Shown here: positions 1 through 64,000 of the stretch, piece by piece
Layout: each line of letters begins with the position of its first letter
Numbering within the stretch: position 1 is the stretch's first letter
NCBI GenBank assembly: GCA_008501635.1
Contig: QQUJ01000017.1
Coordinates: forward strand, 124,001-188,000
Reading direction: 5' to 3'
Length of the DNA: 64,000 nt
Source: Pseudomonadota bacterium
GTDB taxonomy: Bacteria; Pseudomonadota; Gammaproteobacteria; QQUJ01
Position numbers and translations under genes: made by a program
The notes under the pieces: model-generated
Databases searched by the model: none
What the model was told of the DNA's origin: nothing
The model's input: the letters and a program-made list of their open reading frames with translations, nothing else

Positions 1-357
1 CTGGCGAATACCGATGCGGTAACTCAGTGTGGTGCTGCCGTCGACACCGCTGCCGAATTCGACGCTTTGGTAATCATGGGCATAGTTGGCCCAGTCGTCG
101 GCGTAACCGTCGAGATTGATCGGATGCGGCAGCAACCCCGCGTAGAGCGGTGAGACCACCTCTGTGGTTGGTTCTGTTTGCGTGTCGAAGGCAGCTTGAC
201 CGGCAAGCGCCTGGGCGACGGCCCTGCCGGTGGCGAGCAGCGCCTGTTGTTGCCCCTGGCGCAGCGCACCCTCCATCTCCTGCACATAGCGGTGGGCTGC
301 CCACGGCAGCACCAGCACGAGCAGACTCACCAGCAGAAGTTGCAGCCGCAGCGGCAC
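1..357 (-). CDS. pdsS: Sortase-system sensor histidine kinase PdsS, N-terminal part (cut by window edge)
   Basis: Only the first 119 codons lie in the window; the rest runs off base 1. Reading from GTG at 357-355, two bases after the pdsR stop, gives a basic start, one hydrophobic segment (about residues 5-20) and an extracytoplasmic region with the motif GALRQGQQQALLATGRAVA, followed by a DGYADDW stretch. This matches the N-terminus of the dedicated sortase-system kinase family as I know it. The kinase core is not visible, so the call rests on the N-terminus and on position directly downstream of pdsR. It should sense an envelope signal and phosphorylate PdsR. Translation is probably coupled to pdsR. 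The GTG start is inferred from the reading frame. Confidence 0.8.
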   Translation of the reverse strand, partial: MPLRLQLLLVSLLVLVLPWAAHRYVQEMEGALRQGQQQALLATGRAVAQALAGQAAFDTQTEPTTEVVSPLYAGLLPHPINLDGYADDWANYAHDYQSVEFGSGVDGSTTLSYRIGIRQ

Positions 358-359
358 CG

Positions 360-1058
360 TTACGCCTTCTGGGCGTTCCAGCGATAACCCGCGCCGTAAG
401 CGGTCTGGATGGCGTCAAATTCGGGATCGATGCCCTGGAACTTCTTGCGAATGCGTTTGATGTGCGAAGTGATGGTGTGGTCGTCGAAGACGACGTTGGC
501 GGCATCCATCAACTGCTGGCGGGTCTTGACGTGACCGGGATGGCGCGCCAGGGCGTGAATCATCCAGAACTCGGTAACGGTAAGCTCGACCGGGTGGCCG
601 TCCCACTGTACGGTCATACGGTCAGGGTTCAGCGTCAGGCTGCCGCGCTGCAGAGAACTCTCCGATGATTCTTGCGTGGAAAAGGCATCGATACGGCGAA
701 ACAGCGCGATGACCCGCGCGGCCAGGTGGTCGAGGCTGATCTCTTTGGTGAGGTAGTCGTCGGCGCCCAGCCTCAATCCCGAGACGATATCGATCTCGCT
801 GTCGCGCGCCGTGAGAAAAATGATCGGCAGGCGCGGTGCCTGGGCGCGCAGCTCGCGGCACAGATCGAATCCACCCTCGGGTTCATCCTGCAGGCCGATA
901 TCGATGATGACCAGCTCGGGCAAGCGTTGGCTGAACGCGTCCAGCGCTTCGCGCCGATTGGCGTAGAGATCCACGGCGTAACCGTAGCGTTGAAGTGCCG
1001 CGCGAAAGTTCTCGCGCAGTGCGGCCTCATCTTCAACGATAGCGATACGGCGTTTCAT
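360..1058 (-). CDS. pdsR: Sortase-system response regulator PdsR (OmpR-type)
   Basis: Two-component response regulator of 232 aa. The receiver domain (about residues 1-120) has the acidic pair at E9/D10, phosphoacceptor D53, T83 and K105, all canonical. A winged-helix DNA-binding domain fills about residues 135-230, with the recognition region near DDHTITSHIKRIRKKF. It is transcribed with pdsS on the minus strand, divergently from the sortase substrate gene at 2726. A response regulator and kinase beside a class GN sortase, its VIT/VWA substrate and an OmpA-like protein is the hallmark of the proteobacterial dedicated sortase system, so it probably controls those genes. Bases just upstream of its start codon belong to a duplicated segment, so its promoter may have been remodelled. 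Confidence 0.92.
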   Translation of the reverse strand: MKRRIAIVEDEAALRENFRAALQRYGYAVDLYANRREALDAFSQRLPELVIIDIGLQDEPEGGFDLCRELRAQAPRLPIIFLTARDSEIDIVSGLRLGADDYLTKEISLDHLAARVIALFRRIDAFSTQESSESSLQRGSLTLNPDRMTVQWDGHPVELTVTEFWMIHALARHPGHVKTRQQLMDAANVVFDDHTITSHIKRIRKKFQGIDPEFDAIQTAYGAGYRWNAQKA

Positions 1059-1090
1059 CGGGTTCCTCGGACAGTCAACTGTAGAGATCG

Positions 1091-1133
1091 TTTCACCACA
1101 AAGTACACGAAGTACACGAAGTACACGAAGTTT
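1091..1133. repeat. Short tandem TACACGAAG tract (solo arm of the palindromic repeat family)
   Basis: Three consecutive copies of TACACGAAG follow ACCACAAAG. It is one arm of the palindromic elements that form the arrays at 1758-2529 and 5584-6096. A second, two-copy tract is at about 1279-1310, inside the duplicated unit. Confidence 0.8.
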
Positions 1134-1143
1134 CTACAACAAA

Positions 1144-1232
1144 CAAGAACGGTCAATAAACTAGCCGCTTTATGCCGCCCTTCATACTGACGACGTTGAA
1201 GTTCAGCAGGAAGCCGAGTCGTAGATTGGTAA
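1144..1232 (-). pseudogene. Detached C-terminal remnant of a GxxExxY protein
   Basis: Reading the minus strand gives about 27 codons ending in MKGGIKRLVY and a stop. This differs at only a few residues from the C-terminus of the intact GxxExxY protein next door (MKDGIKRLVY). It has no start and is only the duplicated 3' end, so it cannot encode a functional protein. Confidence 0.75.
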
Positions 1233-1329
1233 GCTTCGTGTCATCGGGTCCCTCGGATAGTCAACTGCAGAGATCGTTTCACCACAAAGTACACGAAGTA
1301 CACGAAGTTTCTACAACAAACAAGAACGT

Positions 1330-1725
1330 TCAATAAACTAACCGCTTTATACCGTCCTTCATACTGACGACGTTGAAGTTCAGCAGCAGGCTGAGTCGTA
1401 GATTGGCAAGCTTCAAATAGGATATGAGCTGTGCCTGGTGAATTGGTACGAGGGCATTTGCCGCCTTCGTTTCTACTATAACTTGTCCGCTCACCACCAT
1501 ATCCAGCCGTAAGCCCGGCGTCAGTTCTCGCCCGCGATACCGAATCAGTATTGCGACTTGCCGCAAGACTTCGATGCCCTGGGATTCCAATTCCCAGGTG
1601 AGACATGTCTCATAGACCGATTCCAACAGTCCTGGACCAAGCTCTGAATGAACGCGAAACGCGGCATCCAGAACGTGCTTTGCAACTGCCTCTGTTTCAG
1701 GATCGACTCCCCTAATCGCTTCCAT
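1330..1725 (-). CDS. GxxExxY family protein (PDDEXK-like fold)
   Basis: Small protein of 131 aa with the diagnostic GLLESVYE segment (the GxxExxY motif, about residues 34-40). It also has the later conserved run VIVETKAANALVPIHQAQL, with the acidic and lysine residues typical of PD-(D/E)XK-type folds. Length is normal for the family, whose biochemical role is not established. In my experience of the family it often sits among short interspersed repeats whose spurious translation reads YFVYFVVK, as here. The gene is embedded in such repeats and its 3' end is duplicated downstream, which suggests it belongs to a mobile or recombining repeat unit, though no transposase is present. Confidence 0.88.
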   Translation of the reverse strand: MEAIRGVDPETEAVAKHVLDAAFRVHSELGPGLLESVYETCLTWELESQGIEVLRQVAILIRYRGRELTPGLRLDMVVSGQVIVETKAANALVPIHQAQLISYLKLANLRLSLLLNFNVVSMKDGIKRLVY

Positions 1726-1757
1726 GCTTTTTGCTCCTTGCCACTAGAAACACTTTT

Positions 1758-2529
1758 ACCACGAAGTACACAAAGTACACTAAGTAAGCAATTCATTAAT
1801 AAAAGAAACAGGGAAATTACGTTGAGCGATTCGAACACACTGGTCCGGTCATTCTTTCAGATTGTTTAACTTTGTGAACTTCGTGTACTTTGTGGTTAAA
1901 AAAAGCTTTTCCCGATTTCGCATCAGTTATCAATTCCCAGCGTCGTATTCGCTTGATAGCTTTTAAAGGCGATTTACCACGAAGTACACGAAGTAAGCAA
2001 TTCGTTATTTAAAAAAGCAGGAAGGTCATGTTGAGCTATTCGAATGTACAGGTCCAGTCATCCTTTTGGATTGTTTAACTTTGTGTACTTTGTGGTGAAA
2101 AAGAGCTTTTCCTGATTTTGCGTTGGTCATCAATTCTCGACGTCTCATTCTCTTGATAGCTTCTAAAGGCGATTTACCACGAAGTACACTAAGTACACGA
2201 AGTTGGCAATTCATTGTTCAAAAGCAGGAAAGTCATGTTGGCCTATTCGAATACACTGGACTGGTCAGCCTTTCTGATTGTTTAACTTTGTGAACTTCGT
2301 GTACTTTGTGGTGAAAAATGCTTTTCCCGATTTCGCATCAGTTATCAATTCCCGGCGTCGTATTCGCTTGATTACTTTTAAAGGCGATTTACCACGAAGT
2401 ACACAAAGTACACGAAGTAAGCAATTTATTATTCAAAGAAGCAGGAAGGTCATGTTGAGCTATCCGAATACACTGGTCCGGTCATCCTTTCAGATTGTTT
2501 AACTTTGTGAACTTCGTGTACTTTGTGGT
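1758..2529. repeat. Four-unit tandem array of about 120-140 bp imperfect palindromes
   Basis: Units begin with ACCACGAAGTACAC at 1758, 1976, 2176 and 2391 (spacing 218, 200 and 215 bp). They end with the reverse complement, ACTTTGTGGT, at 1896, 2096, 2312 and 2529. Each unit can therefore fold into a hairpin with arms of about 20-30 bases. The middles share segments such as TCATGTTGAGCTAT and TCAGATTGTTTAACTTTGTG. The linkers between hairpins are also repeated and share TTTTAAAGGCGAT. Nothing coding is supported. The array separates the pdsRS operon from the sortase substrate gene. Confidence 0.9.
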
Positions 2530-2725
2530 CAATAAGAATTTGACTTAGGACCAAATCGGATATCGTTCCCTCGGCCCTATCTTAATTACCACAAAACCAT
2601 CCTCCCCAGCCTTCGCGTCACAAACTATCACTTTCCATCCTTGATTTGCCATTTTTCGTACACCGCTCCGCCCTTTGAGTCGCTTGGAATAGCTATCAAC
2701 AAACACCGACACGGGGAGCAGGGCA
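2530..2725. other. Non-coding gap upstream of the sortase substrate gene
   Basis: This 196 bp stretch follows the repeat array and should hold the promoter of the sortase substrate/sortase operon. A TTGACT hexamer lies near its left end, but no convincing spaced partner was found. A 35-codon minus-strand reading frame here has no recognisable homology and is not annotated. Confidence 0.4.
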
Positions 2726-4966
2726 ATGTGGGAGAAATACCGCGGTTCACAGCGATCGCCGCAGATGCGCCGGCGTCGGCGCATTACTGCCGATCTGGAG
2801 CGTGAATTGCTGCGCGACTACCCGGAGCTGGTGGCGCGCATGCGCCGCAGACGGCGATTGCGTCGTAGCGATCGGAATGGCCGCTGGTTGCAGCTGTGGT
2901 ATCTGCTGCTGTCGTTGACGGCCTTTGTCGCTGTAGGTCTCTATATACCCGATGCCTACGCAGCAGGAGATGGGCAGGAGCGCTACAGCGAACTGCATCA
3001 GGCACGGACCGGCACCCTGCTGTTTGTCACCGACGAGCAGAATTATCGCGCGGCGTTGCGCCTCGATACCGATGTCGCAATGAGCATCAGCGGGCTGGTG
3101 GTGCGCGCGCAGGTGCGCCAGACCTTCCGCAACGACAGCGCAGAATGGGCCGAGGGCGTCTACGTCTTTCCCCTGCCGGAGAACGCTGCGGTCAATGCCC
3201 TGAAAATGCACATCGGTGAGCGGGTGATCGTAGGCGAGATCAAGCCGCGTGAAGTCGCCAGACAGGTCTACCAGCAAGCCAGGGACGCCGGCCAACGCGC
3301 GAGCCTCGTCGAGCAGGAGCGTCCCAACATGTTTACGACCTCGGTGGCGAACATCCCGCCGGGTGAGTCGATCAGCGTGGAGATCGCCTATCTGCAGACC
3401 CTGCGTTATGACCAGGGCGAGTTCAGCCTGCGCTTCCCCCTCACCATCACGCCGCGTTTCATTCCCGGCGCGCCCATCCAGGTGGATGCCGTGCCGCTGC
3501 GGGTAGACGGCACTTCGGGCTGGGCATCCCCGACCGCTGAGGTTCCTGATGCCCCGCGGGTTACGCCACCGATCCTGATTCCCAGGGCCGATGAGTCGCG
3601 CGATCACTTCCCGGTGGCGGGTATCGCGATCCGCATGAATCCCGGATTTCCGTTGGCGGATCTGCGCAGCGATTCGCATCCCGTTGCGGTGCAGGAAGCC
3701 GAGGGCATCCATCGCATCACCCTTAAGGATGGACCGGTACGCATGGAGCGTGATTTTGTACTGCGTTGGCGTCCCGAGCTGGGGCACCATCCCCAGGCCG
3801 CGCTTTTTACCGAACGGTTTGCGGATCAGGACTACGCGCTGGTGATGATGATGCCGCCGGCCGTTGCGGCAGACGAGGTGCGTATTCCGCGTGAGGTGAT
3901 CTTCATTCTCGACACCTCGGGCTCCATGGGTGGACCGTCGATCGAGCAGGCCAAGGCGGCGCTCAGCGATGCGCTGCAGCGCCTGCAACCGGGGGATCGC
4001 TTCAACGTTATCGAGTTCAACAACACCACGCGCAAGCTCTACACCTCACCCCAGCCTGTTACCTCGCAACGGATCGCTCAGGCATTGCGCGTCGTGTCGG
4101 GATTGAGGGCCGACGGCGGCACGATGATGGTGCCGGCCATCGAGATGGCACTGCGCGGGCAAGCGCCCCGTGGCCATTTGCGGCAGGTGCTCTTCATCAC
4201 CGACGGTGCCGTCGGCAACGAACCGGCGCTGTTTCAACTGGTGAGAGAGCGGCTGGGCGAATCACGGCTTTTTACCATTGGCATAGGGCCCGCACCCAAC
4301 AGTTATTTCATGCGCGAGGCGGCGCGCATGGGGCGTGGTTCCTTCACGCACATCGGCTCAAGTGCGGAGGTGGGCGAGAAGATCGGACGGCTCTTCACGA
4401 AACTGGAGAACCCGCTCCTGGCGCAAATACGCCTGCGTTGGCCGGAGGGGGTCGATGCGGAGACCTGGCCGGATATCCATCCCGATCTCTACCACGGCGA
4501 GCCGGTGCTGGTGGCCGCCCTGGTCGACCGCCTGGCGGGTGAGTTGCACATCGAAGGCATCACCGGTCAGGCGCCGTGGCGGCGCACGCTCGCGCTGGCC
4601 CTGCCGCAACAGAGTCCCGGCATCGCGGCATTGTGGGCGCAGGAGAAGATTCGCTACCTCACGCACAGAGCCACACGCGATGGGAGTGAGGAAAAGATGC
4701 GGGAAGCCGTGACGGCCATCGCGCTGAAACACCATCTCGTCAGCCGTTACACCAGCCTCGTCGCGGTGGATAAGGTGCCGGCGCGACCCGCGGCGACGCC
4801 GCTTGCCGCCAAACCCATACCCAGTCCATTGCCCCAGGGTTCCACGCTGCACAAGGTCTCCATGCCGCGCACCGCGACACCTGCTTCTCTGCATCTGCTC
4901 CTGGGTGCCGCTTTGGCTATCGGTGCGTGGCTCCTGGTGGCGCTGCGCAGGGAGGAGCCGTCGTGA
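2726..4966 (+). CDS. VIT/VWA sortase substrate (marine proteobacterial sortase target protein)
   Basis: Large secreted surface protein of 746 aa. After a very basic N-terminus comes one hydrophobic segment (about residues 57-73). A VIT domain follows (about 87-250), then a von Willebrand A domain from about residue 391 with the MIDAS motif DTSGSMG. The C-terminus carries a sorting signal: MPRTA (residues 713-717), a hydrophobic stretch (about 722-740) and an RR tail. This is the architecture of the single dedicated substrate of class GN sortases. It overlaps the sortase gene by a few bases. The start at 2726 is supported by GGGGAG eight bases upstream. An internal ATG at 2774 (MRRRRR) is an alternative. 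The long pre-signal basic region is unusual. Ligand unknown. Confidence 0.92.
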   Translation: MWEKYRGSQRSPQMRRRRRITADLERELLRDYPELVARMRRRRRLRRSDRNGRWLQLWYLLLSLTAFVAVGLYIPDAYAAGDGQERYSELHQARTGTLLFVTDEQNYRAALRLDTDVAMSISGLVVRAQVRQTFRNDSAEWAEGVYVFPLPENAAVNALKMHIGERVIVGEIKPREVARQVYQQARDAGQRASLVEQERPNMFTTSVANIPPGESISVEIAYLQTLRYDQGEFSLRFPLTITPRFIPGAPIQVDAVPLRVDGTSGWASPTAEVPDAPRVTPPILIPRADESRDHFPVAGIAIRMNPGFPLADLRSDSHPVAVQEAEGIHRITLKDGPVRMERDFVLRWRPELGHHPQAALFTERFADQDYALVMMMPPAVAADEVRIPREVIFILDTSGSMGGPSIEQAKAALSDALQRLQPGDRFNVIEFNNTTRKLYTSPQPVTSQRIAQALRVVSGLRADGGTMMVPAIEMALRGQAPRGHLRQVLFITDGAVGNEPALFQLVRERLGESRLFTIGIGPAPNSYFMREAARMGRGSFTHIGSSAEVGEKIGRLFTKLENPLLAQIRLRWPEGVDAETWPDIHPDLYHGEPVLVAALVDRLAGELHIEGITGQAPWRRTLALALPQQSPGIAALWAQEKIRYLTHRATRDGSEEKMREAVTAIALKHHLVSRYTSLVAVDKVPARPAATPLAAKPIPSPLPQGSTLHKVSMPRTATPASLHLLLGAALAIGAWLLVALRREEPS

Positions 4967-5559
4967 AGTCTATGCGGCACAAAATGATACCGGCGCTTGT
5001 TGTGGTGCTGCTGGCAGGCTCCGCCTGGCACCTGGGCAGCGCGGGTTATCTGCATACCAAGGCATGGGTGGCGCAGCAGCTGATCGCTCGCGCATGGGCA
5101 CGACCCGACGGGCCGGCGCGTCCCTGGTCATGGGCGGATATGCATCCGGTTGCACGTCTTGCCGTTCCCCGACTGCAAAGCACGCTCTACGTACTCTCCG
5201 ATGCAACGGATCGTTCGTTGGCCTTCGGTCCTGGGGTGTGGCAGGGCAGTATCGGAACGATGCACGAGTCACTGGTGATAGCCGGTCATCGCGATACGCA
5301 TTTCGCCATCCTGCGCAATCTCATCGCGGGAGACGAAATCGGGCTGGATCTGCACGGCGGCGCGATTCGCCGCTATCGCGTCAAGGAGAGCCGGCTGGTG
5401 GATACACGCGATCAGGCTCTGCGCATCGATCCGCACGGCGGCGAATTGATTCTGGTGACCTGCTTTCCGTTCGACGCCATCAATCCGGGTGGCCCGCTGC
5501 GCTTTGTGGTACTTGCCGAGCCGGTGCGTTCGACCATGCTCGAAAAGGTCGTGTTGTAA
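4963..5559 (+). CDS. Class GN sortase
   Basis: Transpeptidase of 198 aa that should cleave the MPRTA-type signal of the preceding gene product and attach it to an envelope acceptor. N-terminal membrane anchor at about residues 8-28. The catalytic triad is readable: H109 in AGHRDTHF, C167 in LILVTCFPF and R180 in GPLRF. The GTG start at 4963 overlaps the TGA of the substrate gene and sits six bases after GGAGGAG. ATG at 4972 is possible but worse spaced. Translation should be coupled to the substrate. Class GN enzymes are the Gram-negative sortases that occur once per genome with one substrate, as seen here. Confidence 0.93.
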   Translation: MKSMRHKMIPALVVVLLAGSAWHLGSAGYLHTKAWVAQQLIARAWARPDGPARPWSWADMHPVARLAVPRLQSTLYVLSDATDRSLAFGPGVWQGSIGTMHESLVIAGHRDTHFAILRNLIAGDEIGLDLHGGAIRRYRVKESRLVDTRDQALRIDPHGGELILVTCFPFDAINPGGPLRFVVLAEPVRSTMLEKVVL

Positions 5560-5583
5560 TCGAAGTACGGCAAAAAATAATTA

Positions 5584-6110
5584 ACCACAAAGTACTCGAA
5601 GTACACAAAGTTGGAACAATGGCAAAACAGCGGAGACCCGGAACCCAGTACCTTCAAGTTTGCGTGGTGCTGGATTCCCGGAGGCAACAAAAAAGTGTTT
5701 TGTCTCACTTCAAGTACTTTGTGTACTTAGTGGTAAACAACTCTTCTCTTTCAATTGGAGCTCACTAAACCCCTCGCCATCGTTTCAACTCGTCATTCCG
5801 GGCGGAGCATAGCGGAGACCCGAAACCCGGTACTTTCGAGTTAGCGTGGTGCTGGATTCCCGGAGCCAACAAACAAGAAGTGTTTTTGTCTCACTTCGCG
5901 TACTTTGTGTACTTCGTGGTAAATAATTCCTTTCTTTCAATTGGAGCTCACTAAACCCCTCGCCATCGTTTCAACTCGTCAATCCGGGCGGAGCACAGCG
6001 GAGACCCGCAACCCGGTACCTTCAAGTTTGCGTGGTGCTGGATTATCGGAGCCAACAAACAAGAAGTGTTTTTGTCGTACTTTGCGTACTTCGTGGTAAA
6101 AAATTCTTTC
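5584..6110. repeat. Three-copy tandem repeat array (about 182-186 bp period) between sortase and pdsO
   Basis: The marker GCGTGGTGCTGGATT occurs at 5662, 5844 and 6030. Each unit also holds a CGGAGACCC segment and ends in TACTTTGTGTACTTNGTGGT or a variant. The first unit has both arms (ACCACAAAGTACTCGAAG at 5584 and its complement ending at 5734). The next two keep only the right arm. The arms are the same family as the array at 1758-2529, but the internal sequence differs. No gene is supported in 5560-6279. The array lies between the sortase and pdsO. Confidence 0.88.
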
Positions 6111-6279
6111 CTTGAATTCGGGTTCGCCAAATCCTTCGCCATCGCCTCGCCCGCCACATTTCGTCACAAAGCATCACCGACCATCCGCAAAGCCGTCAGG
6201 GCTTCGCCCGATCTCCTTTGTTTAATGGACTCATCGGATTGATATCCGGGAACCACTAACCTCAACAGGAGATCGCACC

Positions 6280-7008
6280 ATGAAGACCAGCACTATCAAG
6301 AACGCTGTCCTTGCCACGGCCATCGCCGCAGCTTTGGCGGCCAATGGGGCCGCTTTTGCCAGCGAGGTCGATGAGGATATGCGCACCGGGGGTGGATTCG
6401 GCGTCGGAGCCTTGATCGGCGCGCTTGCCGGTCCGGTGGGCATGGTCCTGGGCGCGACAACTGGCACCCTGATCATGCGCAGCAGCGTCAGCGAAGAGAA
6501 ACTGACGCTCGCCGCCGCGGAGCGTCTTGCGGCCGAAGCCGAGCTGGTCGAGTCGCAGAGTGCTGTGGCGAAACTCAAAGAGACCCTGGTCGCCACCAAT
6601 GATGCCAGCAAGCTGTTCAAGGGCGGGCTAGAGCCGCATCACTACTCCCTGGAAGTACTGTTCCGCACCGCCTCTCATGGTGTGGAGCCGCAGTACGAAG
6701 AGAAGCTGGACCGGTTGGCCACGCTGTTGGGCGAACATCCTGCGCTGACAATCAAACTCGAAGGCTATGCCGATCATCGCGGCGATGCGGCCTACAACAA
6801 GGGCCTCTCCGAACAGCGCATCGGGTCGGTGAAGCAGGCGTTGATCGACAACGGTGTCGATGCCGCGCGCATTCAGGCCACCGCCTACGGCGAAGCCCAC
6901 TCGGCGGGCGCCGAAAACGATGTGGATGGCTGGGCCCTGGAACGACGGGTGAGCGTCTCCATTGATAACCCGAAGGCTTCGCAGGGTGTCGCCGAACTGA
7001 AACTCTGA
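6280..7008 (+). CDS. pdsO: Sortase-associated OmpA-like protein PdsO
   Basis: Exported protein of 242 aa. Signal peptide (about residues 1-27, ending AAFAS), then a short glycine-rich hydrophobic hairpin (about 36-63) that may insert in a membrane. An alpha-helical linker follows, then an OmpA-type peptidoglycan-binding domain (about 128-235) with GYADHRGDAAYNKGLSEQR. This arrangement fits PdsO, the OmpA-family member of the dedicated sortase system, which probably tethers the system to peptidoglycan. RBS AACAGGAG lies upstream of ATG 6280. A strong terminator follows at 7038. The repeat array separates it from the sortase, so it may use its own promoter. Confidence 0.88.
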   Translation: MKTSTIKNAVLATAIAAALAANGAAFASEVDEDMRTGGGFGVGALIGALAGPVGMVLGATTGTLIMRSSVSEEKLTLAAAERLAAEAELVESQSAVAKLKETLVATNDASKLFKGGLEPHHYSLEVLFRTASHGVEPQYEEKLDRLATLLGEHPALTIKLEGYADHRGDAAYNKGLSEQRIGSVKQALIDNGVDAARIQATAYGEAHSAGAENDVDGWALERRVSVSIDNPKASQGVAELKL

Positions 7009-7037
7009 ACCCACTGTTTTGCCTCCTCCCTGGCCTT

Positions 7038-7072
7038 CCGGCGGTGCGCGATAGCCACCGCCGGTTTTTTTC
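7038..7072 (+). terminator. Rho-independent terminator after pdsO
   Basis: A perfect 9-bp stem, CCGGCGGTG (7038-7046) with CACCGCCGG (7056-7064), and a 9-base loop are followed directly by seven T (7065-7071). It closes the sortase cluster. Confidence 0.92.
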
Positions 7073-7098
7073 TTGAAATCAGCGGCACGCAACCGTAT

Positions 7099-7128
7099 CA
7101 GCTCGTGCGGGATTTTGAGACAGGTTCT
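7099..7128. repeat. Solo end of the 266-bp palindromic element (see 28497-28762)
   Basis: This 30-bp stretch, containing GCGGGATTTTGAGAC and ending GGTTCT, closely matches the right terminal repeat of the element at 28497-28762. There is no partner end nearby, so it looks like a decayed copy. It lies just upstream of the SCO gene and may contribute to its leader. Confidence 0.7.
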
Positions 7129-7179
7129 AACATTCACGTTCTCCGATATTGGCCAGGTACACTGGGCGATAGAGATACT

Positions 7180-7833
7180 GTGAGGCAGTGGAACTTGAAG
7201 AGAGTAATGTTTGGGCTGGCGCTCGTTAGCGCTTTCGGATTGGGGTTCGTGGGGTACCGTGTATTTGCACCTTCCCCTGATCTCGCCACCATCGAAGGGT
7301 TTCTGTGGCCTGCACCGCGGCAGCTTTCCTCTTTTGAATTGACCGATCATCGTGGCGAACGATTTGACCTGTCACGTGTGCGGGGACACTGGACACTGTG
7401 GTACTTTGGTTACACGCACTGCCCCGATGTCTGCCCCCAGGCACTCAGCGTGTTGCAGGCGCTCGAACCGACGCTGGCGAACGATGAGCCAGCCGCGGCT
7501 ATGCAGTACCTCTTTGTTTCCGTCGATCCCGCCCGCGATACCCCCGAGCGCCTTGCCCAGTGGGTCGGCTACTTCAGCGACAGGCTCATCGGGGCCGGCA
7601 ATGCCGATCTGCAGCAGCTGTCCGCGCTCACCGCGCAGCTCGGCGTCTTCTACCTGCACAACAAACCGGATGAGAACGGCGATTACGCCGTGGACCACAC
7701 CTCGTCGATACTCCTGACCGATCCTGCGGGTCGCCTGGTCGGTATGTTTCCTCATCCCCATCAGGCCGGAGAGCTTGCGCAGAGAGTCGTGGCGATCCGT
7801 GAGTTTTTGGCAAATGAGCCGCACAAGAAATAG
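7180..7833 (+). CDS. SCO family protein (copper-binding thioredoxin fold)
   Basis: Membrane-anchored thioredoxin-fold protein of about 217 aa of the SCO1/SenC family, which deliver copper to, or reduce, the CuA site of cytochrome oxidase. N-terminal anchor follows a basic start. The copper-binding CxxxC lies in YTHCPDVCPQ, and the conserved downstream His is in DHTSSILL. Both are intact, so copper binding is expected. The start is uncertain: GTG 7180 keeps positive charges before the membrane segment, while ATG 7207 has a purine-rich leader. The longer frame from 7105 begins inside a repeat remnant and is unlikely. It stands alone, not next to oxidase genes. Confidence 0.85.
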   Translation: MRQWNLKRVMFGLALVSAFGLGFVGYRVFAPSPDLATIEGFLWPAPRQLSSFELTDHRGERFDLSRVRGHWTLWYFGYTHCPDVCPQALSVLQALEPTLANDEPAAAMQYLFVSVDPARDTPERLAQWVGYFSDRLIGAGNADLQQLSALTAQLGVFYLHNKPDENGDYAVDHTSSILLTDPAGRLVGMFPHPHQAGELAQRVVAIREFLANEPHKK

Positions 7834-7911
7834 ACTACGAGTCCTGAACGATGGTTACCGCATGAATCACTCTGTCCATCCCTGAGCCAACCTTTTCGAT
7901 ACGCTGAACCC

Positions 7912-8340
7912 GTGTACCCAAAAGATTCCAGTGTCGAGTTACATCCACGAATCAAGCGCTCCTGGGCGGCCTATTCCGTTTCCATCGCATTGGCGTTTTT
8001 GCTGGGCGTTGCCAGTGCCAGCTACCCGACGTGGCAGGGGTCGGTTCAGCAGTTGCTGCTGAAGATCGGCAGCGCGCACCTCGCCAATCTGGAAGCGGTC
8101 AAACAGACTCAGTATCGCGCTTCCGAATATCTGGTAGTTCTGAACAACGATCAGGACAGGGGAGTGGCGGAGCGGTTTTTCGCGTCGCACCCCGGCATCG
8201 ACTATTTGGGCGCGAGTGTGTTCCCGCATACACTGCGCATCGCCCTGCAGGTACCGGTCACCAACGCCAGGCAGGATCTCGAAGCCCAGGCATTCACACG
8301 GCTGGTGCTGCCCAATCATCTGCTTCTGTTCTGCCAGTAA
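7912..8340 (+). CDS. Hypothetical single-pass membrane protein
   Basis: 142 aa with a GTG start, one hydrophobic segment at about residues 20-40 and a soluble remainder ending NHLLLFCQ. The distal part alternates beta-like and helical stretches (NDQDRGVAERFFASHPGIDYLG), resembling a small alpha/beta domain. I do not recognise the family. It lies between the SCO gene and a methyltransferase gene on the same strand. No clear RBS was seen, so the start is tentative. Confidence 0.5.
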   Translation: MYPKDSSVELHPRIKRSWAAYSVSIALAFLLGVASASYPTWQGSVQQLLLKIGSAHLANLEAVKQTQYRASEYLVVLNNDQDRGVAERFFASHPGIDYLGASVFPHTLRIALQVPVTNARQDLEAQAFTRLVLPNHLLLFCQ

Positions 8341-8412
8341 GAGTGCCTTACGCTGTGGCGAGCGAGAACGCAATGAGAGCCCTGCACCGCGTCACTCCGA
8401 GCGCGAGGGCCT

Positions 8413-9102
8413 ATGCGCCCCACTGATTCCAGTCAGCTGTTTGATTCCTGGCCGGACAAGTACCGCCAGTGGTTCGAGACGCCCATCGGAAGCCTGGTCA
8501 AGGCGTGTGAGCAAAGCCTGATCCTGGAACTGCTGCAGCCACAGGTGGGCGAAGCGATTCTCGACGCCGGTTGTGGTTCGGGGATCTTCACGCAACCGGT
8601 GATCGACGCGGGCGCGCACGTCGTGGGTATGGACCTCTCCCTGCCGATGCTCTGTTCTGCGCGACACGCGCTGCCCTCCGAGGCTTTCGCGCCTCTCGTT
8701 GCCGATATGCGGGTGCTGCCGTTTGCAGGCGGGTGCTTCGACAAGTGTGTGTCGATCACGGCGCTGGAATTCATCGACGATGCACGCACGGCCATGGACG
8801 AGCTGTTTCGCGTAACGCGGCCTGGCGGAACGATCGTCGTCGCCACGCTGAACAGCCTCAGTCCGTGGGCGGAACGTCGCAAGGAAGACGCGGCGGCGCA
8901 GGCGCAATCGGTTTTTCGCCACGCCCGCTTTCGCTCACCGGATGAGATGGCGGCGCTGGCGCCCGTCGGCGGTGTCCTGCGAACGGCAGTCCATTTCGAT
9001 AAAACCGACCAACCGGAACGGGCGCGCCTAAAAGAACAGCGTGGTGCTCAGGCGGGCAGCATGCGGGGGGCTTTTCTCATCGGTCGTTGGATCAAGCCGT
9101 AA
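8413..9102 (+). CDS. Class I SAM-dependent methyltransferase
   Basis: 229 aa with the glycine-rich SAM-binding motif ILDAGCGSGIFT (about residues 40-51). An acidic residue ends strand beta-2 (VVGMDLS), and later come VADMRVLPF and RPGGTIVVATL, the usual methyltransferase-11/25 order. The N-terminal segment FDSWPDKYRQWFETPIGSL resembles small-molecule methyltransferases of the UbiE type. The substrate cannot be told from sequence. It probably follows the upstream hypothetical gene in one transcript. Cytoplasmic. Confidence 0.85.
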   Translation: MRPTDSSQLFDSWPDKYRQWFETPIGSLVKACEQSLILELLQPQVGEAILDAGCGSGIFTQPVIDAGAHVVGMDLSLPMLCSARHALPSEAFAPLVADMRVLPFAGGCFDKCVSITALEFIDDARTAMDELFRVTRPGGTIVVATLNSLSPWAERRKEDAAAQAQSVFRHARFRSPDEMAALAPVGGVLRTAVHFDKTDQPERARLKEQRGAQAGSMRGAFLIGRWIKP

Positions 9103-9156
9103 CGGGCATCGTGTCGGTGCAGTGCAAATCCGCATCCGCCGCGATGCAGCCCGCGG

Positions 9157-9525
9157 TCACGCCAAACGCGGCTTGATCATCCTCCCCAGATCACACCCGG
9201 CAAAGATGTGCAGGTGGAAATGCATCACCTCCTGGTGGGCATCGGGCCCGGTGTTGGCCAGCACGCGGTAACCGCCCGGCAGCAACCCCAGCATCCCGGT
9301 GACCTTCTGCGCGGCGCGATAGAAACCGGTAATTGCTTCTGGCGGGGCCTGCGCCGAGAAATCGTCGAACGAAACATACTCGCCCTTGGGGATCACCAGG
9401 ACATGCACGGGCGCCTGGGGGCCAATGTCGTGAAAGGCCAGGGCGTAGTCGTCTTCGTAGACCTTGTTGCAGGGGATCTCGCCGCGCAGAATTTTAGCGA
9501 AGACGTTGTTGGAATCGTAAGCCAT
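9157..9525 (-). CDS. hinT: HIT family purine nucleoside phosphoramidase
   Basis: 122 aa histidine-triad protein. The catalytic HxHxH is HFHLHIF near the C-terminus, and the N-terminal FAKILRGEIPCNKVYEDD is the usual HinT opening. Family members hydrolyse adenosine 5'-phosphoramidates and related nucleotide adducts. Start taken at ATG 9525 (MAYDSNNVF) because GGAG sits six bases upstream. The ATG four codons earlier overlaps that RBS. Transcribed against the neighbouring methyltransferase and dioxygenase genes. All conserved residues appear present. Confidence 0.93.
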   Translation of the reverse strand: MAYDSNNVFAKILRGEIPCNKVYEDDYALAFHDIGPQAPVHVLVIPKGEYVSFDDFSAQAPPEAITGFYRAAQKVTGMLGLLPGGYRVLANTGPDAHQEVMHFHLHIFAGCDLGRMIKPRLA

Positions 9526-9678
9526 GCGTAACTCCATACTGATTGCGTGTGAATAGTGCGGTGCAGCCGCCTGCCGAAGTTTAACGCCGTTGCGCCGGTA
9601 CGTCCCGGACCTGTCGCCGGTGAACCCCGAATGGCGCCAGTGGGTCTACACTGTATCCATCGCAGCAGGAGTGGCGAT

Positions 9679-10314
9679 ATGGCGATTTCGCGACGGTACT
9701 GGTTGGCGGGCATGGCGGGTGGGTTGGCCAGCATCCTCCCGGCCGCGGGCCTGGCGCGCCTGCTGGCAACCCCGCCGGGGCCGGCCGGTCCCTTCTACCC
9801 CACCGAACTGCCGCTCGACGATGACAACGATCTGACTCACGTGGCGGGGCGCGAAGGCGTGGCCAAAGGCGAGATCACCGACCTCACCGGGCGCCTGCTG
9901 GACACCAACGGTGACACCATTCCCGGCGCGCGCATCGAGATCTGGCAGTGCGACGCCAATGGCCGCTACCATCACCCGCGCGACAGTGGGCGCTCACTCG
10001 ACCCCAACTTCCAGGGCTTCGGACACGCGCTGACCGACGCGCAAGGGCGCTATCGCTTCCGCACCATCAGGCCCGTGCCCTACCCGGGGCGCACGCCCCA
10101 TATCCACATGGCGGTCTTCACACCGGGCGACCGGCCATTCGTTACCCAACTCTATATCCAGGGTGAACCGCGCAACCGTGGCGATTTCCTGTTTCAGCGC
10201 ATTCCGGTCGAGGCGCGCGAACGGGCCATGGCCGCCTTTGTCGCCGAGGCGCAGGGTGAAGCCGCGTTCAGCGCGATGTTCGATCTGGTATTGGGAGTAA
10301 CCCCAAATGCATGA
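9679..10314 (+). CDS. Secreted intradiol ring-cleavage dioxygenase-like protein
   Basis: 211 aa with a Tat-like signal (SRRYWLAGMAGGLASI) followed by an intradiol dioxygenase fold. Non-heme Fe(III) ligands are apparent: a Tyr in DANGRYHHP, and a Tyr and two His in VPYPGRTPHIHMAVF. Family members cleave catechols between the hydroxyls (protocatechuate 3,4-dioxygenase type). Exported single-subunit members are common and their substrates are mostly unknown. Start at ATG 9679 is set by AGGAG seven bases upstream. The gene overlaps the next one by eight bases, so the two are probably co-translated. No ortho-pathway enzymes are nearby, so a catabolic role is unproven. Confidence 0.85.
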   Translation: MAISRRYWLAGMAGGLASILPAAGLARLLATPPGPAGPFYPTELPLDDDNDLTHVAGREGVAKGEITDLTGRLLDTNGDTIPGARIEIWQCDANGRYHHPRDSGRSLDPNFQGFGHALTDAQGRYRFRTIRPVPYPGRTPHIHMAVFTPGDRPFVTQLYIQGEPRNRGDFLFQRIPVEARERAMAAFVAEAQGEAAFSAMFDLVLGVTPNA

Positions 10315-10948
10315 ACGATATCTACAGCGTTTTCTGGTTGCGTGTCTGAGCGTTGCGGCGAGCCTCGGCCCGTCGCTATCGACTGCGGACGAGGCCGCGT
10401 TGGCGGAGCAGCTGCGCGGGGGTGGTTATCACCTGTTTCTCCCGCACGCCGCCGCCGAACAGACGTACCCCACTGATTATCGCGATCCTCCCGAGTGCGC
10501 ACCGCGGACCTGGCTGACGCCCACGGGTTGGGGAACCGCGAAAGCGGTAGGGGTGGGTTTGCTCAAGCGCGGCGTACTGGTGGAAGTCGTCCACGCCAGT
10601 CCGGTGTGCGCGGCGCGCCATACCGCGTATCTGGTGATCGGCGCCGACCGGGTGCGGATCGATCCGCAGCTGGCCATCGACTGCGGCAATCGCGATGCGG
10701 CGACAAAGTCCGCGGCCGAACTGCGTGCGTTGTTGCGGGCACCGCTCCCCTACTCCGATGTCAACGTCGCCGTGGTGGCTCACCCGTGCAGTCTCGCCGC
10801 CATCGCCGATCCGCAGTGGCCTGCGTGCGCGCGGCAGCCAGAACCGGGAAGCGTGGTGGTATTGAGCACGGCGGGTGCCGCTATCCGCTGGGTGGGTTGC
10901 CTCTCTGCGACCACTTTAACGGCGTGGAGCCGTGAGCGGGAGTTTTAG
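10307..10948 (+). CDS. Exported histidine-phosphatase-like protein with altered catalytic motif
   Basis: 213 aa with a signal peptide (about residues 1-27). The body follows the histidine phosphatase (phosphoglycerate mutase-like) order: YHLFLPHAAAEQ where RHG is expected, LTPTGWGTAKAVGVGL for the usual LSELG helix, ASPVCAARHTA for SSPxxRAxQTA, and VVAHPCSLAAI for the second catalytic His. Both His are kept but the Arg of RHG is Pro, so normal phosphatase activity is doubtful. It overlaps the preceding dioxygenase gene. Assignment is by motif order only. Confidence 0.6.
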   Translation: MHERYLQRFLVACLSVAASLGPSLSTADEAALAEQLRGGGYHLFLPHAAAEQTYPTDYRDPPECAPRTWLTPTGWGTAKAVGVGLLKRGVLVEVVHASPVCAARHTAYLVIGADRVRIDPQLAIDCGNRDAATKSAAELRALLRAPLPYSDVNVAVVAHPCSLAAIADPQWPACARQPEPGSVVVLSTAGAAIRWVGCLSATTLTAWSREREF

Positions 10949-11046
10949 CAGGGTGTTGCAGAACGAAGTGTGGAACTCGGGTCGGGAGGGCAAGGCAGTG
11001 AAACCGTGGTCTGGCCCCGGTTTCCAACAAAGATCAGGAGATCGTC

Positions 11047-11394
11047 ATGGAATACATTGAAGGTTACGTCGCCGCCGTTCCCAACGCGAACCGGGAGAAA
11101 TACATCCAGCACGCCAAAGAGGCTGCTGTCGTGTTCAAGGAGCACGGCGCTCTGCGGTTGGTGGAATGTTGGGGTGAAGATGTTCCCGACGGGGAAATCA
11201 CATCGTTTCCCCTGGCGGTCAAACGTCAGGAGGGAGAGACGGTGATTTTCTCGTGGATCGCATGGCCCTCGAAGGCGAGTCGTGACGCCGGTATGGAAAA
11301 GGTCATGAATGACTCGAGAATGAGAATGGAAGACATGCCTTTCGACGGCACGCGATTGATCTACGGGGGGTTCCAGATGGTGGTGGATGAGTGA
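11047..11394 (+). CDS. DUF1428 family protein
   Basis: 115 aa, normal length for DUF1428. It has the expected opening YIEGYVAAVPNANREKYIQH, the central ECWGEDVPDGEITSFP and the C-terminal MPFDGTRLIYGGF. This is a ferredoxin-like dimeric alpha/beta-barrel fold of unknown function. RBS CAGGAG is six bases before ATG 11047. It stands alone between the phosphatase-like gene and a repeat-containing gap. Confidence 0.9.
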   Translation: MEYIEGYVAAVPNANREKYIQHAKEAAVVFKEHGALRLVECWGEDVPDGEITSFPLAVKRQEGETVIFSWIAWPSKASRDAGMEKVMNDSRMRMEDMPFDGTRLIYGGFQMVVDE

Positions 11395-11785
11395 CGCAAC
11401 AACGCCCTGCTTCCCCAGCTGCCCGCCACGCGATTCAGGTACGCGATTCCAACCAGTGAATCCCCAACCCAAGCGCACGCCCTGAATCAGCAGCAAAACT
11501 CCCTCTCCCTCAGGAAGGGGGCAGGGGTGAGGGTGGCGTTCCACGAAATCCGCACCAGCGAGCAACGCGCACGAACACAGGAACCATTTCCCTCTGATCC
11601 CATTGATTGAGAACTAACCTCGCCAGTGGTCGTCTAATCACGGTTAACACCAGCAAATAATCGATTAATCAATCAGTTACAACGTATTCGAGAGCGTCAA
11701 TCCGCGATCTCGATCACAATCGACGACGGCTCACCCCACCATACTCGCGGCCCCTGCTACACCAACCACCCCAACAGGAGCCACC
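11395..11785. other. Intergenic region with CCCTCTCCCTC-type repeat and AT-rich promoter zone
   Basis: Nothing coding is supported. About 11502-11536 holds an imperfect inverted repeat (CTCCCTCAGGAAGGGGGCAG then GGGTGAGGG), a widespread intergenic element in Gammaproteobacteria. About 11635-11690 is AT-rich and could carry the promoter of the membrane protein gene at 11786. Confidence 0.5.
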
Positions 11786-12361
11786 ATGGAAGCGACCCTG
11801 CCCTTTGCCTCGAACTCCCGTAGCCACCTAAGTATGTACCCATTTCTGGCACGTCTGCCGACCGTGATGGCGGTGCTGTTTTCAGGAATCTTCGTGATCT
11901 TCGCCATGTACCTGTGCGGTATCTCGGTCTACAAGCTCGTGGCGGGAATCGGATCGCAGAACGACCTGGTGGAGACCCTCATCAAGTCCATCAACTTCGC
12001 CATCGTCGGGCTGGCGGTGTTCGAGCTTGCGGTGAGCATTCAGCAGGAGTACGTGGGGCGCGAACGCGACGGAAACGTGATATTCGATCTGCGGCGCAGC
12101 ATCGCGCGTTTCATCAGCGTGGTCTGTACCGCGCTCGCCCTGGAGGGATTGATGATGTCCATCAAGTACAGCCAACTCGATCTGGCCGGTAACCTCTATT
12201 ACTCGGTAGCCATCATCGTGAGCGCCGCAGTGCTGCTGCTGGCGTTGGGGGTGTTTCTGCACCTCACGCGCGGCGAGACGCCTGATGAAACAAAAGAGCC
12301 GAATAGCTCGTCAGTTGCGCGTTCCAATCACGTCATCCCGGCGGGAGATTCCACTCAGTAA
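11786..12361 (+). CDS. Hypothetical four-helix integral membrane protein
   Basis: 191 aa with four hydrophobic segments at about residues 26-52, 70-86, 110-130 and 137-160. A short basic/acidic loop (QQEYVGRERDGNVIFDLRRS) lies between helices 2 and 3, and the C-terminal tail is polar and cytoplasmic. RBS CAGGAG precedes ATG 11786. I do not recognise a named family. The layout resembles small uncharacterised inner-membrane proteins. The neighbours give no clue. Confidence 0.6.
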   Translation: MEATLPFASNSRSHLSMYPFLARLPTVMAVLFSGIFVIFAMYLCGISVYKLVAGIGSQNDLVETLIKSINFAIVGLAVFELAVSIQQEYVGRERDGNVIFDLRRSIARFISVVCTALALEGLMMSIKYSQLDLAGNLYYSVAIIVSAAVLLLALGVFLHLTRGETPDETKEPNSSSVARSNHVIPAGDSTQ

Positions 12362-12690
12362 ATGCCCCGCTCTCGAGCACGCTCTAAGCTCGACTTAAAC
12401 CCCCTCCCCATCAGACGTAGGTCGGGTTAGCGCAGCGTAACCCGACAATGGAAGGCGACAAGAAGTCGGGTTACGCTGCGCTAACCCGACCTACCGGTGC
12501 TTTTTCCCATCCCCGAGTACCGGTCCAATCCGGGTCTTGATCTCATCCGCAAATTGGGCCTTAATGGATCCATAACGCGCTACATGGAGTGGCGTCGCCG
12601 CCTGTCGAATGATCCGGGTGAGCGACAAGAATCAGACACTTAGCTGACGGAGACGCAGTGGCGTCCAACCAGAAACAGGGAGGTGAAGTC
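12362..12690. other. Intergenic region with a large hairpin and no supported gene
   Basis: Contains the inverted repeat described at 12417-12494. The remainder has no recognisable gene. A GTCCAAC heptamer at 12663-12669 resembles an inverse integron core, but no matching inner arms were found. Confidence 0.4.
12417..12494. repeat. Inverted pair of GTCGGGTTA-type palindromic repeats
   Basis: Two perfectly complementary 30-base arms (12417-12446 and 12465-12494) are separated by 18 bases. Each arm reads GTCGGGTTA, then a GCGCAGCG core, then TAACCCGAC, so each arm is itself nearly palindromic. Related copies are at 18806-18833 (degenerate), 19611-19640, 19806-19835 and 26747-26826 (another inverted pair). 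It could act as a bidirectional terminator-like hairpin. Confidence 0.9.
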
Positions 12691-12819
12691 GTGAATCAGC
12701 CTTTTCCCTTCGAAGTGCCCCGCTCGATTTTTAAGGACTCGATCATGTTTGATCGAGGGACTGTCATTTGGAATAGGTCGCTTACGCACTATTACCAATA
12801 CTGCTTAATCCGTCTATGA
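12691..12819 (+). CDS. Small ORF of 42 aa with a strong ribosome binding site
   Basis: GTG at 12691 follows GGGAGGTGAAGTC, a near-ideal Shine-Dalgarno at good spacing. The frame runs to TGA at 12817-12819. The product begins VNQPFPFEVPRSIF and ends YYQYCLIRL; it is aromatic-rich with no clear membrane helix. I do not recognise it. It may be a genuine small protein or the remnant of a longer gene. It lies just left of a Tn5-mosaic-end-like 12-mer and of the cassette-like segment. Confidence 0.4.
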   Translation: MNQPFPFEVPRSIFKDSIMFDRGTVIWNRSLTHYYQYCLIRL

Positions 12820-12932
12820 CACTGTTATAAGAGACAGCTTTCGAGCTTTCGCGTTGGGTATATGCCACCCCCCCCAACGCCTATGAATCAACGAGTACTG
12901 AAATGAGTAAAGCTGCCTGAAAGGGTTCTCGC

Positions 12933-13886
12933 ATGATGTTTGAACGCTCCATAATTAAGAAGGACAAGGGTGGTGCACCGCGTCTATCTTCTCGCGGTAT
13001 AGATTTCAGCAAACCGCGCCTGATGGAAGCAAGCGCGTTCAATCAGTCTGGTTGCTGGTTCTGCGGGGCGCACGATGCAAAAAGCTTCACCGACGAATAC
13101 GGTTGGTATGAAGAGATGACTTGCGAGAGCGGCGGTGCGAACATTACCTTTACAAACACGACCAACACCTACATTCCGATCGGTGAGTGCACCGTGAGAA
13201 TTTGTGACTATTGCATCGCTGGGCATCACGCCGTCAAGAACAAGCAGACGAGCAGGGTCACGCTGCTGTTAACGGTAATTGGACTGATAGGCGCGCTATT
13301 AAGCGGCTTTTACTACGGATTTCTTGACTGGCTGGGCGACATATGGGGTTTCGACGCGCTGTACTTCACGCTCGCCGATGTTTGGCACCATGAGAACAAC
13401 AACCACATCCTGACTCAGGTATTCGCCGTCGCGCTTTCGGGTATCTCATGGCTCCTGCTCATCCCCGCAATTATCATGATATTGGCGGCCTTTATCGGGC
13501 TTGTTACGTGGCCTTTTCGCGGCAAAGCCGTGCAGAAAAGACGTGACGTAACAACGGTTGACGGCCTGACCACAGATGACCGACGAGCTCTACGCGATTG
13601 GGCGCGGGATTTGGGGGCGGCGCAACTGATGCGCGAAAACGCGAAGGTCGATCCGTTCTTTTTCTTCCACCCGGATGCCGATGATGATGGCCAACGCCAC
13701 ATAGCTTTTGAGGGTCGCAGTGAATGGATCCGTGAATACGGGGGCATGACCTTCAGGCACTGGATCGAACACCGCACGTCGAATGTGGATAAGTGGGAGA
13801 CCAAGCCTATGCCCTCGCGGAAAGGCGAGGAAGAACGCGCCGACCTCACCCGGAGGGGATTAAAGCCACCAGGTGGCTGGCTTTAG
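12933..13886 (+). CDS. Hypothetical membrane protein with N-terminal Cys pairs
   Basis: 317 aa. An N-terminal soluble part has CWFC (about residues 41-44) and, later, CTVRICDYC, suggesting a zinc-binding ribbon. Two membrane segments follow (about 111-132 and 165-195), then a cytoplasmic tail with DDRRALRDWARDLGAAQLMR. No named family recognised. The last codons (LKPPGGWL) are written as a self-complementary sequence (AAAGCCACC with GGTGGC). It is the first gene of the cassette-like segment and is followed by an attC-like palindrome. RBS AAAGGG lies nine bases before ATG 12933; a second ATG follows immediately. Confidence 0.6.
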   Translation: MMFERSIIKKDKGGAPRLSSRGIDFSKPRLMEASAFNQSGCWFCGAHDAKSFTDEYGWYEEMTCESGGANITFTNTTNTYIPIGECTVRICDYCIAGHHAVKNKQTSRVTLLLTVIGLIGALLSGFYYGFLDWLGDIWGFDALYFTLADVWHHENNNHILTQVFAVALSGISWLLLIPAIIMILAAFIGLVTWPFRGKAVQKRRDVTTVDGLTTDDRRALRDWARDLGAAQLMRENAKVDPFFFFHPDADDDGQRHIAFEGRSEWIREYGGMTFRHWIEHRTSNVDKWETKPMPSRKGEEERADLTRRGLKPPGGWL

Positions 13887-13952
13887 CTGGTCGGATTACC
13901 TGCGCCATTCGGTTATGTACCGACCCGTAATGCAGATGGAGTACTCAATCAC

Positions 13953-14025
13953 TTATAACAAGGTGCTGTTGTCGGACAAATTTTTCGCTACGCTCCAAAT
14001 TTTCCGCAAAGCACTGTCGTTAGCC
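13953..14025 (+). other. Integron attC-like recombination site
   Basis: This 73-bp imperfect palindrome starts TTATAAC (13953-13959) and ends GTTAGCC (14019-14025), fitting inverse and direct core sites (the AAC/GTT is exact). Inside, GTGCTGTTGTCGGACAAATTT on the left pairs with the reverse complement of AAATTTTCCGCAAAGCAC. Pairing is complete if three single bases (G, T, C) on the left arm bulge out. Extrahelical bases confined to one arm are the structural hallmark of attC sites. It lies between two orphan genes of the same orientation, as expected for gene cassettes. Confidence 0.65.
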
Positions 14026-14045
14026 TGATTTTTACAGATACCTCA

Positions 14046-14828
14046 ATGAGTCATTCAATAAAAAGGCGCGTTCGACTTTACTATTTAATGACTCTATTTT
14101 TAACCCAAATGGCTGTTGGTTGCTCTGTCGCTTCTAAGTATGATCTTCCGCGGGGATACAGCATCGGGGTTGATTCCGATCTTGGGCTTGTCATCGGCTC
14201 TGTCGGATCTAAACCCGCCGCTGATAATCCTCCGTGGTACGAGTGGAGTCGATACGATTTTCGCTCATTAACTGACCAGGATATAGAAGGTCACATTACC
14301 TCGGCTTTCAAGTGGAATCCATTCTACATGTGGGGTTCAATGCCCCTCTGCCAGGATGATGGGCTCGAATTCGAATGTGGATATCTTTTCGCCATACTTC
14401 TTCCCCCGGGTGACTACGAATTCCAGCAAGTTACACCTGCAATGATGAGCAGGTCGACGGATGGTAGCTTCACCCAAAGTGGATGGACTTTTCCTCTGAC
14501 CGATTATCGCTTTACCGTCTCATCAGGGCAGGCTGTTTATATCGGGAACCTCTTGAGCCGAGTTTGTATCGGCGGGCTAAAGTCGGGTAATCAAGTACTG
14601 TCTGCAGTAGGAATTGTGAATGACATGTCATCACGCGATATACCTTTATTGGTCGCTAAATATTCGCAGCTTGAATTCGTAAAAATTAGGCGTCAGCCTA
14701 TTGCAGGAAAACCATGGCTCTGGCGTTATAAGGAAGATGAAGGGTTAGTGCCGCCCTATGGTTGGCCGCAAGATTGCGCCCTTGAACCGGGGCAAGTTGA
14801 GAGCTATTTGAACGCCAACGGGAAGTAA
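14046..14828 (+). CDS. Hypothetical lipoprotein (cassette-like)
   Basis: 260 aa with a signal peptide and lipobox (MAVGC, Cys at about residue 26), so probably an outer- or inner-membrane lipoprotein. The mature part is rich in Trp, Tyr and Phe. It contains LLPPGDYEFQQVTPAM and a later YRFTVSSGQAVYIGNLL, which resemble a beta-sandwich region found in uncharacterised lipoproteins. No named family recognised. Base composition is AT-richer than the core genes. It starts 20 bases after an attC-like site, which suggests acquisition as a cassette. Confidence 0.6.
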   Translation: MSHSIKRRVRLYYLMTLFLTQMAVGCSVASKYDLPRGYSIGVDSDLGLVIGSVGSKPAADNPPWYEWSRYDFRSLTDQDIEGHITSAFKWNPFYMWGSMPLCQDDGLEFECGYLFAILLPPGDYEFQQVTPAMMSRSTDGSFTQSGWTFPLTDYRFTVSSGQAVYIGNLLSRVCIGGLKSGNQVLSAVGIVNDMSSRDIPLLVAKYSQLEFVKIRRQPIAGKPWLWRYKEDEGLVPPYGWPQDCALEPGQVESYLNANGK

Positions 14829-14896
14829 CTTTTTGTGTAATAAGGGGTCTGACCCCTTTACTGTTCTTTACTTGTTAGAAACCGAGAATAAGAATT
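14829..14896. repeat. Short inter-gene palindrome (AAGGGGTCTGACCCCTT)
   Basis: A 17-base palindrome centred near 14856 sits between the lipoprotein and NYN genes. TAAC and GTTA at the outer edges resemble reduced attC cores, but the inner arms pair poorly, so a cassette site is only a possibility. A half copy (GACCCCTTTACTG) is at about 16377-16389, at the end of the minus-strand gene. Confidence 0.4.
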
Positions 14897-15712
14897 ATGG
14901 TGAATCCAAGACTTGTTGCGAAAACAGAAGCAGAAGAACCAACTCTCAGATTGGCTGTCCTGATCGACGCCGACAATGCACAGGCAACGGTTATTGAAGG
15001 TTTATTGGCGGAGATTGCTAGATTCGGCGAAGCTACCGTCAAGAGAATTTATGGTGACTTTACATCACCAAATAGTTCGCAATGGAAAAAAGTATTAAAC
15101 AAATACGCGATAAAGCCCGTACAACAATTCGCTTATACGACTGGAAAGAATGCGACAGATAGTACGCTTATTATTGATGCAATGGATCTCCTCTACACAA
15201 GAAGGTTTGATGGATTCTGTCTCATATCTAGCGATAGTGACTTCACTGGCCTCGCCTTACGAATACGTGAAGAAGGGTTAACAGTACTTGGATTTGGTGA
15301 GAAAAATACTCCGGAGGCCTTTCGTAACGCATGTCACAAATTTCTCTTCACAGAGGTATTGCGGCCTGCTGCACAGAATAATATGGAAACGCAGGAAGTA
15401 AGTACCGGTAGCATCCAGAAAAAACCAGTAGGAACTCAAAGCCAAGCAACGAAAACGGAGAGCACTCAACAGCAAAGATTTCCGAGAGCCTTCGTTCTGG
15501 AAGCACTAGAAAAAGCAAGCGATGATACAGGCTGGGCCAATCTTGGAACGTTCGGGAGTTATCTGACGAAGTTACAGCCAGATTTCGATTCAAGACTTTA
15601 TGGATTCAAGAAGCTTAGTGACCTAGTTAGGACAAGAACAGATATCTTTTTATTTGAGGAAAGGGCAATTGCCGGTTCAGATACAAAGGCAGTATATGTT
15701 CGTGCCAAGTAG
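14897..15712 (+). CDS. NYN domain ribonuclease-like protein with LOTUS/OST-HTH domain
   Basis: 271 aa. N-terminal NYN (PIN-like) nuclease domain (about residues 15-150) with the acidic residues in LAVLIDADNAQ, the IYGDFTSPNSSQWKK segment, ATDSTLIIDAMDLLY and FCLISSDSDFTGLALRIRE. A low-complexity linker leads to a C-terminal LOTUS/OST-HTH domain (about 193-270) that probably binds RNA. This pairing is a known family of predicted RNA-cleaving proteins in bacteria. Lower GC than the flanks. A cassette-like site follows it. Whether it acts in RNA turnover or phage defence is not shown by the sequence. Confidence 0.87.
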   Translation: MVNPRLVAKTEAEEPTLRLAVLIDADNAQATVIEGLLAEIARFGEATVKRIYGDFTSPNSSQWKKVLNKYAIKPVQQFAYTTGKNATDSTLIIDAMDLLYTRRFDGFCLISSDSDFTGLALRIREEGLTVLGFGEKNTPEAFRNACHKFLFTEVLRPAAQNNMETQEVSTGSIQKKPVGTQSQATKTESTQQQRFPRAFVLEALEKASDDTGWANLGTFGSYLTKLQPDFDSRLYGFKKLSDLVRTRTDIFLFEERAIAGSDTKAVYVRAK

Positions 15713-15770
15713 GCTAGTTCAGGGCGCTCCAGCAGACTGTTAAAAGCGGCGGCTGAGCGCAGCGTTGGAC
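15713..15770 (+). other. attC-like site (weaker candidate)
   Basis: GCGCTCCAGC (15724-15733) pairs with GCTGAGCGC (15752-15760) if one C bulges. The direct core GTTGGAC (15764-15770) fits GTTRRRY exactly. The expected inverse core on the left is degenerate (CTAGTTC), so this is weaker than the site at 13953-14025. The next gene's ATG lies three bases after the core, a typical cassette arrangement. Confidence 0.5.
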
Positions 15771-15773
15771 ATC

Positions 15774-16343
15774 ATGAAACACAATAAGCCACTCTATCCG
15801 AAAGTCATGAACAGCCGAACGTTGTTTAGCTCACCGATCCGAAGTTGCGTATGGTGCGCGCTGTGGCTTGTTCTCTTCGGCTGCACGGTGCAACCTGAAA
15901 CGCCACCGACAGTAGAGCGAGAGGTTGGTTCAAACAGTCCCGTTTCATGCGATGACGCACTGGTGTACGAAACGGCGGATGCTCATCCGGCTATCAGGTG
16001 GATCAACGCCCGCAAAGGCGTTTCCGCCAATGCAGCACTGTCATGCATACTGCGCTCAGACGGGGACGACGGTACGCTCGAACTTAAAGCATACCTGTCT
16101 AGCGGGCTCTACAGATTCGTTCGTGAATGTGGATCTGGGGGGAAGACCGTCTATCGCGTGTTTGAGTACAAGAATAGTGCTCGACCCTACCTCTTTCGCC
16201 TGCACAGGAATGAGTTTGTCGACCCAAAGACCCATATTGTCGTCGGTTCACATCGCAAGCCGGCCGGTAATTATCAGCATGGGATCGCTGAAGCAAGCAA
16301 CGATGCTTCGAAAATCAGTCTTTGTCTCCCAGGTGCTCAATAA
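15774..16343 (+). CDS. Hypothetical lipoprotein (cassette-like)
   Basis: 189 aa from ATG 15774, three bases downstream of an attC-like core. A long basic N-region precedes the lipobox LVLFGC. The mature protein has several Cys and the segment ETADAHPAIRWINARKGVSANAALSCILRSDG. No recognised family. An ATG three codons upstream lies inside the core site and is less likely. The tail ends just before the converging minus-strand gene at 16370, with no obvious terminator. Confidence 0.55.
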   Translation: MKHNKPLYPKVMNSRTLFSSPIRSCVWCALWLVLFGCTVQPETPPTVEREVGSNSPVSCDDALVYETADAHPAIRWINARKGVSANAALSCILRSDGDDGTLELKAYLSSGLYRFVRECGSGGKTVYRVFEYKNSARPYLFRLHRNEFVDPKTHIVVGSHRKPAGNYQHGIAEASNDASKISLCLPGAQ

Positions 16344-16369
16344 GAGGCTGCAGCGTGGTCAGGGATGCC

Positions 16370-17470
16370 TCATTTAGACCCCTTTACTGATTTATCTTTC
16401 CTTTTAATATCCAGATCCGCGAGCGCCTCTCTGTACCCCGCGAGGGCTGTAAGAGTGCCTCTGACTTCTGCGCCCCATAGGCGCTCATCTGGTTTGGGCA
16501 TTGACTTCCACGACATGCAGGCCGGCCGCAAATCCGCATAGGCCATCAGCTCTAGTCCAGCTGGGCTGCGCCCTGTTAGGTCATGAAGATGTCGGTCTGG
16601 GGGATAACTGCTATCTCCTGGAACTTGCTTGATAACTGCGTCGTGGGAGCCATCGGACGATGAAGGCGGCCACTTGTAGACATGCAACCAGTAATGGTAG
16701 CTGCCGGGCGAACGCTCGTTATCGCGAACTGTCGATGCAAAAGCGAAGCCCGAAGCAGCAGGCAATCCCGTTAGTGGGGTTCCGAGAGTGGTAAATGGAA
16801 CCACATTCGAGGTGGGGTTCAATTCATTGTCGCTCGCCGATCTCTGAGTTTGTACAAGTTTCGCTTCCAATCCGTCCGGCCGTTTGAAAAGAATCCATGG
16901 ATGAGGCGAATCGACGGCACCAATACCAACCGCAACAGGATCCCACCCGTTGATCTCGAGCTGGCCGTCCGCGAATTGTTCGAACTCTTGTCGGTCAAAC
17001 GTCCTACGTACTTTTATTCGACCATCTTCTCCAACGGTCCACACCTCATCCAGCAAGCTGCTGCCTTGCGGACGCTCCATGAAAATCAGATATTCGGATT
17101 CGCCTTCCAGGCAAAACTTTGGATTGGGCAAGTAAAGAGAGAAGCTGCGCGCTTTCCATCCCCCCTGTTTCTGCCGGGTGGATAGGTCTTTCTGGGTGCC
17201 AACCATAGTCGGCGTGGGATGTACCGTGCCGGAAACAAGTCGATGCAGGCTAAGCTCACCATTGTCCCTTTGCGACAAAATGGCTGTGTAGCGCCGCCCA
17301 TTGGCGAGGCCTACAAGACTGAGGTCAGAGCCAAGATCACCCGACGCACTCGGTTGAGGAAACAGGAAGTTAAAATCGCGGTCGATTCGCCAAATCTCGA
17401 ACTGTCCGTTGTCTGCAAAAAGTATCAATCCGCCAACACTGGGTGAACTGAAAGTGGTATCTATAGGCAT
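16370..17470 (-). CDS. Hypothetical protein, probably beta-rich
   Basis: 366 aa. Start at ATG 17470 (MPIDTTF) is fixed by GGAGG five bases upstream; the longer frame to 17524 lacks one. The product has repeated short beta-like stretches (LILFADNGQFEIWRIDRDFNF, TAILSQRDNGELSLHRLVSG, EYLIFMERPQGSSLLDEVWTV), which suggests a beta-propeller-like protein. No signal peptide and no named family. It is on the opposite strand to the other accessory genes and shares their unusual composition. An attC-like palindrome oriented with this gene lies upstream at 17519-17563. Confidence 0.55.
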   Translation of the reverse strand: MPIDTTFSSPSVGGLILFADNGQFEIWRIDRDFNFLFPQPSASGDLGSDLSLVGLANGRRYTAILSQRDNGELSLHRLVSGTVHPTPTMVGTQKDLSTRQKQGGWKARSFSLYLPNPKFCLEGESEYLIFMERPQGSSLLDEVWTVGEDGRIKVRRTFDRQEFEQFADGQLEINGWDPVAVGIGAVDSPHPWILFKRPDGLEAKLVQTQRSASDNELNPTSNVVPFTTLGTPLTGLPAASGFAFASTVRDNERSPGSYHYWLHVYKWPPSSSDGSHDAVIKQVPGDSSYPPDRHLHDLTGRSPAGLELMAYADLRPACMSWKSMPKPDERLWGAEVRGTLTALAGYREALADLDIKRKDKSVKGSK

Positions 17471-17518
17471 ATCGACCTCCAGTAAGTCGTTCCATGTGAA
17501 GTACAGGATGTGCTGAAC

Positions 17519-17563
17519 GCCCAACAGCTGATTAGACGGAATCCGTCAAATTGGTAGTTGAAC
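17519..17563 (-). other. Short attC-like palindrome upstream of the minus-strand accessory gene
   Basis: On the minus strand GTTCAAC (17563-17557) and GTTGGGC (17525-17519) fit the integron core consensus exactly. The inner part GACGGATTCCGTC is a strong palindrome. At 45 bp it is shorter than ordinary attC sites, so this may be coincidence or a terminator-like hairpin. Confidence 0.3.
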
Positions 17564-17701
17564 GGACGCGACCTATCGCATGACGGAAGGACTCCGTCGA
17601 TTGCAAAAGAACTATGTTCGAAACCGAGCGTTATGACCGGACGGTCAAAAAGGAAGCTAGAGGTAACAGAGTCTGCCGAAATCATCCCTAACCCCACTCC
17701 A

Positions 17702-17837
17702 TGCTTATTGGGGAACTACAGGAGCTGTCCTTCTCGGTGATGTGTTTATTTAGGACCAGAAAACCCTTAAACGCAAGATGCCAACTGCTAAATAAACAAA
17801 ACGGGTACAGTCCCTGATGTTTCCCCACCAATAAGCA
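17702..17837. repeat. 136-bp imperfect palindrome, MITE-like
   Basis: The left arm begins TGCTTATTGGGGAAC (17702) and ends TGTTTATTTAG (17743-17753). The right arm is its imperfect reverse complement, CTAAATAAACA (17788-17798) to AATAAGCA (17830-17837). The arms are about 50 bases each and flank a 34-base loop. No ORF inside. The size and structure resemble a miniature inverted-repeat element or a long RNA hairpin. Confidence 0.7.
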
Positions 17838-18056
17838 CGTGTTATCAGTGAGATACGAACTATTTTTACGAGAAAAACAGAGCTCGCATGGCACGGTTTG
17901 CCGCGCTTTTTGTTGTCGAAGCGAAAACGCAGAGGTGCACCATGAAAACCCGGGTCAGAGAGCAATAAAGTCCATCAATAGAATCAATTACGCTCTGGCG
18001 CGGATTTTTCAATTACGATGGATCGATGTGACAGCAATAGGTAGTTACTGAATCCG

Positions 18057-18695
18057 ATGAGTAGCGAAAAAAAACACACTCTCGACGCCGTCATCTGGGA
18101 TATGGGCGGCATCATGTACCGTTTCTTCACAGAGCTGATGGTGGATGTCGGAAAAGAGCGGGGCTGGCCATTGGATCGCCTCCCCTTGGGGCCAACAGGG
18201 CCCGGGCCCGATCCCTACTACGCGGCAATGGACCGTGGTGAGATTAGCGAGCCCGACTATGTGGTACATATCGTCGAAGCGTTGGCCGCGGAGAGTATCG
18301 CCTTCTCGCCATACACCGACCTCGACTTTTCACGCGGAGAGCGCCCCGCCACTTGGCGGGCTATCGAACACCTGCAACAAGCTGGCTGGAAACAGGCATT
18401 GCTTACCAACGACGCCACCGCGTGGCTCGGGGAGCGCTGGTGGGAATCCTGGGAACACGCGCACTTGTTCGATGCGGTTGTGGATGTGAAAAGTGTCGGC
18501 GTGCGCAAGCCGGCTCCGGAACCCTATCTGGCGTGCGCGGAGGCGCTAAACCGTTCACCGCAGTCCTGTTTATTTGTGGATGACATGCGCGCCAATTGTG
18601 CAGGGGCGGAAGCGGTGGGCATGCAAAGCTTCTGGTTCGATATCACCGATCCACAGACTGCCCTGGCTGCATTGCTTCGTCGCCTGACGACCTGA
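18057..18695 (+). CDS. HAD family hydrolase
   Basis: 212 aa haloacid dehalogenase-superfamily protein. Motif I is VIWDMGGIMY, with nucleophile Asp and Gly in place of the second Asp, as in YihX-type members. Motif II is LLTND, the Lys is in GVRKPAPEPYL, and motif IV is CLFVDDMRANCAGAEAVGM. A helical cap lies at about residues 20-90. Probably a small-molecule phosphatase, substrate unknown. No clear RBS before ATG 18057. It marks the return to core-like composition after the accessory segment. Confidence 0.85.
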   Translation: MSSEKKHTLDAVIWDMGGIMYRFFTELMVDVGKERGWPLDRLPLGPTGPGPDPYYAAMDRGEISEPDYVVHIVEALAAESIAFSPYTDLDFSRGERPATWRAIEHLQQAGWKQALLTNDATAWLGERWWESWEHAHLFDAVVDVKSVGVRKPAPEPYLACAEALNRSPQSCLFVDDMRANCAGAEAVGMQSFWFDITDPQTALAALLRRLTT

Positions 18696-18805
18696 CATTA
18701 ATGGGCCACGGTTGCTACGTACTCCCCTGATCAATCAAACAAAAGACTCAGGGACGGACCAAGGTTTCGAATAAATATCGACTCCCCAGAGAGAAACAAG
18801 CAAGA

Positions 18806-18833
18806 CGCTGGGTTACGCTGCACCAACCTAACC
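18806..18833. repeat. Degenerate GTCGGGTTA-family repeat
   Basis: GCTGGGTTACGCTGC followed by a diverged right half; related to the copies at 12417, 19611, 19806 and 26747. Confidence 0.5.
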
Positions 18834-18966
18834 CGCATGCTGAGCGGTGCTGTGGATTTATCCGATACCCGGCAGTCAGAAATCCCGCGTTGGAGAATAT
18901 TATTCGCTAATATTCAAAACATTGATTCTCTCAGACACTCCTGATTTATCGATAGGAGGACAATAC

Positions 18967-19575
18967 ATGGGTTCGACGCTGGTGGGTCCTGACGGCAAAG
19001 CACGTTGCCAGTGGTGCGGTACCGCGCCGGAGTTTCTCGACTATCACGATACCGAATGGGGCTATCCGGTCAGCGATGATCAGCGCTTGTTCGAGAAACT
19101 GAGCCTGGAGGGTTTTCAGTCGGGACTGAGCTGGCGCACCATCCTCGCCAAGCGCGAGAACTTCCGCGCCGCCTTTCATGGTTTCGACTTCGATAGAATT
19201 GCGCGCTTTACTCAGCGCGACGTGGATCTCCTGCTCAAGGACGCGGGGATCGTCCGCCATCGCGGCAAGATCGAGGCGGTCATCAACAATGCGCAACGTG
19301 CCCGGGAACTCGTCAAAGGGGAAGGCTCGCTGGCCGCCTTCGTCTGGCGTTACGAGCCCGACGGGAAGGCGCTGGCCGATCCGCAGACCGCATCGACTTC
19401 CGCGGAATCGATTGCCTTGTCGAAGGATCTGAAAAAGCTGGGCTGGAAGTTCGTCGGACCGACGACCGTGTATGCCTTCATGCAGGCCATAGGGCTGATC
19501 AACGATCATGTCGAGGGATGCGTGATCAGGGCCAGGGTCGAGCGTGCGCGCAAGGGTTTCAGGCGGCCGGGGTGA
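18967..19575 (+). CDS. tag: DNA-3-methyladenine glycosylase I
   Basis: 202 aa base-excision repair enzyme that removes 3-methyladenine. It has the N-terminal Cys pair RCQWC, the HDTEWGYPV segment with its His, FQSGLSWRTIL, and the C-terminal LINDHVEGC. The Cys and His residues there form the structural zinc site of this family. Start at ATG 18967 is set by TAGGAGGA seven bases upstream; the frame extends further but without an RBS. It appears to be a single-gene unit flanked by GTCGGGTTA repeats. Confidence 0.95.
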   Translation: MGSTLVGPDGKARCQWCGTAPEFLDYHDTEWGYPVSDDQRLFEKLSLEGFQSGLSWRTILAKRENFRAAFHGFDFDRIARFTQRDVDLLLKDAGIVRHRGKIEAVINNAQRARELVKGEGSLAAFVWRYEPDGKALADPQTASTSAESIALSKDLKKLGWKFVGPTTVYAFMQAIGLINDHVEGCVIRARVERARKGFRRPG

Positions 19576-19610
19576 TAGTGGGAAACCGGGTTCGGGAGCG
19601 ATAACGCTGT

Positions 19611-19640
19611 GTCGGGTTACGCTGCGCTAACCCGACCTAC
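19611..19640. repeat. GTCGGGTTA palindromic repeat
   Basis: 30-bp copy running from GTCGGGTTACGCTGC to ACCTAC, matching the right arm of the pair at 12465-12494. Confidence 0.85.
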
Positions 19641-19805
19641 ATTGAACGTTCCGTGTAGGGCGCAATAACCCAAGGGCATTGCGCCGTAGGTATCGTTTGG
19701 CGATAGGGGCTGCAACAATCAGAACCACCCGGTTCAGACGGTCAATCAGGAACCGACCATGGGTTTCAGGCCGATCCTGGCTGCCTTGGAAGGCATTTGG
19801 CTCGC

Positions 19806-19835
19806 GTCGGGTTACGCTGCGCTAACCCAACCTAC
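19806..19835. repeat. GTCGGGTTA palindromic repeat, one-base variant
   Basis: Same 30-bp unit as 19611-19640 with AACCCAACC in place of AACCCGACC. It lies just beyond the 3' end of the DUF1223 gene. Confidence 0.85.
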
Positions 19836-19846
19836 AATGAACAGTG

Positions 19847-20611
19847 CTACGGGGTAAGCCAACCACCGGCGGCTTGCAGGGGTCGCAGTTCCCCCTTGCG
19901 CGTGACCCACAACGCCACGCCCTGGCGCGGTGCGGATTCGCGTGCCGGCGGTAGTTTGACGAGCGCGGTGTGGGTGGCGCCTTCACGCTTGAGCGCGTGC
20001 TCGACGTGACCCAGCACCACGAAGTCGTGGCTGAGTTTGCGGCCGCTGTTCTCGCCGGCGCCGACGTCGGTGTGCAGATCGAAGCCCAGGCGTGCCACGT
20101 GGAGCTGCAACGGTACGCTGTTGCCGTTGGCGGGTTCGAATCGCACCTGCAGCGCATCAGCGCTTCCGGTCGCGGATAATTTACCCGCCGATACCTCGGC
20201 ATTGTTCGTGAGCATCCGCCCGCGGAACCAGCCGCGCCACTCTTCGCCGTTGACCACGAATCCGGGGGTGTAGACGGTGCTCACTCCGCCGCTGGCCGCG
20301 TAACGGCGCTGACGGTCGCTGTAGGCGCTGGAGGAGAAGCGGTCAGGCCAGCCGATATAGTTCCAGTAGTCGACATGGAAGGCGACCGGCACGATCTGCT
20401 GCCAGAGCCGCGGCTCGTCCTTGAGCCCGCTCAGCCAGCGGTCCGCGGGCGGGCAGCTGCTGCAGCCTTCGGAGGTGTAGAGCTCGATGAGCTGCGCCTG
20501 CCGGGTGGGGCTTTCGATGCGCAGTTCGGTTTCAGCGAGCGCACTGCCCAGGGTCATACTGAGTGCGAGCGCGACCGCACCGTGGCGGAAGCGCTGCGTA
20601 TTCGTCCGCAT
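19847..20611 (-). CDS. DUF1223 family secreted thioredoxin-like protein
   Basis: 254 aa with a signal peptide (about residues 1-25, ending SALAE) and a thioredoxin-like domain. The signature is LYTSEGCSSCPPADRWL with a CxxC pair, followed by HVDYWNYIGWPDRFSS and TPGFVVNG. DUF1223 function is unknown; the CxxC suggests periplasmic redox chemistry. ATG 20611 lies eight bases after the msrAB stop, so the two form an operon. A redox role supporting periplasmic methionine sulfoxide repair is a reasonable inference. Confidence 0.88.
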   Translation of the reverse strand: MRTNTQRFRHGAVALALSMTLGSALAETELRIESPTRQAQLIELYTSEGCSSCPPADRWLSGLKDEPRLWQQIVPVAFHVDYWNYIGWPDRFSSSAYSDRQRRYAASGGVSTVYTPGFVVNGEEWRGWFRGRMLTNNAEVSAGKLSATGSADALQVRFEPANGNSVPLQLHVARLGFDLHTDVGAGENSGRKLSHDFVVLGHVEHALKREGATHTALVKLPPARESAPRQGVALWVTRKGELRPLQAAGGWLTP

Positions 20612-20619
20612 GGCCCGGC

Positions 20620-21750
20620 TCACTTGGTGCTGGCTTGCTGCCCAGCCGCAGCGCTGAAGAGCGCGGCGTACTGACCGTAACCCTCTTTCTCCAGATCCGC
20701 CTTGGGTATGAAGCGCAGCGCCGCCGAGTTCAGGCAATAGCGCAGTCCGGTGGGCTGCGGCCCGTCCTTGAAGACATGACCCAGGTGCGAGTCGCCGAAG
20801 CGGCTGCGTACTTCGGTGCGCGGGTAGATCAGCTTGAAGTCGGTCTTGCGCACCACCAACTCCTCTTCCAGCGGGCGGGTGAAGCTCGGCCAGCCGGTAC
20901 CGGAGTCGAACTTGTCGGTGGACGAAAAGAGCGGTTCACCGGTGACGACATCGACGTAGATGCCTTCCTGCTTGTTGTCCCAGTAGGCGTTCTGGAACGG
21001 CGGCTCGGTGCCATCGTCCTGAGTGACCTTGTACTGCAGCGGCGACAGGCGCTGCTTCAGCTCGGCATCGTCGGGCTTGGTGTAGCGGGTGGCATTGGAA
21101 AATTTTGCGTAGTCCACGTGCAGCTCCTCTCCCCAGGTCTTTTCCAGGTATTGGTCGCGACCCGAGTTGTAGCGGTAGTACTTGTAGCGCAACGGATTGC
21201 GCCGGTAGTAGTCCTGATGATAGTCCTCAGCCACGTAGAAGCGACTCGCCGGCAGGATCGGTGTGATCACCGCGTCGTCGTAGCGACCGCTGGCGGCCAG
21301 TTGCGCCTTCGACTGCTCGGCGGCCAGACGTTGCGCTTCGTTGTGATAGTAGATTGCGGTGGCGTACTGCTCGCCGCGATCGACGAACTGCCCGCCGGCA
21401 TCGGTGGGGTTCACCGTGCGCCAGAAGGCCTCGAGCAGACCCTCATAGCTGATGATGTTGGGGTCGTAGTGCACCTCCACCGCTTCGAGATGACCGGTCG
21501 TGCCCGCGGAAACCTGCTTATAGGTGGGGTTATCCACGCGCCCGCCGGTGTAGCCGGAAATCGCTTTGACCACACCCGGCACCTTCTCGAGATCGGACTC
21601 CACGCACCAGAAGCAACCGCCGGCGAAAGTGGCGACGGCGAGCTCGCGCTTGCTGTCGGTCGTAGCGCCAAGGGAGCCGCTGCCTGCCCATACGGCGAGG
21701 GCGGTGATGGCGGAGATGGCAATCGCGAGGGAGAGAACTAGCCTTTTCAT
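20620..21750 (-). CDS. msrAB: Exported fused methionine sulfoxide reductase MsrA-MsrB
   Basis: 376 aa bifunctional repair enzyme that reduces both S- and R-methionine sulfoxide in proteins. N-terminal signal (about residues 1-29), MsrA domain with catalytic C46 in GGCFWC (about 38-200), and MsrB domain (about 225-350) with GTGWPSF and catalytic Cys in [11 protein letters not shown]. The usual zinc-binding CxxC of MsrB is replaced ([10 protein letters not shown]), so this is the metal-free MsrB type. It lacks an N-terminal thioredoxin module, and the following DUF1223 protein could be its redox partner. Start at ATG 21750 chosen because it begins the signal peptide. Confidence 0.93.
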
Positions 21751-21878
21751 GATCTGTTCCGTTTGTCGGGTGGATTCGGTGAATAAGACCCGCCGGGGGC
21801 CCCGATCATTCCCGCTGTTAGAAAAATGTGAATTCTTGGCGCGAAAGGGAGTCATCAGAGAGTAGCTGGAGTTTCAAG

Positions 21879-22811
21879 ATGACCGACGAAAGATCCGGAT
21901 TTAGCCGCCGGCGTTTCCTGCGCACCCTGGGACTTGCGCCGTTCGTGTGGGGTTACGCCAACCGGCTGGACGCGGCGGCGCAGAGCCCGATCACCCGCCC
22001 GATTCCCGCCAGTGGCGAGCGCCTGCCCGTGATCGGCATGGGCTCCTGGATCACGTTCAACGTGGGCGACGATGTGACGGCCCGCGAGCAGCGGGTGCGG
22101 GTTCTGCAGCATTTCTTCGCTCGCGGCGGTGCGGTTATCGATTCCTCGCCGATGTACGGTTCGTCCGAGGAGGTCATCGGCCACTGTCTGCGGCGGATCG
22201 GAGGCGAAACGCCGCGCTTCAGCGCGACCAAGGTCTGGACCTGGGGCCGCGCTTTCGGCCAGCAGCAGATGGCGCGTTCGGAGCAGTTGTGGGCCACGAA
22301 GGGCTTCGATCTGATGCAGATCCACAATCTGCTGGACTGGGAGACGCATTTACCGACGCTGCGAGAAAGGAAGGCGCAGGGCCGGATTCGCTACATCGGC
22401 CTCACCACCTCGCACGGAAGCCGTCACACTGATCTGGAGCGCATCATGCGCACCGAGCCCATCGATTTCGTGCAGTTCACCTACAACGTGGTGGATCGTG
22501 AAGCCGAGCGGCGTCTATTGCCTCTGGCGGCGGAGCGCGGTATCGCGGTGATCGTCAACCGGCCCTTTCAGGGTGGTGCGCTGTTCGATAGGGTGGCGGG
22601 TCAGGCGCTGCCGGAGTGGGCAGGCGAGATCGGTTGCGCCAACTGGGCGCAGTTCCTGCTCAAGTTTATCGTGTCACATCCCGCCGTGACCTGCGCCATT
22701 CCGGCGACGTCACGGGTCGATCACATGCAGGAGAACATGGGCGCGCTCTACGGACGACTGCCCGATACGGCACTGCGACAGCGTATGGTCAGGTGGGTAG
22801 AGGCCCTATGA
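21879..22811 (+). CDS. Tat-exported aldo/keto reductase
   Basis: 310 aa. It opens with a twin-arginine signal, FSRRRFLRTLGLAPFVWG, unusual for this normally cytoplasmic NADPH enzyme family but known in some periplasmic members. Catalytic tetrad residues are readable: Asp and Tyr in VIDSSPMYGSSEEVIG, Lys in SATKVWTW and His in LMQIHNL. Substrate unknown. GGAG precedes ATG 21879. Divergent from msrAB with a 128-bp gap that should hold both promoters, consistent with a shared role in envelope redox or carbonyl stress. Confidence 0.9.
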   Translation: MTDERSGFSRRRFLRTLGLAPFVWGYANRLDAAAQSPITRPIPASGERLPVIGMGSWITFNVGDDVTAREQRVRVLQHFFARGGAVIDSSPMYGSSEEVIGHCLRRIGGETPRFSATKVWTWGRAFGQQQMARSEQLWATKGFDLMQIHNLLDWETHLPTLRERKAQGRIRYIGLTTSHGSRHTDLERIMRTEPIDFVQFTYNVVDREAERRLLPLAAERGIAVIVNRPFQGGALFDRVAGQALPEWAGEIGCANWAQFLLKFIVSHPAVTCAIPATSRVDHMQENMGALYGRLPDTALRQRMVRWVEAL

Positions 22812-22843
22812 AGGGGTGTTGCTGCGGCTAGCGAGCGCGCAAC

Positions 22844-23125
22844 CTAGCGACGGCCGCGTCCGCGCCCTTTCCCTTTACCACCGGGCATGGGTTTTTCGTA
22901 ACGCACGCGCAGCGATTTGCCGTCCACGGTTTTGCCGTCGAGCGCAGCCATTGCGGCACGCGCCTCATGGCCTTCCATTTCGATAAAGCCGAAGCCCCGG
23001 CATTTTCCCGAAAAGACATCCGAAGCCAGGTGTAGGGAGCGCACGGTGCCGTATTCGGCAAACAAGGCCGTAACGGACTCTTCGGTGGCGTCCTGCGGCA
23101 AGTTGCCGATGAACAGTTTTAGCAT
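22844..23125 (-). CDS. Single-RRM RNA-binding protein
   Basis: 93 aa with one RNA recognition motif: RNP2 is LFIGNL (residues 4-9) and RNP1 is CRGFGFIEM (about 43-51). A short Gly/Lys/Arg-rich tail follows (GGKGKGRGRGRR). Proteobacterial single-RRM proteins of this type are thought to bind RNA, often with cold or stress regulation. It lies beside a cold-shock gene on the same strand. Confidence 0.92.
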   Translation of the reverse strand: MLKLFIGNLPQDATEESVTALFAEYGTVRSLHLASDVFSGKCRGFGFIEMEGHEARAAMAALDGKTVDGKSLRVRYEKPMPGGKGKGRGRGRR

Positions 23126-23190
23126 GCCGGTGTCCTCATGAAAGCCCGGGCGAAAGAGCTTCTACCGCGAGCCTGAAGCGACGATATCAG

Positions 23191-23217
23191 AAAAAGAACC
23201 CCGCAGGACGCGGGGCT
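23191..23217 (-). terminator. Rho-independent terminator downstream of csp
   Basis: On the minus strand, a GC-rich six-pair stem (positions 23215-23210 with 23204-23199) and five-base loop are followed by TTC then five T (23195-23191). It ends the cold-shock transcript. Confidence 0.88.
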
Positions 23218-23245
23218 CTCTCAGTTAAGCCTGAGACTGCTGCTC

Positions 23246-23449
23246 TCAGCTGGGGGTGACGTTCGTCGCCTGCAAACCCTTGGGGCCGCGTTCCACTTCG
23301 AAGGTGACCTGCTGACCTTCGGCCAGCGTTTTGAAGCCATTACCTTGAATAGCGGAAAAGTGCACGAACACGTCGTCGCTGCCATCGGCGGGGGAGATGA
23401 AACCGAATCCTTTGGATTCGTTGAACCACTTAACGGTACCTGTTGCCAT
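23246..23449 (-). CDS. Cold-shock protein (CspA family)
   Basis: 67 aa single cold-shock domain. RNP1 is [11 protein letters not shown] and RNP2 is DVFVHFSAI. It begins [17 protein letters not shown], the standard start, with GGAG nine bases upstream of ATG 23449. It acts as an RNA chaperone or transcription antiterminator in the cytoplasm. The gene is monocistronic with its own terminator. A gap of about 237 bp upstream could provide the long leader often seen for csp genes. Confidence 0.95.
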
Positions 23450-23686
23450 GTTGATTAACTCCAATCAAGAACTATGAACACAAGCGCAGTCAATTGCAGG
23501 TCTTGAGAGGTAATCGGCAGAGATGACCGTGTAGGTGCTGCTCAAGAAGCCCAGCTGTTTGCCAGGACTCCGGTAACCTGAAGAACGTGCAACCAATTGC
23601 GTAGTTGTCTATTCGAGGCCTCGGTCGTGGCCGGGTTCCACCGAAAGACCCTTGCAGGATACACGTTATTAATCCTGCCTCCTAAT

Positions 23687-24103
23687 TTAGTTTTCTTCGG
23701 TCACCTTGCCGCGCAGCTGTTTCTGGCGGCCGTGCCGGGTCTTGCTTGCCAGCCGGTTCTGCTGGGAGCTGCGGGTTGGTCGGGTCGCCACACGCTTCTT
23801 TTGCACTACGGCCGCGCTGCGAATCAGCTCGCGCAGGCGCAACAGGGCATCCTCCCGGTTCTTCTCCTGAGTGCGGTAGCGCTGAGCTTTGATGACCACA
23901 ACCCCTTCGCGGGTAATGCGCCGATCCCTCAGCTCCAGGAGCCGCGATTTGTAGAACTCGGGCAATGATGAGCCCTGGCTGTCGAAGCGCAGATGGATGG
24001 CGCTGGCGACCTTGTTGACGTTCTGGCCGCCCGCGCCCTGGGCGCGAACCGCCGTTATCTCGATCTCGTCGTCGGGGATTTCTACCTGGCTGGAGATGCG
24101 CAT
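23687..24103 (-). CDS. arfB: Alternative ribosome-rescue factor ArfB (YaeJ-type)
   Basis: 138 aa peptidyl-tRNA hydrolase that frees ribosomes stalled on non-stop mRNA. The catalytic GGQ lies in AQGAGGQNVNK. The C-terminal basic tail (RLASKTRHGRQKQLRGK) is the part that inserts into the empty mRNA channel. Start at ATG 24103 aligns with known family members (MRISSQVEIPDDE). A GTG four codons upstream is possible, and neither has a strong RBS. Confidence 0.93.
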   Translation of the reverse strand: MRISSQVEIPDDEIEITAVRAQGAGGQNVNKVASAIHLRFDSQGSSLPEFYKSRLLELRDRRITREGVVVIKAQRYRTQEKNREDALLRLRELIRSAAVVQKKRVATRPTRSSQQNRLASKTRHGRQKQLRGKVTEEN

Positions 24104-24181
24104 TGGGAGAATCACTCGGTATATCGCCTGACCGACATTCTAACAGCGCGGCGGCAGAGGGTTGTGCGACGGCTCGAACGA

Positions 24182-24200
24182 TCATAGTCAATGACTATGA
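24182..24200. promoter_or_regulatory. 19-base palindrome upstream of the peroxiredoxin gene
   Basis: TCATAGTCAATGACTATGA is a complete odd-length palindrome with one central base, in an AT-rich region between arfB and prx5-grx. The ATAG/CTAT half-sites resemble OxyR contacts, but the following half-sites do not keep the 10-11 base OxyR spacing. It is a likely regulator site of unknown partner. Confidence 0.45.
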
Positions 24201-24319
24201 TATAGTTAGTATTATTCAATTTTACTAATTGTATTCTGGCCTCTATTCTGGGCCTGTAGACGGGAGATGCGCTCCCGGTCGAAAAACTTGAAACCCGACA
24301 ATCTAAAGGAGATTGCATC

Positions 24320-25063
24320 ATGTTCAAGAGCCAAGAAGGACGACGTGTCCCCCAGGTGACCTTTCGCACCCGTCGTGACCACGAGTGGGTCGATGTGACC
24401 AGCGACGATATCTTCGCGGGTAAAACGGTGGTGGTGTTCTCGCTGCCGGGCGCTTTTACCCCGACCTGTTCCAGCTCGCACGTGCCGCGCTACAACCAGC
24501 TGGCCGATACCTTCAAGGCCAACGGTGTCGACGAGATTGTCTGCATGTCGGTCAACGACTCCTTCGTGATGAATCAGTGGCAGGAGGAGCAGAAGGCTTT
24601 CAATCTGCGCTTCATACCGGACGGCAACGGCGAGTTCACCGACGGCATGGGCCTGCTGGTGGACAAGGACGACCTCGGCTTCGGCAAGCGCTCCTGGCGC
24701 TACTCGATGCTGGTGCGCGACGGTGTCATCGAAAAGCAGTTCATCGAGCCCGAAGTGCCTGGCGATCCCTACGGCGTATCCGATGCCGACACCATGCTCG
24801 AGTACCTGGCGCCGAAGGCCGAGAAGCCGCTCGATGTCACTGTCTTCTCGCGCAAGGGCTGCCCTTTCTGCGCCAAGGCCAAGGGCATGCTGAACGATGC
24901 GGGCATCCGCTATGAAGAGCTGGTGCTCAATCGCGATTACACCGATGCCACGCTGCGCGCGGTGACCGATGCCACCACGGTGCCGCAGATCTTCATCAAC
25001 GGCCAGTTGATCGGCGGTTCCGAGGATCTCGAGAACTGGCTGGGCAAGCGCAAGGCCGCGTAA
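24320..25063 (+). CDS. Hybrid peroxiredoxin 5-glutaredoxin
   Basis: 247 aa fused peroxidase. Peroxiredoxin-5 domain (about residues 1-160) with the peroxidatic Cys50 in [14 protein letters not shown], then a glutaredoxin domain (about 172-245) with CPFC at 181-184 and [14 protein letters not shown]. It reduces peroxides using glutathione through its own glutaredoxin module. RBS AAAGGAG precedes ATG 24320. The next gene is glutathione reductase, which regenerates the GSH it consumes, so the two form a functional pair. Regulation may run through the palindrome at 24182. Confidence 0.96.
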
Positions 25064-25069
25064 GGATAA

Positions 25070-25105
25070 GGGTGAGGGGATTGCTCGATGGATATCCCCT
25101 CACCC
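25070..25105. repeat. Inter-gene hairpin between prx5-grx and gor
   Basis: GGGTGAGGGGAT (25070-25081) pairs perfectly with ATCCCCTCACCC (25094-25105). No T-run follows, so it is more likely an RNA-stabilising or attenuating hairpin than a terminator. Confidence 0.7.
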
Positions 25106-25154
25106 TGACCCTCTCCGGCGGGGAGAGGGAAACGAATGCAAAGGGGTACGGGTA

Positions 25155-26549
25155 ATGAGCACTCATTTCGATCTCATCGCTATCGGTGGCGGCAGTGGCG
25201 GGCTGGCAGTCGCCGAACGTGCTGCCCAGCTGGGTAAGCGCGTGGCGCTGGTTTCCGCCGAAGCACTGGGCGGGACCTGCGTCAACAATGGCTGCGTTCC
25301 CAAAAAGCTCATGTGGTACGCCGCGCATCTGGCTTCTGCGGTTGGTGATGCACCCGGATTCGGGGTGAAGGCGCTGGCGCAGGGTGTGGACTGGGCGGCG
25401 CTGGTGCGGGGGCGTGATGGCTACACCGCCAATATCAATGATTACTGGGACGGTTATGCGGAGTCGCAGGGCATTACCGTGATCCGGGGTGTTGCGCAAT
25501 TCGCCGGGCCCGGGACGGTGGTTGTGGAGGGTGTCGAATACCAGGGTGAGCACATTGTCGTTGCCACCGGAAGTCACCCCATCGTGCCCCGCGTACCCGG
25601 AGCGGAGCTGGGCATAACGTCAGACGGTTTCTTCGCCTTGCGGGAGCAGCCGCGGCGGGTGGCGGTGATCGGCGGTGGCTACATCGGGGTCGAACTGGCC
25701 GGTGTGCTACGGGCGCTGGGTTCCGATGTCACATTGGTGGCCTTGGAGAAGCGTGTTCTGGAGGTGTTCGATCCCATGGTGGGTCGAGTGCTCGGTGGCG
25801 AAATGGAAAAGCAAGGGATTACGTTGTGCCTGGGCGCTCAGGTTTCCGGACTGGCGCGCGCGGAAGACGACACCTTGGCGATCGACACGGTAGGTGGCAG
25901 CACGCTACCAGGCTTCGACACGGTAATCTGGGCGGTGGGCCGCCGCCCCAATACGACCGAACTGAATATGCAGGCCGCCGGAGTCGAGATGAAGCCCAAC
26001 GGCATCATCCCGGTTGACGACTATCAGAACACCAACGTGTCCGGTATCTACGCCGTGGGTGATGTGACCGGCCGCGTACCGCTGACGCCGGTTGCCATCG
26101 GGGCGGGGCGGCGTCTGGCCGAACGGCTGTTCGACAACCAGCCTGACCGCAGACTGGACTACGACCTCATTCCCAGCGTGGTGTTCGCACATCCGCCGGT
26201 GGGTACGGTGGGGCTCACCGAACCGCAGGCGCGCGAGCGCTATGGCGAAACGGTGACGGTGTACCAGACCGAATTCACGCCGATGCGGTTTGCGCTGGCG
26301 GCGCAGCCGCAGACCACGGCCATGAAGATGGTGTGCGCCGGTGCTGACGAGCGCGTCGTGGGCATCCATCTGATCGGCGAAGGCGTGGATGAGATGCTGC
26401 AGGGTTTTGCGGTGGCGGTGAAGATGGGCGCCACCAAGGCGCAGTTCGATGAGACCGTCGCGATTCATCCGACCAGTGCCGAAGAGTTGGTGACATTGAA
26501 GGTGCCGGTACAGAAGCAGGAATCCGAATCGGTCGGTGTCGCGGCCTAG
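25155..26549 (+). CDS. gor: Glutathione-disulfide reductase
   Basis: 464 aa flavoprotein that reduces GSSG with NADPH. FAD motif [11 protein letters not shown] near the N-terminus, redox-active Cys42/Cys47 in [16 protein letters not shown](P) motif [16 protein letters not shown] segment YAVGDVTG and the dimer-interface active-site His in IHPTSAEE. The arginine-rich NADPH selectivity region is not obvious, so cofactor preference is assumed from the family. Directly downstream of prx5-grx on the same strand. Confidence 0.93.
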
Positions 26550-26571
26550 TGGCTGGTGAGGCCGCACCTTA

Positions 26572-26706
26572 ACCACGAAGCACACAAAGTCCACGAAGTT
26601 TGACAGACAGGGGTCGGCGCACCGGGTTTGCTCGTGGGCGCTGATCCGGCAGGCGCTCAATGCCCTTCACTCGTCCCCACTTTGTGTACTTAGTGTACTT
26701 TGTGGT
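26572..26706. repeat. Single 135-bp palindromic element of the ACCACGAAG family
   Basis: The left arm ACCACGAAGCACACAAAG (26572) is answered by the right arm TACTTTGTGGT ending at 26706. The interior is unrelated to the array units, so the family is defined by its arms. Confidence 0.85.
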
Positions 26707-26746
26707 CAAGAGCCTTTACGACCCCCCGTTTGCCGGCGCAACGGCA

Positions 26747-26826
26747 GGTCGGGTTAGCGCAGCGTAACCCGACATTCCCCGAGTCAGGGCGCCAGGCGTT
26801 GGGTTACGCTGCGCTAACCCAACCTA
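26747..26826. repeat. Inverted pair of GTCGGGTTA-family repeats
   Basis: Left copy at 26747-26772 and inverted right copy at 26798-26826 (GTTGGGTTACGCTGC form). The right copy carries the G-to-A type changes also seen at 19806-19835. Confidence 0.85.
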
Positions 26827-27031
26827 AGTATTTGCCAGCGCAGCGAAATCGCTGTCCCTGCCCGCCCACGATCTGTTAGACTCGCGCCCTTCTTGATGCC
26901 TTTCGGTCGGCGTCTGATCCATTCGCGGTAACACCCCTCAGCGGTTTTCCCTCGAACACTACAAAATAGTTTCCCGCCTTTGACCGTCCCGAAGCGCTGC
27001 TTTGGCGAGGCCGGTTCTGGAGTTTTATTGC

Positions 27032-28498
27032 ATGTCATTCGATACCCTCGGCCTGTCGGCCGAATTGTTGCGCGCGGTCGCCGAAGAAGGCTACAGCGAG
27101 CCCACCCCCGTACAACGTCACGCCATTCCCGTCATACTCGAAGGGCGCGACATACTTGCCGGTGCACAGACCGGTACCGGCAAGACCGCCGGATTCACGC
27201 TGCCCATGCTGCAGCTTCTGAATGCCAGGTCGGCAGCAGGCAACCGCCGGCCGGTCAGGGCGTTGATCCTGACACCCACCCGCGAGCTGGCCGCCCAGGT
27301 CGAAGAGGCCGTGGTCACCTACGGCAAGCATCTGCCGCTGCGCTCGGCCGTCGTCTACGGCGGGGTCAGCATCAACCCGCAAATCGCGGCGTTGCGTCGC
27401 GGCGTAGATATCCTCGTCGCCACGCCCGGCCGCCTGCTCGATCACGCCGGGCAGCGCACCGTCGATCTATCCCAGGTGGAAATCCTGGTGCTCGACGAAG
27501 CCGATCGCATGCTCGACATGGGGTTCATCCGCGACATCCGCCGCATACTCGCGCTGCTGCCCAAACAGCGTCAGAACCTGCTCTTTTCGGCCACCTCTTC
27601 CGACGAGATCAAACGCCTTTCGGACGATCTGTTGAACAAGCCGGCTTTTATTGAAGTGGCGCCGCGTAACGCGACGGCGGATCGCATCGCGCAGGTGGTG
27701 CATCCGGTGGATCGTGAGCGCAAGCGCGAGCTGCTCTCCTACCTGATCAGCTCGCAGAACTGGCGTCAGGTGCTGGTGTTCACACGCACCAAACACGGGG
27801 CGAATCGCCTGGCTCAGCAACTGGAGAAAGATGGAATCAGCACCGCGGCGATTCACGGCAACAAAAGCCAGGGCGCACGCACCAAGGCGCTGGCGGATTT
27901 CAAGACCAACAAGATCCGGGTGCTCGTCGCCACCGATATCGCCGCGCGCGGTCTCGACATCGACCAGCTACCGCACGTCGTCAATTTTGAGATGCCGAAT
28001 GTGCCCGAAGACTACGTGCACCGCATCGGGCGCACCGGACGTGCGGGCGCCGAAGGCGAGGCCGTATCGCTGGTCTGCGTCGACGAACAGAAACTGCTGC
28101 GCGATATCGAGCGGCTGTTGAAACGGGAGCTGCCCAAGTCGGTGATCGACGGGTTCGCGCCCGATCCCGCGATCAAGGCCGAGCCGATCCCCAATGGGCG
28201 CAATCAGCGCGGCGGCGGGCGCCAGGAGGCGGGTCGCCCGGGTAATCGCCAACCGCGACGCCAGAATACGGGATCGGCACGCAACTCGAGGCAAGCACAG
28301 CCGGGGCAGCGGAGCGCGAGTTCCACACGCGGCGAGGAGCGACCGCAGCCCACCGGCGGCAAGCAGAAAGCGACGCAGAACCGCAACAGCCCGCGGCCCC
28401 ATCGTCAATCGGCTGCGCCGGGGAAAGGGCAACGTCGTCATACGGCGCGCCACGGTAACGAGGCACCGGCCCTGTTGGGTGGCGGTAAAAACCGCTAG
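27032..28498 (+). CDS. rhlE: DEAD-box ATP-dependent RNA helicase, RhlE-like
   Basis: 488 aa. Q motif near [13 protein letters not shown], Walker [24 protein letters not shown] box in [16 protein letters not shown] in [14 protein letters not shown], and the C-terminal ARGLDI and [10 protein letters not shown]. The tail after about residue 385 is a Gln/Arg/Gly-rich disordered RNA-binding extension. It unwinds RNA in ribosome assembly or RNA decay. Start at ATG 27032 has GGAG nine bases upstream. The last two bases of its stop codon coincide with the first bases of the repeat element at 28497. Confidence 0.93.
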
Positions 28499-28762
28499 AA
28501 CCTATCTCAGAATCCCGCGCGTGCTGTGTTGAGCTCCAGAGGCGCGCTGGGTAGGCCCGAAGGCGCAGCCAATAGCAACGCTATTGGCAAGTCGAGAACA
28601 CCGCCAGCGCGCCTCTGGGGCCAACCCGCAGGGCCGGGCGCTCGTGGTTCCAGCGCGGTGTTGCGGCTCGCTCATTGGGAATGACCCAACCACGCTCGCC
28701 GCGCCTGGCGCTCGAACCACGAGCGACCGGCACAGCTCGCGCGGGATTTTGAGACGGGTTCT
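28497..28762. repeat. 266-bp MITE-like element with 35-bp terminal inverted repeats
   Basis: The left end begins AGAACCTATCTCAGAATCCC (28497). The right end (28728-28762) is its near reverse complement, containing GCGGGATTTTGAGACGGGTTCT in two parts. The interior is GC-rich with nested inverted repeats (CCAATAGC / GCTATTGG at about 28569-28586). No transposase inside. A solo end is at 7099-7128, and a short related stretch is at about 43697-43715. Confidence 0.82.
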
Positions 28763-28799
28763 CGTTGAAATTCGTGGCCGAATGCACGACGGTGAGGGC

Positions 28800-29153
28800 A
28801 TGCGGGCCTTCACCGTTATGCTGCTCCTGTCACTAGCGGCGCCTTCCTTGAGCGTCGCAGAGACGCTCAGCGGTGCCCGGCTCTTCGCGGCCAAAGGTTG
28901 TCACATCTGCCATGGTCTGGAGGGACGTACCCCGCTCTCTGAAAACTATCCCGTGCTCGCGGGGCAAAATGTCCCGTACCTGATCCAGCAGCTCGCCGAT
29001 ATCAAACGCGGAAGCCGCAGCAACGGGTTGTCTCCCACCATGCGCACCATTATGGAGTTTGTGAGCGACCAGGAGATCGAGCGTATCGCCCGCTATCTGG
29101 GCGGGCTGCCCTGGGGCGATCATCCTTTGTCGCATCGCCGATTGGAGCAGTAA
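28800..29153 (+). CDS. Small periplasmic cytochrome c
   Basis: 117 aa with a signal peptide (about residues 1-20). One heme site, CHICH, follows AAKGC, and an axial Met is likely in NGLSPTMRTIM. Length and order fit the class I cytochrome c553 type, which acts as a soluble electron carrier. ATG 28800 is preceded by a GAGGG run with tight spacing; ATG 28782 is an alternative. It begins only 38 bases after the MITE-like element, which may therefore supply its promoter region. Confidence 0.85.
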   Translation: MRAFTVMLLLSLAAPSLSVAETLSGARLFAAKGCHICHGLEGRTPLSENYPVLAGQNVPYLIQQLADIKRGSRSNGLSPTMRTIMEFVSDQEIERIARYLGGLPWGDHPLSHRRLEQ

Positions 29154-29489
29154 CGCAGCAGCCGGCACCTGCAGTCCAAAGCGAATAACGTGCGTCAGCG
29201 TTCAAGCGAACAGGCAGGGAGCAGTGGATTGATGATCCGTGCATTGCGGCCATCGTCAGCAGCAATCATAGGGCCGGTGCCAGCGGTCAGGCCGTGCACA
29301 CGGTGCTTGATGGCTGGGCTTTTCACGCGCTCCAGTTGAACGGCGTGCGTACAATGGGAATAGTGCGGACGGGTACCGGGTGATTGACACCGGTCCGGTA
29401 TCGGTTTCAATTGAGGGACCTCTGAACACGACTTGGCCAGAGGTTCCTTAAGCCTTTACCGCATTGAATAGAGATTCAGACGATCGACC
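29154..29489. other. Intergenic region between cytochrome c and LysE genes
   Basis: No supported gene. Near the right end, GGGACCTCTG (about 29415) pairs imperfectly with CAGAGGTTCC (about 29441), a terminator-like hairpin without a clear T-run. Confidence 0.4.
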
Positions 29490-30116
29490 ATGCCCAGCAT
29501 CGAGTTACTTCTGCTCTTCTTTACAACTTCCATCCTGCTTGGTTTGGCGCCCGGACCGGACAATCTTTTTGTCATGGCGCAATCCGCCCAGCACGGGCGA
29601 AAAGCGGGTCTGCTGGTGACCATCGGGTTGTGCACAGGATTGCTGGTGCACACGTCCGCGGTGGCGTTTGGGCTGGCGGCGATCTTTCAGGCCTCCGCTG
29701 TGGCGTTCACGGTCCTGAAGTTCGTCGGCGCAGCGTATCTGCTCTATCTGGCGTGGCAGGCGTTCCGCTCGTCGGCCTCCGATGAAGGTGCGGCACTGGT
29801 GGGTGGCGTCAACGTGCGCAGACTCTATGTTCGCGGGATCATCATGAATGTCACCAACCCCAAGGTGTCGATCTTTTTCCTCGCGTTTCTTCCGCAATTT
29901 ACCGACCCGGCGCAAGGTCCTATCGCGCCGCAGGTATTGCTGCTCGGGGGGCTCTTCATCGTCGCCACCATACTGGTGTTCGGGTCGATCAGCGTGCTGG
30001 CGGGAACCATGGGTTCGCGGTTCCGGCGCTCGGCGCTGGCGCAGAAGGCGTTGAACTGGATTGCCGGTTCCATCTTTGCGGGATTGGCGGTAAAGCTGGC
30101 GATATCTGAACGTTGA
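29490..30116 (+). CDS. LysE/RhtB family amino-acid exporter
   Basis: 208 aa inner-membrane protein with about six hydrophobic helices and the family motif GLAPGPDNLFVMAQS near the N-terminus, followed by GLCTGLLVHT and NVTNPKVSIFFLAFLPQF. Family members export amino acids or homoserine lactones. The substrate cannot be assigned here. It stands alone on the plus strand. Confidence 0.93.
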   Translation: MPSIELLLLFFTTSILLGLAPGPDNLFVMAQSAQHGRKAGLLVTIGLCTGLLVHTSAVAFGLAAIFQASAVAFTVLKFVGAAYLLYLAWQAFRSSASDEGAALVGGVNVRRLYVRGIIMNVTNPKVSIFFLAFLPQFTDPAQGPIAPQVLLLGGLFIVATILVFGSISVLAGTMGSRFRRSALAQKALNWIAGSIFAGLAVKLAISER

Positions 30117-30140
30117 TGGCCGATCGCGCGGCCTGGTGGG

Positions 30141-30881
30141 TTATACGGGCATGGCTGTGGTCAGCTTTTTGAAATCCATGCTGACCCGACCCTTGGCACC
30201 GAGCCGCAGCAGCGCGAAGTGGCCGTGGTTCAGTGCGCCGGGCGCGATAATGTAGCGGGCCTGAGGATCGAACGTCAGGCTGGACAGATCTTTACCGGTC
30301 AGTTTGTTGATGGTCCCGTTCGGTGTTCGCACGTACGCCACGGGAACCTCAAGGTGCCCACAGACCACCCGACGTTTATTTCTGACCTCGAGCCTTTTAA
30401 AAGCCTTTTCGATGGTGTCGTCGCCAACCCGATTCAGCAGATAGTGATCGGAATCGTCCTTGGACGAGCCGTAGAAACCATGCATGAAGGTGATGTCGAG
30501 CTGACGGACATGGATGCGGGTGCCGGTCCCCGTCTCGCCGGTCGGGTAGAGTCGGTGCTTGAACATCATGTCGAGGATCTCGCGATAGCGTTCGTCGGCA
30601 ACACGATCGATATTCTGGTAGGTCTGGTACTCCCTGGCGCCGGCGATCAGCAGGAACTTGCGATAGAACTTCAGCGAGTCGGGATCGCTGCGGTGCGCGA
30701 GACGCGAGTAGGTATTCTTGTAGACGCGCAAACTGAGCGATTGCTCCAGCGAGAGGTTGCCCAGAAAAATGAACTTGCAGGCGTAATAGGAGCGAATGAG
30801 GCGCCCGAACTCATCGATTGAGAGGCGGTCTGAGTTTCCGGCAACCAGGGTTTGGGCAATCTGATAGGTCTGCAACGGCAT
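30141..30881 (-). CDS. Uncharacterized protein with metallophosphoesterase-like C-terminus
   Basis: 246 aa. GNSD near residue 15 and, near the C-terminus, VVCGHLEVPVAYV and YIIAPGALNHGHFALLRL recall the GNHD, GHTHxP and NPGS segments of calcineurin-like phosphoesterases. The DxH and GD metal motifs that should precede GNHD are absent, and the second His of GHTH is Glu. Either it is a diverged non-catalytic relative or the similarity is accidental. ATG 30881 has AAGGA four bases upstream, supporting the start and arguing against simple truncation. Follows the patatin gene in the same direction. Confidence 0.5.
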   Translation of the reverse strand: MPLQTYQIAQTLVAGNSDRLSIDEFGRLIRSYYACKFIFLGNLSLEQSLSLRVYKNTYSRLAHRSDPDSLKFYRKFLLIAGAREYQTYQNIDRVADERYREILDMMFKHRLYPTGETGTGTRIHVRQLDITFMHGFYGSSKDDSDHYLLNRVGDDTIEKAFKRLEVRNKRRVVCGHLEVPVAYVRTPNGTINKLTGKDLSSLTFDPQARYIIAPGALNHGHFALLRLGAKGRVSMDFKKLTTAMPV

Positions 30882-30957
30882 AAAATCCTTTTCGTCTCGA
30901 CCGATACAATACTGGAATCCGTCGCCGGGGCAAAACCCGGTACGGACATGGGTGCGA

Positions 30958-31863
30958 TCAGCCGAGGAGTTTCTCCAGCTGTCGCTTCAATCGATCCTTC
31001 TGCGGTTGGGCTTGCTGGAAGATGGCCTCAAATTTGTAGAACTCCAGGACACGCACATCGCGAATCTCCGGCCGGATGTAGATGTCGGGCGGCCGATGGC
31101 GCATCTTCTCTTTCAGGACGGTGCTTTGCAGGATCTGAAAGGCTTCGAAGGTCGCCTCCAGATAGGAGGGGATCGGGTCTTCACCGGGTGTACGCAGACC
31201 GATGACATCGACGGCGATGGTGAGGTCACAATCCTGTTGTATCAGGTCATAGGGTACGGGATTCACCAATCCGCCATCGACCAGCAGCCGATCGCCGATG
31301 GTGACCGGGGCGAACACGCCGGGCAGTGCCATGCTGGCCTGTACGGCAGGCATCAACAGGCCCGAGTCGAATACGGCGGCCTCGCGGCTCCAGAAATCGG
31401 TGGCGACCACCTGTAGCGGGATCTTGAGCTGGTCGAAGCGCTCGACACCCAGCGTCTCGTCCAAGAAGGCGATGAATCCGTCGGGATTGAGCAGGCCACC
31501 ACGGCGCAGCTCGGGCAACAGAAAATCGAGCCAGCGCAGGCCGCTCTCGCCGGAAAGCGCGTCGATCCACGATTCGTTCTCCGACACCGTGAGCTGATCG
31601 ATCAGTGCGCGGATTTCACGCCCGCTTTTCCCGGCGGCATAGAGCACGCCGATGATCGCGCCGATGCTGGTGCCGGCAATGCGATAGGGCTTGATCCCCA
31701 ATTCATCCAGCACCTCCAGCATCAATACGTGCGCCAGGCCGCGCGCCCCACCCCCACCCAACGCGATGCCCACCCGGTCGCGGCGCGGTCCACGACTGCA
31801 GGCGGTCGGGAACAGCGCAGCGCAGCCAAGGGCGGTTACGAACTGGCGGCGGGTGAGATTCAT
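30958..31863 (-). CDS. Patatin-like phospholipase lipoprotein
   Basis: 301 aa. Signal with RRQF and lipobox FPTAC (Cys22). Patatin domain with the oxyanion loop GGGGARG (36-42), nucleophile Ser66 in GTSIG and catalytic Asp in VDGGLVNPVP (about residue 200). It should hydrolyse acyl esters of lipids at the envelope. The Arg pair before the hydrophobic stretch suggests Tat export, uncommon for a lipoprotein. It precedes the gene at 30141 on the same strand, 76 bp apart. Confidence 0.92.
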   Translation of the reverse strand: MNLTRRQFVTALGCAALFPTACSRGPRRDRVGIALGGGGARGLAHVLMLEVLDELGIKPYRIAGTSIGAIIGVLYAAGKSGREIRALIDQLTVSENESWIDALSGESGLRWLDFLLPELRRGGLLNPDGFIAFLDETLGVERFDQLKIPLQVVATDFWSREAAVFDSGLLMPAVQASMALPGVFAPVTIGDRLLVDGGLVNPVPYDLIQQDCDLTIAVDVIGLRTPGEDPIPSYLEATFEAFQILQSTVLKEKMRHRPPDIYIRPEIRDVRVLEFYKFEAIFQQAQPQKDRLKRQLEKLLG

Positions 31864-32083
31864 GAAGTTTCGACTCGTCAGTATTGGGTCAGATCGGCGC
31901 CTGATCCGTCACCGTTCGTTTGCACCATCGTTTTACGGTGTGATCAGTACTTCGACGCCGCCAATGGTACCCGTCAATGATGAGTGATTACTGTACCCAG
32001 GTTGGGTTAAACGACAAGCGGCGCTCGGTTCGAGGTGCGCGCTGCAACGGGATCGCCTCGCGCCTGAGGTGTCGGGGCGAATC

Positions 32084-32911
32084 TCACCATGTCAGCGTGA
32101 ACAGGAACTCGCGAAGGAGGCTGCTGAAATGCTCCGGTTGCTCGAGATGCGGGGCGTGCCCTGATTCATCGCAGCCTCCGTCGCGCCCCTGGGGCAGCTG
32201 CTGCAACCAGAATTCCGCCACGGCGGGTGAGTAGAGGCGGCTACGTTTTCCCCAAACGATCAACGTTGGCAGATGCAGCGTGGCGAGCATCCGCTCGTAG
32301 TGGTGTTCGCTCAGGGAGCGCCAAAGATGCACCAGCGTGTCGGCGTCGTTGGTCTGCAATTGCTGCAACGCCCATCTGCGCAGCGTCGGGGAGGTGGTCT
32401 CCCATCTGGCGAACAGGTTTTCGGCAGCGGCGTGGGAAAAGCGGCGCCAGTCGCGACGCATCAGCGCCATGGAGCGCTCGCTCATGGCGGCATCGAACCC
32501 CCCTTTTAGTCCGAAGTGCCAGGTGTCGTCGTTGAGAATGCGGGGCGACATGTCTTCCACGATCAATCCACTGGTTCGTTGTTGGCCCTCTTGGCGCAGA
32601 GACTCCAGGCACACCAAGGCACCCATGGACCAACCAGCGAGGCAGCTCTTTTCGTCGGGCAACAGGTGGTCGAGAAGCTCGTTCAGATCCCGGGCGAGTT
32701 GTGGAAGCGTGGGTCGGTCCCCCTCCTGGCGGGAGAACCGGTGGCCGCGCAGGTCCGGAACGATCACGCGGAAATCGGAGGCAAGCTGCAGTGCCGCGGC
32801 CTCGAAGAACCCCCCGTGCGCGGCAAATCCGTGGACGAAAACCAGGGCCGAGCCCGATCCGTACTCCTGGAAGTAGAGCGGGTGCCCGTCGCTGGTATGC
32901 AGGATCGTCAT
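32084..32911 (-). CDS. Alpha/beta-hydrolase
   Basis: 275 aa with the alpha/beta-hydrolase order: HGFAAHGGFFE oxyanion segment, nucleophile Ser94 in AGWSMGA, and the terminal catalytic His in ESGHAPHLEQPEHF. No signal peptide. Similar to BioH or ester-hydrolase-type enzymes; substrate not deducible. It is divergent from the TetR gene across a 149-bp gap that holds a palindrome. It may therefore be a member of the same regulon, releasing an acid from an ester or thioester for the adjacent pathway. Confidence 0.87.
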   Translation of the reverse strand: MTILHTSDGHPLYFQEYGSGSALVFVHGFAAHGGFFEAAALQLASDFRVIVPDLRGHRFSRQEGDRPTLPQLARDLNELLDHLLPDEKSCLAGWSMGALVCLESLRQEGQQRTSGLIVEDMSPRILNDDTWHFGLKGGFDAAMSERSMALMRRDWRRFSHAAAENLFARWETTSPTLRRWALQQLQTNDADTLVHLWRSLSEHHYERMLATLHLPTLIVWGKRSRLYSPAVAEFWLQQLPQGRDGGCDESGHAPHLEQPEHFSSLLREFLFTLTW

Positions 32912-33026
32912 GACTGTGAGCGGTCTCCAAATCGGGGTGTCAGGGTCGGAACAGGCGGCAAGCCGGCAAATCGGAAATATTGGGGCCTGGGGCTTGACGT
33001 TGACCGTAAATCAGCCTAAATATGAC

Positions 33027-33039
33027 ACATGAGTCATGT
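33027..33039. promoter_or_regulatory. Candidate TetR operator
   Basis: ACATGAGTCATGT is a perfect 13-base palindrome around a central G, 21 bases upstream of the TetR start and in the divergent promoter region with the hydrolase gene. The position is typical for TetR autoregulation. Confidence 0.5.
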
Positions 33040-33060
33040 TTCAGTTAATTGTTAGGCGCT

Positions 33061-33681
33061 ATGACCGCTCCCGTCAAGAAACCAAAGACCGCCCGTGGGC
33101 AACGCACCTTGCGTAATCTGCTCGATGCCGCCGCCCTGGAGTTTGGCAGTAAGGGTTATCACGATGCTTCGGTGGCTGGTATCACCAGCAAAGCGGGTAT
33201 CGCGCAGGGTACTTTCTATATCTACTTCAGCAGCAAGGAGGAGATCTTTCGTGAACTGGTACTCGATCTCGGACGCACGCTGCGTGAGGAACTGAGCGCC
33301 AACGTCGCCGGAGCTCCAGATCGATTGACCGCCGAGCGCCAGGGTTTGGGCTATTTCATCCAGTTTGTGCGCGATCACCCACACCTCTACCGGATTGTCA
33401 TGGAAGCGCAGTATGTGGACGAATCAGCCTTCCGCAAGTACTTCACAGATTTCGCCAGCGCCTACAGCGTCAAACTCCAAAGAGCGTTGGTACAGGGCGA
33501 GATCCGATCCGGCCCCACCGATGAGCGTGCCTGGGCGTTGCTGGGTATTTCGCTTTTTCTCGGGCTGCGTTATGGACTCTGGGGACACGAACGCCCGGTC
33601 GACGAAGTGGTCGATGCCGTGATGGATCTGGTGGAGCATGGTCTGCGCCAACCTCCCGAGCAGGGGGTGGCGCGTGACTGA
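33061..33681 (+). CDS. TetR family transcriptional regulator
   Basis: 206 aa. N-terminal helix-turn-helix (about residues 12-58) with GITSKAGIAQGTFYIYFSSKEEIF, the standard TetR recognition helix, and a helical ligand-binding C-terminus. It overlaps the next gene by eight bases (GTGACTGA), so it is the first gene of the operon it probably represses. The ligand is likely an acyl-CoA or the acid handled by the pathway, as with FadR/PsrA-type TetR proteins. ATG 33061 chosen over the in-frame TTG 12 bases upstream. Confidence 0.92.
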   Translation: MTAPVKKPKTARGQRTLRNLLDAAALEFGSKGYHDASVAGITSKAGIAQGTFYIYFSSKEEIFRELVLDLGRTLREELSANVAGAPDRLTAERQGLGYFIQFVRDHPHLYRIVMEAQYVDESAFRKYFTDFASAYSVKLQRALVQGEIRSGPTDERAWALLGISLFLGLRYGLWGHERPVDEVVDAVMDLVEHGLRQPPEQGVARD

Positions 33682-34456
33682 GGAGCCGCTGGTGGCCATG
33701 CGCGTCGCGGGTGGAGTGGCGTACCTGACACTCAATCGCGCCGGGCGTCACAACAGCCTGGTGCCTGCTTTCCTTGAGGAACTGCTGGATTGCCTCGGTG
33801 CGATACGCTCGAACACCCGGATCAACGCTGTCGTGTTGGCGGCGGCAGGATCGAGTTTTTCGACGGGCGGCGATGTGCGGGAAATCCAGCGGCAGGGATC
33901 AACGATCGCCAGCTACGCCGAACGTTTGGTCGGGTTGCTCAATGAAGCTGTGCTCGACCTGTTTGATTTGAGGGTGCCTCTGATCGGGCGTGTGCAGGGG
34001 CCGGTAACCGGCGGCGCGCTCGGTCTGGTGCTGGCCTGCGATCTGGTGGCAGTGACACCGCGGGTGTTTTTTGCCCCCTACTACGTGGAGGTCGGCTTCA
34101 GTCCCGACGGCGGTTGGACCGCCTTGCTGCCCGAGCGTATCGGCAGCCACCGAGCGGGAGAGATTCAGCTCCTCAATCGTCATGTCGGCGCCGTCGAGGC
34201 GGTGGCATTGGGGATCGCTGATTGCGTGGTCGAGGATGGTGCACTGGATGCGCAAATCGATCTGTGGTTATCCAGCCTGCAGAAGAAAAGCGGTGCCGGC
34301 TTGCAGGCGACCAAGCGACTCTTGCTCACGCCGCAAAGGCGCGCGCGCTATGCCGCAGCCCTGGAGGAGGAGCGCAAAAGTTTCGTAACACAGGTGGGCA
34401 GTGAAGAGGCCCGTCGCGGCATGGCCAGATTTCTCGACCGACGCCTGGCCTGTTAA
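33674..34456 (+). CDS. Enoyl-CoA hydratase/isomerase family protein
   Basis: 260 aa crotonase-fold enzyme. The oxyanion-hole residues are in SSFSTGGDVREIQ and GPVTGGALGLVLACDLV, and the later VGFSPDGGWTALLPERIG is in the usual place. The first catalytic Glu position near GALGL is not clearly present, so hydratase versus isomerase is open. GTG 33674 overlaps the TetR stop. Cytoplasmic; acts on an enoyl-CoA made downstream of the ligase in the same operon. Confidence 0.88.
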   Translation: MTEEPLVAMRVAGGVAYLTLNRAGRHNSLVPAFLEELLDCLGAIRSNTRINAVVLAAAGSSFSTGGDVREIQRQGSTIASYAERLVGLLNEAVLDLFDLRVPLIGRVQGPVTGGALGLVLACDLVAVTPRVFFAPYYVEVGFSPDGGWTALLPERIGSHRAGEIQLLNRHVGAVEAVALGIADCVVEDGALDAQIDLWLSSLQKKSGAGLQATKRLLLTPQRRARYAAALEEERKSFVTQVGSEEARRGMARFLDRRLAC

Positions 34457-34485
34457 GCAGCGAAAAGGGGAGCGGTTCAAGCGCC

Positions 34486-36024
34486 ATGTTTTCATTGTTC
34501 GATATTGCCGCCAAACGGGCCGAGCTGATGCCCGACAAAGTGGCACTGGAAGAATTGGACAGCGGTCAGCGCATTACCTATGCCATGCTGAACGAGCGCG
34601 CCAATCGTTTCGCCGAAGCGCTGCAGCGATTAGGTATCGAACCGGGGGAACGCATCGCGATACTGTGTCACAACATCGCCGCCTTCTTCGAGATTCTGTT
34701 CGGCTGCGCCAAGGCGGGTGTTGTGCTGGTGCCTTTGAACTGGCGCCTGACACCCGCGGAACTGCGCCCCCTGCTCGACGATTGTGGCGCGCGACTGCTG
34801 TTCCACGATGATGCGACCGCGTCGCTGGCCGCCGCGCTGCTGCAAACGCATCCCCTGCCCCAGTATCGCGTTCTGCCACACGGGGCGGCGGTAAGCGAGG
34901 GGAGCTATCAGGCGCTGCTGGCCGCGGGTGTGGGCCGCACCGAATGGCGCGATCCCTGGCCGGTGGAGGGGCTTTGGTACATGCTCTACACCTCGGGCAC
35001 CACGGGCGTTCCCAAGGCCGTGCTGCAGACCTTCGGCATGGCGCTGGCTAACGCGATCAACATCGGCCAGGCCATCGATCTTACGGGTCGGGATGTGACG
35101 CCGAACTATCTGCCGCTGTTTCATACCGCCGGCATCAATCTCCACACGCTGCCAACCTTGATTGTCGGCGGTAGCGTAAAGGTAATGCTGAAATTCGACC
35201 CTTCCGCCCTGCTGAGGCTGATCGGCGCAGGCGAACTGACCGCGCTTTTGGCGGTGCCCGCCGTCTACCAGGCGATGAGCCTGCATCCCGACTTCGAGCG
35301 TACCGATCTGCATCGTGTTCGCGCCTGGTCTGCGGGAGGCGCGGCGCTATCCGAGGGCCTGCTGCAGCTCTACGCCCGGCGGGGTGCGCGAATCTGTCAG
35401 GGTTATGGCATGACCGAAACCGGGCCGACGGTGTTCCTCATGGATGAGGCGAGCGTCGAACGCAAACCCGGCTCTATCGGCAAGCCGCAGCTGCTCACGC
35501 GCGTGCGCATCGTCGATGACGAAGGGCGTGATGTCGCGACGGGCGAAGCGGGCGAGTATCTGATCAAAGGCCCGAACGTAACCCCGGGTTATTGGAACCG
35601 GCCGGAGGCAACGCGCGAGGCGTTGGACGCCGATGGCTGGCTGCACACCGGGGATGTGGGGCGCTGCGATGAGGAGGGCTACTACTATATTGTCGATCGC
35701 ATCAAGGACATGTACATCTCGGGCGGGGAGAATGTCTATCCCGCCGAAGTGGAGCGCGTGCTGCTCACCCATCCCGCTGTCCTCGAAGCGGCAGTGGTTG
35801 GAGTTCCCGACGAACGTTGGGGAGAGGCTGGCTGCGCCTACCTGATACCGAAGCCCGGCCGGCAAATTGATACGGCGCAGGTTATCGCTTTTGCCCGGCA
35901 ATCACTGGCTGCCTATAAAGTGCCCAAGTCGATACGCGTGGTAGAGGATTTCCCGCGCACCCCGGCCGGCAAGGTGCAAAAACACCACTTGCGTGTGCAG
36001 AACCAAACGGTAGAAGACGCATGA
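34486..36024 (+). CDS. Acyl-CoA synthetase (AMP-forming ligase)
   Basis: 512 aa ANL-superfamily enzyme that activates a carboxylic acid with ATP and CoA. Core motifs: YTSGTTGVPKAV (about 168-179), QGYGMTETGP, the LHTGDVGRCDEEGYYYIVDR segment and hinge, IKDMYISGGENVYPAEVE, and the C-terminal catalytic Lys in RTPAGKVQKHHLR. No close match to a substrate-specific subgroup is evident; the size fits medium/long-chain or aromatic acid ligases. It should supply the acyl-CoA for the crotonase and the two hotdog proteins around it, with the acid imported by the adjacent ABC transporter. Confidence 0.93.
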   Translation: MFSLFDIAAKRAELMPDKVALEELDSGQRITYAMLNERANRFAEALQRLGIEPGERIAILCHNIAAFFEILFGCAKAGVVLVPLNWRLTPAELRPLLDDCGARLLFHDDATASLAAALLQTHPLPQYRVLPHGAAVSEGSYQALLAAGVGRTEWRDPWPVEGLWYMLYTSGTTGVPKAVLQTFGMALANAINIGQAIDLTGRDVTPNYLPLFHTAGINLHTLPTLIVGGSVKVMLKFDPSALLRLIGAGELTALLAVPAVYQAMSLHPDFERTDLHRVRAWSAGGAALSEGLLQLYARRGARICQGYGMTETGPTVFLMDEASVERKPGSIGKPQLLTRVRIVDDEGRDVATGEAGEYLIKGPNVTPGYWNRPEATREALDADGWLHTGDVGRCDEEGYYYIVDRIKDMYISGGENVYPAEVERVLLTHPAVLEAAVVGVPDERWGEAGCAYLIPKPGRQIDTAQVIAFARQSLAAYKVPKSIRVVEDFPRTPAGKVQKHHLRVQNQTVEDA

Positions 36025-36434
36025 ACAGCGCAAGACTACCGGCCGCGGGCACCCGCATCCAGCTCGAACGGGTATTTACCCAGGCCGACTTCGATCTTTT
36101 TGCACGCCTGAGCGGTGACAACAATCCGATCCATGTCGATCCTCACTTTTCGGCTACGACCCGTTTTGGGCGCACCGTTGCCCACGGCATGTTGCTCTAC
36201 AGTGCGCTGTGGAGTGCGATCGGGACGCGTTTCCCCATGGTGCGGCAGATCGAACAGCAGTTGATGTTTCCAGCGCCCACCTACGCTGAGGATCCGATGC
36301 TGCTGGAGATCGAGGTGAGCGGCTACCCGACGGCTGACCGATGCGCCCTGTCGATGCGTGTGCGCCGCGCGATGGACGATGTAGTCACCCTTGAAGGCAC
36401 GACGGTGATCGAACTGGATGAGGCGGGCCGATGA
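36021..36434 (+). CDS. MaoC-like (R)-enoyl-CoA hydratase subunit
   Basis: 137 aa single hotdog. It has the hydratase signature FARLSGDNNPIHVDPHFS, with the catalytic Asp and His in the D-x4-H spacing, followed by TVAHGMLLYSALWSAIG. It overlaps both neighbours by four bases (ATGA). It should hydrate an enoyl-CoA. Probably the catalytic half of a heteromer with the next gene product, which lacks these residues. Confidence 0.9.
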   Translation: MNSARLPAAGTRIQLERVFTQADFDLFARLSGDNNPIHVDPHFSATTRFGRTVAHGMLLYSALWSAIGTRFPMVRQIEQQLMFPAPTYAEDPMLLEIEVSGYPTADRCALSMRVRRAMDDVVTLEGTTVIELDEAGR

Positions 36435-36859
36435 ACATTGGTGACCGCGCCCAGGTGCAACGTGTTTTCGATCGTCAGGTGCTCGCCGAGTTTGCTGCTT
36501 TGACGGGCTCGAAGGCGTCACCACCTGATCACGTCCCCGAGCCGCTGATCGCGGGATTGTTCTCTTACCTGCTGGGCGCCGAGCTTCCCGGTTTCGGCAC
36601 CAACTACATGAAACAAGCGTTGCATTTTCACGCTACCGCCGAGGTCGGCGAATCATTGACCGCGTCGGTGACGATCACACGCCTTCGCCCCGACAAGGCT
36701 TTGGTCGATCTGTCCACGCGTTGCTCGGGCACGGGCGATCGCTTGATCTGCGAAGGCCGGGCGCTGGTGCTGGTCAAGGATGTGGGGCGGGCAAATCCCA
36801 TCAACCCCGGGAACAACGGGGACCAACAATGTAGGACTACCGAGGCAAGAGGAGGTTGA
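36431..36859 (+). CDS. MaoC-like hotdog protein lacking the catalytic dyad
   Basis: 142 aa. The fold is recognised by EPLIAGLFSYLLGAELPGFGTNYMKQALHFHATAEVGESLTASVTITRLRPDK in sections, the usual MaoC central helix and strand order. However, the D-x4-H hydratase dyad is missing (TGSKASPPDHVPEPL instead). It overlaps the catalytic paralog by four bases. By analogy with two-gene hydratases such as ChsH1/ChsH2, the pair probably forms one enzyme in which this subunit binds the acyl chain. That is inference. Confidence 0.8.
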   Translation: MNIGDRAQVQRVFDRQVLAEFAALTGSKASPPDHVPEPLIAGLFSYLLGAELPGFGTNYMKQALHFHATAEVGESLTASVTITRLRPDKALVDLSTRCSGTGDRLICEGRALVLVKDVGRANPINPGNNGDQQCRTTEARGG

Positions 36860-36864
36860 GCATC

Positions 36865-38079
36865 ATGAAGAGCAAGGTACAACTTTTGAAGACGATCATG
36901 ACTGTCGGCAGCGCGGCCGTGTTGGCGCTGGGAATAAGCGGCGCGGCGCAAGCCGCAGGGGATCCTTACAAGATCGCCCACATCTATGGTAAGACCGGAC
37001 CGTTCGAGGCCTACGCTGCGCAATCGCACCGCGGTTTGATGTTGGGTCTGGAATTCGCCACCGGCGGGACCATGATGGTCAACGGACGTAAGATCGAGGT
37101 GATCGAGAAAGATACCCAGCTCAAACCGGATCTGGGTAAAACGCTGCTGGCGGAAGCCTACGGGGATGACGGCGTGACGCTGGCGGTGGGTCCGGTCTCC
37201 TCGGGTGTTGCCTTGGCGATGCTGCCGGTGGCCAAGGAGTACGAGAAGGTGCTGATCGTTGAGCCCGCGGTGGCGGACTCCATTACCGGTTCGGACTGGA
37301 ATCGTTACGTCTTTCGCACCGGACGCAACTCCTCGCAGGACGCTATCTCCAATGCGGTTGCCCTGGGCAAACCAGGAACCGTGATTGCTACCCTGGCCCA
37401 GGACTACGCCTTTGGTCGCGATGGTGTTGCCGCCTTCAAAGAGGCGTTGGCGGGAACCGGTGCCAAGTTGGCGTTTGAAGAGTACGCTCCGCGCGATACC
37501 ACTGATTTCACCGCCTCGGCCCAACGGATCTTCGATGCGCTGAAGAACGAACAGGGGCGCAAGATTATCTGGGTAATCTGGGCGGGTAAGGGCAATCCTT
37601 TGGGTAAGCTGAAAGCGCTGAATCCCGAGCGCCTGGGCGTCGAACTGGCTTCCGGCGGGAACATCCTGGCGGCGATGGCGGCTTACAAGGAGATACCCGG
37701 TATGGAGGGGGCAACCTATTACTATCACGAAATCCCCAAGAATCCCGTCAATGACTGGTTGGTGAAGACTCATTATGAGCGTTTCAAAGAGCCACCGGAT
37801 TTCTTCACCGCCGGTGGTATGTCGGCAGGTATCGCCGTAGTCGAAGCGCTGAAGAACGCACCCTCCGGCGAGAGCGAAGCGTTGATCAAGGCCATGGAAG
37901 GGATGGTTTTCGAAACGCCCAAGGGCAAGATGATGTTCCGTAAGGAGGATCACCAGGCGCTGCAGTCCATGTATCACTTCAAGATCCGCGTCGATCCTGA
38001 TGTCGCTTGGGGCATACCCGAGTTGGTGCGTGAGTTGAGCATGGAAGAGATGAAAATCCCGGTGCGCAACACGCGCTAA
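36865..38079 (+). CDS. Branched-chain-type ABC transporter substrate-binding protein
   Basis: 404 aa periplasmic binding protein, type 1 fold. Signal peptide ends about residue 29 (SGAAQAAG). It then reads YKIAHIYGKTGPFEAYAAQSHRGLMLG and LAVGPVSSGVALAMLPVAKEY, typical of LivK-like proteins. ATG 36865 has GAGGAGG nine bases upstream; TTG 36856 is in frame but lies in the RBS. Members bind amino acids, but also urea and aromatic or aliphatic acids. The pathway genes upstream suggest a carboxylic acid. A strong hairpin separates it from livG. Confidence 0.93.
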   Translation: MKSKVQLLKTIMTVGSAAVLALGISGAAQAAGDPYKIAHIYGKTGPFEAYAAQSHRGLMLGLEFATGGTMMVNGRKIEVIEKDTQLKPDLGKTLLAEAYGDDGVTLAVGPVSSGVALAMLPVAKEYEKVLIVEPAVADSITGSDWNRYVFRTGRNSSQDAISNAVALGKPGTVIATLAQDYAFGRDGVAAFKEALAGTGAKLAFEEYAPRDTTDFTASAQRIFDALKNEQGRKIIWVIWAGKGNPLGKLKALNPERLGVELASGGNILAAMAAYKEIPGMEGATYYYHEIPKNPVNDWLVKTHYERFKEPPDFFTAGGMSAGIAVVEALKNAPSGESEALIKAMEGMVFETPKGKMMFRKEDHQALQSMYHFKIRVDPDVAWGIPELVRELSMEEMKIPVRNTR

Positions 38080-38087
38080 GCGGCGAC

Positions 38088-38109
38088 GCCCGGCCCTTGC
38101 GGGCCGGGC
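38088..38109 (+). terminator. GC-rich hairpin between substrate-binding protein and ATPase genes
   Basis: GCCCGGCCC (38088-38096) and GGGCCGGGC (38101-38109) form a perfect 9-bp stem with loop TTGC. No long T-run follows, so it is probably a leaky terminator or 3' stabiliser that raises binding-protein mRNA over the rest of the transporter. Confidence 0.75.
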
Positions 38110-38140
38110 TTGTCCTCACGAATTGATACGGACGAACTCA

Positions 38141-38914
38141 GTGGCCGATCATGAACAGCCGACGTTGCAGACCGAGGAGCTGACCATACGCTTCGGCGGT
38201 CATGTGGCTGTCGAACGCGTCAGTTGCGATTTTCATCGGGGTTCACTGACCGCCATTGTTGGTCCCAACGGCGCGGGCAAAACCACCTACTTCAATCTGA
38301 TATCGGGTCAACTGTCCGCCACGCTGGGGCGGGTCCGCCTGTTCGGTGAGGATATTACCGGGCTGGGTCCCGCTGCCCGCACCCAGCGCGGCATTGGTCG
38401 CGCATTCCAGCTCACCAATCTCTTTCCGCAGTTGACGGTGCTCGAGAATGTGCGCCTCGCGGTGCAGGCGCGCAAGGGCGCGGGAAAGCGGCTCTTTTCC
38501 CTGGCCGTCAATCAGCGGGAATTGGTCGAGCAGGCGGAACACTGTCTGGCGCGCACGGGGCTGTTGGATAGAGCGGGTGATCAGGCTGCAGCGTTGCCAC
38601 ATGGCGATCAACGCAAGCTCGAAGTCGCTGTTCTATTGGCCCTGGAGAGCGAGGTGCTGATGTTCGACGAACCCACCGCCGGAATGAGTGTCGACGAGGT
38701 GCCGGTGGTGCTGGAACTTCTGCAGCAGATCAAACAGGACGCAGGCAAAACCATACTGCTGGTCGAGCACAAAATGGACGTGGTGCGATCGTTGGCCGAC
38801 CGTATCCTGGTGCTGCACAACGGGCGGCTGGTAGCCGACGGCGATCCGGAGACGGTAATCGCTTCGCCCATCGTCCAGGAGGCCTATCTGGGCAAGGCGA
38901 TGGCGAATGGATAA
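38141..38914 (+). CDS. livG: ABC transporter ATP-binding protein, LivG-like
   Basis: 257 aa. Walker A GPNGAGKTTYFN, signature LPHGDQRKLEVAV (the LivG form), Walker B EVLMFDEPTAGM and H-loop VEHKMD. One of the two ATPases of the branched-chain-type importer; cytoplasmic face. The start is uncertain: GTG 38141 chosen, TTG 38123 also in frame, both with weak RBS. Overlaps livF by eight bases. Confidence 0.92.
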   Translation: MADHEQPTLQTEELTIRFGGHVAVERVSCDFHRGSLTAIVGPNGAGKTTYFNLISGQLSATLGRVRLFGEDITGLGPAARTQRGIGRAFQLTNLFPQLTVLENVRLAVQARKGAGKRLFSLAVNQRELVEQAEHCLARTGLLDRAGDQAAALPHGDQRKLEVAVLLALESEVLMFDEPTAGMSVDEVPVVLELLQQIKQDAGKTILLVEHKMDVVRSLADRILVLHNGRLVADGDPETVIASPIVQEAYLGKAMANG

Positions 38915-39632
38915 TGCGATGCTGACGCTTTCCGATGTGCATACGCATATCGCCCAGTACCACATCCTGCAGGGCGTGAACCTGACGGTGCCGCGCAATG
39001 GCACCACGATGCTGTTGGGCCGCAACGGTGCGGGAAAGACCACCACCATGCGTACCATCATCGGTCTGTGGAGGGCCTCGCAGGGTGCAATAAACTTCGA
39101 TGGGGAGGAGATCACCAGCACCGCCACGCCCGATATCGCACAACGGGGTATCGCGTACGTACCCGAAAACATGGGGATCTTCTCGGACCTCAGTGTGCGC
39201 GAGAACCTGCTGCTCGCTGCTACCAGTGGCGCTATCGACGAGCAGCGGTTGCAGTGGCTGGTGGGCATCTTTCCAGCGCTAGGGACTTTTTGGAACAGCC
39301 GGGCGGGAAACCTGTCGGGTGGACAAAAACAGATGCTCGCTATCGGCCGTGCCGTGATCGAACCACGACGGCTGATACTGATCGATGAACCCAGCAAAGG
39401 GCTCGCTCCCGCCATTGTCAATGCCTTGATCGAGGCTGTGCTGGAACTCAAGGCGATGCAAACCACCATCCTGATGGTGGAACAGAATTTTCACATGGCC
39501 AGTGCGGTCGGCGATACCGTGGCGGTGATGGATGATGGTCGCATCATCCACTCCGGCACCATGGCGGAGCTGGTCGATGACACCGCGCTCCAGGCGCGCC
39601 TGCTTGGCCTTAGCATGGATTCGCACCAATGA
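38907..39632 (+). CDS. livF: ABC transporter ATP-binding protein, LivF-like
   Basis: 241 aa. Walker A GRNGAGKTTTMRT, signature LSGGQKQMLAIGRA, Walker B LILIDEPSKGLAP, H-loop VEQNF. Second ATPase of the importer. Overlaps livG (ATG 38907) and the permease gene (four bases), so expression is translationally coupled. Confidence 0.93.
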   Translation: MDNAMLTLSDVHTHIAQYHILQGVNLTVPRNGTTMLLGRNGAGKTTTMRTIIGLWRASQGAINFDGEEITSTATPDIAQRGIAYVPENMGIFSDLSVRENLLLAATSGAIDEQRLQWLVGIFPALGTFWNSRAGNLSGGQKQMLAIGRAVIEPRRLILIDEPSKGLAPAIVNALIEAVLELKAMQTTILMVEQNFHMASAVGDTVAVMDDGRIIHSGTMAELVDDTALQARLLGLSMDSHQ

Positions 39633-40648
39633 ACGAGACGACGTTACCGCCGGAGGCGGTTTCCTGGCGCGAGCGCCTGGGGCCGTATCTTCCCCACCTG
39701 ATCGTACCGATCGTGGCGTTGCTGGGTTTGATGCTGATGGGTAATTTCCCAGCCTGGGCAACGCTCACCATAGCCGGCATTGCCATGGGCATGATGATCT
39801 TCGTCATGGCCTCGGGGCTGACGCTGGTCTTTGGCTTGATGGATATTTTGAACTTCGGCCATGGTGCTTTTATTTCTCTGGGCGCTTTTGTCGGCGCTAG
39901 TGTGCTGCTTGCCCTGACGGGACTGACCGGCAGCACTTCACTGCTGGCCAATCTATTGGCGATCGGCGCGGCCTTGCTCGCGGCAGTGGCGGTCAGCGGC
40001 GCACTGGGTTTTCTCTTCGAGCGGGTCATCGTGCGGCCGGTCTACGGAGCGCATCTGAAACAGATTTTGGTCACGATGGGTGGACTGATCATCGCCGAGC
40101 AGTTGATCCATTTGATCTGGGGTCCGAATGCAATACCCCTGCCGCGCCCAACCGCACTGCGCGGTTCGTGGAGCTTCGGTGAGGTGGTGGTGGAAAAGTA
40201 CCGCATGGCCGCGGTGATGCTCGGCCTGGTGATCTTCGCGGCGCTGCATTGGGCGCTGGTCAAAACGCGCCTGGGGTTGTTGATTCGCGCCGGGGTGGAA
40301 AATCGCGAAATGGTAGAAGCCATGGGCTATCGCGTGCAGCGCCTTTTCGTGCTGGTGTTTGTCGCCGGCTCGGCACTGGCTGGATTGGGTGGAGTGATGT
40401 GGGGACTCTATGACGAACTGATTACCGCACATATGGGCCTGGATATTCTGATCCTGATCTTCATTGTCGTGATCATCGGTGGGCTGGGATCGGTGCAGGG
40501 TTGCTTTGTCGGGGCGTTGCTGGTGGGTTTGATGGCCAACTACACCGGTTATCTAGCACCGAAAATCGCTCTCGGTTCTAACATCCTGCTGATGGTGGTG
40601 ATCTTGATGTGGCGGCCGCAGGGCTTGCTTCCCGCGGCGAAGAGTTGA
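39629..40648 (+). CDS. livH: Branched-chain-type ABC transporter permease, LivH-like
   Basis: 339 aa integral membrane protein with about eight helices. Family motifs: GLTLVFGLMDILNFGHGAFISLGAF near residues 55-80, RAGVENREMVEAMGYRV (the coupling-helix EAA region) and FIVVIIGGLGSVQGCFVGAL. It forms half of the translocation pore with LivM. The N-terminal tail is longer than in E. coli LivH. Confidence 0.93.
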   Translation: MNETTLPPEAVSWRERLGPYLPHLIVPIVALLGLMLMGNFPAWATLTIAGIAMGMMIFVMASGLTLVFGLMDILNFGHGAFISLGAFVGASVLLALTGLTGSTSLLANLLAIGAALLAAVAVSGALGFLFERVIVRPVYGAHLKQILVTMGGLIIAEQLIHLIWGPNAIPLPRPTALRGSWSFGEVVVEKYRMAAVMLGLVIFAALHWALVKTRLGLLIRAGVENREMVEAMGYRVQRLFVLVFVAGSALAGLGGVMWGLYDELITAHMGLDILILIFIVVIIGGLGSVQGCFVGALLVGLMANYTGYLAPKIALGSNILLMVVILMWRPQGLLPAAKS

Positions 40649-40657
40649 AGGGCACCG

Positions 40658-41731
40658 ATGATGCTGAAGCTTCTGCTTTCACACGATCTTCCCCGCAGCC
40701 GAACTTTGTCGCTGCTGTTGATTACTGTGCTGATTGGATTGGCGCTGGCGCCTTTCCTTTTCCCCGGTACGCGCGCGCTCAATACTGCCGCTACGATATG
40801 CATCTTTATCGTGTTGGTGGCGAGTTACGATCTGCTGCTCGGTTACACCGGCATCGTTTCGTTTGCGCACACGATGTTCTTCGGCATCGGCGCCTATGGC
40901 GTGGCATTGACGTTGGATGCGTGGGGTGCGACGTGGGGCGTGGTGCTGGTCGGTACACTGATTGGGCTGGTGATCGCGGTGGCGCTGGCGCTGGTGATCG
41001 GTCTGCTGTCACTGCGCGTGCAGGCGATCTTCTTTGCCATGGTAACGCTGGCATTTGCCAGCGCCTTCCTGATTCTCGCCTCACAGCTTTCCGGATTGAC
41101 CGGCGGCGAGGATGGCTTGAGCTTTCAGATACCGCGAGTGCTGACGCCAGCGTTCAAGTTGCTGGACGACCCGCTCTTTGGGGTACGGATCACCGGCAAG
41201 ATCCTCGATTACTACCTGATTTTCTTCTGTTCGGCGGTGCTGTTTGTGCTGATGCTGCGCATGGTCAACTCGCCCTTCGGCAGGGTGCTGCAGGCGATTC
41301 GAGAGAATGAGTTTCGTGCCGAGGCACTGGGGTATCGCACGGTCTACTATCGCACGATGGCCAACTGCCTCTCAGCCGGTGTCGCAGCGTTGGCGGGTGT
41401 GTTGATGGCGTTGTGGCTCAAATACACCGGACCGGATACCACGCTGTCGCTCAGTATCATGATCGACATCCTGTTAATGCTGGTGATCGGCGGAATGGGT
41501 ACGATGTACGGTGCCGTGCTGGGCGTGACGCTTTTCGTGCTCGCCAAGAACTATCTGCAGAATCTGATGGGTGTTGCGGCCGAGGCGCTGGCCGCTGTGC
41601 CACTGCTGCCGCTGATCGTTCACCCGGATCGTTGGTTGTTGTGGCTGGGTGTGCTATTCATTCTCAGCGTCTACTTTTTTCCTACCGGCATTGTGGGCAA
41701 GCTGCGCAAAGCGTCCGGCAGTGGTCATTGA
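40658..41731 (+). CDS. livM: Branched-chain-type ABC transporter permease, LivM-like
   Basis: 357 aa with about nine to ten helices. Family motifs: YDLLLGYTGIVSFAHTMFFGIGAYGVAL, LQAIRENEFRAEALGY and LVIGGMGTMYGAVLGVTLF. Other half of the pore. It follows livH by nine bases and is the last gene of the long TetR-to-livM operon. The next gene converges from the other strand. Confidence 0.93.
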   Translation: MMLKLLLSHDLPRSRTLSLLLITVLIGLALAPFLFPGTRALNTAATICIFIVLVASYDLLLGYTGIVSFAHTMFFGIGAYGVALTLDAWGATWGVVLVGTLIGLVIAVALALVIGLLSLRVQAIFFAMVTLAFASAFLILASQLSGLTGGEDGLSFQIPRVLTPAFKLLDDPLFGVRITGKILDYYLIFFCSAVLFVLMLRMVNSPFGRVLQAIRENEFRAEALGYRTVYYRTMANCLSAGVAALAGVLMALWLKYTGPDTTLSLSIMIDILLMLVIGGMGTMYGAVLGVTLFVLAKNYLQNLMGVAAEALAAVPLLPLIVHPDRWLLWLGVLFILSVYFFPTGIVGKLRKASGSGH

Positions 41732-41827
41732 GCCGATGCCGGTTGGGCGGATGCAGGAGGCGCAACGGGCAGAGGGTCGGATCTTGTCGGATTTCATTCC
41801 TCAGCCCGACCTGAGTGGGTACAACCC

Positions 41828-42391
41828 TCAAGCCCGCGACATAAACACCCCGGTAGTGGTGTTGATCTTGATGCGTTCGCCGGTGGCCAGGTATTCGGGC
41901 ACCTGCACCACCAGCCCGGTCGGCAGGGTGGCCGGTTTGTTGCGCGCCGCGGCGGTAGCGCCTTTGATGGCGGGGGAGGTGTCGATCACCTCCATCACCA
42001 CGGTGGGGGGAAGCTGGATGCCGAGGAGTCTGCCGTCAACGATCAGGGCGTGGAGCCCCTCCAGTCCGTCGCTGAGGTAAGGCAACTCGTCGCTCAGGGC
42101 CTCATCGCTCAGGGTGTGCTGCTCGTAGGTTTCGCTGTCCATGAAGGTACAGCCGTCGGCGTCGCGGTAGAGCAATTGCACCGGGCGGCGCTCGAAGGCG
42201 ACCTCGCTCAATACCTCATCGCCCTTGAAACTGGCGGCGAACTTCTGACCGGTGGCGACCGCCCGTCCACGCACCTTGTAGAGGGTATTGCCGCTGCGCG
42301 AGGAGGCGGTCTGGACCTGCACGCCGTTGATATAGACGGTGCGGTTGTCCACCTGTATCACCATGCCGCTCTTGAGTTCGCTGGCCTTCAT
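41828..42391 (-). CDS. efpL: Elongation factor P-like protein EfpL (YeiP)
   Basis: 187 aa, three OB-like domains. The KOW-like N-domain carries ASSRSGNTLYK where the extended loop of EfpL lies. The C-terminal half (LPPTVVMEVIDTSPAIKG, then ARNKPATLPTGLVVQVPEYL) is nearly diagnostic. EfpL relieves ribosome stalling at XPPX and related motifs, and the loop differs from the modified lysine or arginine site of EF-P. Start at ATG 42391 (MKASELKSGMV) matches the family; the longer frame is upstream read-through. Confidence 0.94.
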   Translation of the reverse strand: MKASELKSGMVIQVDNRTVYINGVQVQTASSRSGNTLYKVRGRAVATGQKFAASFKGDEVLSEVAFERRPVQLLYRDADGCTFMDSETYEQHTLSDEALSDELPYLSDGLEGLHALIVDGRLLGIQLPPTVVMEVIDTSPAIKGATAAARNKPATLPTGLVVQVPEYLATGERIKINTTTGVFMSRA

Positions 42392-42503
42392 GCTGTGGAT
42401 TTCGCTGACGAGAACGCGGCGAATGATAACCCATCTCGCGGCTTGCGCCGCTCCTGGCAATAAAGCCGGCGCCTATAGCAGCGGGGTGCGCCGCGAAAAC
42501 CTC

Positions 42504-42887
42504 TCAGGAGAGGTCTAGCGCGTGGCTTTTCAGATCAACGAGATCCACTACCTCGAGGGCCTGCCGGTGGGTGGCGCGCAGAACGACCTTGGGTGCCCGC
42601 CCGTACTCCAGCGCTTCCTTCCAGCGCGCCGCGCACAGGCACCAGCGATCGCCGGGCTTGAGTCCGGGGAATGCGAACTCAGGGATTGGCGTGCTGAGGT
42701 CGTTGCCGCGGAAGCGGCTGAACTCCAGGAATTCGGCGGTCACCTGGACGCAGATCGTGTGCTGACCGGCATCGACCGGGAGGTAATCGCAGCAACCCGA
42801 GCGGGTGAAGCCGGTCATTGGGCGCGTGGAGCAGGTCTGCAAAGGCTCGCCCAGGACGCTGATCTGTTCTTGCTCTTCCTCATCCAT
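42504..42887 (-). CDS. DUF2237 family protein
   Basis: 127 aa with nearly all conserved DUF2237 features: VLGEPLQTCSTRPMTGFTRSGCC, DAGQHTICVQVTAEFLEFS, RFRGNDLSTPIPEFAFPGLKPGDRW in sections, and CLCAARWKEALE with APKVVLRATH. Function unknown. The many conserved Cys and Asp suggest metal binding, but this is not established. It lies upstream of efpL on the same strand. Confidence 0.94.
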   Translation of the reverse strand: MDEEEQEQISVLGEPLQTCSTRPMTGFTRSGCCDYLPVDAGQHTICVQVTAEFLEFSRFRGNDLSTPIPEFAFPGLKPGDRWCLCAARWKEALEYGRAPKVVLRATHRQALEVVDLVDLKSHALDLS

Positions 42888-43028
42888 TGATGGTCACCTA
42901 TTTGTTCGACTCGTGGGCAAAACGCTAGTCGAGACTGGCGCATACTGCAATGGCGCCAGCGGGAGGGGGCGTAGGGAGCGAGGTGATCGGGGTGCGATCT
43001 CTTCGTGTTGGCGATGAACGCTCACGCC

Positions 43029-43442
43029 TCAGGGTATCTGAAAACGACCGCCTCCGGGCATGCCGCCGGGTCCACCGATACCACCCTGGCCGCCCTTGGG
43101 AACGACGATCTGGGAAGCCGCCTCGCGGCGCAGCTCCTCCAGCTCGCGGGCGGTGCGCTCCACGGCGACGTTGGCGGCGGCGCTGAACTTTTCCGCCGCC
43201 TCCCCCAGAGATCCTGCCTCGATCTCGAAGGCGATGGGCATCGCCCCCATGGGGGTGAGGATCTGCGCCTGGCCGATGTAGAGCACGGGGCGCGCCGGGT
43301 CGTCAGAGCCATCGATCTGCACCGGGGTGAGCCTGCGCAGGGTGCCGGCGCTACGGTCGGTGAAAGTCTCCTCGCGATAGAGCTCGGCCGGGTTCATCTT
43401 GAGTTCAGTGGTGGTGTTATCGGGGTTCATACCAGTATCCAT
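43029..43442 (-). CDS. Hypothetical small protein with Gly-rich C-terminus
   Basis: About 137 aa from ATG 43442, or 133 from ATG 43430; no strong RBS at either. It is a beta-rich first half (PVLYIGQAQILTPMGAMPIAFEIEAG), then a helix (ELEELRREAAS) and a Gly/Pro-rich tail ending GGGRFQIP. No signal peptide and no named family. The frame extends further upstream over the end of the next gene, but that part is not supported. Confidence 0.5.
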   Translation of the reverse strand: MDTGMNPDNTTTELKMNPAELYREETFTDRSAGTLRRLTPVQIDGSDDPARPVLYIGQAQILTPMGAMPIAFEIEAGSLGEAAEKFSAAANVAVERTARELEELRREAASQIVVPKGGQGGIGGPGGMPGGGRFQIP

Positions 43443-43504
43443 TGTGCAGTGTGATTTGAGCTGCAACAGGGTAGCAGATGACGCCGTACCTTTCCCGCAC
43501 GGTC

Positions 43505-44311
43505 CTAGCCGCGATACCAGCAGCTCGGCCTGAGCGCGGCGCGCTGTCGGGCGGCATCGGTGCAGAGCCAACGCAGGTGGGGAGCAAGCTGGTGATTGGC
43601 GCGGTGGTTGCAGAGCGCGGCGGCGCGATAGGTGTCAAGCCGGCACTGAGGGTCTGCCGACAGAAAGCGGGTTGTCGCTACCGTGTGCGGACTCCTAGAA
43701 CCTATCTCGGGCGGGTGGCTCCCTATGCGCGTCGCAAAGTAGTTGCTCAACGCTTCGCCGGCCATGATGATCCGCAGACACAGATAGGCTTCGTCATTTG
43801 TGTCAAAGGCGGAATCGCACTCAATCTCCAGGCGGCGGGGTATCGGTTGCATGGCTGTGGCGGCATGGTCCGGCAACAGTGGCAGCAGTCTGCGCAGACA
43901 CTCCGAGGCCGCGAAATAGTCGGCTTGCCCTTCGGCGGAGAAGCCCCATCGTTGCGGTGGTCCGGCCAGATGATGGCCGATTTCGTGACACGTGATCAGC
44001 GCGAAGGCGTCGCGGGTTATGGCCGGATCGCGTGCTATCCCGCCGGTGATGCTGATCACCGCAATCCTGCCGATCGGATCTTCCTGCTGCGAGGCGGAGG
44101 CGTGGCGTTCATCGCGATGCCAGTAGCCCTGAAGTTGCAGACGCAGGTTGCGCGCCAGGAATTCTCCCCGGTAAACCCGTTGCGCGAGGTCCAGCGTCTG
44201 ATGGAAGGCGCTTTCGCTGATGGCGCCAGCGACAAGGGTCGGCGCGAGGCCGGCTGCCAGCACTCCCAGAAGTGCCAAAACGTGACAGATCGAAGCCTTC
44301 GCGGATCGCAT
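43505..44311 (-). CDS. Exported HEXXH-type putative metallopeptidase
   Basis: 268 aa. Signal peptide (about residues 1-30, ending LVAGA). The central TCHEIGHHLAG carries HEXXH at about 108-112, and EGQADYFAA about 15 residues later supplies a likely third zinc ligand, the M48/gluzincin pattern. Several Cys occur in the C-terminal third. ATG 44311 has GGAGG five bases upstream, which fixes the start. Substrate unknown. The DNA at 43697-43715 resembles one end of the 28497 repeat element, so the C-terminal coding sequence may include an old insertion. Confidence 0.75.
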   Translation of the reverse strand: MRSAKASICHVLALLGVLAAGLAPTLVAGAISESAFHQTLDLAQRVYRGEFLARNLRLQLQGYWHRDERHASASQQEDPIGRIAVISITGGIARDPAITRDAFALITCHEIGHHLAGPPQRWGFSAEGQADYFAASECLRRLLPLLPDHAATAMQPIPRRLEIECDSAFDTNDEAYLCLRIIMAGEALSNYFATRIGSHPPEIGSRSPHTVATTRFLSADPQCRLDTYRAAALCNHRANHQLAPHLRWLCTDAARQRAALRPSCWYRG

Positions 44312-44510
44312 ATGGGCCTCCTGCGCGATCCTCCCCACCCCTGAACTATAGTAGGAAATGAGCCAGAGGCGGGTAGCGCGGCAACGGAAGCGATGAAGCG
44401 GTGATGAAAGATGCTGCGGGATCGGCCGGTCTACTGATCCCAAATGCGCCAGAAAAACCATAGTGGCAGGAGGTTGCATACTGCTGCGTGAAACGAGCCG
44501 GAGATTCACC

Positions 44511-46709
44511 GTGAACATAAAGAAGATTGGGGTTGCCCTCGTAATCGTGGCCTTGGTGGTCGCGTTTTTCGTTTTCGACCTGGGGCAGTTCTTCACGCTC
44601 GATTTCTTTAAATCGCAGCGCGAGGCGATCCTGTCTTACTTCGAATCCAACCCCTGGCAGACCGTCGGCATTTACTTTCTGCTCTATGTGGCGGTAACGG
44701 GCCTGTCGCTACCGGGCGCTGCGATCATGACGCTTGCCGGTGGCGCGATATTCGGTCTGTTGTGGGGGACGGTGATCGTCTCCTTTGCCTCGACCATCGG
44801 CGCGACCCTGGCCTTTCTGGTTTCGCGTCTCCTGCTGCGCGACTGGGTGCAGGGGCGCTTCGGCGATTCGCTGCGCACCATCAACCGCGAGGTGGAGAAG
44901 GATGGCGCTTTTTATCTCTTCACGCTGCGCCTGGTGCCGGCTTTCCCCTTTTTCGTGATCAACCTGGTGATGGGGCTGACACCCATCAAGACCTTCACCT
45001 TCTACTGGGTGAGTCAGGTGGGCATGCTGGTGGGCACACTGGTCTACATCAACGCCGGTACGCAGATCGCACAGATCGAATCGGCGGCGGGTCTGCTGTC
45101 TCCCGGCCTGTTGGGCTCGTTCGTGTTGCTCGGCCTGTTCCCGCTCATTGCGCGCAAGGTGATCGAAAAACTCCAGGCCCGCAAAGCCTTGAAGGGCTAC
45201 ACCAGACCGGCGCACTTCGATCGCAACATCGTCGTGATAGGCGCGGGTTCCGGTGGTCTGGTGGCGGCCTATATCGCTGCGGCGGTCAAGGCAAAGGTGA
45301 CGCTCATCGAGAAACACAGGATGGGCGGCGACTGCCTGAACACCGGCTGCGTACCTTCCAAGGCGCTGATCCGCTCCGCCAAGTTTGCCGCGCAGCTGAA
45401 GCGCGGTGAGGAGTTCGGTTTTGCTCAGGTGCAGGGCAAGGTCGACTTCGCCAGGGTGATGGAGCGTGTTCAGAATGTCGTCACCGATATCGAACCCCAT
45501 GATTCGATAGAGCGCTATACCAGGCTGGGCGTCGAGGTGATTCAGGGCGAGGCGAGAGTCGTCGATCCCTACACCGTCGAGGTCAACGGTCAGCGCTACA
45601 CCACGCGCAACATCATCGTTGCGGCGGGGGCGCGGCCGTTCGTGCCGCCGATTCCTGGTTTACAGGAGGCGGGGTATCTTACTTCCGACAACGTGTGGGA
45701 TCTGCGCGAGCAGCCGCAGCGCCTGGTGGTGTTGGGCGGTGGCCCGATCGGCAGCGAGCTGGCCCAGGCGTTTGCCCGGCTCGGCTCCCAGGTGACGCAG
45801 GTGGAGATGGCGCCGCGCATCATGGGTCGCGAGGATCCGGAGATCGCCGCTGCGGTGCAGGCGAAGTTTATTGCCGAAGGCATCGATGTGCGCGTCAATA
45901 CCAAGGCCAAAGAGGTGCGCGTTGAAAACGGCGAGAAACTGTTGATCGCTGAACACGAGGGTCAGGAGGTGCGTGTCCCCTTCGATCAGATCCTGGTGGC
46001 GGTGGGGCGTGCGGCAAACGTCACCGGCTACGGGCTGGAGGAATTGGGTGTCAGGCTCACCGGGCGCAAAACCATCGAGGTGAACGCGTTTCTGCAGACC
46101 AATTTTCCCAATATCTACGCCGTGGGTGATGTGGCGGGACCGTATCAGTTTACGCACACCGCCGCGCATATGGCGTGGTACGCGTCGGTCAATTCGCTGT
46201 TCGGCCGTTTCAAAAAGTTCCGCGTCGATTATTCGGTGATTCCCTGGGCCACCTTCACTGATCCCGAAGTGGCACGCGTTGGGCTCAACGAGACCGATGC
46301 CAAAGCGAAGGGCGTCGAGTACGAGGTCACCACCTATAGTATCGATGATCTGGATCGCGCCATCACCGACGGCGAAGCACACGGGCTGATCAAGGTGCTC
46401 ACGGTACCGGGCAAGGACAGGATCCTCGGCGTCACCATCATGGGCGACCATGCCGGCGATCTGATAACAGAGTATGTGGCGGCGATGAAACACAAGATCG
46501 GACTCAACAAGATCCTCGCTACCATCCACATCTACCCAACCCTGGCGGAAGCGAATAAGTATGTTGCCGGCGAATGGAAGCGCGCCCATGCGCCGCAGCG
46601 CCTGTTGCAATGGGTGGAACGCCTGCACGCCTGGGAACGGGGCGGCGTTGGCAAAAGGGAGTCCGAAACCGGTCATTCATCGCCCCCTGGTTTGGAGGCC
46701 AAACGGTAG
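44511..46709 (+). CDS. TVP38/TMEM64 membrane domain fused to a mercuric reductase-like flavoprotein
   Basis: 732 aa. The N-terminal about 230 residues are membrane-embedded and of the TVP38/TMEM64 (DedA-like) type (GLSLPGAAIMTLAGGAIFGLLWG; RLVPAFPFFVINLVMGL). From about residue 237 comes a complete pyridine nucleotide-disulfide oxidoreductase. It has FAD motif IGAGSGGLVAAY, redox Cys275/Cys280 in DCLNTGCVPSKAL, NAD motif GGGPIGSELAQAF, YAVGDVAG and the dimerisation domain. MerA metal-binding extra cysteines are not seen. It should transfer electrons to an unknown disulfide or quinone-linked acceptor at the membrane. GTG 44511 follows GGAGA. Confidence 0.9.
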   Translation: MNIKKIGVALVIVALVVAFFVFDLGQFFTLDFFKSQREAILSYFESNPWQTVGIYFLLYVAVTGLSLPGAAIMTLAGGAIFGLLWGTVIVSFASTIGATLAFLVSRLLLRDWVQGRFGDSLRTINREVEKDGAFYLFTLRLVPAFPFFVINLVMGLTPIKTFTFYWVSQVGMLVGTLVYINAGTQIAQIESAAGLLSPGLLGSFVLLGLFPLIARKVIEKLQARKALKGYTRPAHFDRNIVVIGAGSGGLVAAYIAAAVKAKVTLIEKHRMGGDCLNTGCVPSKALIRSAKFAAQLKRGEEFGFAQVQGKVDFARVMERVQNVVTDIEPHDSIERYTRLGVEVIQGEARVVDPYTVEVNGQRYTTRNIIVAAGARPFVPPIPGLQEAGYLTSDNVWDLREQPQRLVVLGGGPIGSELAQAFARLGSQVTQVEMAPRIMGREDPEIAAAVQAKFIAEGIDVRVNTKAKEVRVENGEKLLIAEHEGQEVRVPFDQILVAVGRAANVTGYGLEELGVRLTGRKTIEVNAFLQTNFPNIYAVGDVAGPYQFTHTAAHMAWYASVNSLFGRFKKFRVDYSVIPWATFTDPEVARVGLNETDAKAKGVEYEVTTYSIDDLDRAITDGEAHGLIKVLTVPGKDRILGVTIMGDHAGDLITEYVAAMKHKIGLNKILATIHIYPTLAEANKYVAGEWKRAHAPQRLLQWVERLHAWERGGVGKRESETGHSSPPGLEAKR

Positions 46710-46815
46710 CGCTCTGGTTTTAGGCTTGCGCTGCGCGGGAGCGCGGTGAGTATACTGTGTGCACCATCGCCCCGCCGCTGGGCAGGGCGCCTTCCCACTG
46801 CATTCGGACCCGCGC

Positions 46816-48546
46816 ATGGCTGAAATTACCGCCGACCCCTCCCTGGAGAATCTCCGCGATGTACTGGAGTACATCGATCAAGGCATCACGATGTTCGATG
46901 CCGATTTGCGCCTGGTCGTCTGCAACCGACGCTTTCTCGACATGATGGATTACCCTGCCGAGATGGGCAAAGTCGGAACGCCTTTCGAAAGGTTTATGAG
47001 AATTAATGCCGCTCGTGGTGAATATGGCGAAGGTGATGCCGAAACCCAGGTGCGCGAGCGACTCGAGTTGGCGCGTCAATTTCAACCCCATCGTTTCGAA
47101 CGTCAACGACCGGACGGCACCATGCTGGAGGTTATCGGACGCCCGCTGCCGCGCGGCGGATTCGTCACCACCTACACCGATGTCACCGAGCAGCGGGCCG
47201 CAGCGGATGCAATTCGCAAAGCCCGCGACGAACTGGATCTGCGCGTCGAGCAGCGCACTGCCGAGCTGCGCCAGCGTGAAAAGGATCTCGCCGAACAGAC
47301 CGAGGCCCTCAGTATCACCCTGGAACACATGACCCAGGGAATCACGCTGGCTGATTCCCAACTGAAGCTGAGGGTATGCAACCGGCGTTTTCTGGAACTG
47401 ATGGATTTCCCCGAGTGGATGGGCGAGACCGGAACGCCTTTCGAGGCGTTCATGCGCCACAATGCCGAACGCGGGGAGTATGGTGCAGGCGACGTCGAGG
47501 CCCAGGTGGCCGAACGCGTGGCAATGGCGCAGCAGATGCGTGCGCATCGTTTCGAACGGGTGCGCCCCGATGGCACGGTGCTTGAAATCACGGGTCAGCC
47601 GTTGGCGGGGGGTGGTTTTGTCACCACTTATACGGATGTTACGGAAAACCACCGCAGCCATGAACGGCTGCATGCCATCCTGGATACCAGCCCCTTTGGC
47701 TCGGTGATCTGGCGCCTCTCCGATCAGCGCATCATCTACAGTAATCAACGCTTTGCCGCCATGTGCGGACGCACAGTGGATGACTTGCTGGACACGCGCA
47801 TCGTCAACCGGCACCGCGCGCCGTCCGATGCGGAACAGTTGATCGAACGCTTTCGCGCCGGCGAACCGATACGCGATGTGGAGATCCAGTTCCGCGGCCC
47901 GTTCGGCGATGCCTTTTGGGGCCTTACCACCTTCGAGCACTTCGACTATCAGAACCAGGGCTGCGTCCTCGAGTGGGTCTACGATTTTACGGAATTGCAT
48001 CAGGTACGCACGACGCTCGAGCATCTCGCCCAGCACGATCCATTGACAGGACTCGCCAATCGGCGTTTGTTGCAGGAGCATCTCGATCGCACATTGGCCG
48101 GAGCTGCCCGACGCAACGGCATCGTGGCCGTACTGTTCATCGATCTGGACGGGTTTAAAGCGCTGAATGACAAGCATGGGCACGATTTCGGAGATTGGGT
48201 GCTTAGCGAAATGGCTGCGCGCCTGGAGAGTGCATTGCGTCGCAGCGATCTCGCCGCACGCATCGGTGGCGATGAGTTCGCGGTGATACTCGATGATCTG
48301 AAGGGAGTCGGGGATGCTCAGGCGATGGCGATTCGTCTCCTGGAGACACTCTCCATGCCCTGCATTCGCAATGAATTGACCACGCAGCTCGGGGCAAGCA
48401 TCGGTATCGCTCTCAACGATTCCGCGGAAGCGGATGCGGAGACCTTGCTGCGCTTCGCCGATCGGGCAATGTATCGGGCCAAACGGGAGGGCAAGGGGCG
48501 CTGCCTGTTCTTCGACGCGGAGTTCGATGGCGACATGCAACCATGA
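46816..48546 (+). CDS. Triple-PAS diguanylate cyclase
   Basis: 576 aa. Two very similar PAS repeats (about residues 8-140 and 170-300; both with DQGITM/TQGITL, CNRRFL(D/E)LMD and GGFVTTYTDVTE) are joined by a coiled coil (VEQRTAELRQREKDLAEQTEAL). A third, different PAS follows (about 295-400) and then GGDEF. GGDEF is intact at 484-488, and an RxxD product-inhibition site (RRSD) sits five residues before it. It should make c-di-GMP in response to a sensed ligand or redox state. No membrane segment. Start at ATG 46816; upstream codons lack an RBS. Confidence 0.92.
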   Translation: MAEITADPSLENLRDVLEYIDQGITMFDADLRLVVCNRRFLDMMDYPAEMGKVGTPFERFMRINAARGEYGEGDAETQVRERLELARQFQPHRFERQRPDGTMLEVIGRPLPRGGFVTTYTDVTEQRAAADAIRKARDELDLRVEQRTAELRQREKDLAEQTEALSITLEHMTQGITLADSQLKLRVCNRRFLELMDFPEWMGETGTPFEAFMRHNAERGEYGAGDVEAQVAERVAMAQQMRAHRFERVRPDGTVLEITGQPLAGGGFVTTYTDVTENHRSHERLHAILDTSPFGSVIWRLSDQRIIYSNQRFAAMCGRTVDDLLDTRIVNRHRAPSDAEQLIERFRAGEPIRDVEIQFRGPFGDAFWGLTTFEHFDYQNQGCVLEWVYDFTELHQVRTTLEHLAQHDPLTGLANRRLLQEHLDRTLAGAARRNGIVAVLFIDLDGFKALNDKHGHDFGDWVLSEMAARLESALRRSDLAARIGGDEFAVILDDLKGVGDAQAMAIRLLETLSMPCIRNELTTQLGASIGIALNDSAEADAETLLRFADRAMYRAKREGKGRCLFFDAEFDGDMQP

Positions 48547-48669
48547 CCACCTTGAGCCGCGCGGATCGTGCTTGTGCTTATGCAGCGAAGGGCGCACTGC
48601 GACAACATCCAGTGCTGCGGCGATGCCTATCGGCATGGGGTGACACGGGCTAAGGGGAAGGGTGGTCGA

Positions 48670-49293
48670 ATGGCGATGGCATGGAGCAGCCGCACAGTGG
48701 CGGCATTGTGTTTCAGCTTTCTGCTTGTTGGCTGTACAACGCTCAACAAGTCGGAGTGTCTGCAGGCCGATTGGCGCACCATTGGACTGGAGGATGGTGC
48801 GCAAGGTCACCCGCTCACCCGTATTGGCGAACATCGCAAAGCGTGCGCGCAATACGGTGTACGCACCGATCTGCCGAGCTATGAGGCCGGTCATCGTGAG
48901 GGCGCGCGGTTGTTCTGCATTCCCCGCACCGCCTATCAGCTGGGTCTGCGCGGCGGCACCTATCATGGTATCTGCCCCGCGGAGCACGAGCGCGATTTCG
49001 TCGCCTACTACCAATCCGGCCAGGAGGTGCGTCGCTTGCGCCTGGAGCTGAATCAGGAGCGCAGCGTGCTGGGTGAGATCCAGGCGGGACACGCGGCAAA
49101 CGAAAGCGTTATAGCCACCAGGGAGTCGCTGCTGGTCGGTGAGGGATTGACCCGGCGTCAGCGTCTAGTACTGCTCAATGAGATCAAGGTGTTGACTGAA
49201 ACACGTGTGGCGCTGGAGGCGGCGATCAGCGGACAAGAGGCCGTTATCGAGCAGCTGGCGGAGACCATCGCTCGCCGCGAACTCACGTTCTAG
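48670..49293 (+). CDS. DUF2799 lipoprotein
   Basis: 207 aa with a signal and lipobox LLVGC. The DUF2799 part reads LNKSECLQADWRTIGLEDGAQGH, then GVRTDLPSYEAGHREGARLFC and GLRGGTYHGICP, all family features. The C-terminus is a coiled-coil-like helix (about 120-205). Envelope protein of unknown function, usually a single-gene unit. ATG 48670 preceded by AAGGGTGG. Confidence 0.88.
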   Translation: MAMAWSSRTVAALCFSFLLVGCTTLNKSECLQADWRTIGLEDGAQGHPLTRIGEHRKACAQYGVRTDLPSYEAGHREGARLFCIPRTAYQLGLRGGTYHGICPAEHERDFVAYYQSGQEVRRLRLELNQERSVLGEIQAGHAANESVIATRESLLVGEGLTRRQRLVLLNEIKVLTETRVALEAAISGQEAVIEQLAETIARRELTF

Positions 49294-49429
49294 CGTCCAA
49301 CCGGCCCTGACACTCCCGATGCGCCCGGGCGAATGGACGGGCGCTGTTGGCGAGGCGTATAGTTCACGACGCTTTTTGCGTTCTATGACGCATGCATTTG
49401 TCTTATCGACTTCTTAGCGGGGTGAACCC

Positions 49430-51127
49430 TTGAACGTGGTTCACGGGCTTCATTTTGACAATCTGCGCGGCGATCTCTTCGGCGGTATCACTGCTGCGGT
49501 GGTCGCATTGCCGTTGGCGCTGGCCTTCGGCGTGGCCTCCGGTGCCGGCCCGGTGGCCGGGCTCTATGGTGCAATTTTCGTCGGTCTTTTCGCAGCGCTG
49601 TTTGGTGGCACACCGTCGCAGGTCTCGGGGCCTACGGGTCCGATGACGGTGGTGATGGCCGGTGTCATTACGCAGTATGCCCATAATCCATCACTGGCCT
49701 TTACCGTGGTGATGATGGGCGGCTTGCTGCAGATCCTCATCGGCTATCTGCGCCTGGGGCGTTACGTGTCGCTGGTGCCGCTGCCGGTAGTCTCGGGCTT
49801 CATGACCGGCATCGGGGTGATCATCATCATCCTGCAACTGCCTGTTCTGCTGGGGCATAGCCCTCCGGGCGGCGGGACCTTGGGCACCTTGGCAGCGCTA
49901 CCGGAGCTGCTCACTCACCCTCAGTGGCAGGCGGTTCTTTTGGCGCTGGGCGCGCTGGGGATTGTCTATTTCATGCCGGCGCGCCTTAACCGCCTGCTGC
50001 CTTCACCACTGGTTGCGCTGTTTGTGGGCACGCTGGCAGCGTTCTTCGTACTGACCGAGGTTCCGGTACTGGGTGAGATACCCAGTGGGTTTCCCCAGCC
50101 GAAACTGCCCTCCTTCGAACTTACGCAACTGCCCGGCATGGTCTCCTCTGCGCTGGTGCTGGCTCTCCTGGGCTCCATTGACAGCCTGCTGACCTCTCTG
50201 GTGGCGGACAGCATGACCCGTACCCAGCACGATTCCGATCGCGAACTGATCGGGCAGGGTATCGGCAACACGATCGCGGGAATGATGGGTGCCATTCCCG
50301 GCGCCGGCGCCACCATGCGTACGGTGATCAACATCCGCTCGGGCGGGCAGACGCCGCTCTCCGGTACGGTGCATGCACTGGCGTTGCTCGCGGTCGTGTC
50401 GGGCCTGGGTTCGCTCGCTTCGCATATTCCTCATGCGGTGCTGGCAGGCATCCTGATCAAGGTCGGTATCGATATTCTCGATCGCGACTATATGAAACGG
50501 GTTCGCCATGCGCCGCGTTCCGGCGTGGTAGTGATGATGACGGTGCTGCTGCTGACGGTGTTTGTCGATCTAATCACTGCTGTTGCGGTAGGCGTCGTCA
50601 TGAAGAGCGTTATGTTCGTGCAGCGTATGTCGGAGCTGCAGGCGGAGAATATGCGGGCCGTGATGGGCTCCATGCGCGAGGCGCCGCTCACCGCAGCTGA
50701 GACCGAGATCTTCGACCGTGCGCAGGGTCTCATCGCCCTGTTTCACATCAGTGGTCCGCTCAGTTTTGGCGCCGTCAAGGAGATGGCGAGCCGCCTGGCC
50801 AGGACCGATCAGTTCGAAGTGCTGCTGATCGATCTCAATGCAGTGCCGCTGATCGACAGCACCGCCGCGCTGGGTATCGAGGACGTCCTGAAGCGTGCCC
50901 GGTTGAGCGGCAAGCACGTCCTGCTGGTCGGGCTGCAGGCCAGGGCGGCGCGGGTCATGAATCGTCTCGGGGTGTTCGAACATCTGCCCAAGGGCTACCG
51001 TTTTCAAAGGCGCCTGAACGCGTTGCGCAAGGCCGAACAGTTGCTGGGTATCGCTCCACAGCAAGCGGATTCTCCCCTCACCCCGGATAACGCGAAGGCA
51101 TCCACGGAATCCGACCCGCCGGTCTGA
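49430..51127 (+). CDS. SulP family anion transporter with STAS domain
   Basis: 565 aa. Membrane part (about residues 10-400) with GGITAAVVALPLALAFGVASG and the family signature VSGPTGPMTVVMAG. A STAS domain (about 430-545) has LLIDLNAVPLIDSTAALG with the conserved Ser. It imports anions such as sulfate or bicarbonate; bicarbonate and sulfate types cannot be told apart from sequence alone. TTG start at 49430 follows GCGGGG; GTG 49436 is an alternative. Confidence 0.9.
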   Translation: MNVVHGLHFDNLRGDLFGGITAAVVALPLALAFGVASGAGPVAGLYGAIFVGLFAALFGGTPSQVSGPTGPMTVVMAGVITQYAHNPSLAFTVVMMGGLLQILIGYLRLGRYVSLVPLPVVSGFMTGIGVIIIILQLPVLLGHSPPGGGTLGTLAALPELLTHPQWQAVLLALGALGIVYFMPARLNRLLPSPLVALFVGTLAAFFVLTEVPVLGEIPSGFPQPKLPSFELTQLPGMVSSALVLALLGSIDSLLTSLVADSMTRTQHDSDRELIGQGIGNTIAGMMGAIPGAGATMRTVINIRSGGQTPLSGTVHALALLAVVSGLGSLASHIPHAVLAGILIKVGIDILDRDYMKRVRHAPRSGVVVMMTVLLLTVFVDLITAVAVGVVMKSVMFVQRMSELQAENMRAVMGSMREAPLTAAETEIFDRAQGLIALFHISGPLSFGAVKEMASRLARTDQFEVLLIDLNAVPLIDSTAALGIEDVLKRARLSGKHVLLVGLQARAARVMNRLGVFEHLPKGYRFQRRLNALRKAEQLLGIAPQQADSPLTPDNAKASTESDPPV

Positions 51128-51148
51128 GCGTGGAGAGCTTGCCCTTGG

Positions 51149-51691
51149 CTACTGACGGTGCCTACCGATTTGAATTACCCGGGATTCGCGCCGAATCTCT
51201 CCCGCCTGCTCCATGCGCGCCAGGGTGCGATAGAGCGCTTCATGACTGAGGCCCAGTTCCTGGGCCAGGCTTTTGTAGCTGACTGGTACGATGTATCGAC
51301 CCTCGGCGTCGGCCTGGAGAGCGAGGTGCAGCGTGATGCGCTCGCGGGCCGACTTCACGTTTCGCAGTTCGAGCCGGGTGCGCAGGTCCATCACCTGGTG
51401 CGCGAGCGCGCTGAGCCAGTCCTGAGCCAATGTGGGTCGTTGAATCATCAGATCCAACACGGCTTGCCGCGGGAAACTTCTCACTCGCGCACAGTCAACC
51501 ACCCGACAGTCGCAGCCGTAACGCTCATTGAAGAGCGATCCTTCCGCTACCACTTGTCCGGGACCCAGAAGCGCCAAGGGCAGCGCGCGACCGTCCATGG
51601 TGGTTCGCTCCAGCTGGCATGTTCCCTGGGCAATGACGTGCAGTTGCCGCACGGGATCGTTGCGGCGGAACAGGTACCCGCCTTGCGACAT
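51149..51691 (-). CDS. Crp/Fnr family transcriptional regulator
   Basis: 180 aa from the first ATG: cyclic-nucleotide-binding-like domain (GGYLFRRNDPVRQLHVIAQG and later) and C-terminal winged helix (YKSLAQELGLSHEALYRTLARMEQ). No Fnr Cys cluster. The frame continues upstream to a TAG through LEELRATVTHSE; a CTG codon there follows GGGAGATTAG and could be the real start. It sits at the head of a minus-strand group with two cytochromes c and could regulate them or respiration-linked genes. Confidence 0.87.
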   Translation of the reverse strand: MSQGGYLFRRNDPVRQLHVIAQGTCQLERTTMDGRALPLALLGPGQVVAEGSLFNERYGCDCRVVDCARVRSFPRQAVLDLMIQRPTLAQDWLSALAHQVMDLRTRLELRNVKSARERITLHLALQADAEGRYIVPVSYKSLAQELGLSHEALYRTLARMEQAGEIRRESRVIQIGRHRQ

Positions 51692-51758
51692 TTCGCTGTG
51701 AGTGACCGTTGCCCGGAGCTCTTCCAGCTAATCTCCCGGTTCCGCGGACGGCATGGTG

Positions 51759-52124
51759 TCAGTGTATCCCCGCCTTGCGCTGTTCCTGGCGCACCCAGGC
51801 GATGATATCGCGCATCTGATCTTGGGTGATGTCGGGTTGTGCCGGCATGTCGCCAAATGGCCAGTGATGTTGGCGTACACCCTGTTTGGCAGCCAGCACA
51901 AAGGCGATGTCGGCGTGGTGGCTGGGTTCGTAGATCTTGTGAATCAGCGGTGGGCCCTTGTCGGTGCCACGGGCGCTGGTGCCGTGGCATTCGGCGCAGG
52001 TCTTGAGGAACGCTTGCTGGCCTGCCGCCGGCTCACCGGTTGAGGGTGATCCGGCAGCAGGCAGCTCTGATTCGCAGGCGGTCAGGACCAGAGGCGCCAG
52101 AAGAAATATCCAAGCGTGTTTCAT
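51759..52124 (-). CDS. Cytochrome c lipoprotein
   Basis: 121 aa with signal and lipobox LVLTAC (residue about 17), then one heme site CAECH (FLKTCAECHG) and a likely axial Met in FGDMPAQ. Class I cytochrome c anchored by lipid. Third gene of a minus-strand group (52965 to 51759) that reads cytochrome c, HMA-like protein, cytochrome c lipoprotein. Confidence 0.9.
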   Translation of the reverse strand: MKHAWIFLLAPLVLTACESELPAAGSPSTGEPAAGQQAFLKTCAECHGTSARGTDKGPPLIHKIYEPSHHADIAFVLAAKQGVRQHHWPFGDMPAQPDITQDQMRDIIAWVRQEQRKAGIH

Positions 52125-52133
52125 TTGCTGCTC

Positions 52134-52490
52134 CTAGCGTTTCTTCCGTGAAGCATAGACCGAGGTGGGATTGCTGCAGCAGGGGCTGCCCGGGTGCGCC
52201 AGATTGGCGCGCGCGTTGCGATCGAGATAGCTCTGCAGGGCGATGACAATTCGTGCCCGTCGATCCATGGCAATGCCCATGCCCTGTTCGCGCAGCCTGG
52301 CGACCAGGCTGTCGAGCGCTGTGATACGCACATCGTAGGTGACCCCGACGGTCCTGCGGTCAGCGGCGATCTGCACCGCGATCAGGCCTTCGATCGCCGC
52401 TTCGCTGTCGAATTTCCGCTGATTCTGATTCTCGATTCGCAGCCGCTTGTCGCGGCGTGCCTCGCGGGGCAGGTCGGGTAGTTGAGTCAT
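52134..52490 (-). CDS. Small protein with HMA-like fold pattern and C-terminal Cys pair
   Basis: 118 aa. The central part GLIAVQIAADRRTVGVTYDVRITALDSLVARLREQGMGI has the beta-alpha-beta spacing of heavy-metal-associated domains, but the CxxC metal loop is replaced. A CC pair lies near the C-terminus (GSPCCSNPTS). No signal peptide. ATG 52490 has GAGGT seven bases upstream. It lies between two cytochrome c genes and near the copper operon, so a cytoplasmic metal-handling or regulatory role is possible. Not recognised as a named family. Confidence 0.55.
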   Translation of the reverse strand: MTQLPDLPREARRDKRLRIENQNQRKFDSEAAIEGLIAVQIAADRRTVGVTYDVRITALDSLVARLREQGMGIAMDRRARIVIALQSYLDRNARANLAHPGSPCCSNPTSVYASRKKR

Positions 52491-52500
52491 GGTGTTGACC

Positions 52501-52965
52501 TCAGCGTCGCGTTTGCGCGCGGTCATCCATCTGCCGCCAGCGCTGATAGATCTCCTTTGGCCACTTGGTTTGCAGCCAGGCGATAAGGTCGATCATGTCG
52601 CGCTCCGAGAGCTTCTCTCTCCACGGTGGCATGCTGCCACCCTGGGCAATACTGCCGTCACGTATCGTCGCCAGCAGCACCGGCAGGGGGTGGTGCCACA
52701 TATGGCCGGTGCCGTCGAGCGGGGGCGGGCGAAACTTGCCGTCAGCGCCCGGCGTGCGCCAATTGGCGTCTCCTTCGGCCTGTTTGCCGTGACACTCGGC
52801 GCAGTTCGCCTGAAACAGCTTCGCTCCCTGCATGACCGAGGCGAAGTTGCGCGGATTGGGTCGGTAGGTGCCTGGCTCGGATGCCGGCCAGGCGGTCGGA
52901 GCCAGGGAGAGCAGGCCCCAGATGGCCAGCGTCATACCACGTTTCGTGAATGGTTTGATCTTCAT
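52501..52965 (-). CDS. Secreted monoheme cytochrome c
   Basis: 154 aa. Signal peptide to about residue 28 (APTAWPAS). Heme site CAECH in FQANCAECHGKQAEGDANW and probable axial Met in GSMPPWREKLSERDM. Resembles cytochrome c550/c555-type subunits. First gene of the minus-strand cytochrome group; the next gene begins 11 bases after its stop. Confidence 0.9.
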   Translation of the reverse strand: MKIKPFTKRGMTLAIWGLLSLAPTAWPASEPGTYRPNPRNFASVMQGAKLFQANCAECHGKQAEGDANWRTPGADGKFRPPPLDGTGHMWHHPLPVLLATIRDGSIAQGGSMPPWREKLSERDMIDLIAWLQTKWPKEIYQRWRQMDDRAQTRR

Positions 52966-53063
52966 AGTGCGTACCCGTCAATGCTTGGCAATCGACCTCG
53001 CACCGGCATAGCGGTTGTGACCGATGCCGGAGACGAGGGTTCCTGAGGCCTATGGGGCCCGGT

Positions 53064-53405
53064 TCAAACGCGGTGGGTACGCGGTGGTCTCAACGGTGGA
53101 GCGGCGCGGTACTGGGGCCAGTCCGGAGCAGGGGCGACTGGCGGAGGTTCGTCAGCTGCAAAGGTTCTCGATTGTGTCGTCACCATGACCGCTACGCAGG
53201 CGCTGCAAACCCTGCACTGAACCTGGCAGGTATCGGTCATGGCCGATTGGCAGGCGCTGGTGTCATTGTTTCCCTGCATTTGCACGCAGTGATTCCCGGC
53301 GGCTGGTGCGTGGTCGAACGCCGTGACGGTGTTCAGCGGGAGCCCGGGCAAGGTGATCAGCAGGCAGACGGCCAGAAATCTTGCCAATCGGGGATAGGGG
53401 CGCAT
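53064..53405 (-). CDS. Hypothetical Cys-rich exported protein
   Basis: 113 aa with a signal peptide and a cluster of Cys (CQSAMTDTCQVQCRVCSAC), which suggests a metal or disulfide-bonded site. It is followed by a Pro/Arg-rich tail. Located directly upstream of, and divergent from, the CsoR-controlled copper operon, so a copper-binding periplasmic role is plausible but unproven. No named family recognised. Confidence 0.6.
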   Translation of the reverse strand: MRPYPRLARFLAVCLLITLPGLPLNTVTAFDHAPAAGNHCVQMQGNNDTSACQSAMTDTCQVQCRVCSACVAVMVTTQSRTFAADEPPPVAPAPDWPQYRAAPPLRPPRTHRV

Positions 53406-53466
53406 GGGGCTAGCTTTTCACAGCCGGGAAAGAGGTGTCAAACCAGGGTGCTCGATGATGCGCGGT

Positions 53467-53495
53467 TTGACAAACAGCGAAACGTCGCCAATACT
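53467..53495 (+). promoter_or_regulatory. Sigma-70 promoter of the copZ-csoR-copA operon
   Basis: TTGACA (53467-53472) is the exact -35 consensus. A 17-base spacer is followed by AATACT (53490-53495), one mismatch from TATACT-type -10. The CsoR-type operator lies immediately downstream, over the expected transcription start. Confidence 0.82.
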
Positions 53496-53501
53496 CTGTC
53501 G

Positions 53502-53525
53502 ATACCCCTCCCCCCCTGGGGTGGG
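53502..53525 (+). promoter_or_regulatory. CsoR-type operator
   Basis: ATACCCCTCCCCCCCTGGGGTGG contains ACCCC and GGGGT as inverted ends around a C-rich core, matching the G/C-tract operators of CsoR/FrmR-family repressors. It overlaps the start region of the preceding promoter, so apo-CsoR should block it and copper should release it. Confidence 0.72.
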
Positions 53526-53554
53526 AAATACTCCACACTCAATCGAGGCGCAAC

Positions 53555-53758
53555 ATGATCGAACTGAAGGTAACCGGCATGACCTGTGGCCATTGCGAAA
53601 GCGCGGTCAACAAGGCTTTGGCAGCGGTGGCGGGCGTGACCCGTGTGGTTGAGGTGAACCGGGAGAAGAATCGCGTCGTGGTCGAGGGCAGCGCGGATGC
53701 GCAGGCGCTCATCGCGGTGATCAAAGAGGAAGGCTACACGGCAGAGCTCGCCTCGTGA
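53555..53758 (+). CDS. copZ: Copper chaperone CopZ-type HMA protein
   Basis: 67 aa single heavy-metal-associated domain. MTCGHC (Cys11, Cys14) is in the metal loop and a Tyr lies in EEGYTAELAS. It ferries Cu(I) to CopA or CsoR in the cytoplasm. First gene after the CsoR operator; its stop overlaps the next gene's GTG start. Confidence 0.92.
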   Translation: MIELKVTGMTCGHCESAVNKALAAVAGVTRVVEVNREKNRVVVEGSADAQALIAVIKEEGYTAELAS

Positions 53759-54051
53759 GTGAGGCGTGCTGTGGGCCCGGCCTGCGACTCGACCCCAGCG
53801 CGCGCGAAGAGGCGCGGCGCCGATTGCTCTCCATTCGCGGCCACGCGGAAGGCATCCTGCGCATGCTGGAGGACGAATCCATCTACTGTGTCGATGTGCT
53901 GAAGCAGATCAAAGCCGTGCAGGGCGCCCTCGACAAGGTCGGTGTGCTGGTGCTCAAGAGTCACCTCAAGGATCACGTGGTCACCGCCGCCCAGCGCGGC
54001 GATACCGATGAGATCGTGGCCGAGTTGATGGAAGTGTTGAAGTATCGATGA
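53755..54051 (+). CDS. csoR: CsoR/FrmR-family copper-sensing repressor
   Basis: 98 aa all-helical DUF156 repressor. RGHAEGILRMLED is conserved. Metal ligands read as Cys45 (YCVDVL), His70 and His74 (SHLKDHV), a Cys-His-His set like that of Thermus CsoR rather than the Cys-His-Cys of Mycobacterium CsoR. Two further Cys sit near the N-terminus (EACCGPG). GTG 53755 overlaps copZ. It should bind the operator at 53502 and release it on binding Cu(I). Confidence 0.9.
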   Translation: MSEACCGPGLRLDPSAREEARRRLLSIRGHAEGILRMLEDESIYCVDVLKQIKAVQGALDKVGVLVLKSHLKDHVVTAAQRGDTDEIVAELMEVLKYR

Positions 54052-54229
54052 CTGCATTGAGCTTTTCAACGCAGAGCCGCCAAGGGGTCAAAGGTGCGCT
54101 TGGTACGCCATATGTCGTCCTGCCGGCGCTGGCCGGCATCCCGGTCGTTGGTACCCCTGATTCGAGGATCGACATCAAAAACTTTACGTCCTATGCATCT
54201 CTGCGTGTCTGCATTAAAAGGCCTCTATT
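54052..54229. other. Intergenic gap between csoR and copA
   Basis: 178 bp without a supported gene. No obvious second CsoR operator or terminator, so copA is probably transcribed from the copZ promoter. Confidence 0.4.
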
Positions 54230-56686
54230 ATGACCACTGAAATCCGTTTCGGCGTACAGGGCATGACCTGCGCATCCTGCGTCGGGCGCGTTGAACGCAC
54301 GCTGAAAAAGCAGCCGGGTGTGGAAGTGGCGACGGTCAACCTGGCTACCGAACAGGCTACCATCGCCTACGATCCCGCCAGCACCGATATTCCCGGTCTG
54401 CTCGAAGCGGTCAATGATGCCGGCTACGCCCCGGTGCGCGCCCATCTTGAGCTGGGCGTGCAGGGGATGACCTGTGCCTCGTGTGTCGGGCGCGTGGAGC
54501 GGGCAGTGAAGAAGCTGCCCGGTGTGCTCTCGGCCAGCGTCAACCTGGCCACCGAGAAAGCCGCCATCGACTATCTGCCGGGTGCCGTTACCGCGACCCG
54601 GATCAAGGCGGCGATCGCCGATGCCGGTTACCAGCCCCTCGATGTCGAAGGCGCGGCGACGGAGCTCGGCGATGCGCGCGATCGCGAACAGGCCGAGCTC
54701 AAACGGCTGCTGTGGATCAGCGGCCTGTGCACCCTGCCGGTGGTGATCATCGCCATGGCGCCGATGATGGTGCCGGGTCTGGCGGTGGCCATGGCCAAGT
54801 TGCTGCCGGAACCGGTCTGGGACTGGCTGGAGTTTCTGTTCGCCACACCGGTGCAGTTCTACGCCGGCCGGCGCTTCTACAGGCAAGGCTGGGCGGAACT
54901 CAAACATCTCAATCCGGGGATGAACACCCTGGTGATGATGGGCAGCTCGGCGGCCTATTTCTACTCGGTGGTGGCGGTGATCGCACCCGGCCTCTTCCCG
55001 CCCGGGACGGCCAATCTCTACTTCGAGGCGGCGGCGGTCATCATCACCCTGATCCTGATGGGCAAGTACCTGGAGGCCAAGGCCAAGGGGCGCACCTCGG
55101 CGGCGATCGAGAAACTGATGCAGCTCCAGGCCAAGACCGCGCGGGTGGTGCGCGATGGCCGGGCTATGGAGATCCCCATCGAAGAGGTTTTACCCGGTGA
55201 CCTGGTGCAGGTGCGCCCTGGCGAGCGGGTGCCGGTCGACGGTGTTGTGACCGAGGGCTCGAGCTACGTCGACGAGTCCATGATAACCGGCGAGCCGATC
55301 CCGGTGGAGAAAGGCATCGATGCCCCGGTAGTGGGCAGCACCGTCAACAAGACCGGCGCCTTCACCTTCCGCGCGACCAAGGTCGGCGCTGATACCGTGC
55401 TGGCGCAGATCATCAAGATGGTCGAGGAGGCCCAGTCGGCCAAGCCGCCCATTCAGCAACTCGCCGATCAGATCGCGGGGATCTTTGTCCCCATCGTCAT
55501 CGTCGCTGCCGCCATCACCTTCGGCATCTGGCTGTGGATCGGGCCGGAGCCCACGCTCAACTACGCCTTTGTCGCGGCGGTGAGCGTGCTGGTGATCGCC
55601 TGCCCCTGCGCCATGGGGCTCGCCACGCCGACCGCCATCATGGTCGGGACCGGCAAGGGGGCGGAGATGGGCACGCTGTTCCGGCAGGGGACGGCGCTGG
55701 AGCTGATGGCGCGGGTCGATACCGTGGTGCTGGACAAGACCGGTACGCTCACCAAGGGGCGACCCGAGTTGACCGACCTGCAGGTGCTCGAAGGCGAAGA
55801 GAACAGTGTGCTGGCGCTGATCGCTGCCGCCGAGGATCAGAGCGAGCACCCCATCGCCCAGGCCATCGTCGCTGCGGCACGCGGTCGCGGGCTGGACCTG
55901 CCTAAGGTGGATGCTTTTAATGCTATCCCCGGTTTCGGCCTCGAGGCTGAAGTGGCGGGTCGGCGGGTCGAGGTTGGCGCCGATCGATACATGCGCAGGC
56001 TCGGTATCGAGTTGGACGTTGTCAGCGAGACCGCGGATGCCCTGGCCGATCAAGGCAAGTCACCTCTCTATGCCGCCATCGATGGTCGATTGGCTGCAGT
56101 GTTGGCGGTGGCCGATCCTCTGAAAGAAGGAAGTAAAGTGGCCATCGCCGCACTCCATGAACAGGGGATGCTGGTGGCGATGCTCACCGGTGATCACCGC
56201 CGCACCGCTCAAGCTATTGCCCGCCAGGTGGGTATCGATCGCGTGTTGGCGGAGGTGCTGCCTGACGAGAAGGCGGCCGAGGTCAAGCGACTGCAGGCCG
56301 AGGGCCGACGCGTCGCCTTTGTCGGCGATGGTATCAACGATGCCCCGGCGCTGGCGCAGGCCGATGTGGGTGTGGCCATCGGCACCGGCACCGATATCGC
56401 CATCGAGGCGGGTGACGTGATCCTGATGTCGGGCGATCTGCGTGGCATCGCCAATGCGGTGGCCCTGTCGCGAAGCACCCTGCGCACCATCCGTCTCAAT
56501 TTCTTCTGGGCTTACGCCTACAACGTGGCGTTGATCCCCGTCGCCGCAGGGGTGTTGTTCCCGCTGATCAAACTGCTGTTGAATCCTATGCTGGCGGCAG
56601 CGGCAATGAGCGTTTCCAGTATTTTTGTGGTCAGCAATAGTCTGCGGCTGCGGAACTTTCGCCCCTTCCTGACGGAGCCAACTTGA
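54230..56686 (+). CDS. copA: Copper-exporting P1B-type ATPase
   Basis: 818 aa. Two N-terminal HMA domains with CASC at residues 14-17 and 82-85, then eight-helix P1B core. CPC is at 458-460 ([13 protein letters not shown]), phosphorylated Asp502 in [18 protein letters not shown] for the nucleotide-binding HP motif, and [10 protein letters not shown]. It pumps Cu(I) out of the cytoplasm. In the operon with copZ and csoR. RBS AAAAGG is eight bases before ATG 54230. Confidence 0.95.
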
Positions 56687-56794
56687 GATGCGACGATATT
56701 TGCATGCCGTGAATAAATGGATTGAACCGAATGGGGCTCTGGTGGTCAATCTGCATGTATTCACGCTAAAGAAATTCGTTAACCGGTAGCTGCT

Positions 56795-57226
56795 ATGGGT
56801 ACAGTTTCCACATCACCGTTGTACGGTAGCAACTCAAGCGTGCGCAAGGCGTTTGCGGCTGCTTTGACGCTGTTGATGTTGTGGTCAACGGGCGTGCTGG
56901 CCGCGTGGTGTGGTGATCCTGATACTCACTGGACACACCCCGGCGCGGATCAGGTATGGATCAAGTCCTCTATAGCCGAAATCCATAAACATCGTGAATA
57001 CTGCTCAAGCGCGCCGGTGTTATCCCTTTCCGCCCTGCCGACTGCCAACAATGGTGGCAGAGACGGTTGGACGTCTGATTCATCACATCCTTCTGCCCAG
57101 GGCGCTGCAGCGGAATTTTTTACGAGAGATCATGTTGTTGATGCAGTAAAGCTGGCCCGGGGTGAAACGGGATCGCCGCCGATATATCTGATTTATCAGA
57201 AACTTCTCATCCCCTTCCCCTCCTGA
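56795..57226 (+). CDS. Small secreted protein, copy 1 of an unrecognised paralog pair
   Basis: 143 aa. Signal peptide to about residue 36 (VLAAWC). The mature start is AWCGDPDTHWTHPGADQ and the C-terminus is PPIYLIYQKLLIPFPS. The same pattern recurs in the gene at 57996 (AWCSDPTVHWLHPGQDQ and PPLYLVYHRLLLPFAT), while the middle is diverged. The Cys and His-rich start could bind metal. Not a family I can name. It lies just after copA and before a His-rich cytochrome c. Confidence 0.65.
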   Translation: MGTVSTSPLYGSNSSVRKAFAAALTLLMLWSTGVLAAWCGDPDTHWTHPGADQVWIKSSIAEIHKHREYCSSAPVLSLSALPTANNGGRDGWTSDSSHPSAQGAAAEFFTRDHVVDAVKLARGETGSPPIYLIYQKLLIPFPS

Positions 57227-57305
57227 AATCACTGTTTCGAACCGCTGGTGGATGGCTCACAGGGCTGCCACCCAATCGTCGATACTCGCTATTCAGGAAA
57301 TGATT

Positions 57306-57920
57306 ATGTTTATCCACGTCCTCGCTTCTAAAACGCTGCCGCTAGGCCGCATGCATTTACTCGGTGTCTTGGTGTTGAGCTCTGCCATTGGCGCTACCGC
57401 CTACGCGGCTGGTCGCGGCGAGCATGGCCACGCGGACGCTGTGCCAGAACACAACGCCATGATGAACAAGGGGCACATGGAGGCTGAGGGCGCTCATGCT
57501 CATGAGCAGTGGGTGGCGCCGCCGGCAGATTATGCCGCGTACCGCAACCAGAACTGGGATGACCAAGCGGCTATACAGCGCGGCCACAAGACTTTTGATG
57601 CCCAATGTGCCGCCTGCCACGGTGTCGATGGACGCGGCATTGGCCCAGCGGCCGCGGCTTTGGATCACAAGCCCGCCGATCTGACGCAACATTTTCATCG
57701 TGGTCCGGGAATGGGCGATGCTTATCTATTTTGGCGGGTCAGCGAGGGTGGTACCGCCGAACCGTTCCGGTCGCAGGGGTCTGCAATGCCTCCCTACAAA
57801 GCGATGTTGGACGAGCAGGATCGCTGGGATGTTCTAACATATGTTCATAACCTGTTTCACCAGTCATTCGAGGGACAGCATGACGAGGATAACGGCAAGG
57901 TTTCAAGTGATCGGCATTGA
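57306..57920 (+). CDS. Secreted cytochrome c with His-rich N-terminus
   Basis: 204 aa. Signal peptide (to about residue 34), a His/Met-rich stretch (GEHGHADAVPEHNAMMNKGH), then one class I cytochrome c domain with CAACH in DAQCAACHGVDGRG and an axial Met in GSAMPPYKAML. The His/Met region is a plausible copper-binding tract. ATG 57306 is spaced six bases from AGGAA. Lies between the two AWC-type secreted paralogs. Confidence 0.88.
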   Translation: MFIHVLASKTLPLGRMHLLGVLVLSSAIGATAYAAGRGEHGHADAVPEHNAMMNKGHMEAEGAHAHEQWVAPPADYAAYRNQNWDDQAAIQRGHKTFDAQCAACHGVDGRGIGPAAAALDHKPADLTQHFHRGPGMGDAYLFWRVSEGGTAEPFRSQGSAMPPYKAMLDEQDRWDVLTYVHNLFHQSFEGQHDEDNGKVSSDRH

Positions 57921-57995
57921 AGACAAGAAGGTGCTTTATAGGACCCCGTCGTCATCATTCTGATCGCGGATCAGCTTACGACAAGAGCTTGTGGA

Positions 57996-58424
57996 ATGAC
58001 ACCTGACAGCACCAACGTAAGTGGCTACCCGTCGCGGCGCAGGCGCGCCGGGCTTGCCGTTGTGCTGTCCGTATTGCTGTTTTGGTCGAATGCAGTTCTG
58101 GCTGCGTGGTGCTCTGACCCTACGGTCCATTGGCTTCATCCCGGTCAGGATCAGATCGGCCTCCAATCGAAAGGCGCTCCGGGTCATCGTGAAACGGTTT
58201 GCAAGTTAATACCTGCGAATCGTATGCAGACATTTCCCACTAAAACGATTGCCGATGGAAACGACTCGAGTTCGTCGGACGCATGCGTCGATTCTTTCGT
58301 CGGTTGCGGCTTGAAGGCTTGGCAAACAAGTGATTTGAGGACCGCCTCAAAACTGTTCATCGATATCGCAGCTCCCCCTCTCTATCTCGTCTATCACAGA
58401 CTGTTGCTTCCCTTCGCCACCTAA
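57996..58424 (+). CDS. Small secreted protein, copy 2 of an unrecognised paralog pair
   Basis: 142 aa. Paralog of the product at 56795: same signal-peptide ending (AVLAAWC), same AWCxDPxxHWxHPGxDQ opening (about residues 37-52) and the same PPxYLxYxxLLxPF ending. It differs in the middle, where it has extra Cys (DACVDSFVGCGL). Together they define a small exported family within the copper island. Function unknown. Confidence 0.65.
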   Translation: MTPDSTNVSGYPSRRRRAGLAVVLSVLLFWSNAVLAAWCSDPTVHWLHPGQDQIGLQSKGAPGHRETVCKLIPANRMQTFPTKTIADGNDSSSSDACVDSFVGCGLKAWQTSDLRTASKLFIDIAAPPLYLVYHRLLLPFAT

Positions 58425-58609
58425 CTCCGACGCCCGGTCGATAGGGCGGTAATGCCTATTCCAGTCGACGGCCCTTCACGGCTGATGCGCTGAAATGGGA
58501 AAACCCGTTCCCCTCCTGGTCAGGCACTCAAGGTATGGCGGAGCCCTTTCTGGCCCGTCGAACCCGTTAGTCGGGGCCTATCGCCCCCTCTCTAGCAAGG
58601 GAAGCAAAA

Positions 58610-59692
58610 ATGATTCATTGCACACTGCGTCGTCGCTGCGTTACCGGCGTGGCCACGCTGACTTTAGCGCTGGCTCCCCTGGGGCTTCTTGCGGCTCCCA
58701 TCGTTTATGTGCCTGCAGGCGAAGCCAATCGCGTACTCGTTATCGACAGCGCGATCGATCAGGTGGTGGGTAATATCGATGGGGTATTAAACACCCATGG
58801 ACTGGCAAGCGATCCGGCCGGAAAACGCCTCCTGGCAGGCAGTCTTAAAGTGCGCGATGTCAGCGATGCGCCTGCCAAGCCAGCTGGTGTAACGGAGGAT
58901 GAGCATCAAGCCCACCATGCCGCGAGCGCGAACCCTGTAGTACCCAGTGTTACAAGCTCTGATCTGGTCGGCACTGTTTATCTGATCGATGTCTCGGGAA
59001 AACGTATCGTGCGCCAGATCGATGTGCCGGGCTCGGTGCATCACAACCTGATTACCGTTGATGGCCGTTACGGTATTTCCACACATCCCACCGCAGGCGT
59101 TATCAGCGTTATCGATCTCAACACCGGTGAGTTGGCCACGCAAGTTGCTACCGGAGTGGTACCCAACTATGTCGTCTCAAATCGCGAAGGCAGCCGGCTG
59201 TGGGTCAGCAATACCGGTAACAACACGGTGAGTGAAATCGACACGCGACGCTGGATAGTGCGGCGCAATCTGATTGTCGATCAGTCGCCCGAGCACATGG
59301 TGCTGTCACCCGATGAGTCGAGCCTCTATGTCATTGCTAATGGCGCAGGGCAAGTGGTGGAGCTGGATCTGGTAAGTGGAGAGATCGTGCGCCGCCACCC
59401 GGTAGGCAGCGACCCGCACGGCATCGATATCTCCGATGACGGTACCCAACTCTATGTAGCCATAAAAGGTGACAACAAACTGGCGGCGATTCAACTGAAC
59501 ACCGGCGTGGTTCGCGCTCTGCCGCTGGGCCCTGATCCTTATCACTTGGCGACAATCAAGGACACAGGAAAGGTGTATGTCTCAAGCCGCAAGGATTCCA
59601 AGTTATGGGTGGTCAGTCAGCGCGATCTGAAGTTGGTAGGTGAAATTCCCATTTCCGGCATCGGGCATCAAATGGTGGTGATGAAGAAATGA
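58610..59692 (+). CDS. Exported YncE-like beta-propeller protein
   Basis: 360 aa with a signal peptide (to about residue 28). About seven repeats of the YVTN/YncE kind, e.g. GTVYLIDVSGKRIVRQIDVPG, GVISVIDLNTGELATQVATG and RLWVSNTGNNTVSEIDT. A His-rich insert (DEHQAHHAAS) falls in an early blade. Family members bind DNA or metals, or accompany copper proteins, but no catalytic role is established. Follows the secreted paralog and precedes the Met-rich protein. Confidence 0.87.
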   Translation: MIHCTLRRRCVTGVATLTLALAPLGLLAAPIVYVPAGEANRVLVIDSAIDQVVGNIDGVLNTHGLASDPAGKRLLAGSLKVRDVSDAPAKPAGVTEDEHQAHHAASANPVVPSVTSSDLVGTVYLIDVSGKRIVRQIDVPGSVHHNLITVDGRYGISTHPTAGVISVIDLNTGELATQVATGVVPNYVVSNREGSRLWVSNTGNNTVSEIDTRRWIVRRNLIVDQSPEHMVLSPDESSLYVIANGAGQVVELDLVSGEIVRRHPVGSDPHGIDISDDGTQLYVAIKGDNKLAAIQLNTGVVRALPLGPDPYHLATIKDTGKVYVSSRKDSKLWVVSQRDLKLVGEIPISGIGHQMVVMKK

Positions 59693-59778
59693 GCACCAAC
59701 ATTCAAGAGCGAAGGTTCAAGTCATGAAGCCTTGGTTTTGTGGCTTGGTGTAACGAAATTAACTGGAAGGAGCGAACG

Positions 59779-60345
59779 ATGAAAAAGCAGGCACTGATAG
59801 TGGCATTGAGTATGGCATTGAGCACGCCGTTGGCATTGGCCGATGAGAAAGGTGCAGAGGGATCAGCGTCAGGCATGAACCCGCAAATGACGCAACAGGG
59901 TGGTATGGGAATGATGCCGATGATGCGTCAGATGCAGGAGATGCAGGAGCACATGAATGCGATTCAGGGGACCGACGATCCCGAGGAGCGGCAGAAGCTC
60001 ATGAATGAACACATGGGCAACATGCAGAACATGATGAAGATGATGCAGGGCATGTCCGGAATGATGGGCATGATGGGCGGTCGCGTTGGGATGATGGGTC
60101 CCGGCATGATGGGAGGAGGACCGGGAATGATGGGCGGTGGACCTGGAACGATGATGGGTCCGGGGATGATGGGTGGCGCGCAGAACGCGATGCCTTGTCC
60201 TGGCGTTCAGGGCGGTGACATGAACCGTACGCAAATGATGGAGCAACGGCTCGATGCCATGCAGCAGCTCATGGATCAGATGCTGCAGAGTCAGCAGGAG
60301 TTGATGAAAGGCATGCCGGGCATGGGCGGTGGTATGCGGAGATAA
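59779..60345 (+). CDS. Met-rich periplasmic protein (putative copper-binding)
   Basis: 188 aa with a signal peptide (to about residue 22, LALAD). About 45 Met, many as MMG, MMGGG and GPGMM repeats in the second half; also [13 protein letters not shown] and a helical C-terminus. Such Met tracts bind Cu(I) in periplasmic copper proteins. ATG 59779 preceded by GAAGGAGCG. Directly upstream of the second Cu-ATPase gene. Confidence 0.82.
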
Positions 60346-60415
60346 CCAGCCGTCACAAGGGCGCGAAGAGGCGGTATGGCCTCTTCGCGCGCAGGATTAT
60401 CCGGGAGTACATGCA

Positions 60416-62944
60416 ATGGAACAGACCGCGACCGAACACCATTCACACACAACCCTTTCACGCCGAATGGAAGGATTGGAACACGTCGCCCTGCCGATCG
60501 CGGGCATGACTTGCGCCAAGTGTTCCGCGCGGGTGGAGGACGCGCTGAACGCGGTAACTGGGGTGCGCCATGCCACAGTCAACCGCGCTGAAGGTGTTGC
60601 GCATATCGGCTTTGATGGGGATGTAACCTCCGTCGCGGCACTGGTTGCCGCGGTGAAAAAGAGCGGGTTTACGCCCGGTGTGAGCCGCTTGAGCGTGGTT
60701 GTTGAAGGGATGCACTGTGCATCGTGCGTTACTCAGTTGGAGGCCGCGCTCAAGGCGGTGCCCGGTGTCGTGGGCGCCAACGTGAATACCGTTTCGAATC
60801 AGGCTGAAATCTCCTATCTACCGGATCATGTCGAAATGGATGCTGTGCGGCGCGCCATCGAATCCGCCGGTTACAAAATGGCGCAGGTGGCGAAAGGCGC
60901 AGAAGAAGGCACTGAACAGACTGCACCGAGTGAGGACAACGAGTACCGTGGCTTGATGCGCAAATGGTGGTTTGCCGCAGTGATTTCGGTGCCAGTGATG
61001 TTTTTCAGTTATCCGGATCTGATTCCGGGGCTGCGCGACTGGATGCCCATGGGGAGTCCCGAACGGCGAGTGGTGTGGGGCGTGCTCGGGTTGCTGACAT
61101 TACCGGTTATGCTCTGGTCCGGATCCCAGTTCTACAGCGGCATGTGGGCGGGTCTCAAGCATCGTTCAGCCAATATGCATACGCTGATCGCTCTTGGTAT
61201 CAGCGCCGCCTTTCTCTATTCCGTGGTGGCGGTGCTCTTTCCTGCGTTGTTCCCGGAGCAGGCGCTCGCCGAAGTGTTTTGGGACGTCTCCGCCGTAGTG
61301 GTCGCGCTGGTGGTACTGGGTATGGCGTTGGAGGTAAAGGCCAAAGGCCGCACATCCGAGGCCATCAAGAAATTGGTTGGTCTGCAGGCCAAGACGGCGC
61401 GCGTGGTGCGTAACGGCGAGGAGCTCGATCTGCCGGTGGAAGAGGTGATGGTGGGTGACCTGGTGGTGGTGCGTCCGGGTGAAAAGGTGCCGGTGGACGG
61501 GCTCATCGAAGGTGGCTCCAGCAGCATCGACGAGTCGATGATTACTGGCGAATCGTTACCGGTAGAAAAACGCGCCGGTGACGAGGTGATCGGCGCCACA
61601 CTCAACAAGACCGGCAGCTTCCGCTTCCGTGCCACCAAGGTGGGCAAGGATACGGCACTGTCCAACATCATCCGCATGGTACAGGATGCCCAAGGCTCCA
61701 AGGCGCCGATCCAGCGGGTCGTGGACCAGGTCTCGGGCTATTTCGTGCCCACTGTGATGATTCTCGCGATCCTCGCCTTCATCGCCTGGTACAACTTTGG
61801 TCCCGAGCCACGCGCGGTCTACGCCACCATCGTTCTGGTCACCACGCTGATCATTGCCTGTCCTTGTGCACTGGGATTGGCGACGCCAACCTCGCTCACC
61901 GTCGGCATCGGCAAGGGCGCCGAGCAGGGCATTCTGATTCGCTCGGGAGACGCCTTGCAGACCGCTAAAGCACTCAACGCCATCGTGCTCGACAAGACGG
62001 GTACCATCACCCGTGGCGAACCGGCGCTGACCGATGTCGTTGTTGCCAGCGGCTTTGAGGAGGACGAAGTAATGCGCTTCGCTGCCGCTCTAGAGCGTGG
62101 TTCCGAGCATCCCCTGGGCGAAGCCATTGTCCGCGGTGCCGATGAGCGCAGTATCGCACGAGCTGATGCGAAGGACTTTGCCGCGGTTCCCGGCCACGGG
62201 GTAAGCGGTGTCGTGAATGGTCAGACGTTGCTGCTGGGCAATCGCAAGCTGATGACCGATCGCGGCGTGGACCCGGCGGCTCTGGACGATGACTGGGAAC
62301 GACTCGCCCGTGAGGGCAAGACGCCCATGTTCCTGGCAGTGGATGGCAAGGCTGCCGGTCTGGTGGCAGTGGCGGATACGGTCAAGCCCGATTCGAAGAT
62401 GGCCATTGCTCGGCTCAAACGCATGGGGCTGGAGGTGATCATGCTCACCGGGGATAACCAGTGCACGGCCGACGCCATCGCGCTTCAGGTGGGTGTGGAC
62501 CGGGTGTTGGCGGAGGTGCTGCCCGAGCAGAAATCCCACGAGGTTCAGAAGCTCCAGCTCGAAGGCAAGACCGTAGCGATGGTGGGGGACGGGATCAACG
62601 ACGCCCCAGCTTTGGCTCAAGCGGATGTGGGGTTGGCCATTGGCACTGGGACCGATGTAGCCATTGAGGCGAGCGATATCACTCTCATCAAGGGCAGCCT
62701 TATTGGCGTGGTCACAGCGATCGATATCAGTCGCGCCACGATGCGCAACGTTTACCAGAATCTGTTCGGGGCGTTTATCTACAACGGCCTGGGAATTCCG
62801 ATTGCCATGGGGGTTCTCTATCCCTTCTTCGGGCTGTTGCTCTCGCCGCTGATCGCCGCGGCTGCCATGGCTTTCAGCTCGGTCACGGTGGTGACCAATG
62901 CCAACCGCCTGCGCCTGTTTCAACCCCAAGGAGAAAGATCATGA
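60416..62944 (+). CDS. Second copper P1B-type ATPase
   Basis: 842 aa. A short His-rich opening (TEHHSHTT) precedes two HMA domains: CAKC at residues 33-36 and CASC at 101-104. The core has CPC at 482-484 ([13 protein letters not shown]), Asp526 in [18 protein letters not shown] and [10 protein letters not shown]. Slightly different from the first CopA, so it may serve another step, e.g. loading periplasmic cuproproteins (FixI/CtpA-like) rather than detoxification; that is inference. The preceding frame from 60329 is unlikely to be used. Confidence 0.93.
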
Positions 62945-63318
62945 CCCCGGATCGCTGGCTGGTGACGCTTCTCGGCCTTGCACTAATTGCACTGATCGTC
63001 TGGTTCTTTTGGTTGAAGCGTTCGCAAGGTATCCGAGCGGACTTTACATCTTCGGGTTTTCAAGTGGCCATGATCCTGGTCAAGGGTGGTTACACGCCCG
63101 ATGTGATCGTAGTGCAGGCGGGTAAGCCCGTGCGGCTCAATTTCCGGCGTGAAGAGACAGCTTCGTGTTCGGAGAAGGTTGTGTTTGCGGATTTTAACAA
63201 GAGCGCCGATTTACCGACCGGCGAAACCGTGTCGGTGGAATTTATCCCCAAGGAGCCTGGGGAGTTCGAATTCGCATGTCAGATGGGCATGTTTCGAGGG
63301 CGGTTAATAGTCGAGTGA
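62941..63318 (+). CDS. Membrane-anchored cupredoxin-domain protein
   Basis: 125 aa. One N-terminal membrane helix (about residues 8-25), then a cupredoxin-like fold: [28 protein letters not shown] and [20 protein letters not shown], with Cys and Met near the end that could be copper ligands. It overlaps the ATPase gene by four bases (ATGA), implying joint expression and that the ATPase may supply its copper. Confidence 0.85.
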
Positions 63319-63335
63319 TGAACGGAGGAACGCAC

Positions 63336-63572
63336 ATGATGGGTGGTGAATGGGGAAGCGGGTGGATGGGATTCGGCGGCATCTGGATGGTGCTGCTATG
63401 GGTGCTGGTGATACTCGGGATCATTGTTTTGATCCGTCGGATATGGGTTCGACCCGGGGAGTCGGGCGCCGATTTCCAACCAACGGCATTGGAAATTCTC
63501 AAGGGGCGCTATGCGCGGGGCGAGATCGATCGCGAAGAGTATGAACAGATGCGTCGTGATTTAAGCAATTAA
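63336..63572 (+). CDS. SHOCT-domain small membrane protein
   Basis: 78 aa. One hydrophobic helix (about residues 13-33) after a Gly/Trp/Met-rich start (MMGGEWGSGWMGFGG), then the SHOCT motif ALEILKGRYARGEIDREEYEQMRRDL. SHOCT proteins are short oligomerisation modules in membrane proteins. ATG 63336 follows GGAGG at seven bases; an earlier in-frame ATG at 63318 lies inside the RBS region. Confidence 0.88.
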   Translation: MMGGEWGSGWMGFGGIWMVLLWVLVILGIIVLIRRIWVRPGESGADFQPTALEILKGRYARGEIDREEYEQMRRDLSN

Positions 63573-63591
63573 GCTTCCGGAGGAGCGTATC

Positions 63592-63965
63592 GTGATTTCA
63601 TTGGTGCTCTTTATTCCCATGCTGGCGTTGCCTGCGTTTTGGCTCGCCCCAGCTCCGATCGCTTTGTCGTTTTATGCCTTGGTGTTGCTCGGTTGTCTGG
63701 CGACCTATTTCTATCTTTCGCGCTTGCGCCGCCGGTACGCCAGCACGCTGCGACAACTGCTGTACGGGAGGAGCGGCGCTGTGATTCAGATTGCTCCCTA
63801 CCTTCGCGTGCACATCGAGGGCGAGCCGTGGAGTGCGCAGTCGGGCGAGGCGTTGCGGTCGGTGACCGGGTGTTCGTGCATGAGGTGAGTGGTGTGCGAA
63901 TTCAGGTCGGCAAAAAGACGTTGCCGGCAAGCCGATCACTTCCTTCGGTCGAGGCTGATCCATGA
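63592..63965 (+). pseudogene. NfeD-like membrane protein, apparent frameshift near 63845
   Basis: From GTG 63592 (GGAGGAG upstream) a membrane-helical region and GRSGAVIQIAPYLRVHIEGEPWSAQS read in one frame and stop at 63886. The expected continuation (AVGDRVFVHEVSGVRIQVGKKTL) is in another frame from about 63848 to 63965. Together they form the OB-fold tail of NfeD-like proteins. One base difference near 63845-63850 would join them. It could be a sequencing error or a real inactivation. Length and order otherwise normal. Confidence 0.7.
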
Positions 63966-64000
63966 ACACGTTCGAAGCATATGGGCAGTGGTCTATGGTG
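63962..64000 (+). CDS. Start of a downstream gene, cut by window edge
   Basis: ATG 63962 overlaps the TGA of the preceding frame and opens MNTFEAYGQWSMV to the window end. Too short to classify. NfeD-type genes are often followed by a slipin/stomatin gene, but nothing here confirms that. Confidence 0.35.
   Translation, partial: MNTFEAYGQWSMV

Follow-up and report, generated by a model that had tools for sequence, protein, structure and literature searches.

In integrons, the integron integrase (IntI) acts on the bottom strand of attC, which folds into a hairpin, and cuts between the G and the TTRRRY of the R' core. Where cassettes follow one another, each new one starts at the R' core of the preceding attC, and this core should therefore pair with the R'' of the new cassette's own attC. 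Cassette genes are usually without an assignable family or homologue, and cassettes usually have low G+C. Clusters of attC sites lacking an integron integrase (CALINs) are called by IntegronFinder 2, in its default setting, from two or more neighbouring attC sites, and they carry almost 6 attC sites on average (PMC9024848). Fused cassettes are known as well, an example being blaGES-1/aacA4, and their excision as a single unit is possible (PMC4670013). The segment that we describe here, 12825-15764 (perhaps to ~16350), is very probably a small, partly eroded CALIN, situated away from attI and from an integrase gene. The original prediction had proposed this reading, and our results agree with it: two attC sites are clustered with no integrase nearby, one of them being degenerate and a third apparently lost.

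Gene block and cargo of the window

The window, by which we mean the whole 64-kb stretch of DNA that was analysed (C17:124001-188000), belongs to a genome of 3.93 Mb in 30 contigs, which was compared with same-class genomes. Its cassette segment contains four ORFs, all on one strand as had been claimed, namely the + strand. The gene of cassette A (12933-13886) encodes a predicted membrane protein of 317 aa with no family over the cut-off, and that of cassette B (14046-14828) an orphan, lipoprotein-like protein of 260 aa. Cassette C (gene at 14897-15712) carries a 271-aa protein that combines a NYN nuclease-like domain with OST-HTH/LOTUS. The last gene (15774-16343) encodes a lipoprotein-like protein of 189 aa and is either a last cassette without attC or a resident gene to the right of an insertion.

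We found no homologue of the cassette A protein or of the cassette B lipoprotein-like protein, and no convincing one of the 15774-16343 protein. These three proteins received no Pfam or NCBIfam assignment over the cut-off and matched no defence model, and the search for synteny via homologues of their genes gave nothing convincing. All four genes had been described as orphans, which holds for three of them but not for the widespread NYN-LOTUS gene. The GC content is 0.53 in 12825-14019, 0.455 in 14020-15764 and 0.53 in 15765-16369, with 0.594 for the window, while GC3 is 0.64, 0.46, 0.38 and 0.54 for the four genes in order and 0.68-0.80 for most neighbouring genes. The atypical composition that had been noted is thus seen as lower GC and GC3 across the block, but the shift is mild in the first gene (12933-13886). 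The three low-G+C orphan genes were counted in favour of a cassette origin. An Rfam search of the window returned the cspA element only, with no match in the cassette segment.

The NYN-LOTUS protein contains both of its name-giving domains (PF01936, E 1.2e-37; PF12872, E 8e-16), and its relatives are found on many plasmids. It can fairly be predicted to have RNase activity, given what we take to be the function of the family. The gene is also cassette cargo in another genome (G167), behind the same start core. This adds a predicted RNase to integron cargo, with the same cassette start in two unrelated genomes.

Two attC sites

As a generic attC covariance model, we used R1, built from 45 aligned attCs beside integron integrases of same-class genomes; all sites of the studied genome were left out of the training set. 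R1 stood in for IntegronFinder's own model. Its pairs covary (140 cells changed on both sides vs 50.3 in shuffles), the attC beside the genome's own integrase scores 34.4 bits as a positive control, and the maximum in 84 kb of control sequence was 11.2 bits. A covariance search of the region had been suggested in the original prediction, and when R1 was run on the window, the second of the two proposed sites ranked first.

Site A, the attC of cassette A, lies on the + strand at 13953-14025, with R'' TTATAAC at 13953-13959 and R' GTTAGCC at 14019-14025. The cores and the three one-sided bulges that had been read from the letters are all present as described. R'' ends in AAC, R' departs once from GTTRRRY, and the imperfect hairpin between them has its three bulged bases all in the L'' arm (fold z -2.8). 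With R1, site A scores 7.9 bits only, a low value that reflects mismatches in the three outer R''/R' pairs and several arm positions that are unusual for R1. A total of 16 relatives were found in same-class genomes and plasmids, most of them 73-88% identical over the alignable parts. The plasmids include those of Vibrio, Shewanella, Salinivibrio and Marinobacter as well as the IncC plasmid pKAZ2, and most of the plasmid matches lie outside annotated genes; a search of phages found none. Members of this family score as high as 28-36 bits with R1 (maximum 35.6), and further attCs occur near the relatives at six loci (L095, L099, L102, L106, L110 and L112). In the window and at a locus of genome G023 (L052), the site lies between ORFs; the site is common to both, but the flanking genes are not.

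In the site A family (17 sequences), both partners of a pair had changed in 40 cells, vs 19.0 +/- 3.3 in shuffled data, and none of the slid controls exceeded 9 cells. Site A was also recovered, at 75.9 bits (E 3.6e-24), by a second model from which the window site had been left out, with all else at or below 15.2 bits; because the training sequences of this model had been collected for their similarity to site A, this E-value measures family kinship and is not an independent attC call. Based on the 16 relatives (several near other attCs), the compensatory base changes and the match to the left-out model, we read site A as a genuine integron attC. The case suggests that visual inspection of raw sequence can pick out a real attC to which a generic model gives a low score.

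Site 2 is the degenerate attC of cassette C (15712-15770, + strand). Its R' core GTTGGAC (15764-15770) ends three bases before the ATG at 15774, which is where an attC-like site with this core had been placed. With R1 and filters off, it scored 21.3 bits (E 0.015) and ranked 1 in the 64 kb, the next match being at 9.9 bits. By DNA similarity, site 2 had no plasmid match and only weak short matches in genomes. The L'' and L' arms and the R' core look as expected for an attC. However, GGCTAGTTC stands where RYYYAAC would be expected as the R'' box, and the whole-site fold is no better than shuffles, so site 2 is probably a damaged attC. There is also no match between this R'' and the start core of the NYN-LOTUS cassette. 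With the R'' of site 2 unrecognisable, a strict tool might accept only one good site here.

Cassette boundaries and the junction of cassettes B and C

The boundary rule was evaluated on 43 consecutive pairs in known arrays, where the match was 7/7 in 35/43, compared with 13.6% in random pairings. The putative start core of cassette A is GTTATAA (12824-12830, + strand), which is the exact reverse complement of the site A R'' TTATAAC. There are two + strand copies of this motif in 64 kb, and the one at 12824 precedes the first ORF by ~100 nt. Because it pairs exactly with the R'' of site A, cassette A would comprise 12825-14019, with its cut point between G 12824 and T 12825. To the left of 12824, no attC was detected with R1 and no attI in the attI similarity search.

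The start core of the NYN-LOTUS cassette is GTTAGAA (14874-14880, + strand), 16 nt before the ATG. In G167, an NYN-LOTUS gene (protein 72% identical) lies behind an attC of 32 bits, the last bases of which are GTTAGAA. The DNA similarity between G167 and the window starts at this core, and the core-to-ATG distance is 16 nt in both. Four further attC matches lie in the same 16-kb stretch of G167, making five in all, in a single orientation. In the window, the former place of the cassette B attC would be 14829-14873 (+ strand), between the lipoprotein and NYN-LOTUS genes, where R1 finds no attC and a terminator-like palindrome, AAGGGGTCTGACCCCTT, lies at 14842-14858. Since the GTTAGAA core follows an attC in G167 and no attC is found here, this third attC, between cassettes B and C, appears to have been lost. 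We read B (lipoprotein) and C (NYN-LOTUS) as a fused two-gene cassette that has kept the junction core GTTAGAA.

Several other assignments were considered for this region. The view that B and C were originally a single two-gene cassette was dropped, because the NYN-LOTUS gene of G167 starts after the same GTTAGAA core. GTCCAAC at 12663 was tried as the R'' of the last cassette, but it is on the wrong side and has three + strand copies in 64 kb, and we attribute it to chance. The sequence GGGGTCTGACCCC was tried as a repeat family and occurs in a single copy only among the loci compared. What had first suggested a single B+C cassette was the pairing of the core TTAGCC (14020) with GGCTA (15712), which the fused-cassette reading does not account for.

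Integrase loci, origin of the segment and related systems

It had been claimed that no integrase lies near the segment, and intI was to be sought elsewhere in the genome. Our search found no integron integrase on C17 and one intact gene on another contig (C10:362884-363825; 386 bits vs a cut-off of 265). The C10 locus also contains a divergent cassette, a 34-bit attC, another site of 21.5 bits and a gene pair that resembles HigBA on inspection. At C10:~164.8 kb there is a second attI (87% identity over 140 bp), accompanied by two attCs but by no integrase in the vicinity; it ends in GTTAGGC, which pairs exactly with the next R''. C6 carries integrase fragments, and additional attC matches lie at C10:568 kb and on C23. 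No attI similarity was found in the window. With its complete-looking integron, an attI-cassette locus without an integrase nearby and stranded cassettes, this genome is a usable test case for whether cassettes become stranded via decay or via insertion outside attI.

The two sites in the window are 1.7 kb apart (found with R1 for site 2 and with the left-out model for site A), two being the CALIN minimum. From established integron biology, it would be expected that an integron integrase, possibly the present one of this genome, deposited the cassettes and that each of them once ended in an attC. Cassette A (12825-14019) keeps its complete attC, the loss of B's attC would have fused cassettes B and C, and C's attC has a damaged R''. 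The block is likely to be poorly mobile or immobile now; if a unit can still move, it would be the fused B+C (14020-15764), cut out between site A and site 2.

With regard to origin, CALINs are usually read as what remains of an integron after the loss of its integrase and attI, here its tail, and we give this decay a little less than an even chance. In its favour, the genome also has the second attI, whose cassettes have no integrase in the vicinity, and the C6 integrase fragments, and the eroded attCs of B and C suggest age. Against this, the left flank is without attI similarity, though the second attI elsewhere is still 87% identical.

It is almost as likely that an integrase put the cassette run into an attG-type chromosomal site and that attI was never here. 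This would be a rival on origin that is compatible with a CALIN. The 15774 gene would then be the resident to the right of the target, and the empty site would read CTATGACACT-G/TTGGAC (ACT-G/TTGGAC). The left boundary GTTATAA, bare of attI and attC, favours insertion slightly; the same genome has several scattered attC loci, no attC follows the last gene, and attG insertion has been described (Loot et al. 2024, as cited in PMC12901181). On the other hand, three cassettes in a row need either run transfer or repeated insertion, and no relative with an empty site was found among the same-class genomes compared. Distant homologues of the left-flank gene occur at two loci of same-class relatives (L161 and L162), and the right-flank genes are absent from the stretches examined there. 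A broader joint claim would be that the genome's integrase inserts cassettes outside attI at many sites in the chromosome, and that the site A type of attC belongs to a lineage spread through Gammaproteobacteria in the form of single cassettes, which are carried by plasmids, conjugative elements and chromosomes and in some cases lie beside defence-like genes; we consider this unlikely.

The left boundary might instead be an assembly join via an untrimmed Nextera adapter end (12826-12837), in which case GTTATAA would be no core and the two attC sites would be unaffected. The 12-mer TATAAGAGACAG, which would cover 12 letters of the 19-letter Nextera mosaic end, has its sole copy in the genome here, overlapping the boundary. 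Nonetheless, chance alone predicts about half a copy in a genome this large, only part of the adapter is present, and GTTATAA independently matches the R'' TTATAAC, all of which make a join very improbable. That the hairpins are terminators or repeated palindromes between ordinary genes is scarcely credible, since the low generic score of site A, the shuffle-like fold of site 2 and the real palindrome at 14842-14858 are opposed by the conserved AAC...GTT frame, the one-arm bulges, the covariation, the relatives near other attCs in unrelated contexts and the rank of site 2 as top attC match, which already contradict it.

Read as a CALIN, the segment is a known kind of mobile-gene relic and an ordinary example of it. 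Like the CALINs of IntegronFinder 2.0 (PMC9024848), it has two attCs in gene orientation, cassette-like orphan genes and no integrase nearby, but its sites are few, with one of the two attCs degenerate and one more lost. The B+C unit resembles the fused cassette blaGES-1/aacA4 (PMC4670013) in having two genes before a single attC, the first cassette's own attC being gone; it differs in being chromosomal, with uncharacterised genes and no integron platform. With the attG-inserted cassette (Loot et al. 2024, cited in PMC12901181), the segment shares a start core with no attI to its left, but several cassettes are present here and not one. Compared with the complete integron on C10 of the same genome, the window segment is without IntI and attI but agrees with it in cassette plan, in attC structure and in the boundary rule.

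Sequence features at and near the left cassette boundary

The 12-mer TATAAGAGACAG (window 12826-12837) is positioned at the left cassette boundary and occurs as a single copy genome-wide; its sequence matches a portion of the Nextera mosaic end. A palindromic repeat lies at window 12417-12495, with other window copies at 19610, 19806 and 26740, and more copies were found elsewhere in the same genome and in other same-class genomes.

attC sites in other genomes and plasmids

The G167 locus encoding the NYN-LOTUS relative (L163; G167:C319:26000-42000) contains five attC matches, all in the same orientation, and the NYN-LOTUS gene sits after the last of these. Downstream of this gene is the beginning of another attC-like L'', which seems to be incomplete and broken off early. 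Among relatives of site A (the attC at window 13953-14025), two directly follow defence-like genes: the PADLOC candidate PDC-S71 (E 8e-122) in G023 (L052:1499-3010), and a TIR/macro-domain pair carried by a plasmid of Vibrio pectenicida (L109:6667-8069).

Probable integron remnants elsewhere in the genome

A second attI at C10:~164.8 kb was 87% identical across 140 bp to the integrase-adjacent attI. Its locus (L091:6821-8869; C10:~164.8-166.9 kb) includes two attCs (42.8 and 37.4 bits) and, by inspection, a BrnT/BrnA-like gene pair, with no integrase nearby; it seems to be an integron that lost intI and retained attI. On contig C6, integron-integrase fragments (L013:9962-10251; C6:41961-42250, minus strand) matched integrase model residues 1-59 and 281-314, nearly adjacent and with the middle part missing, as in a decayed intI.
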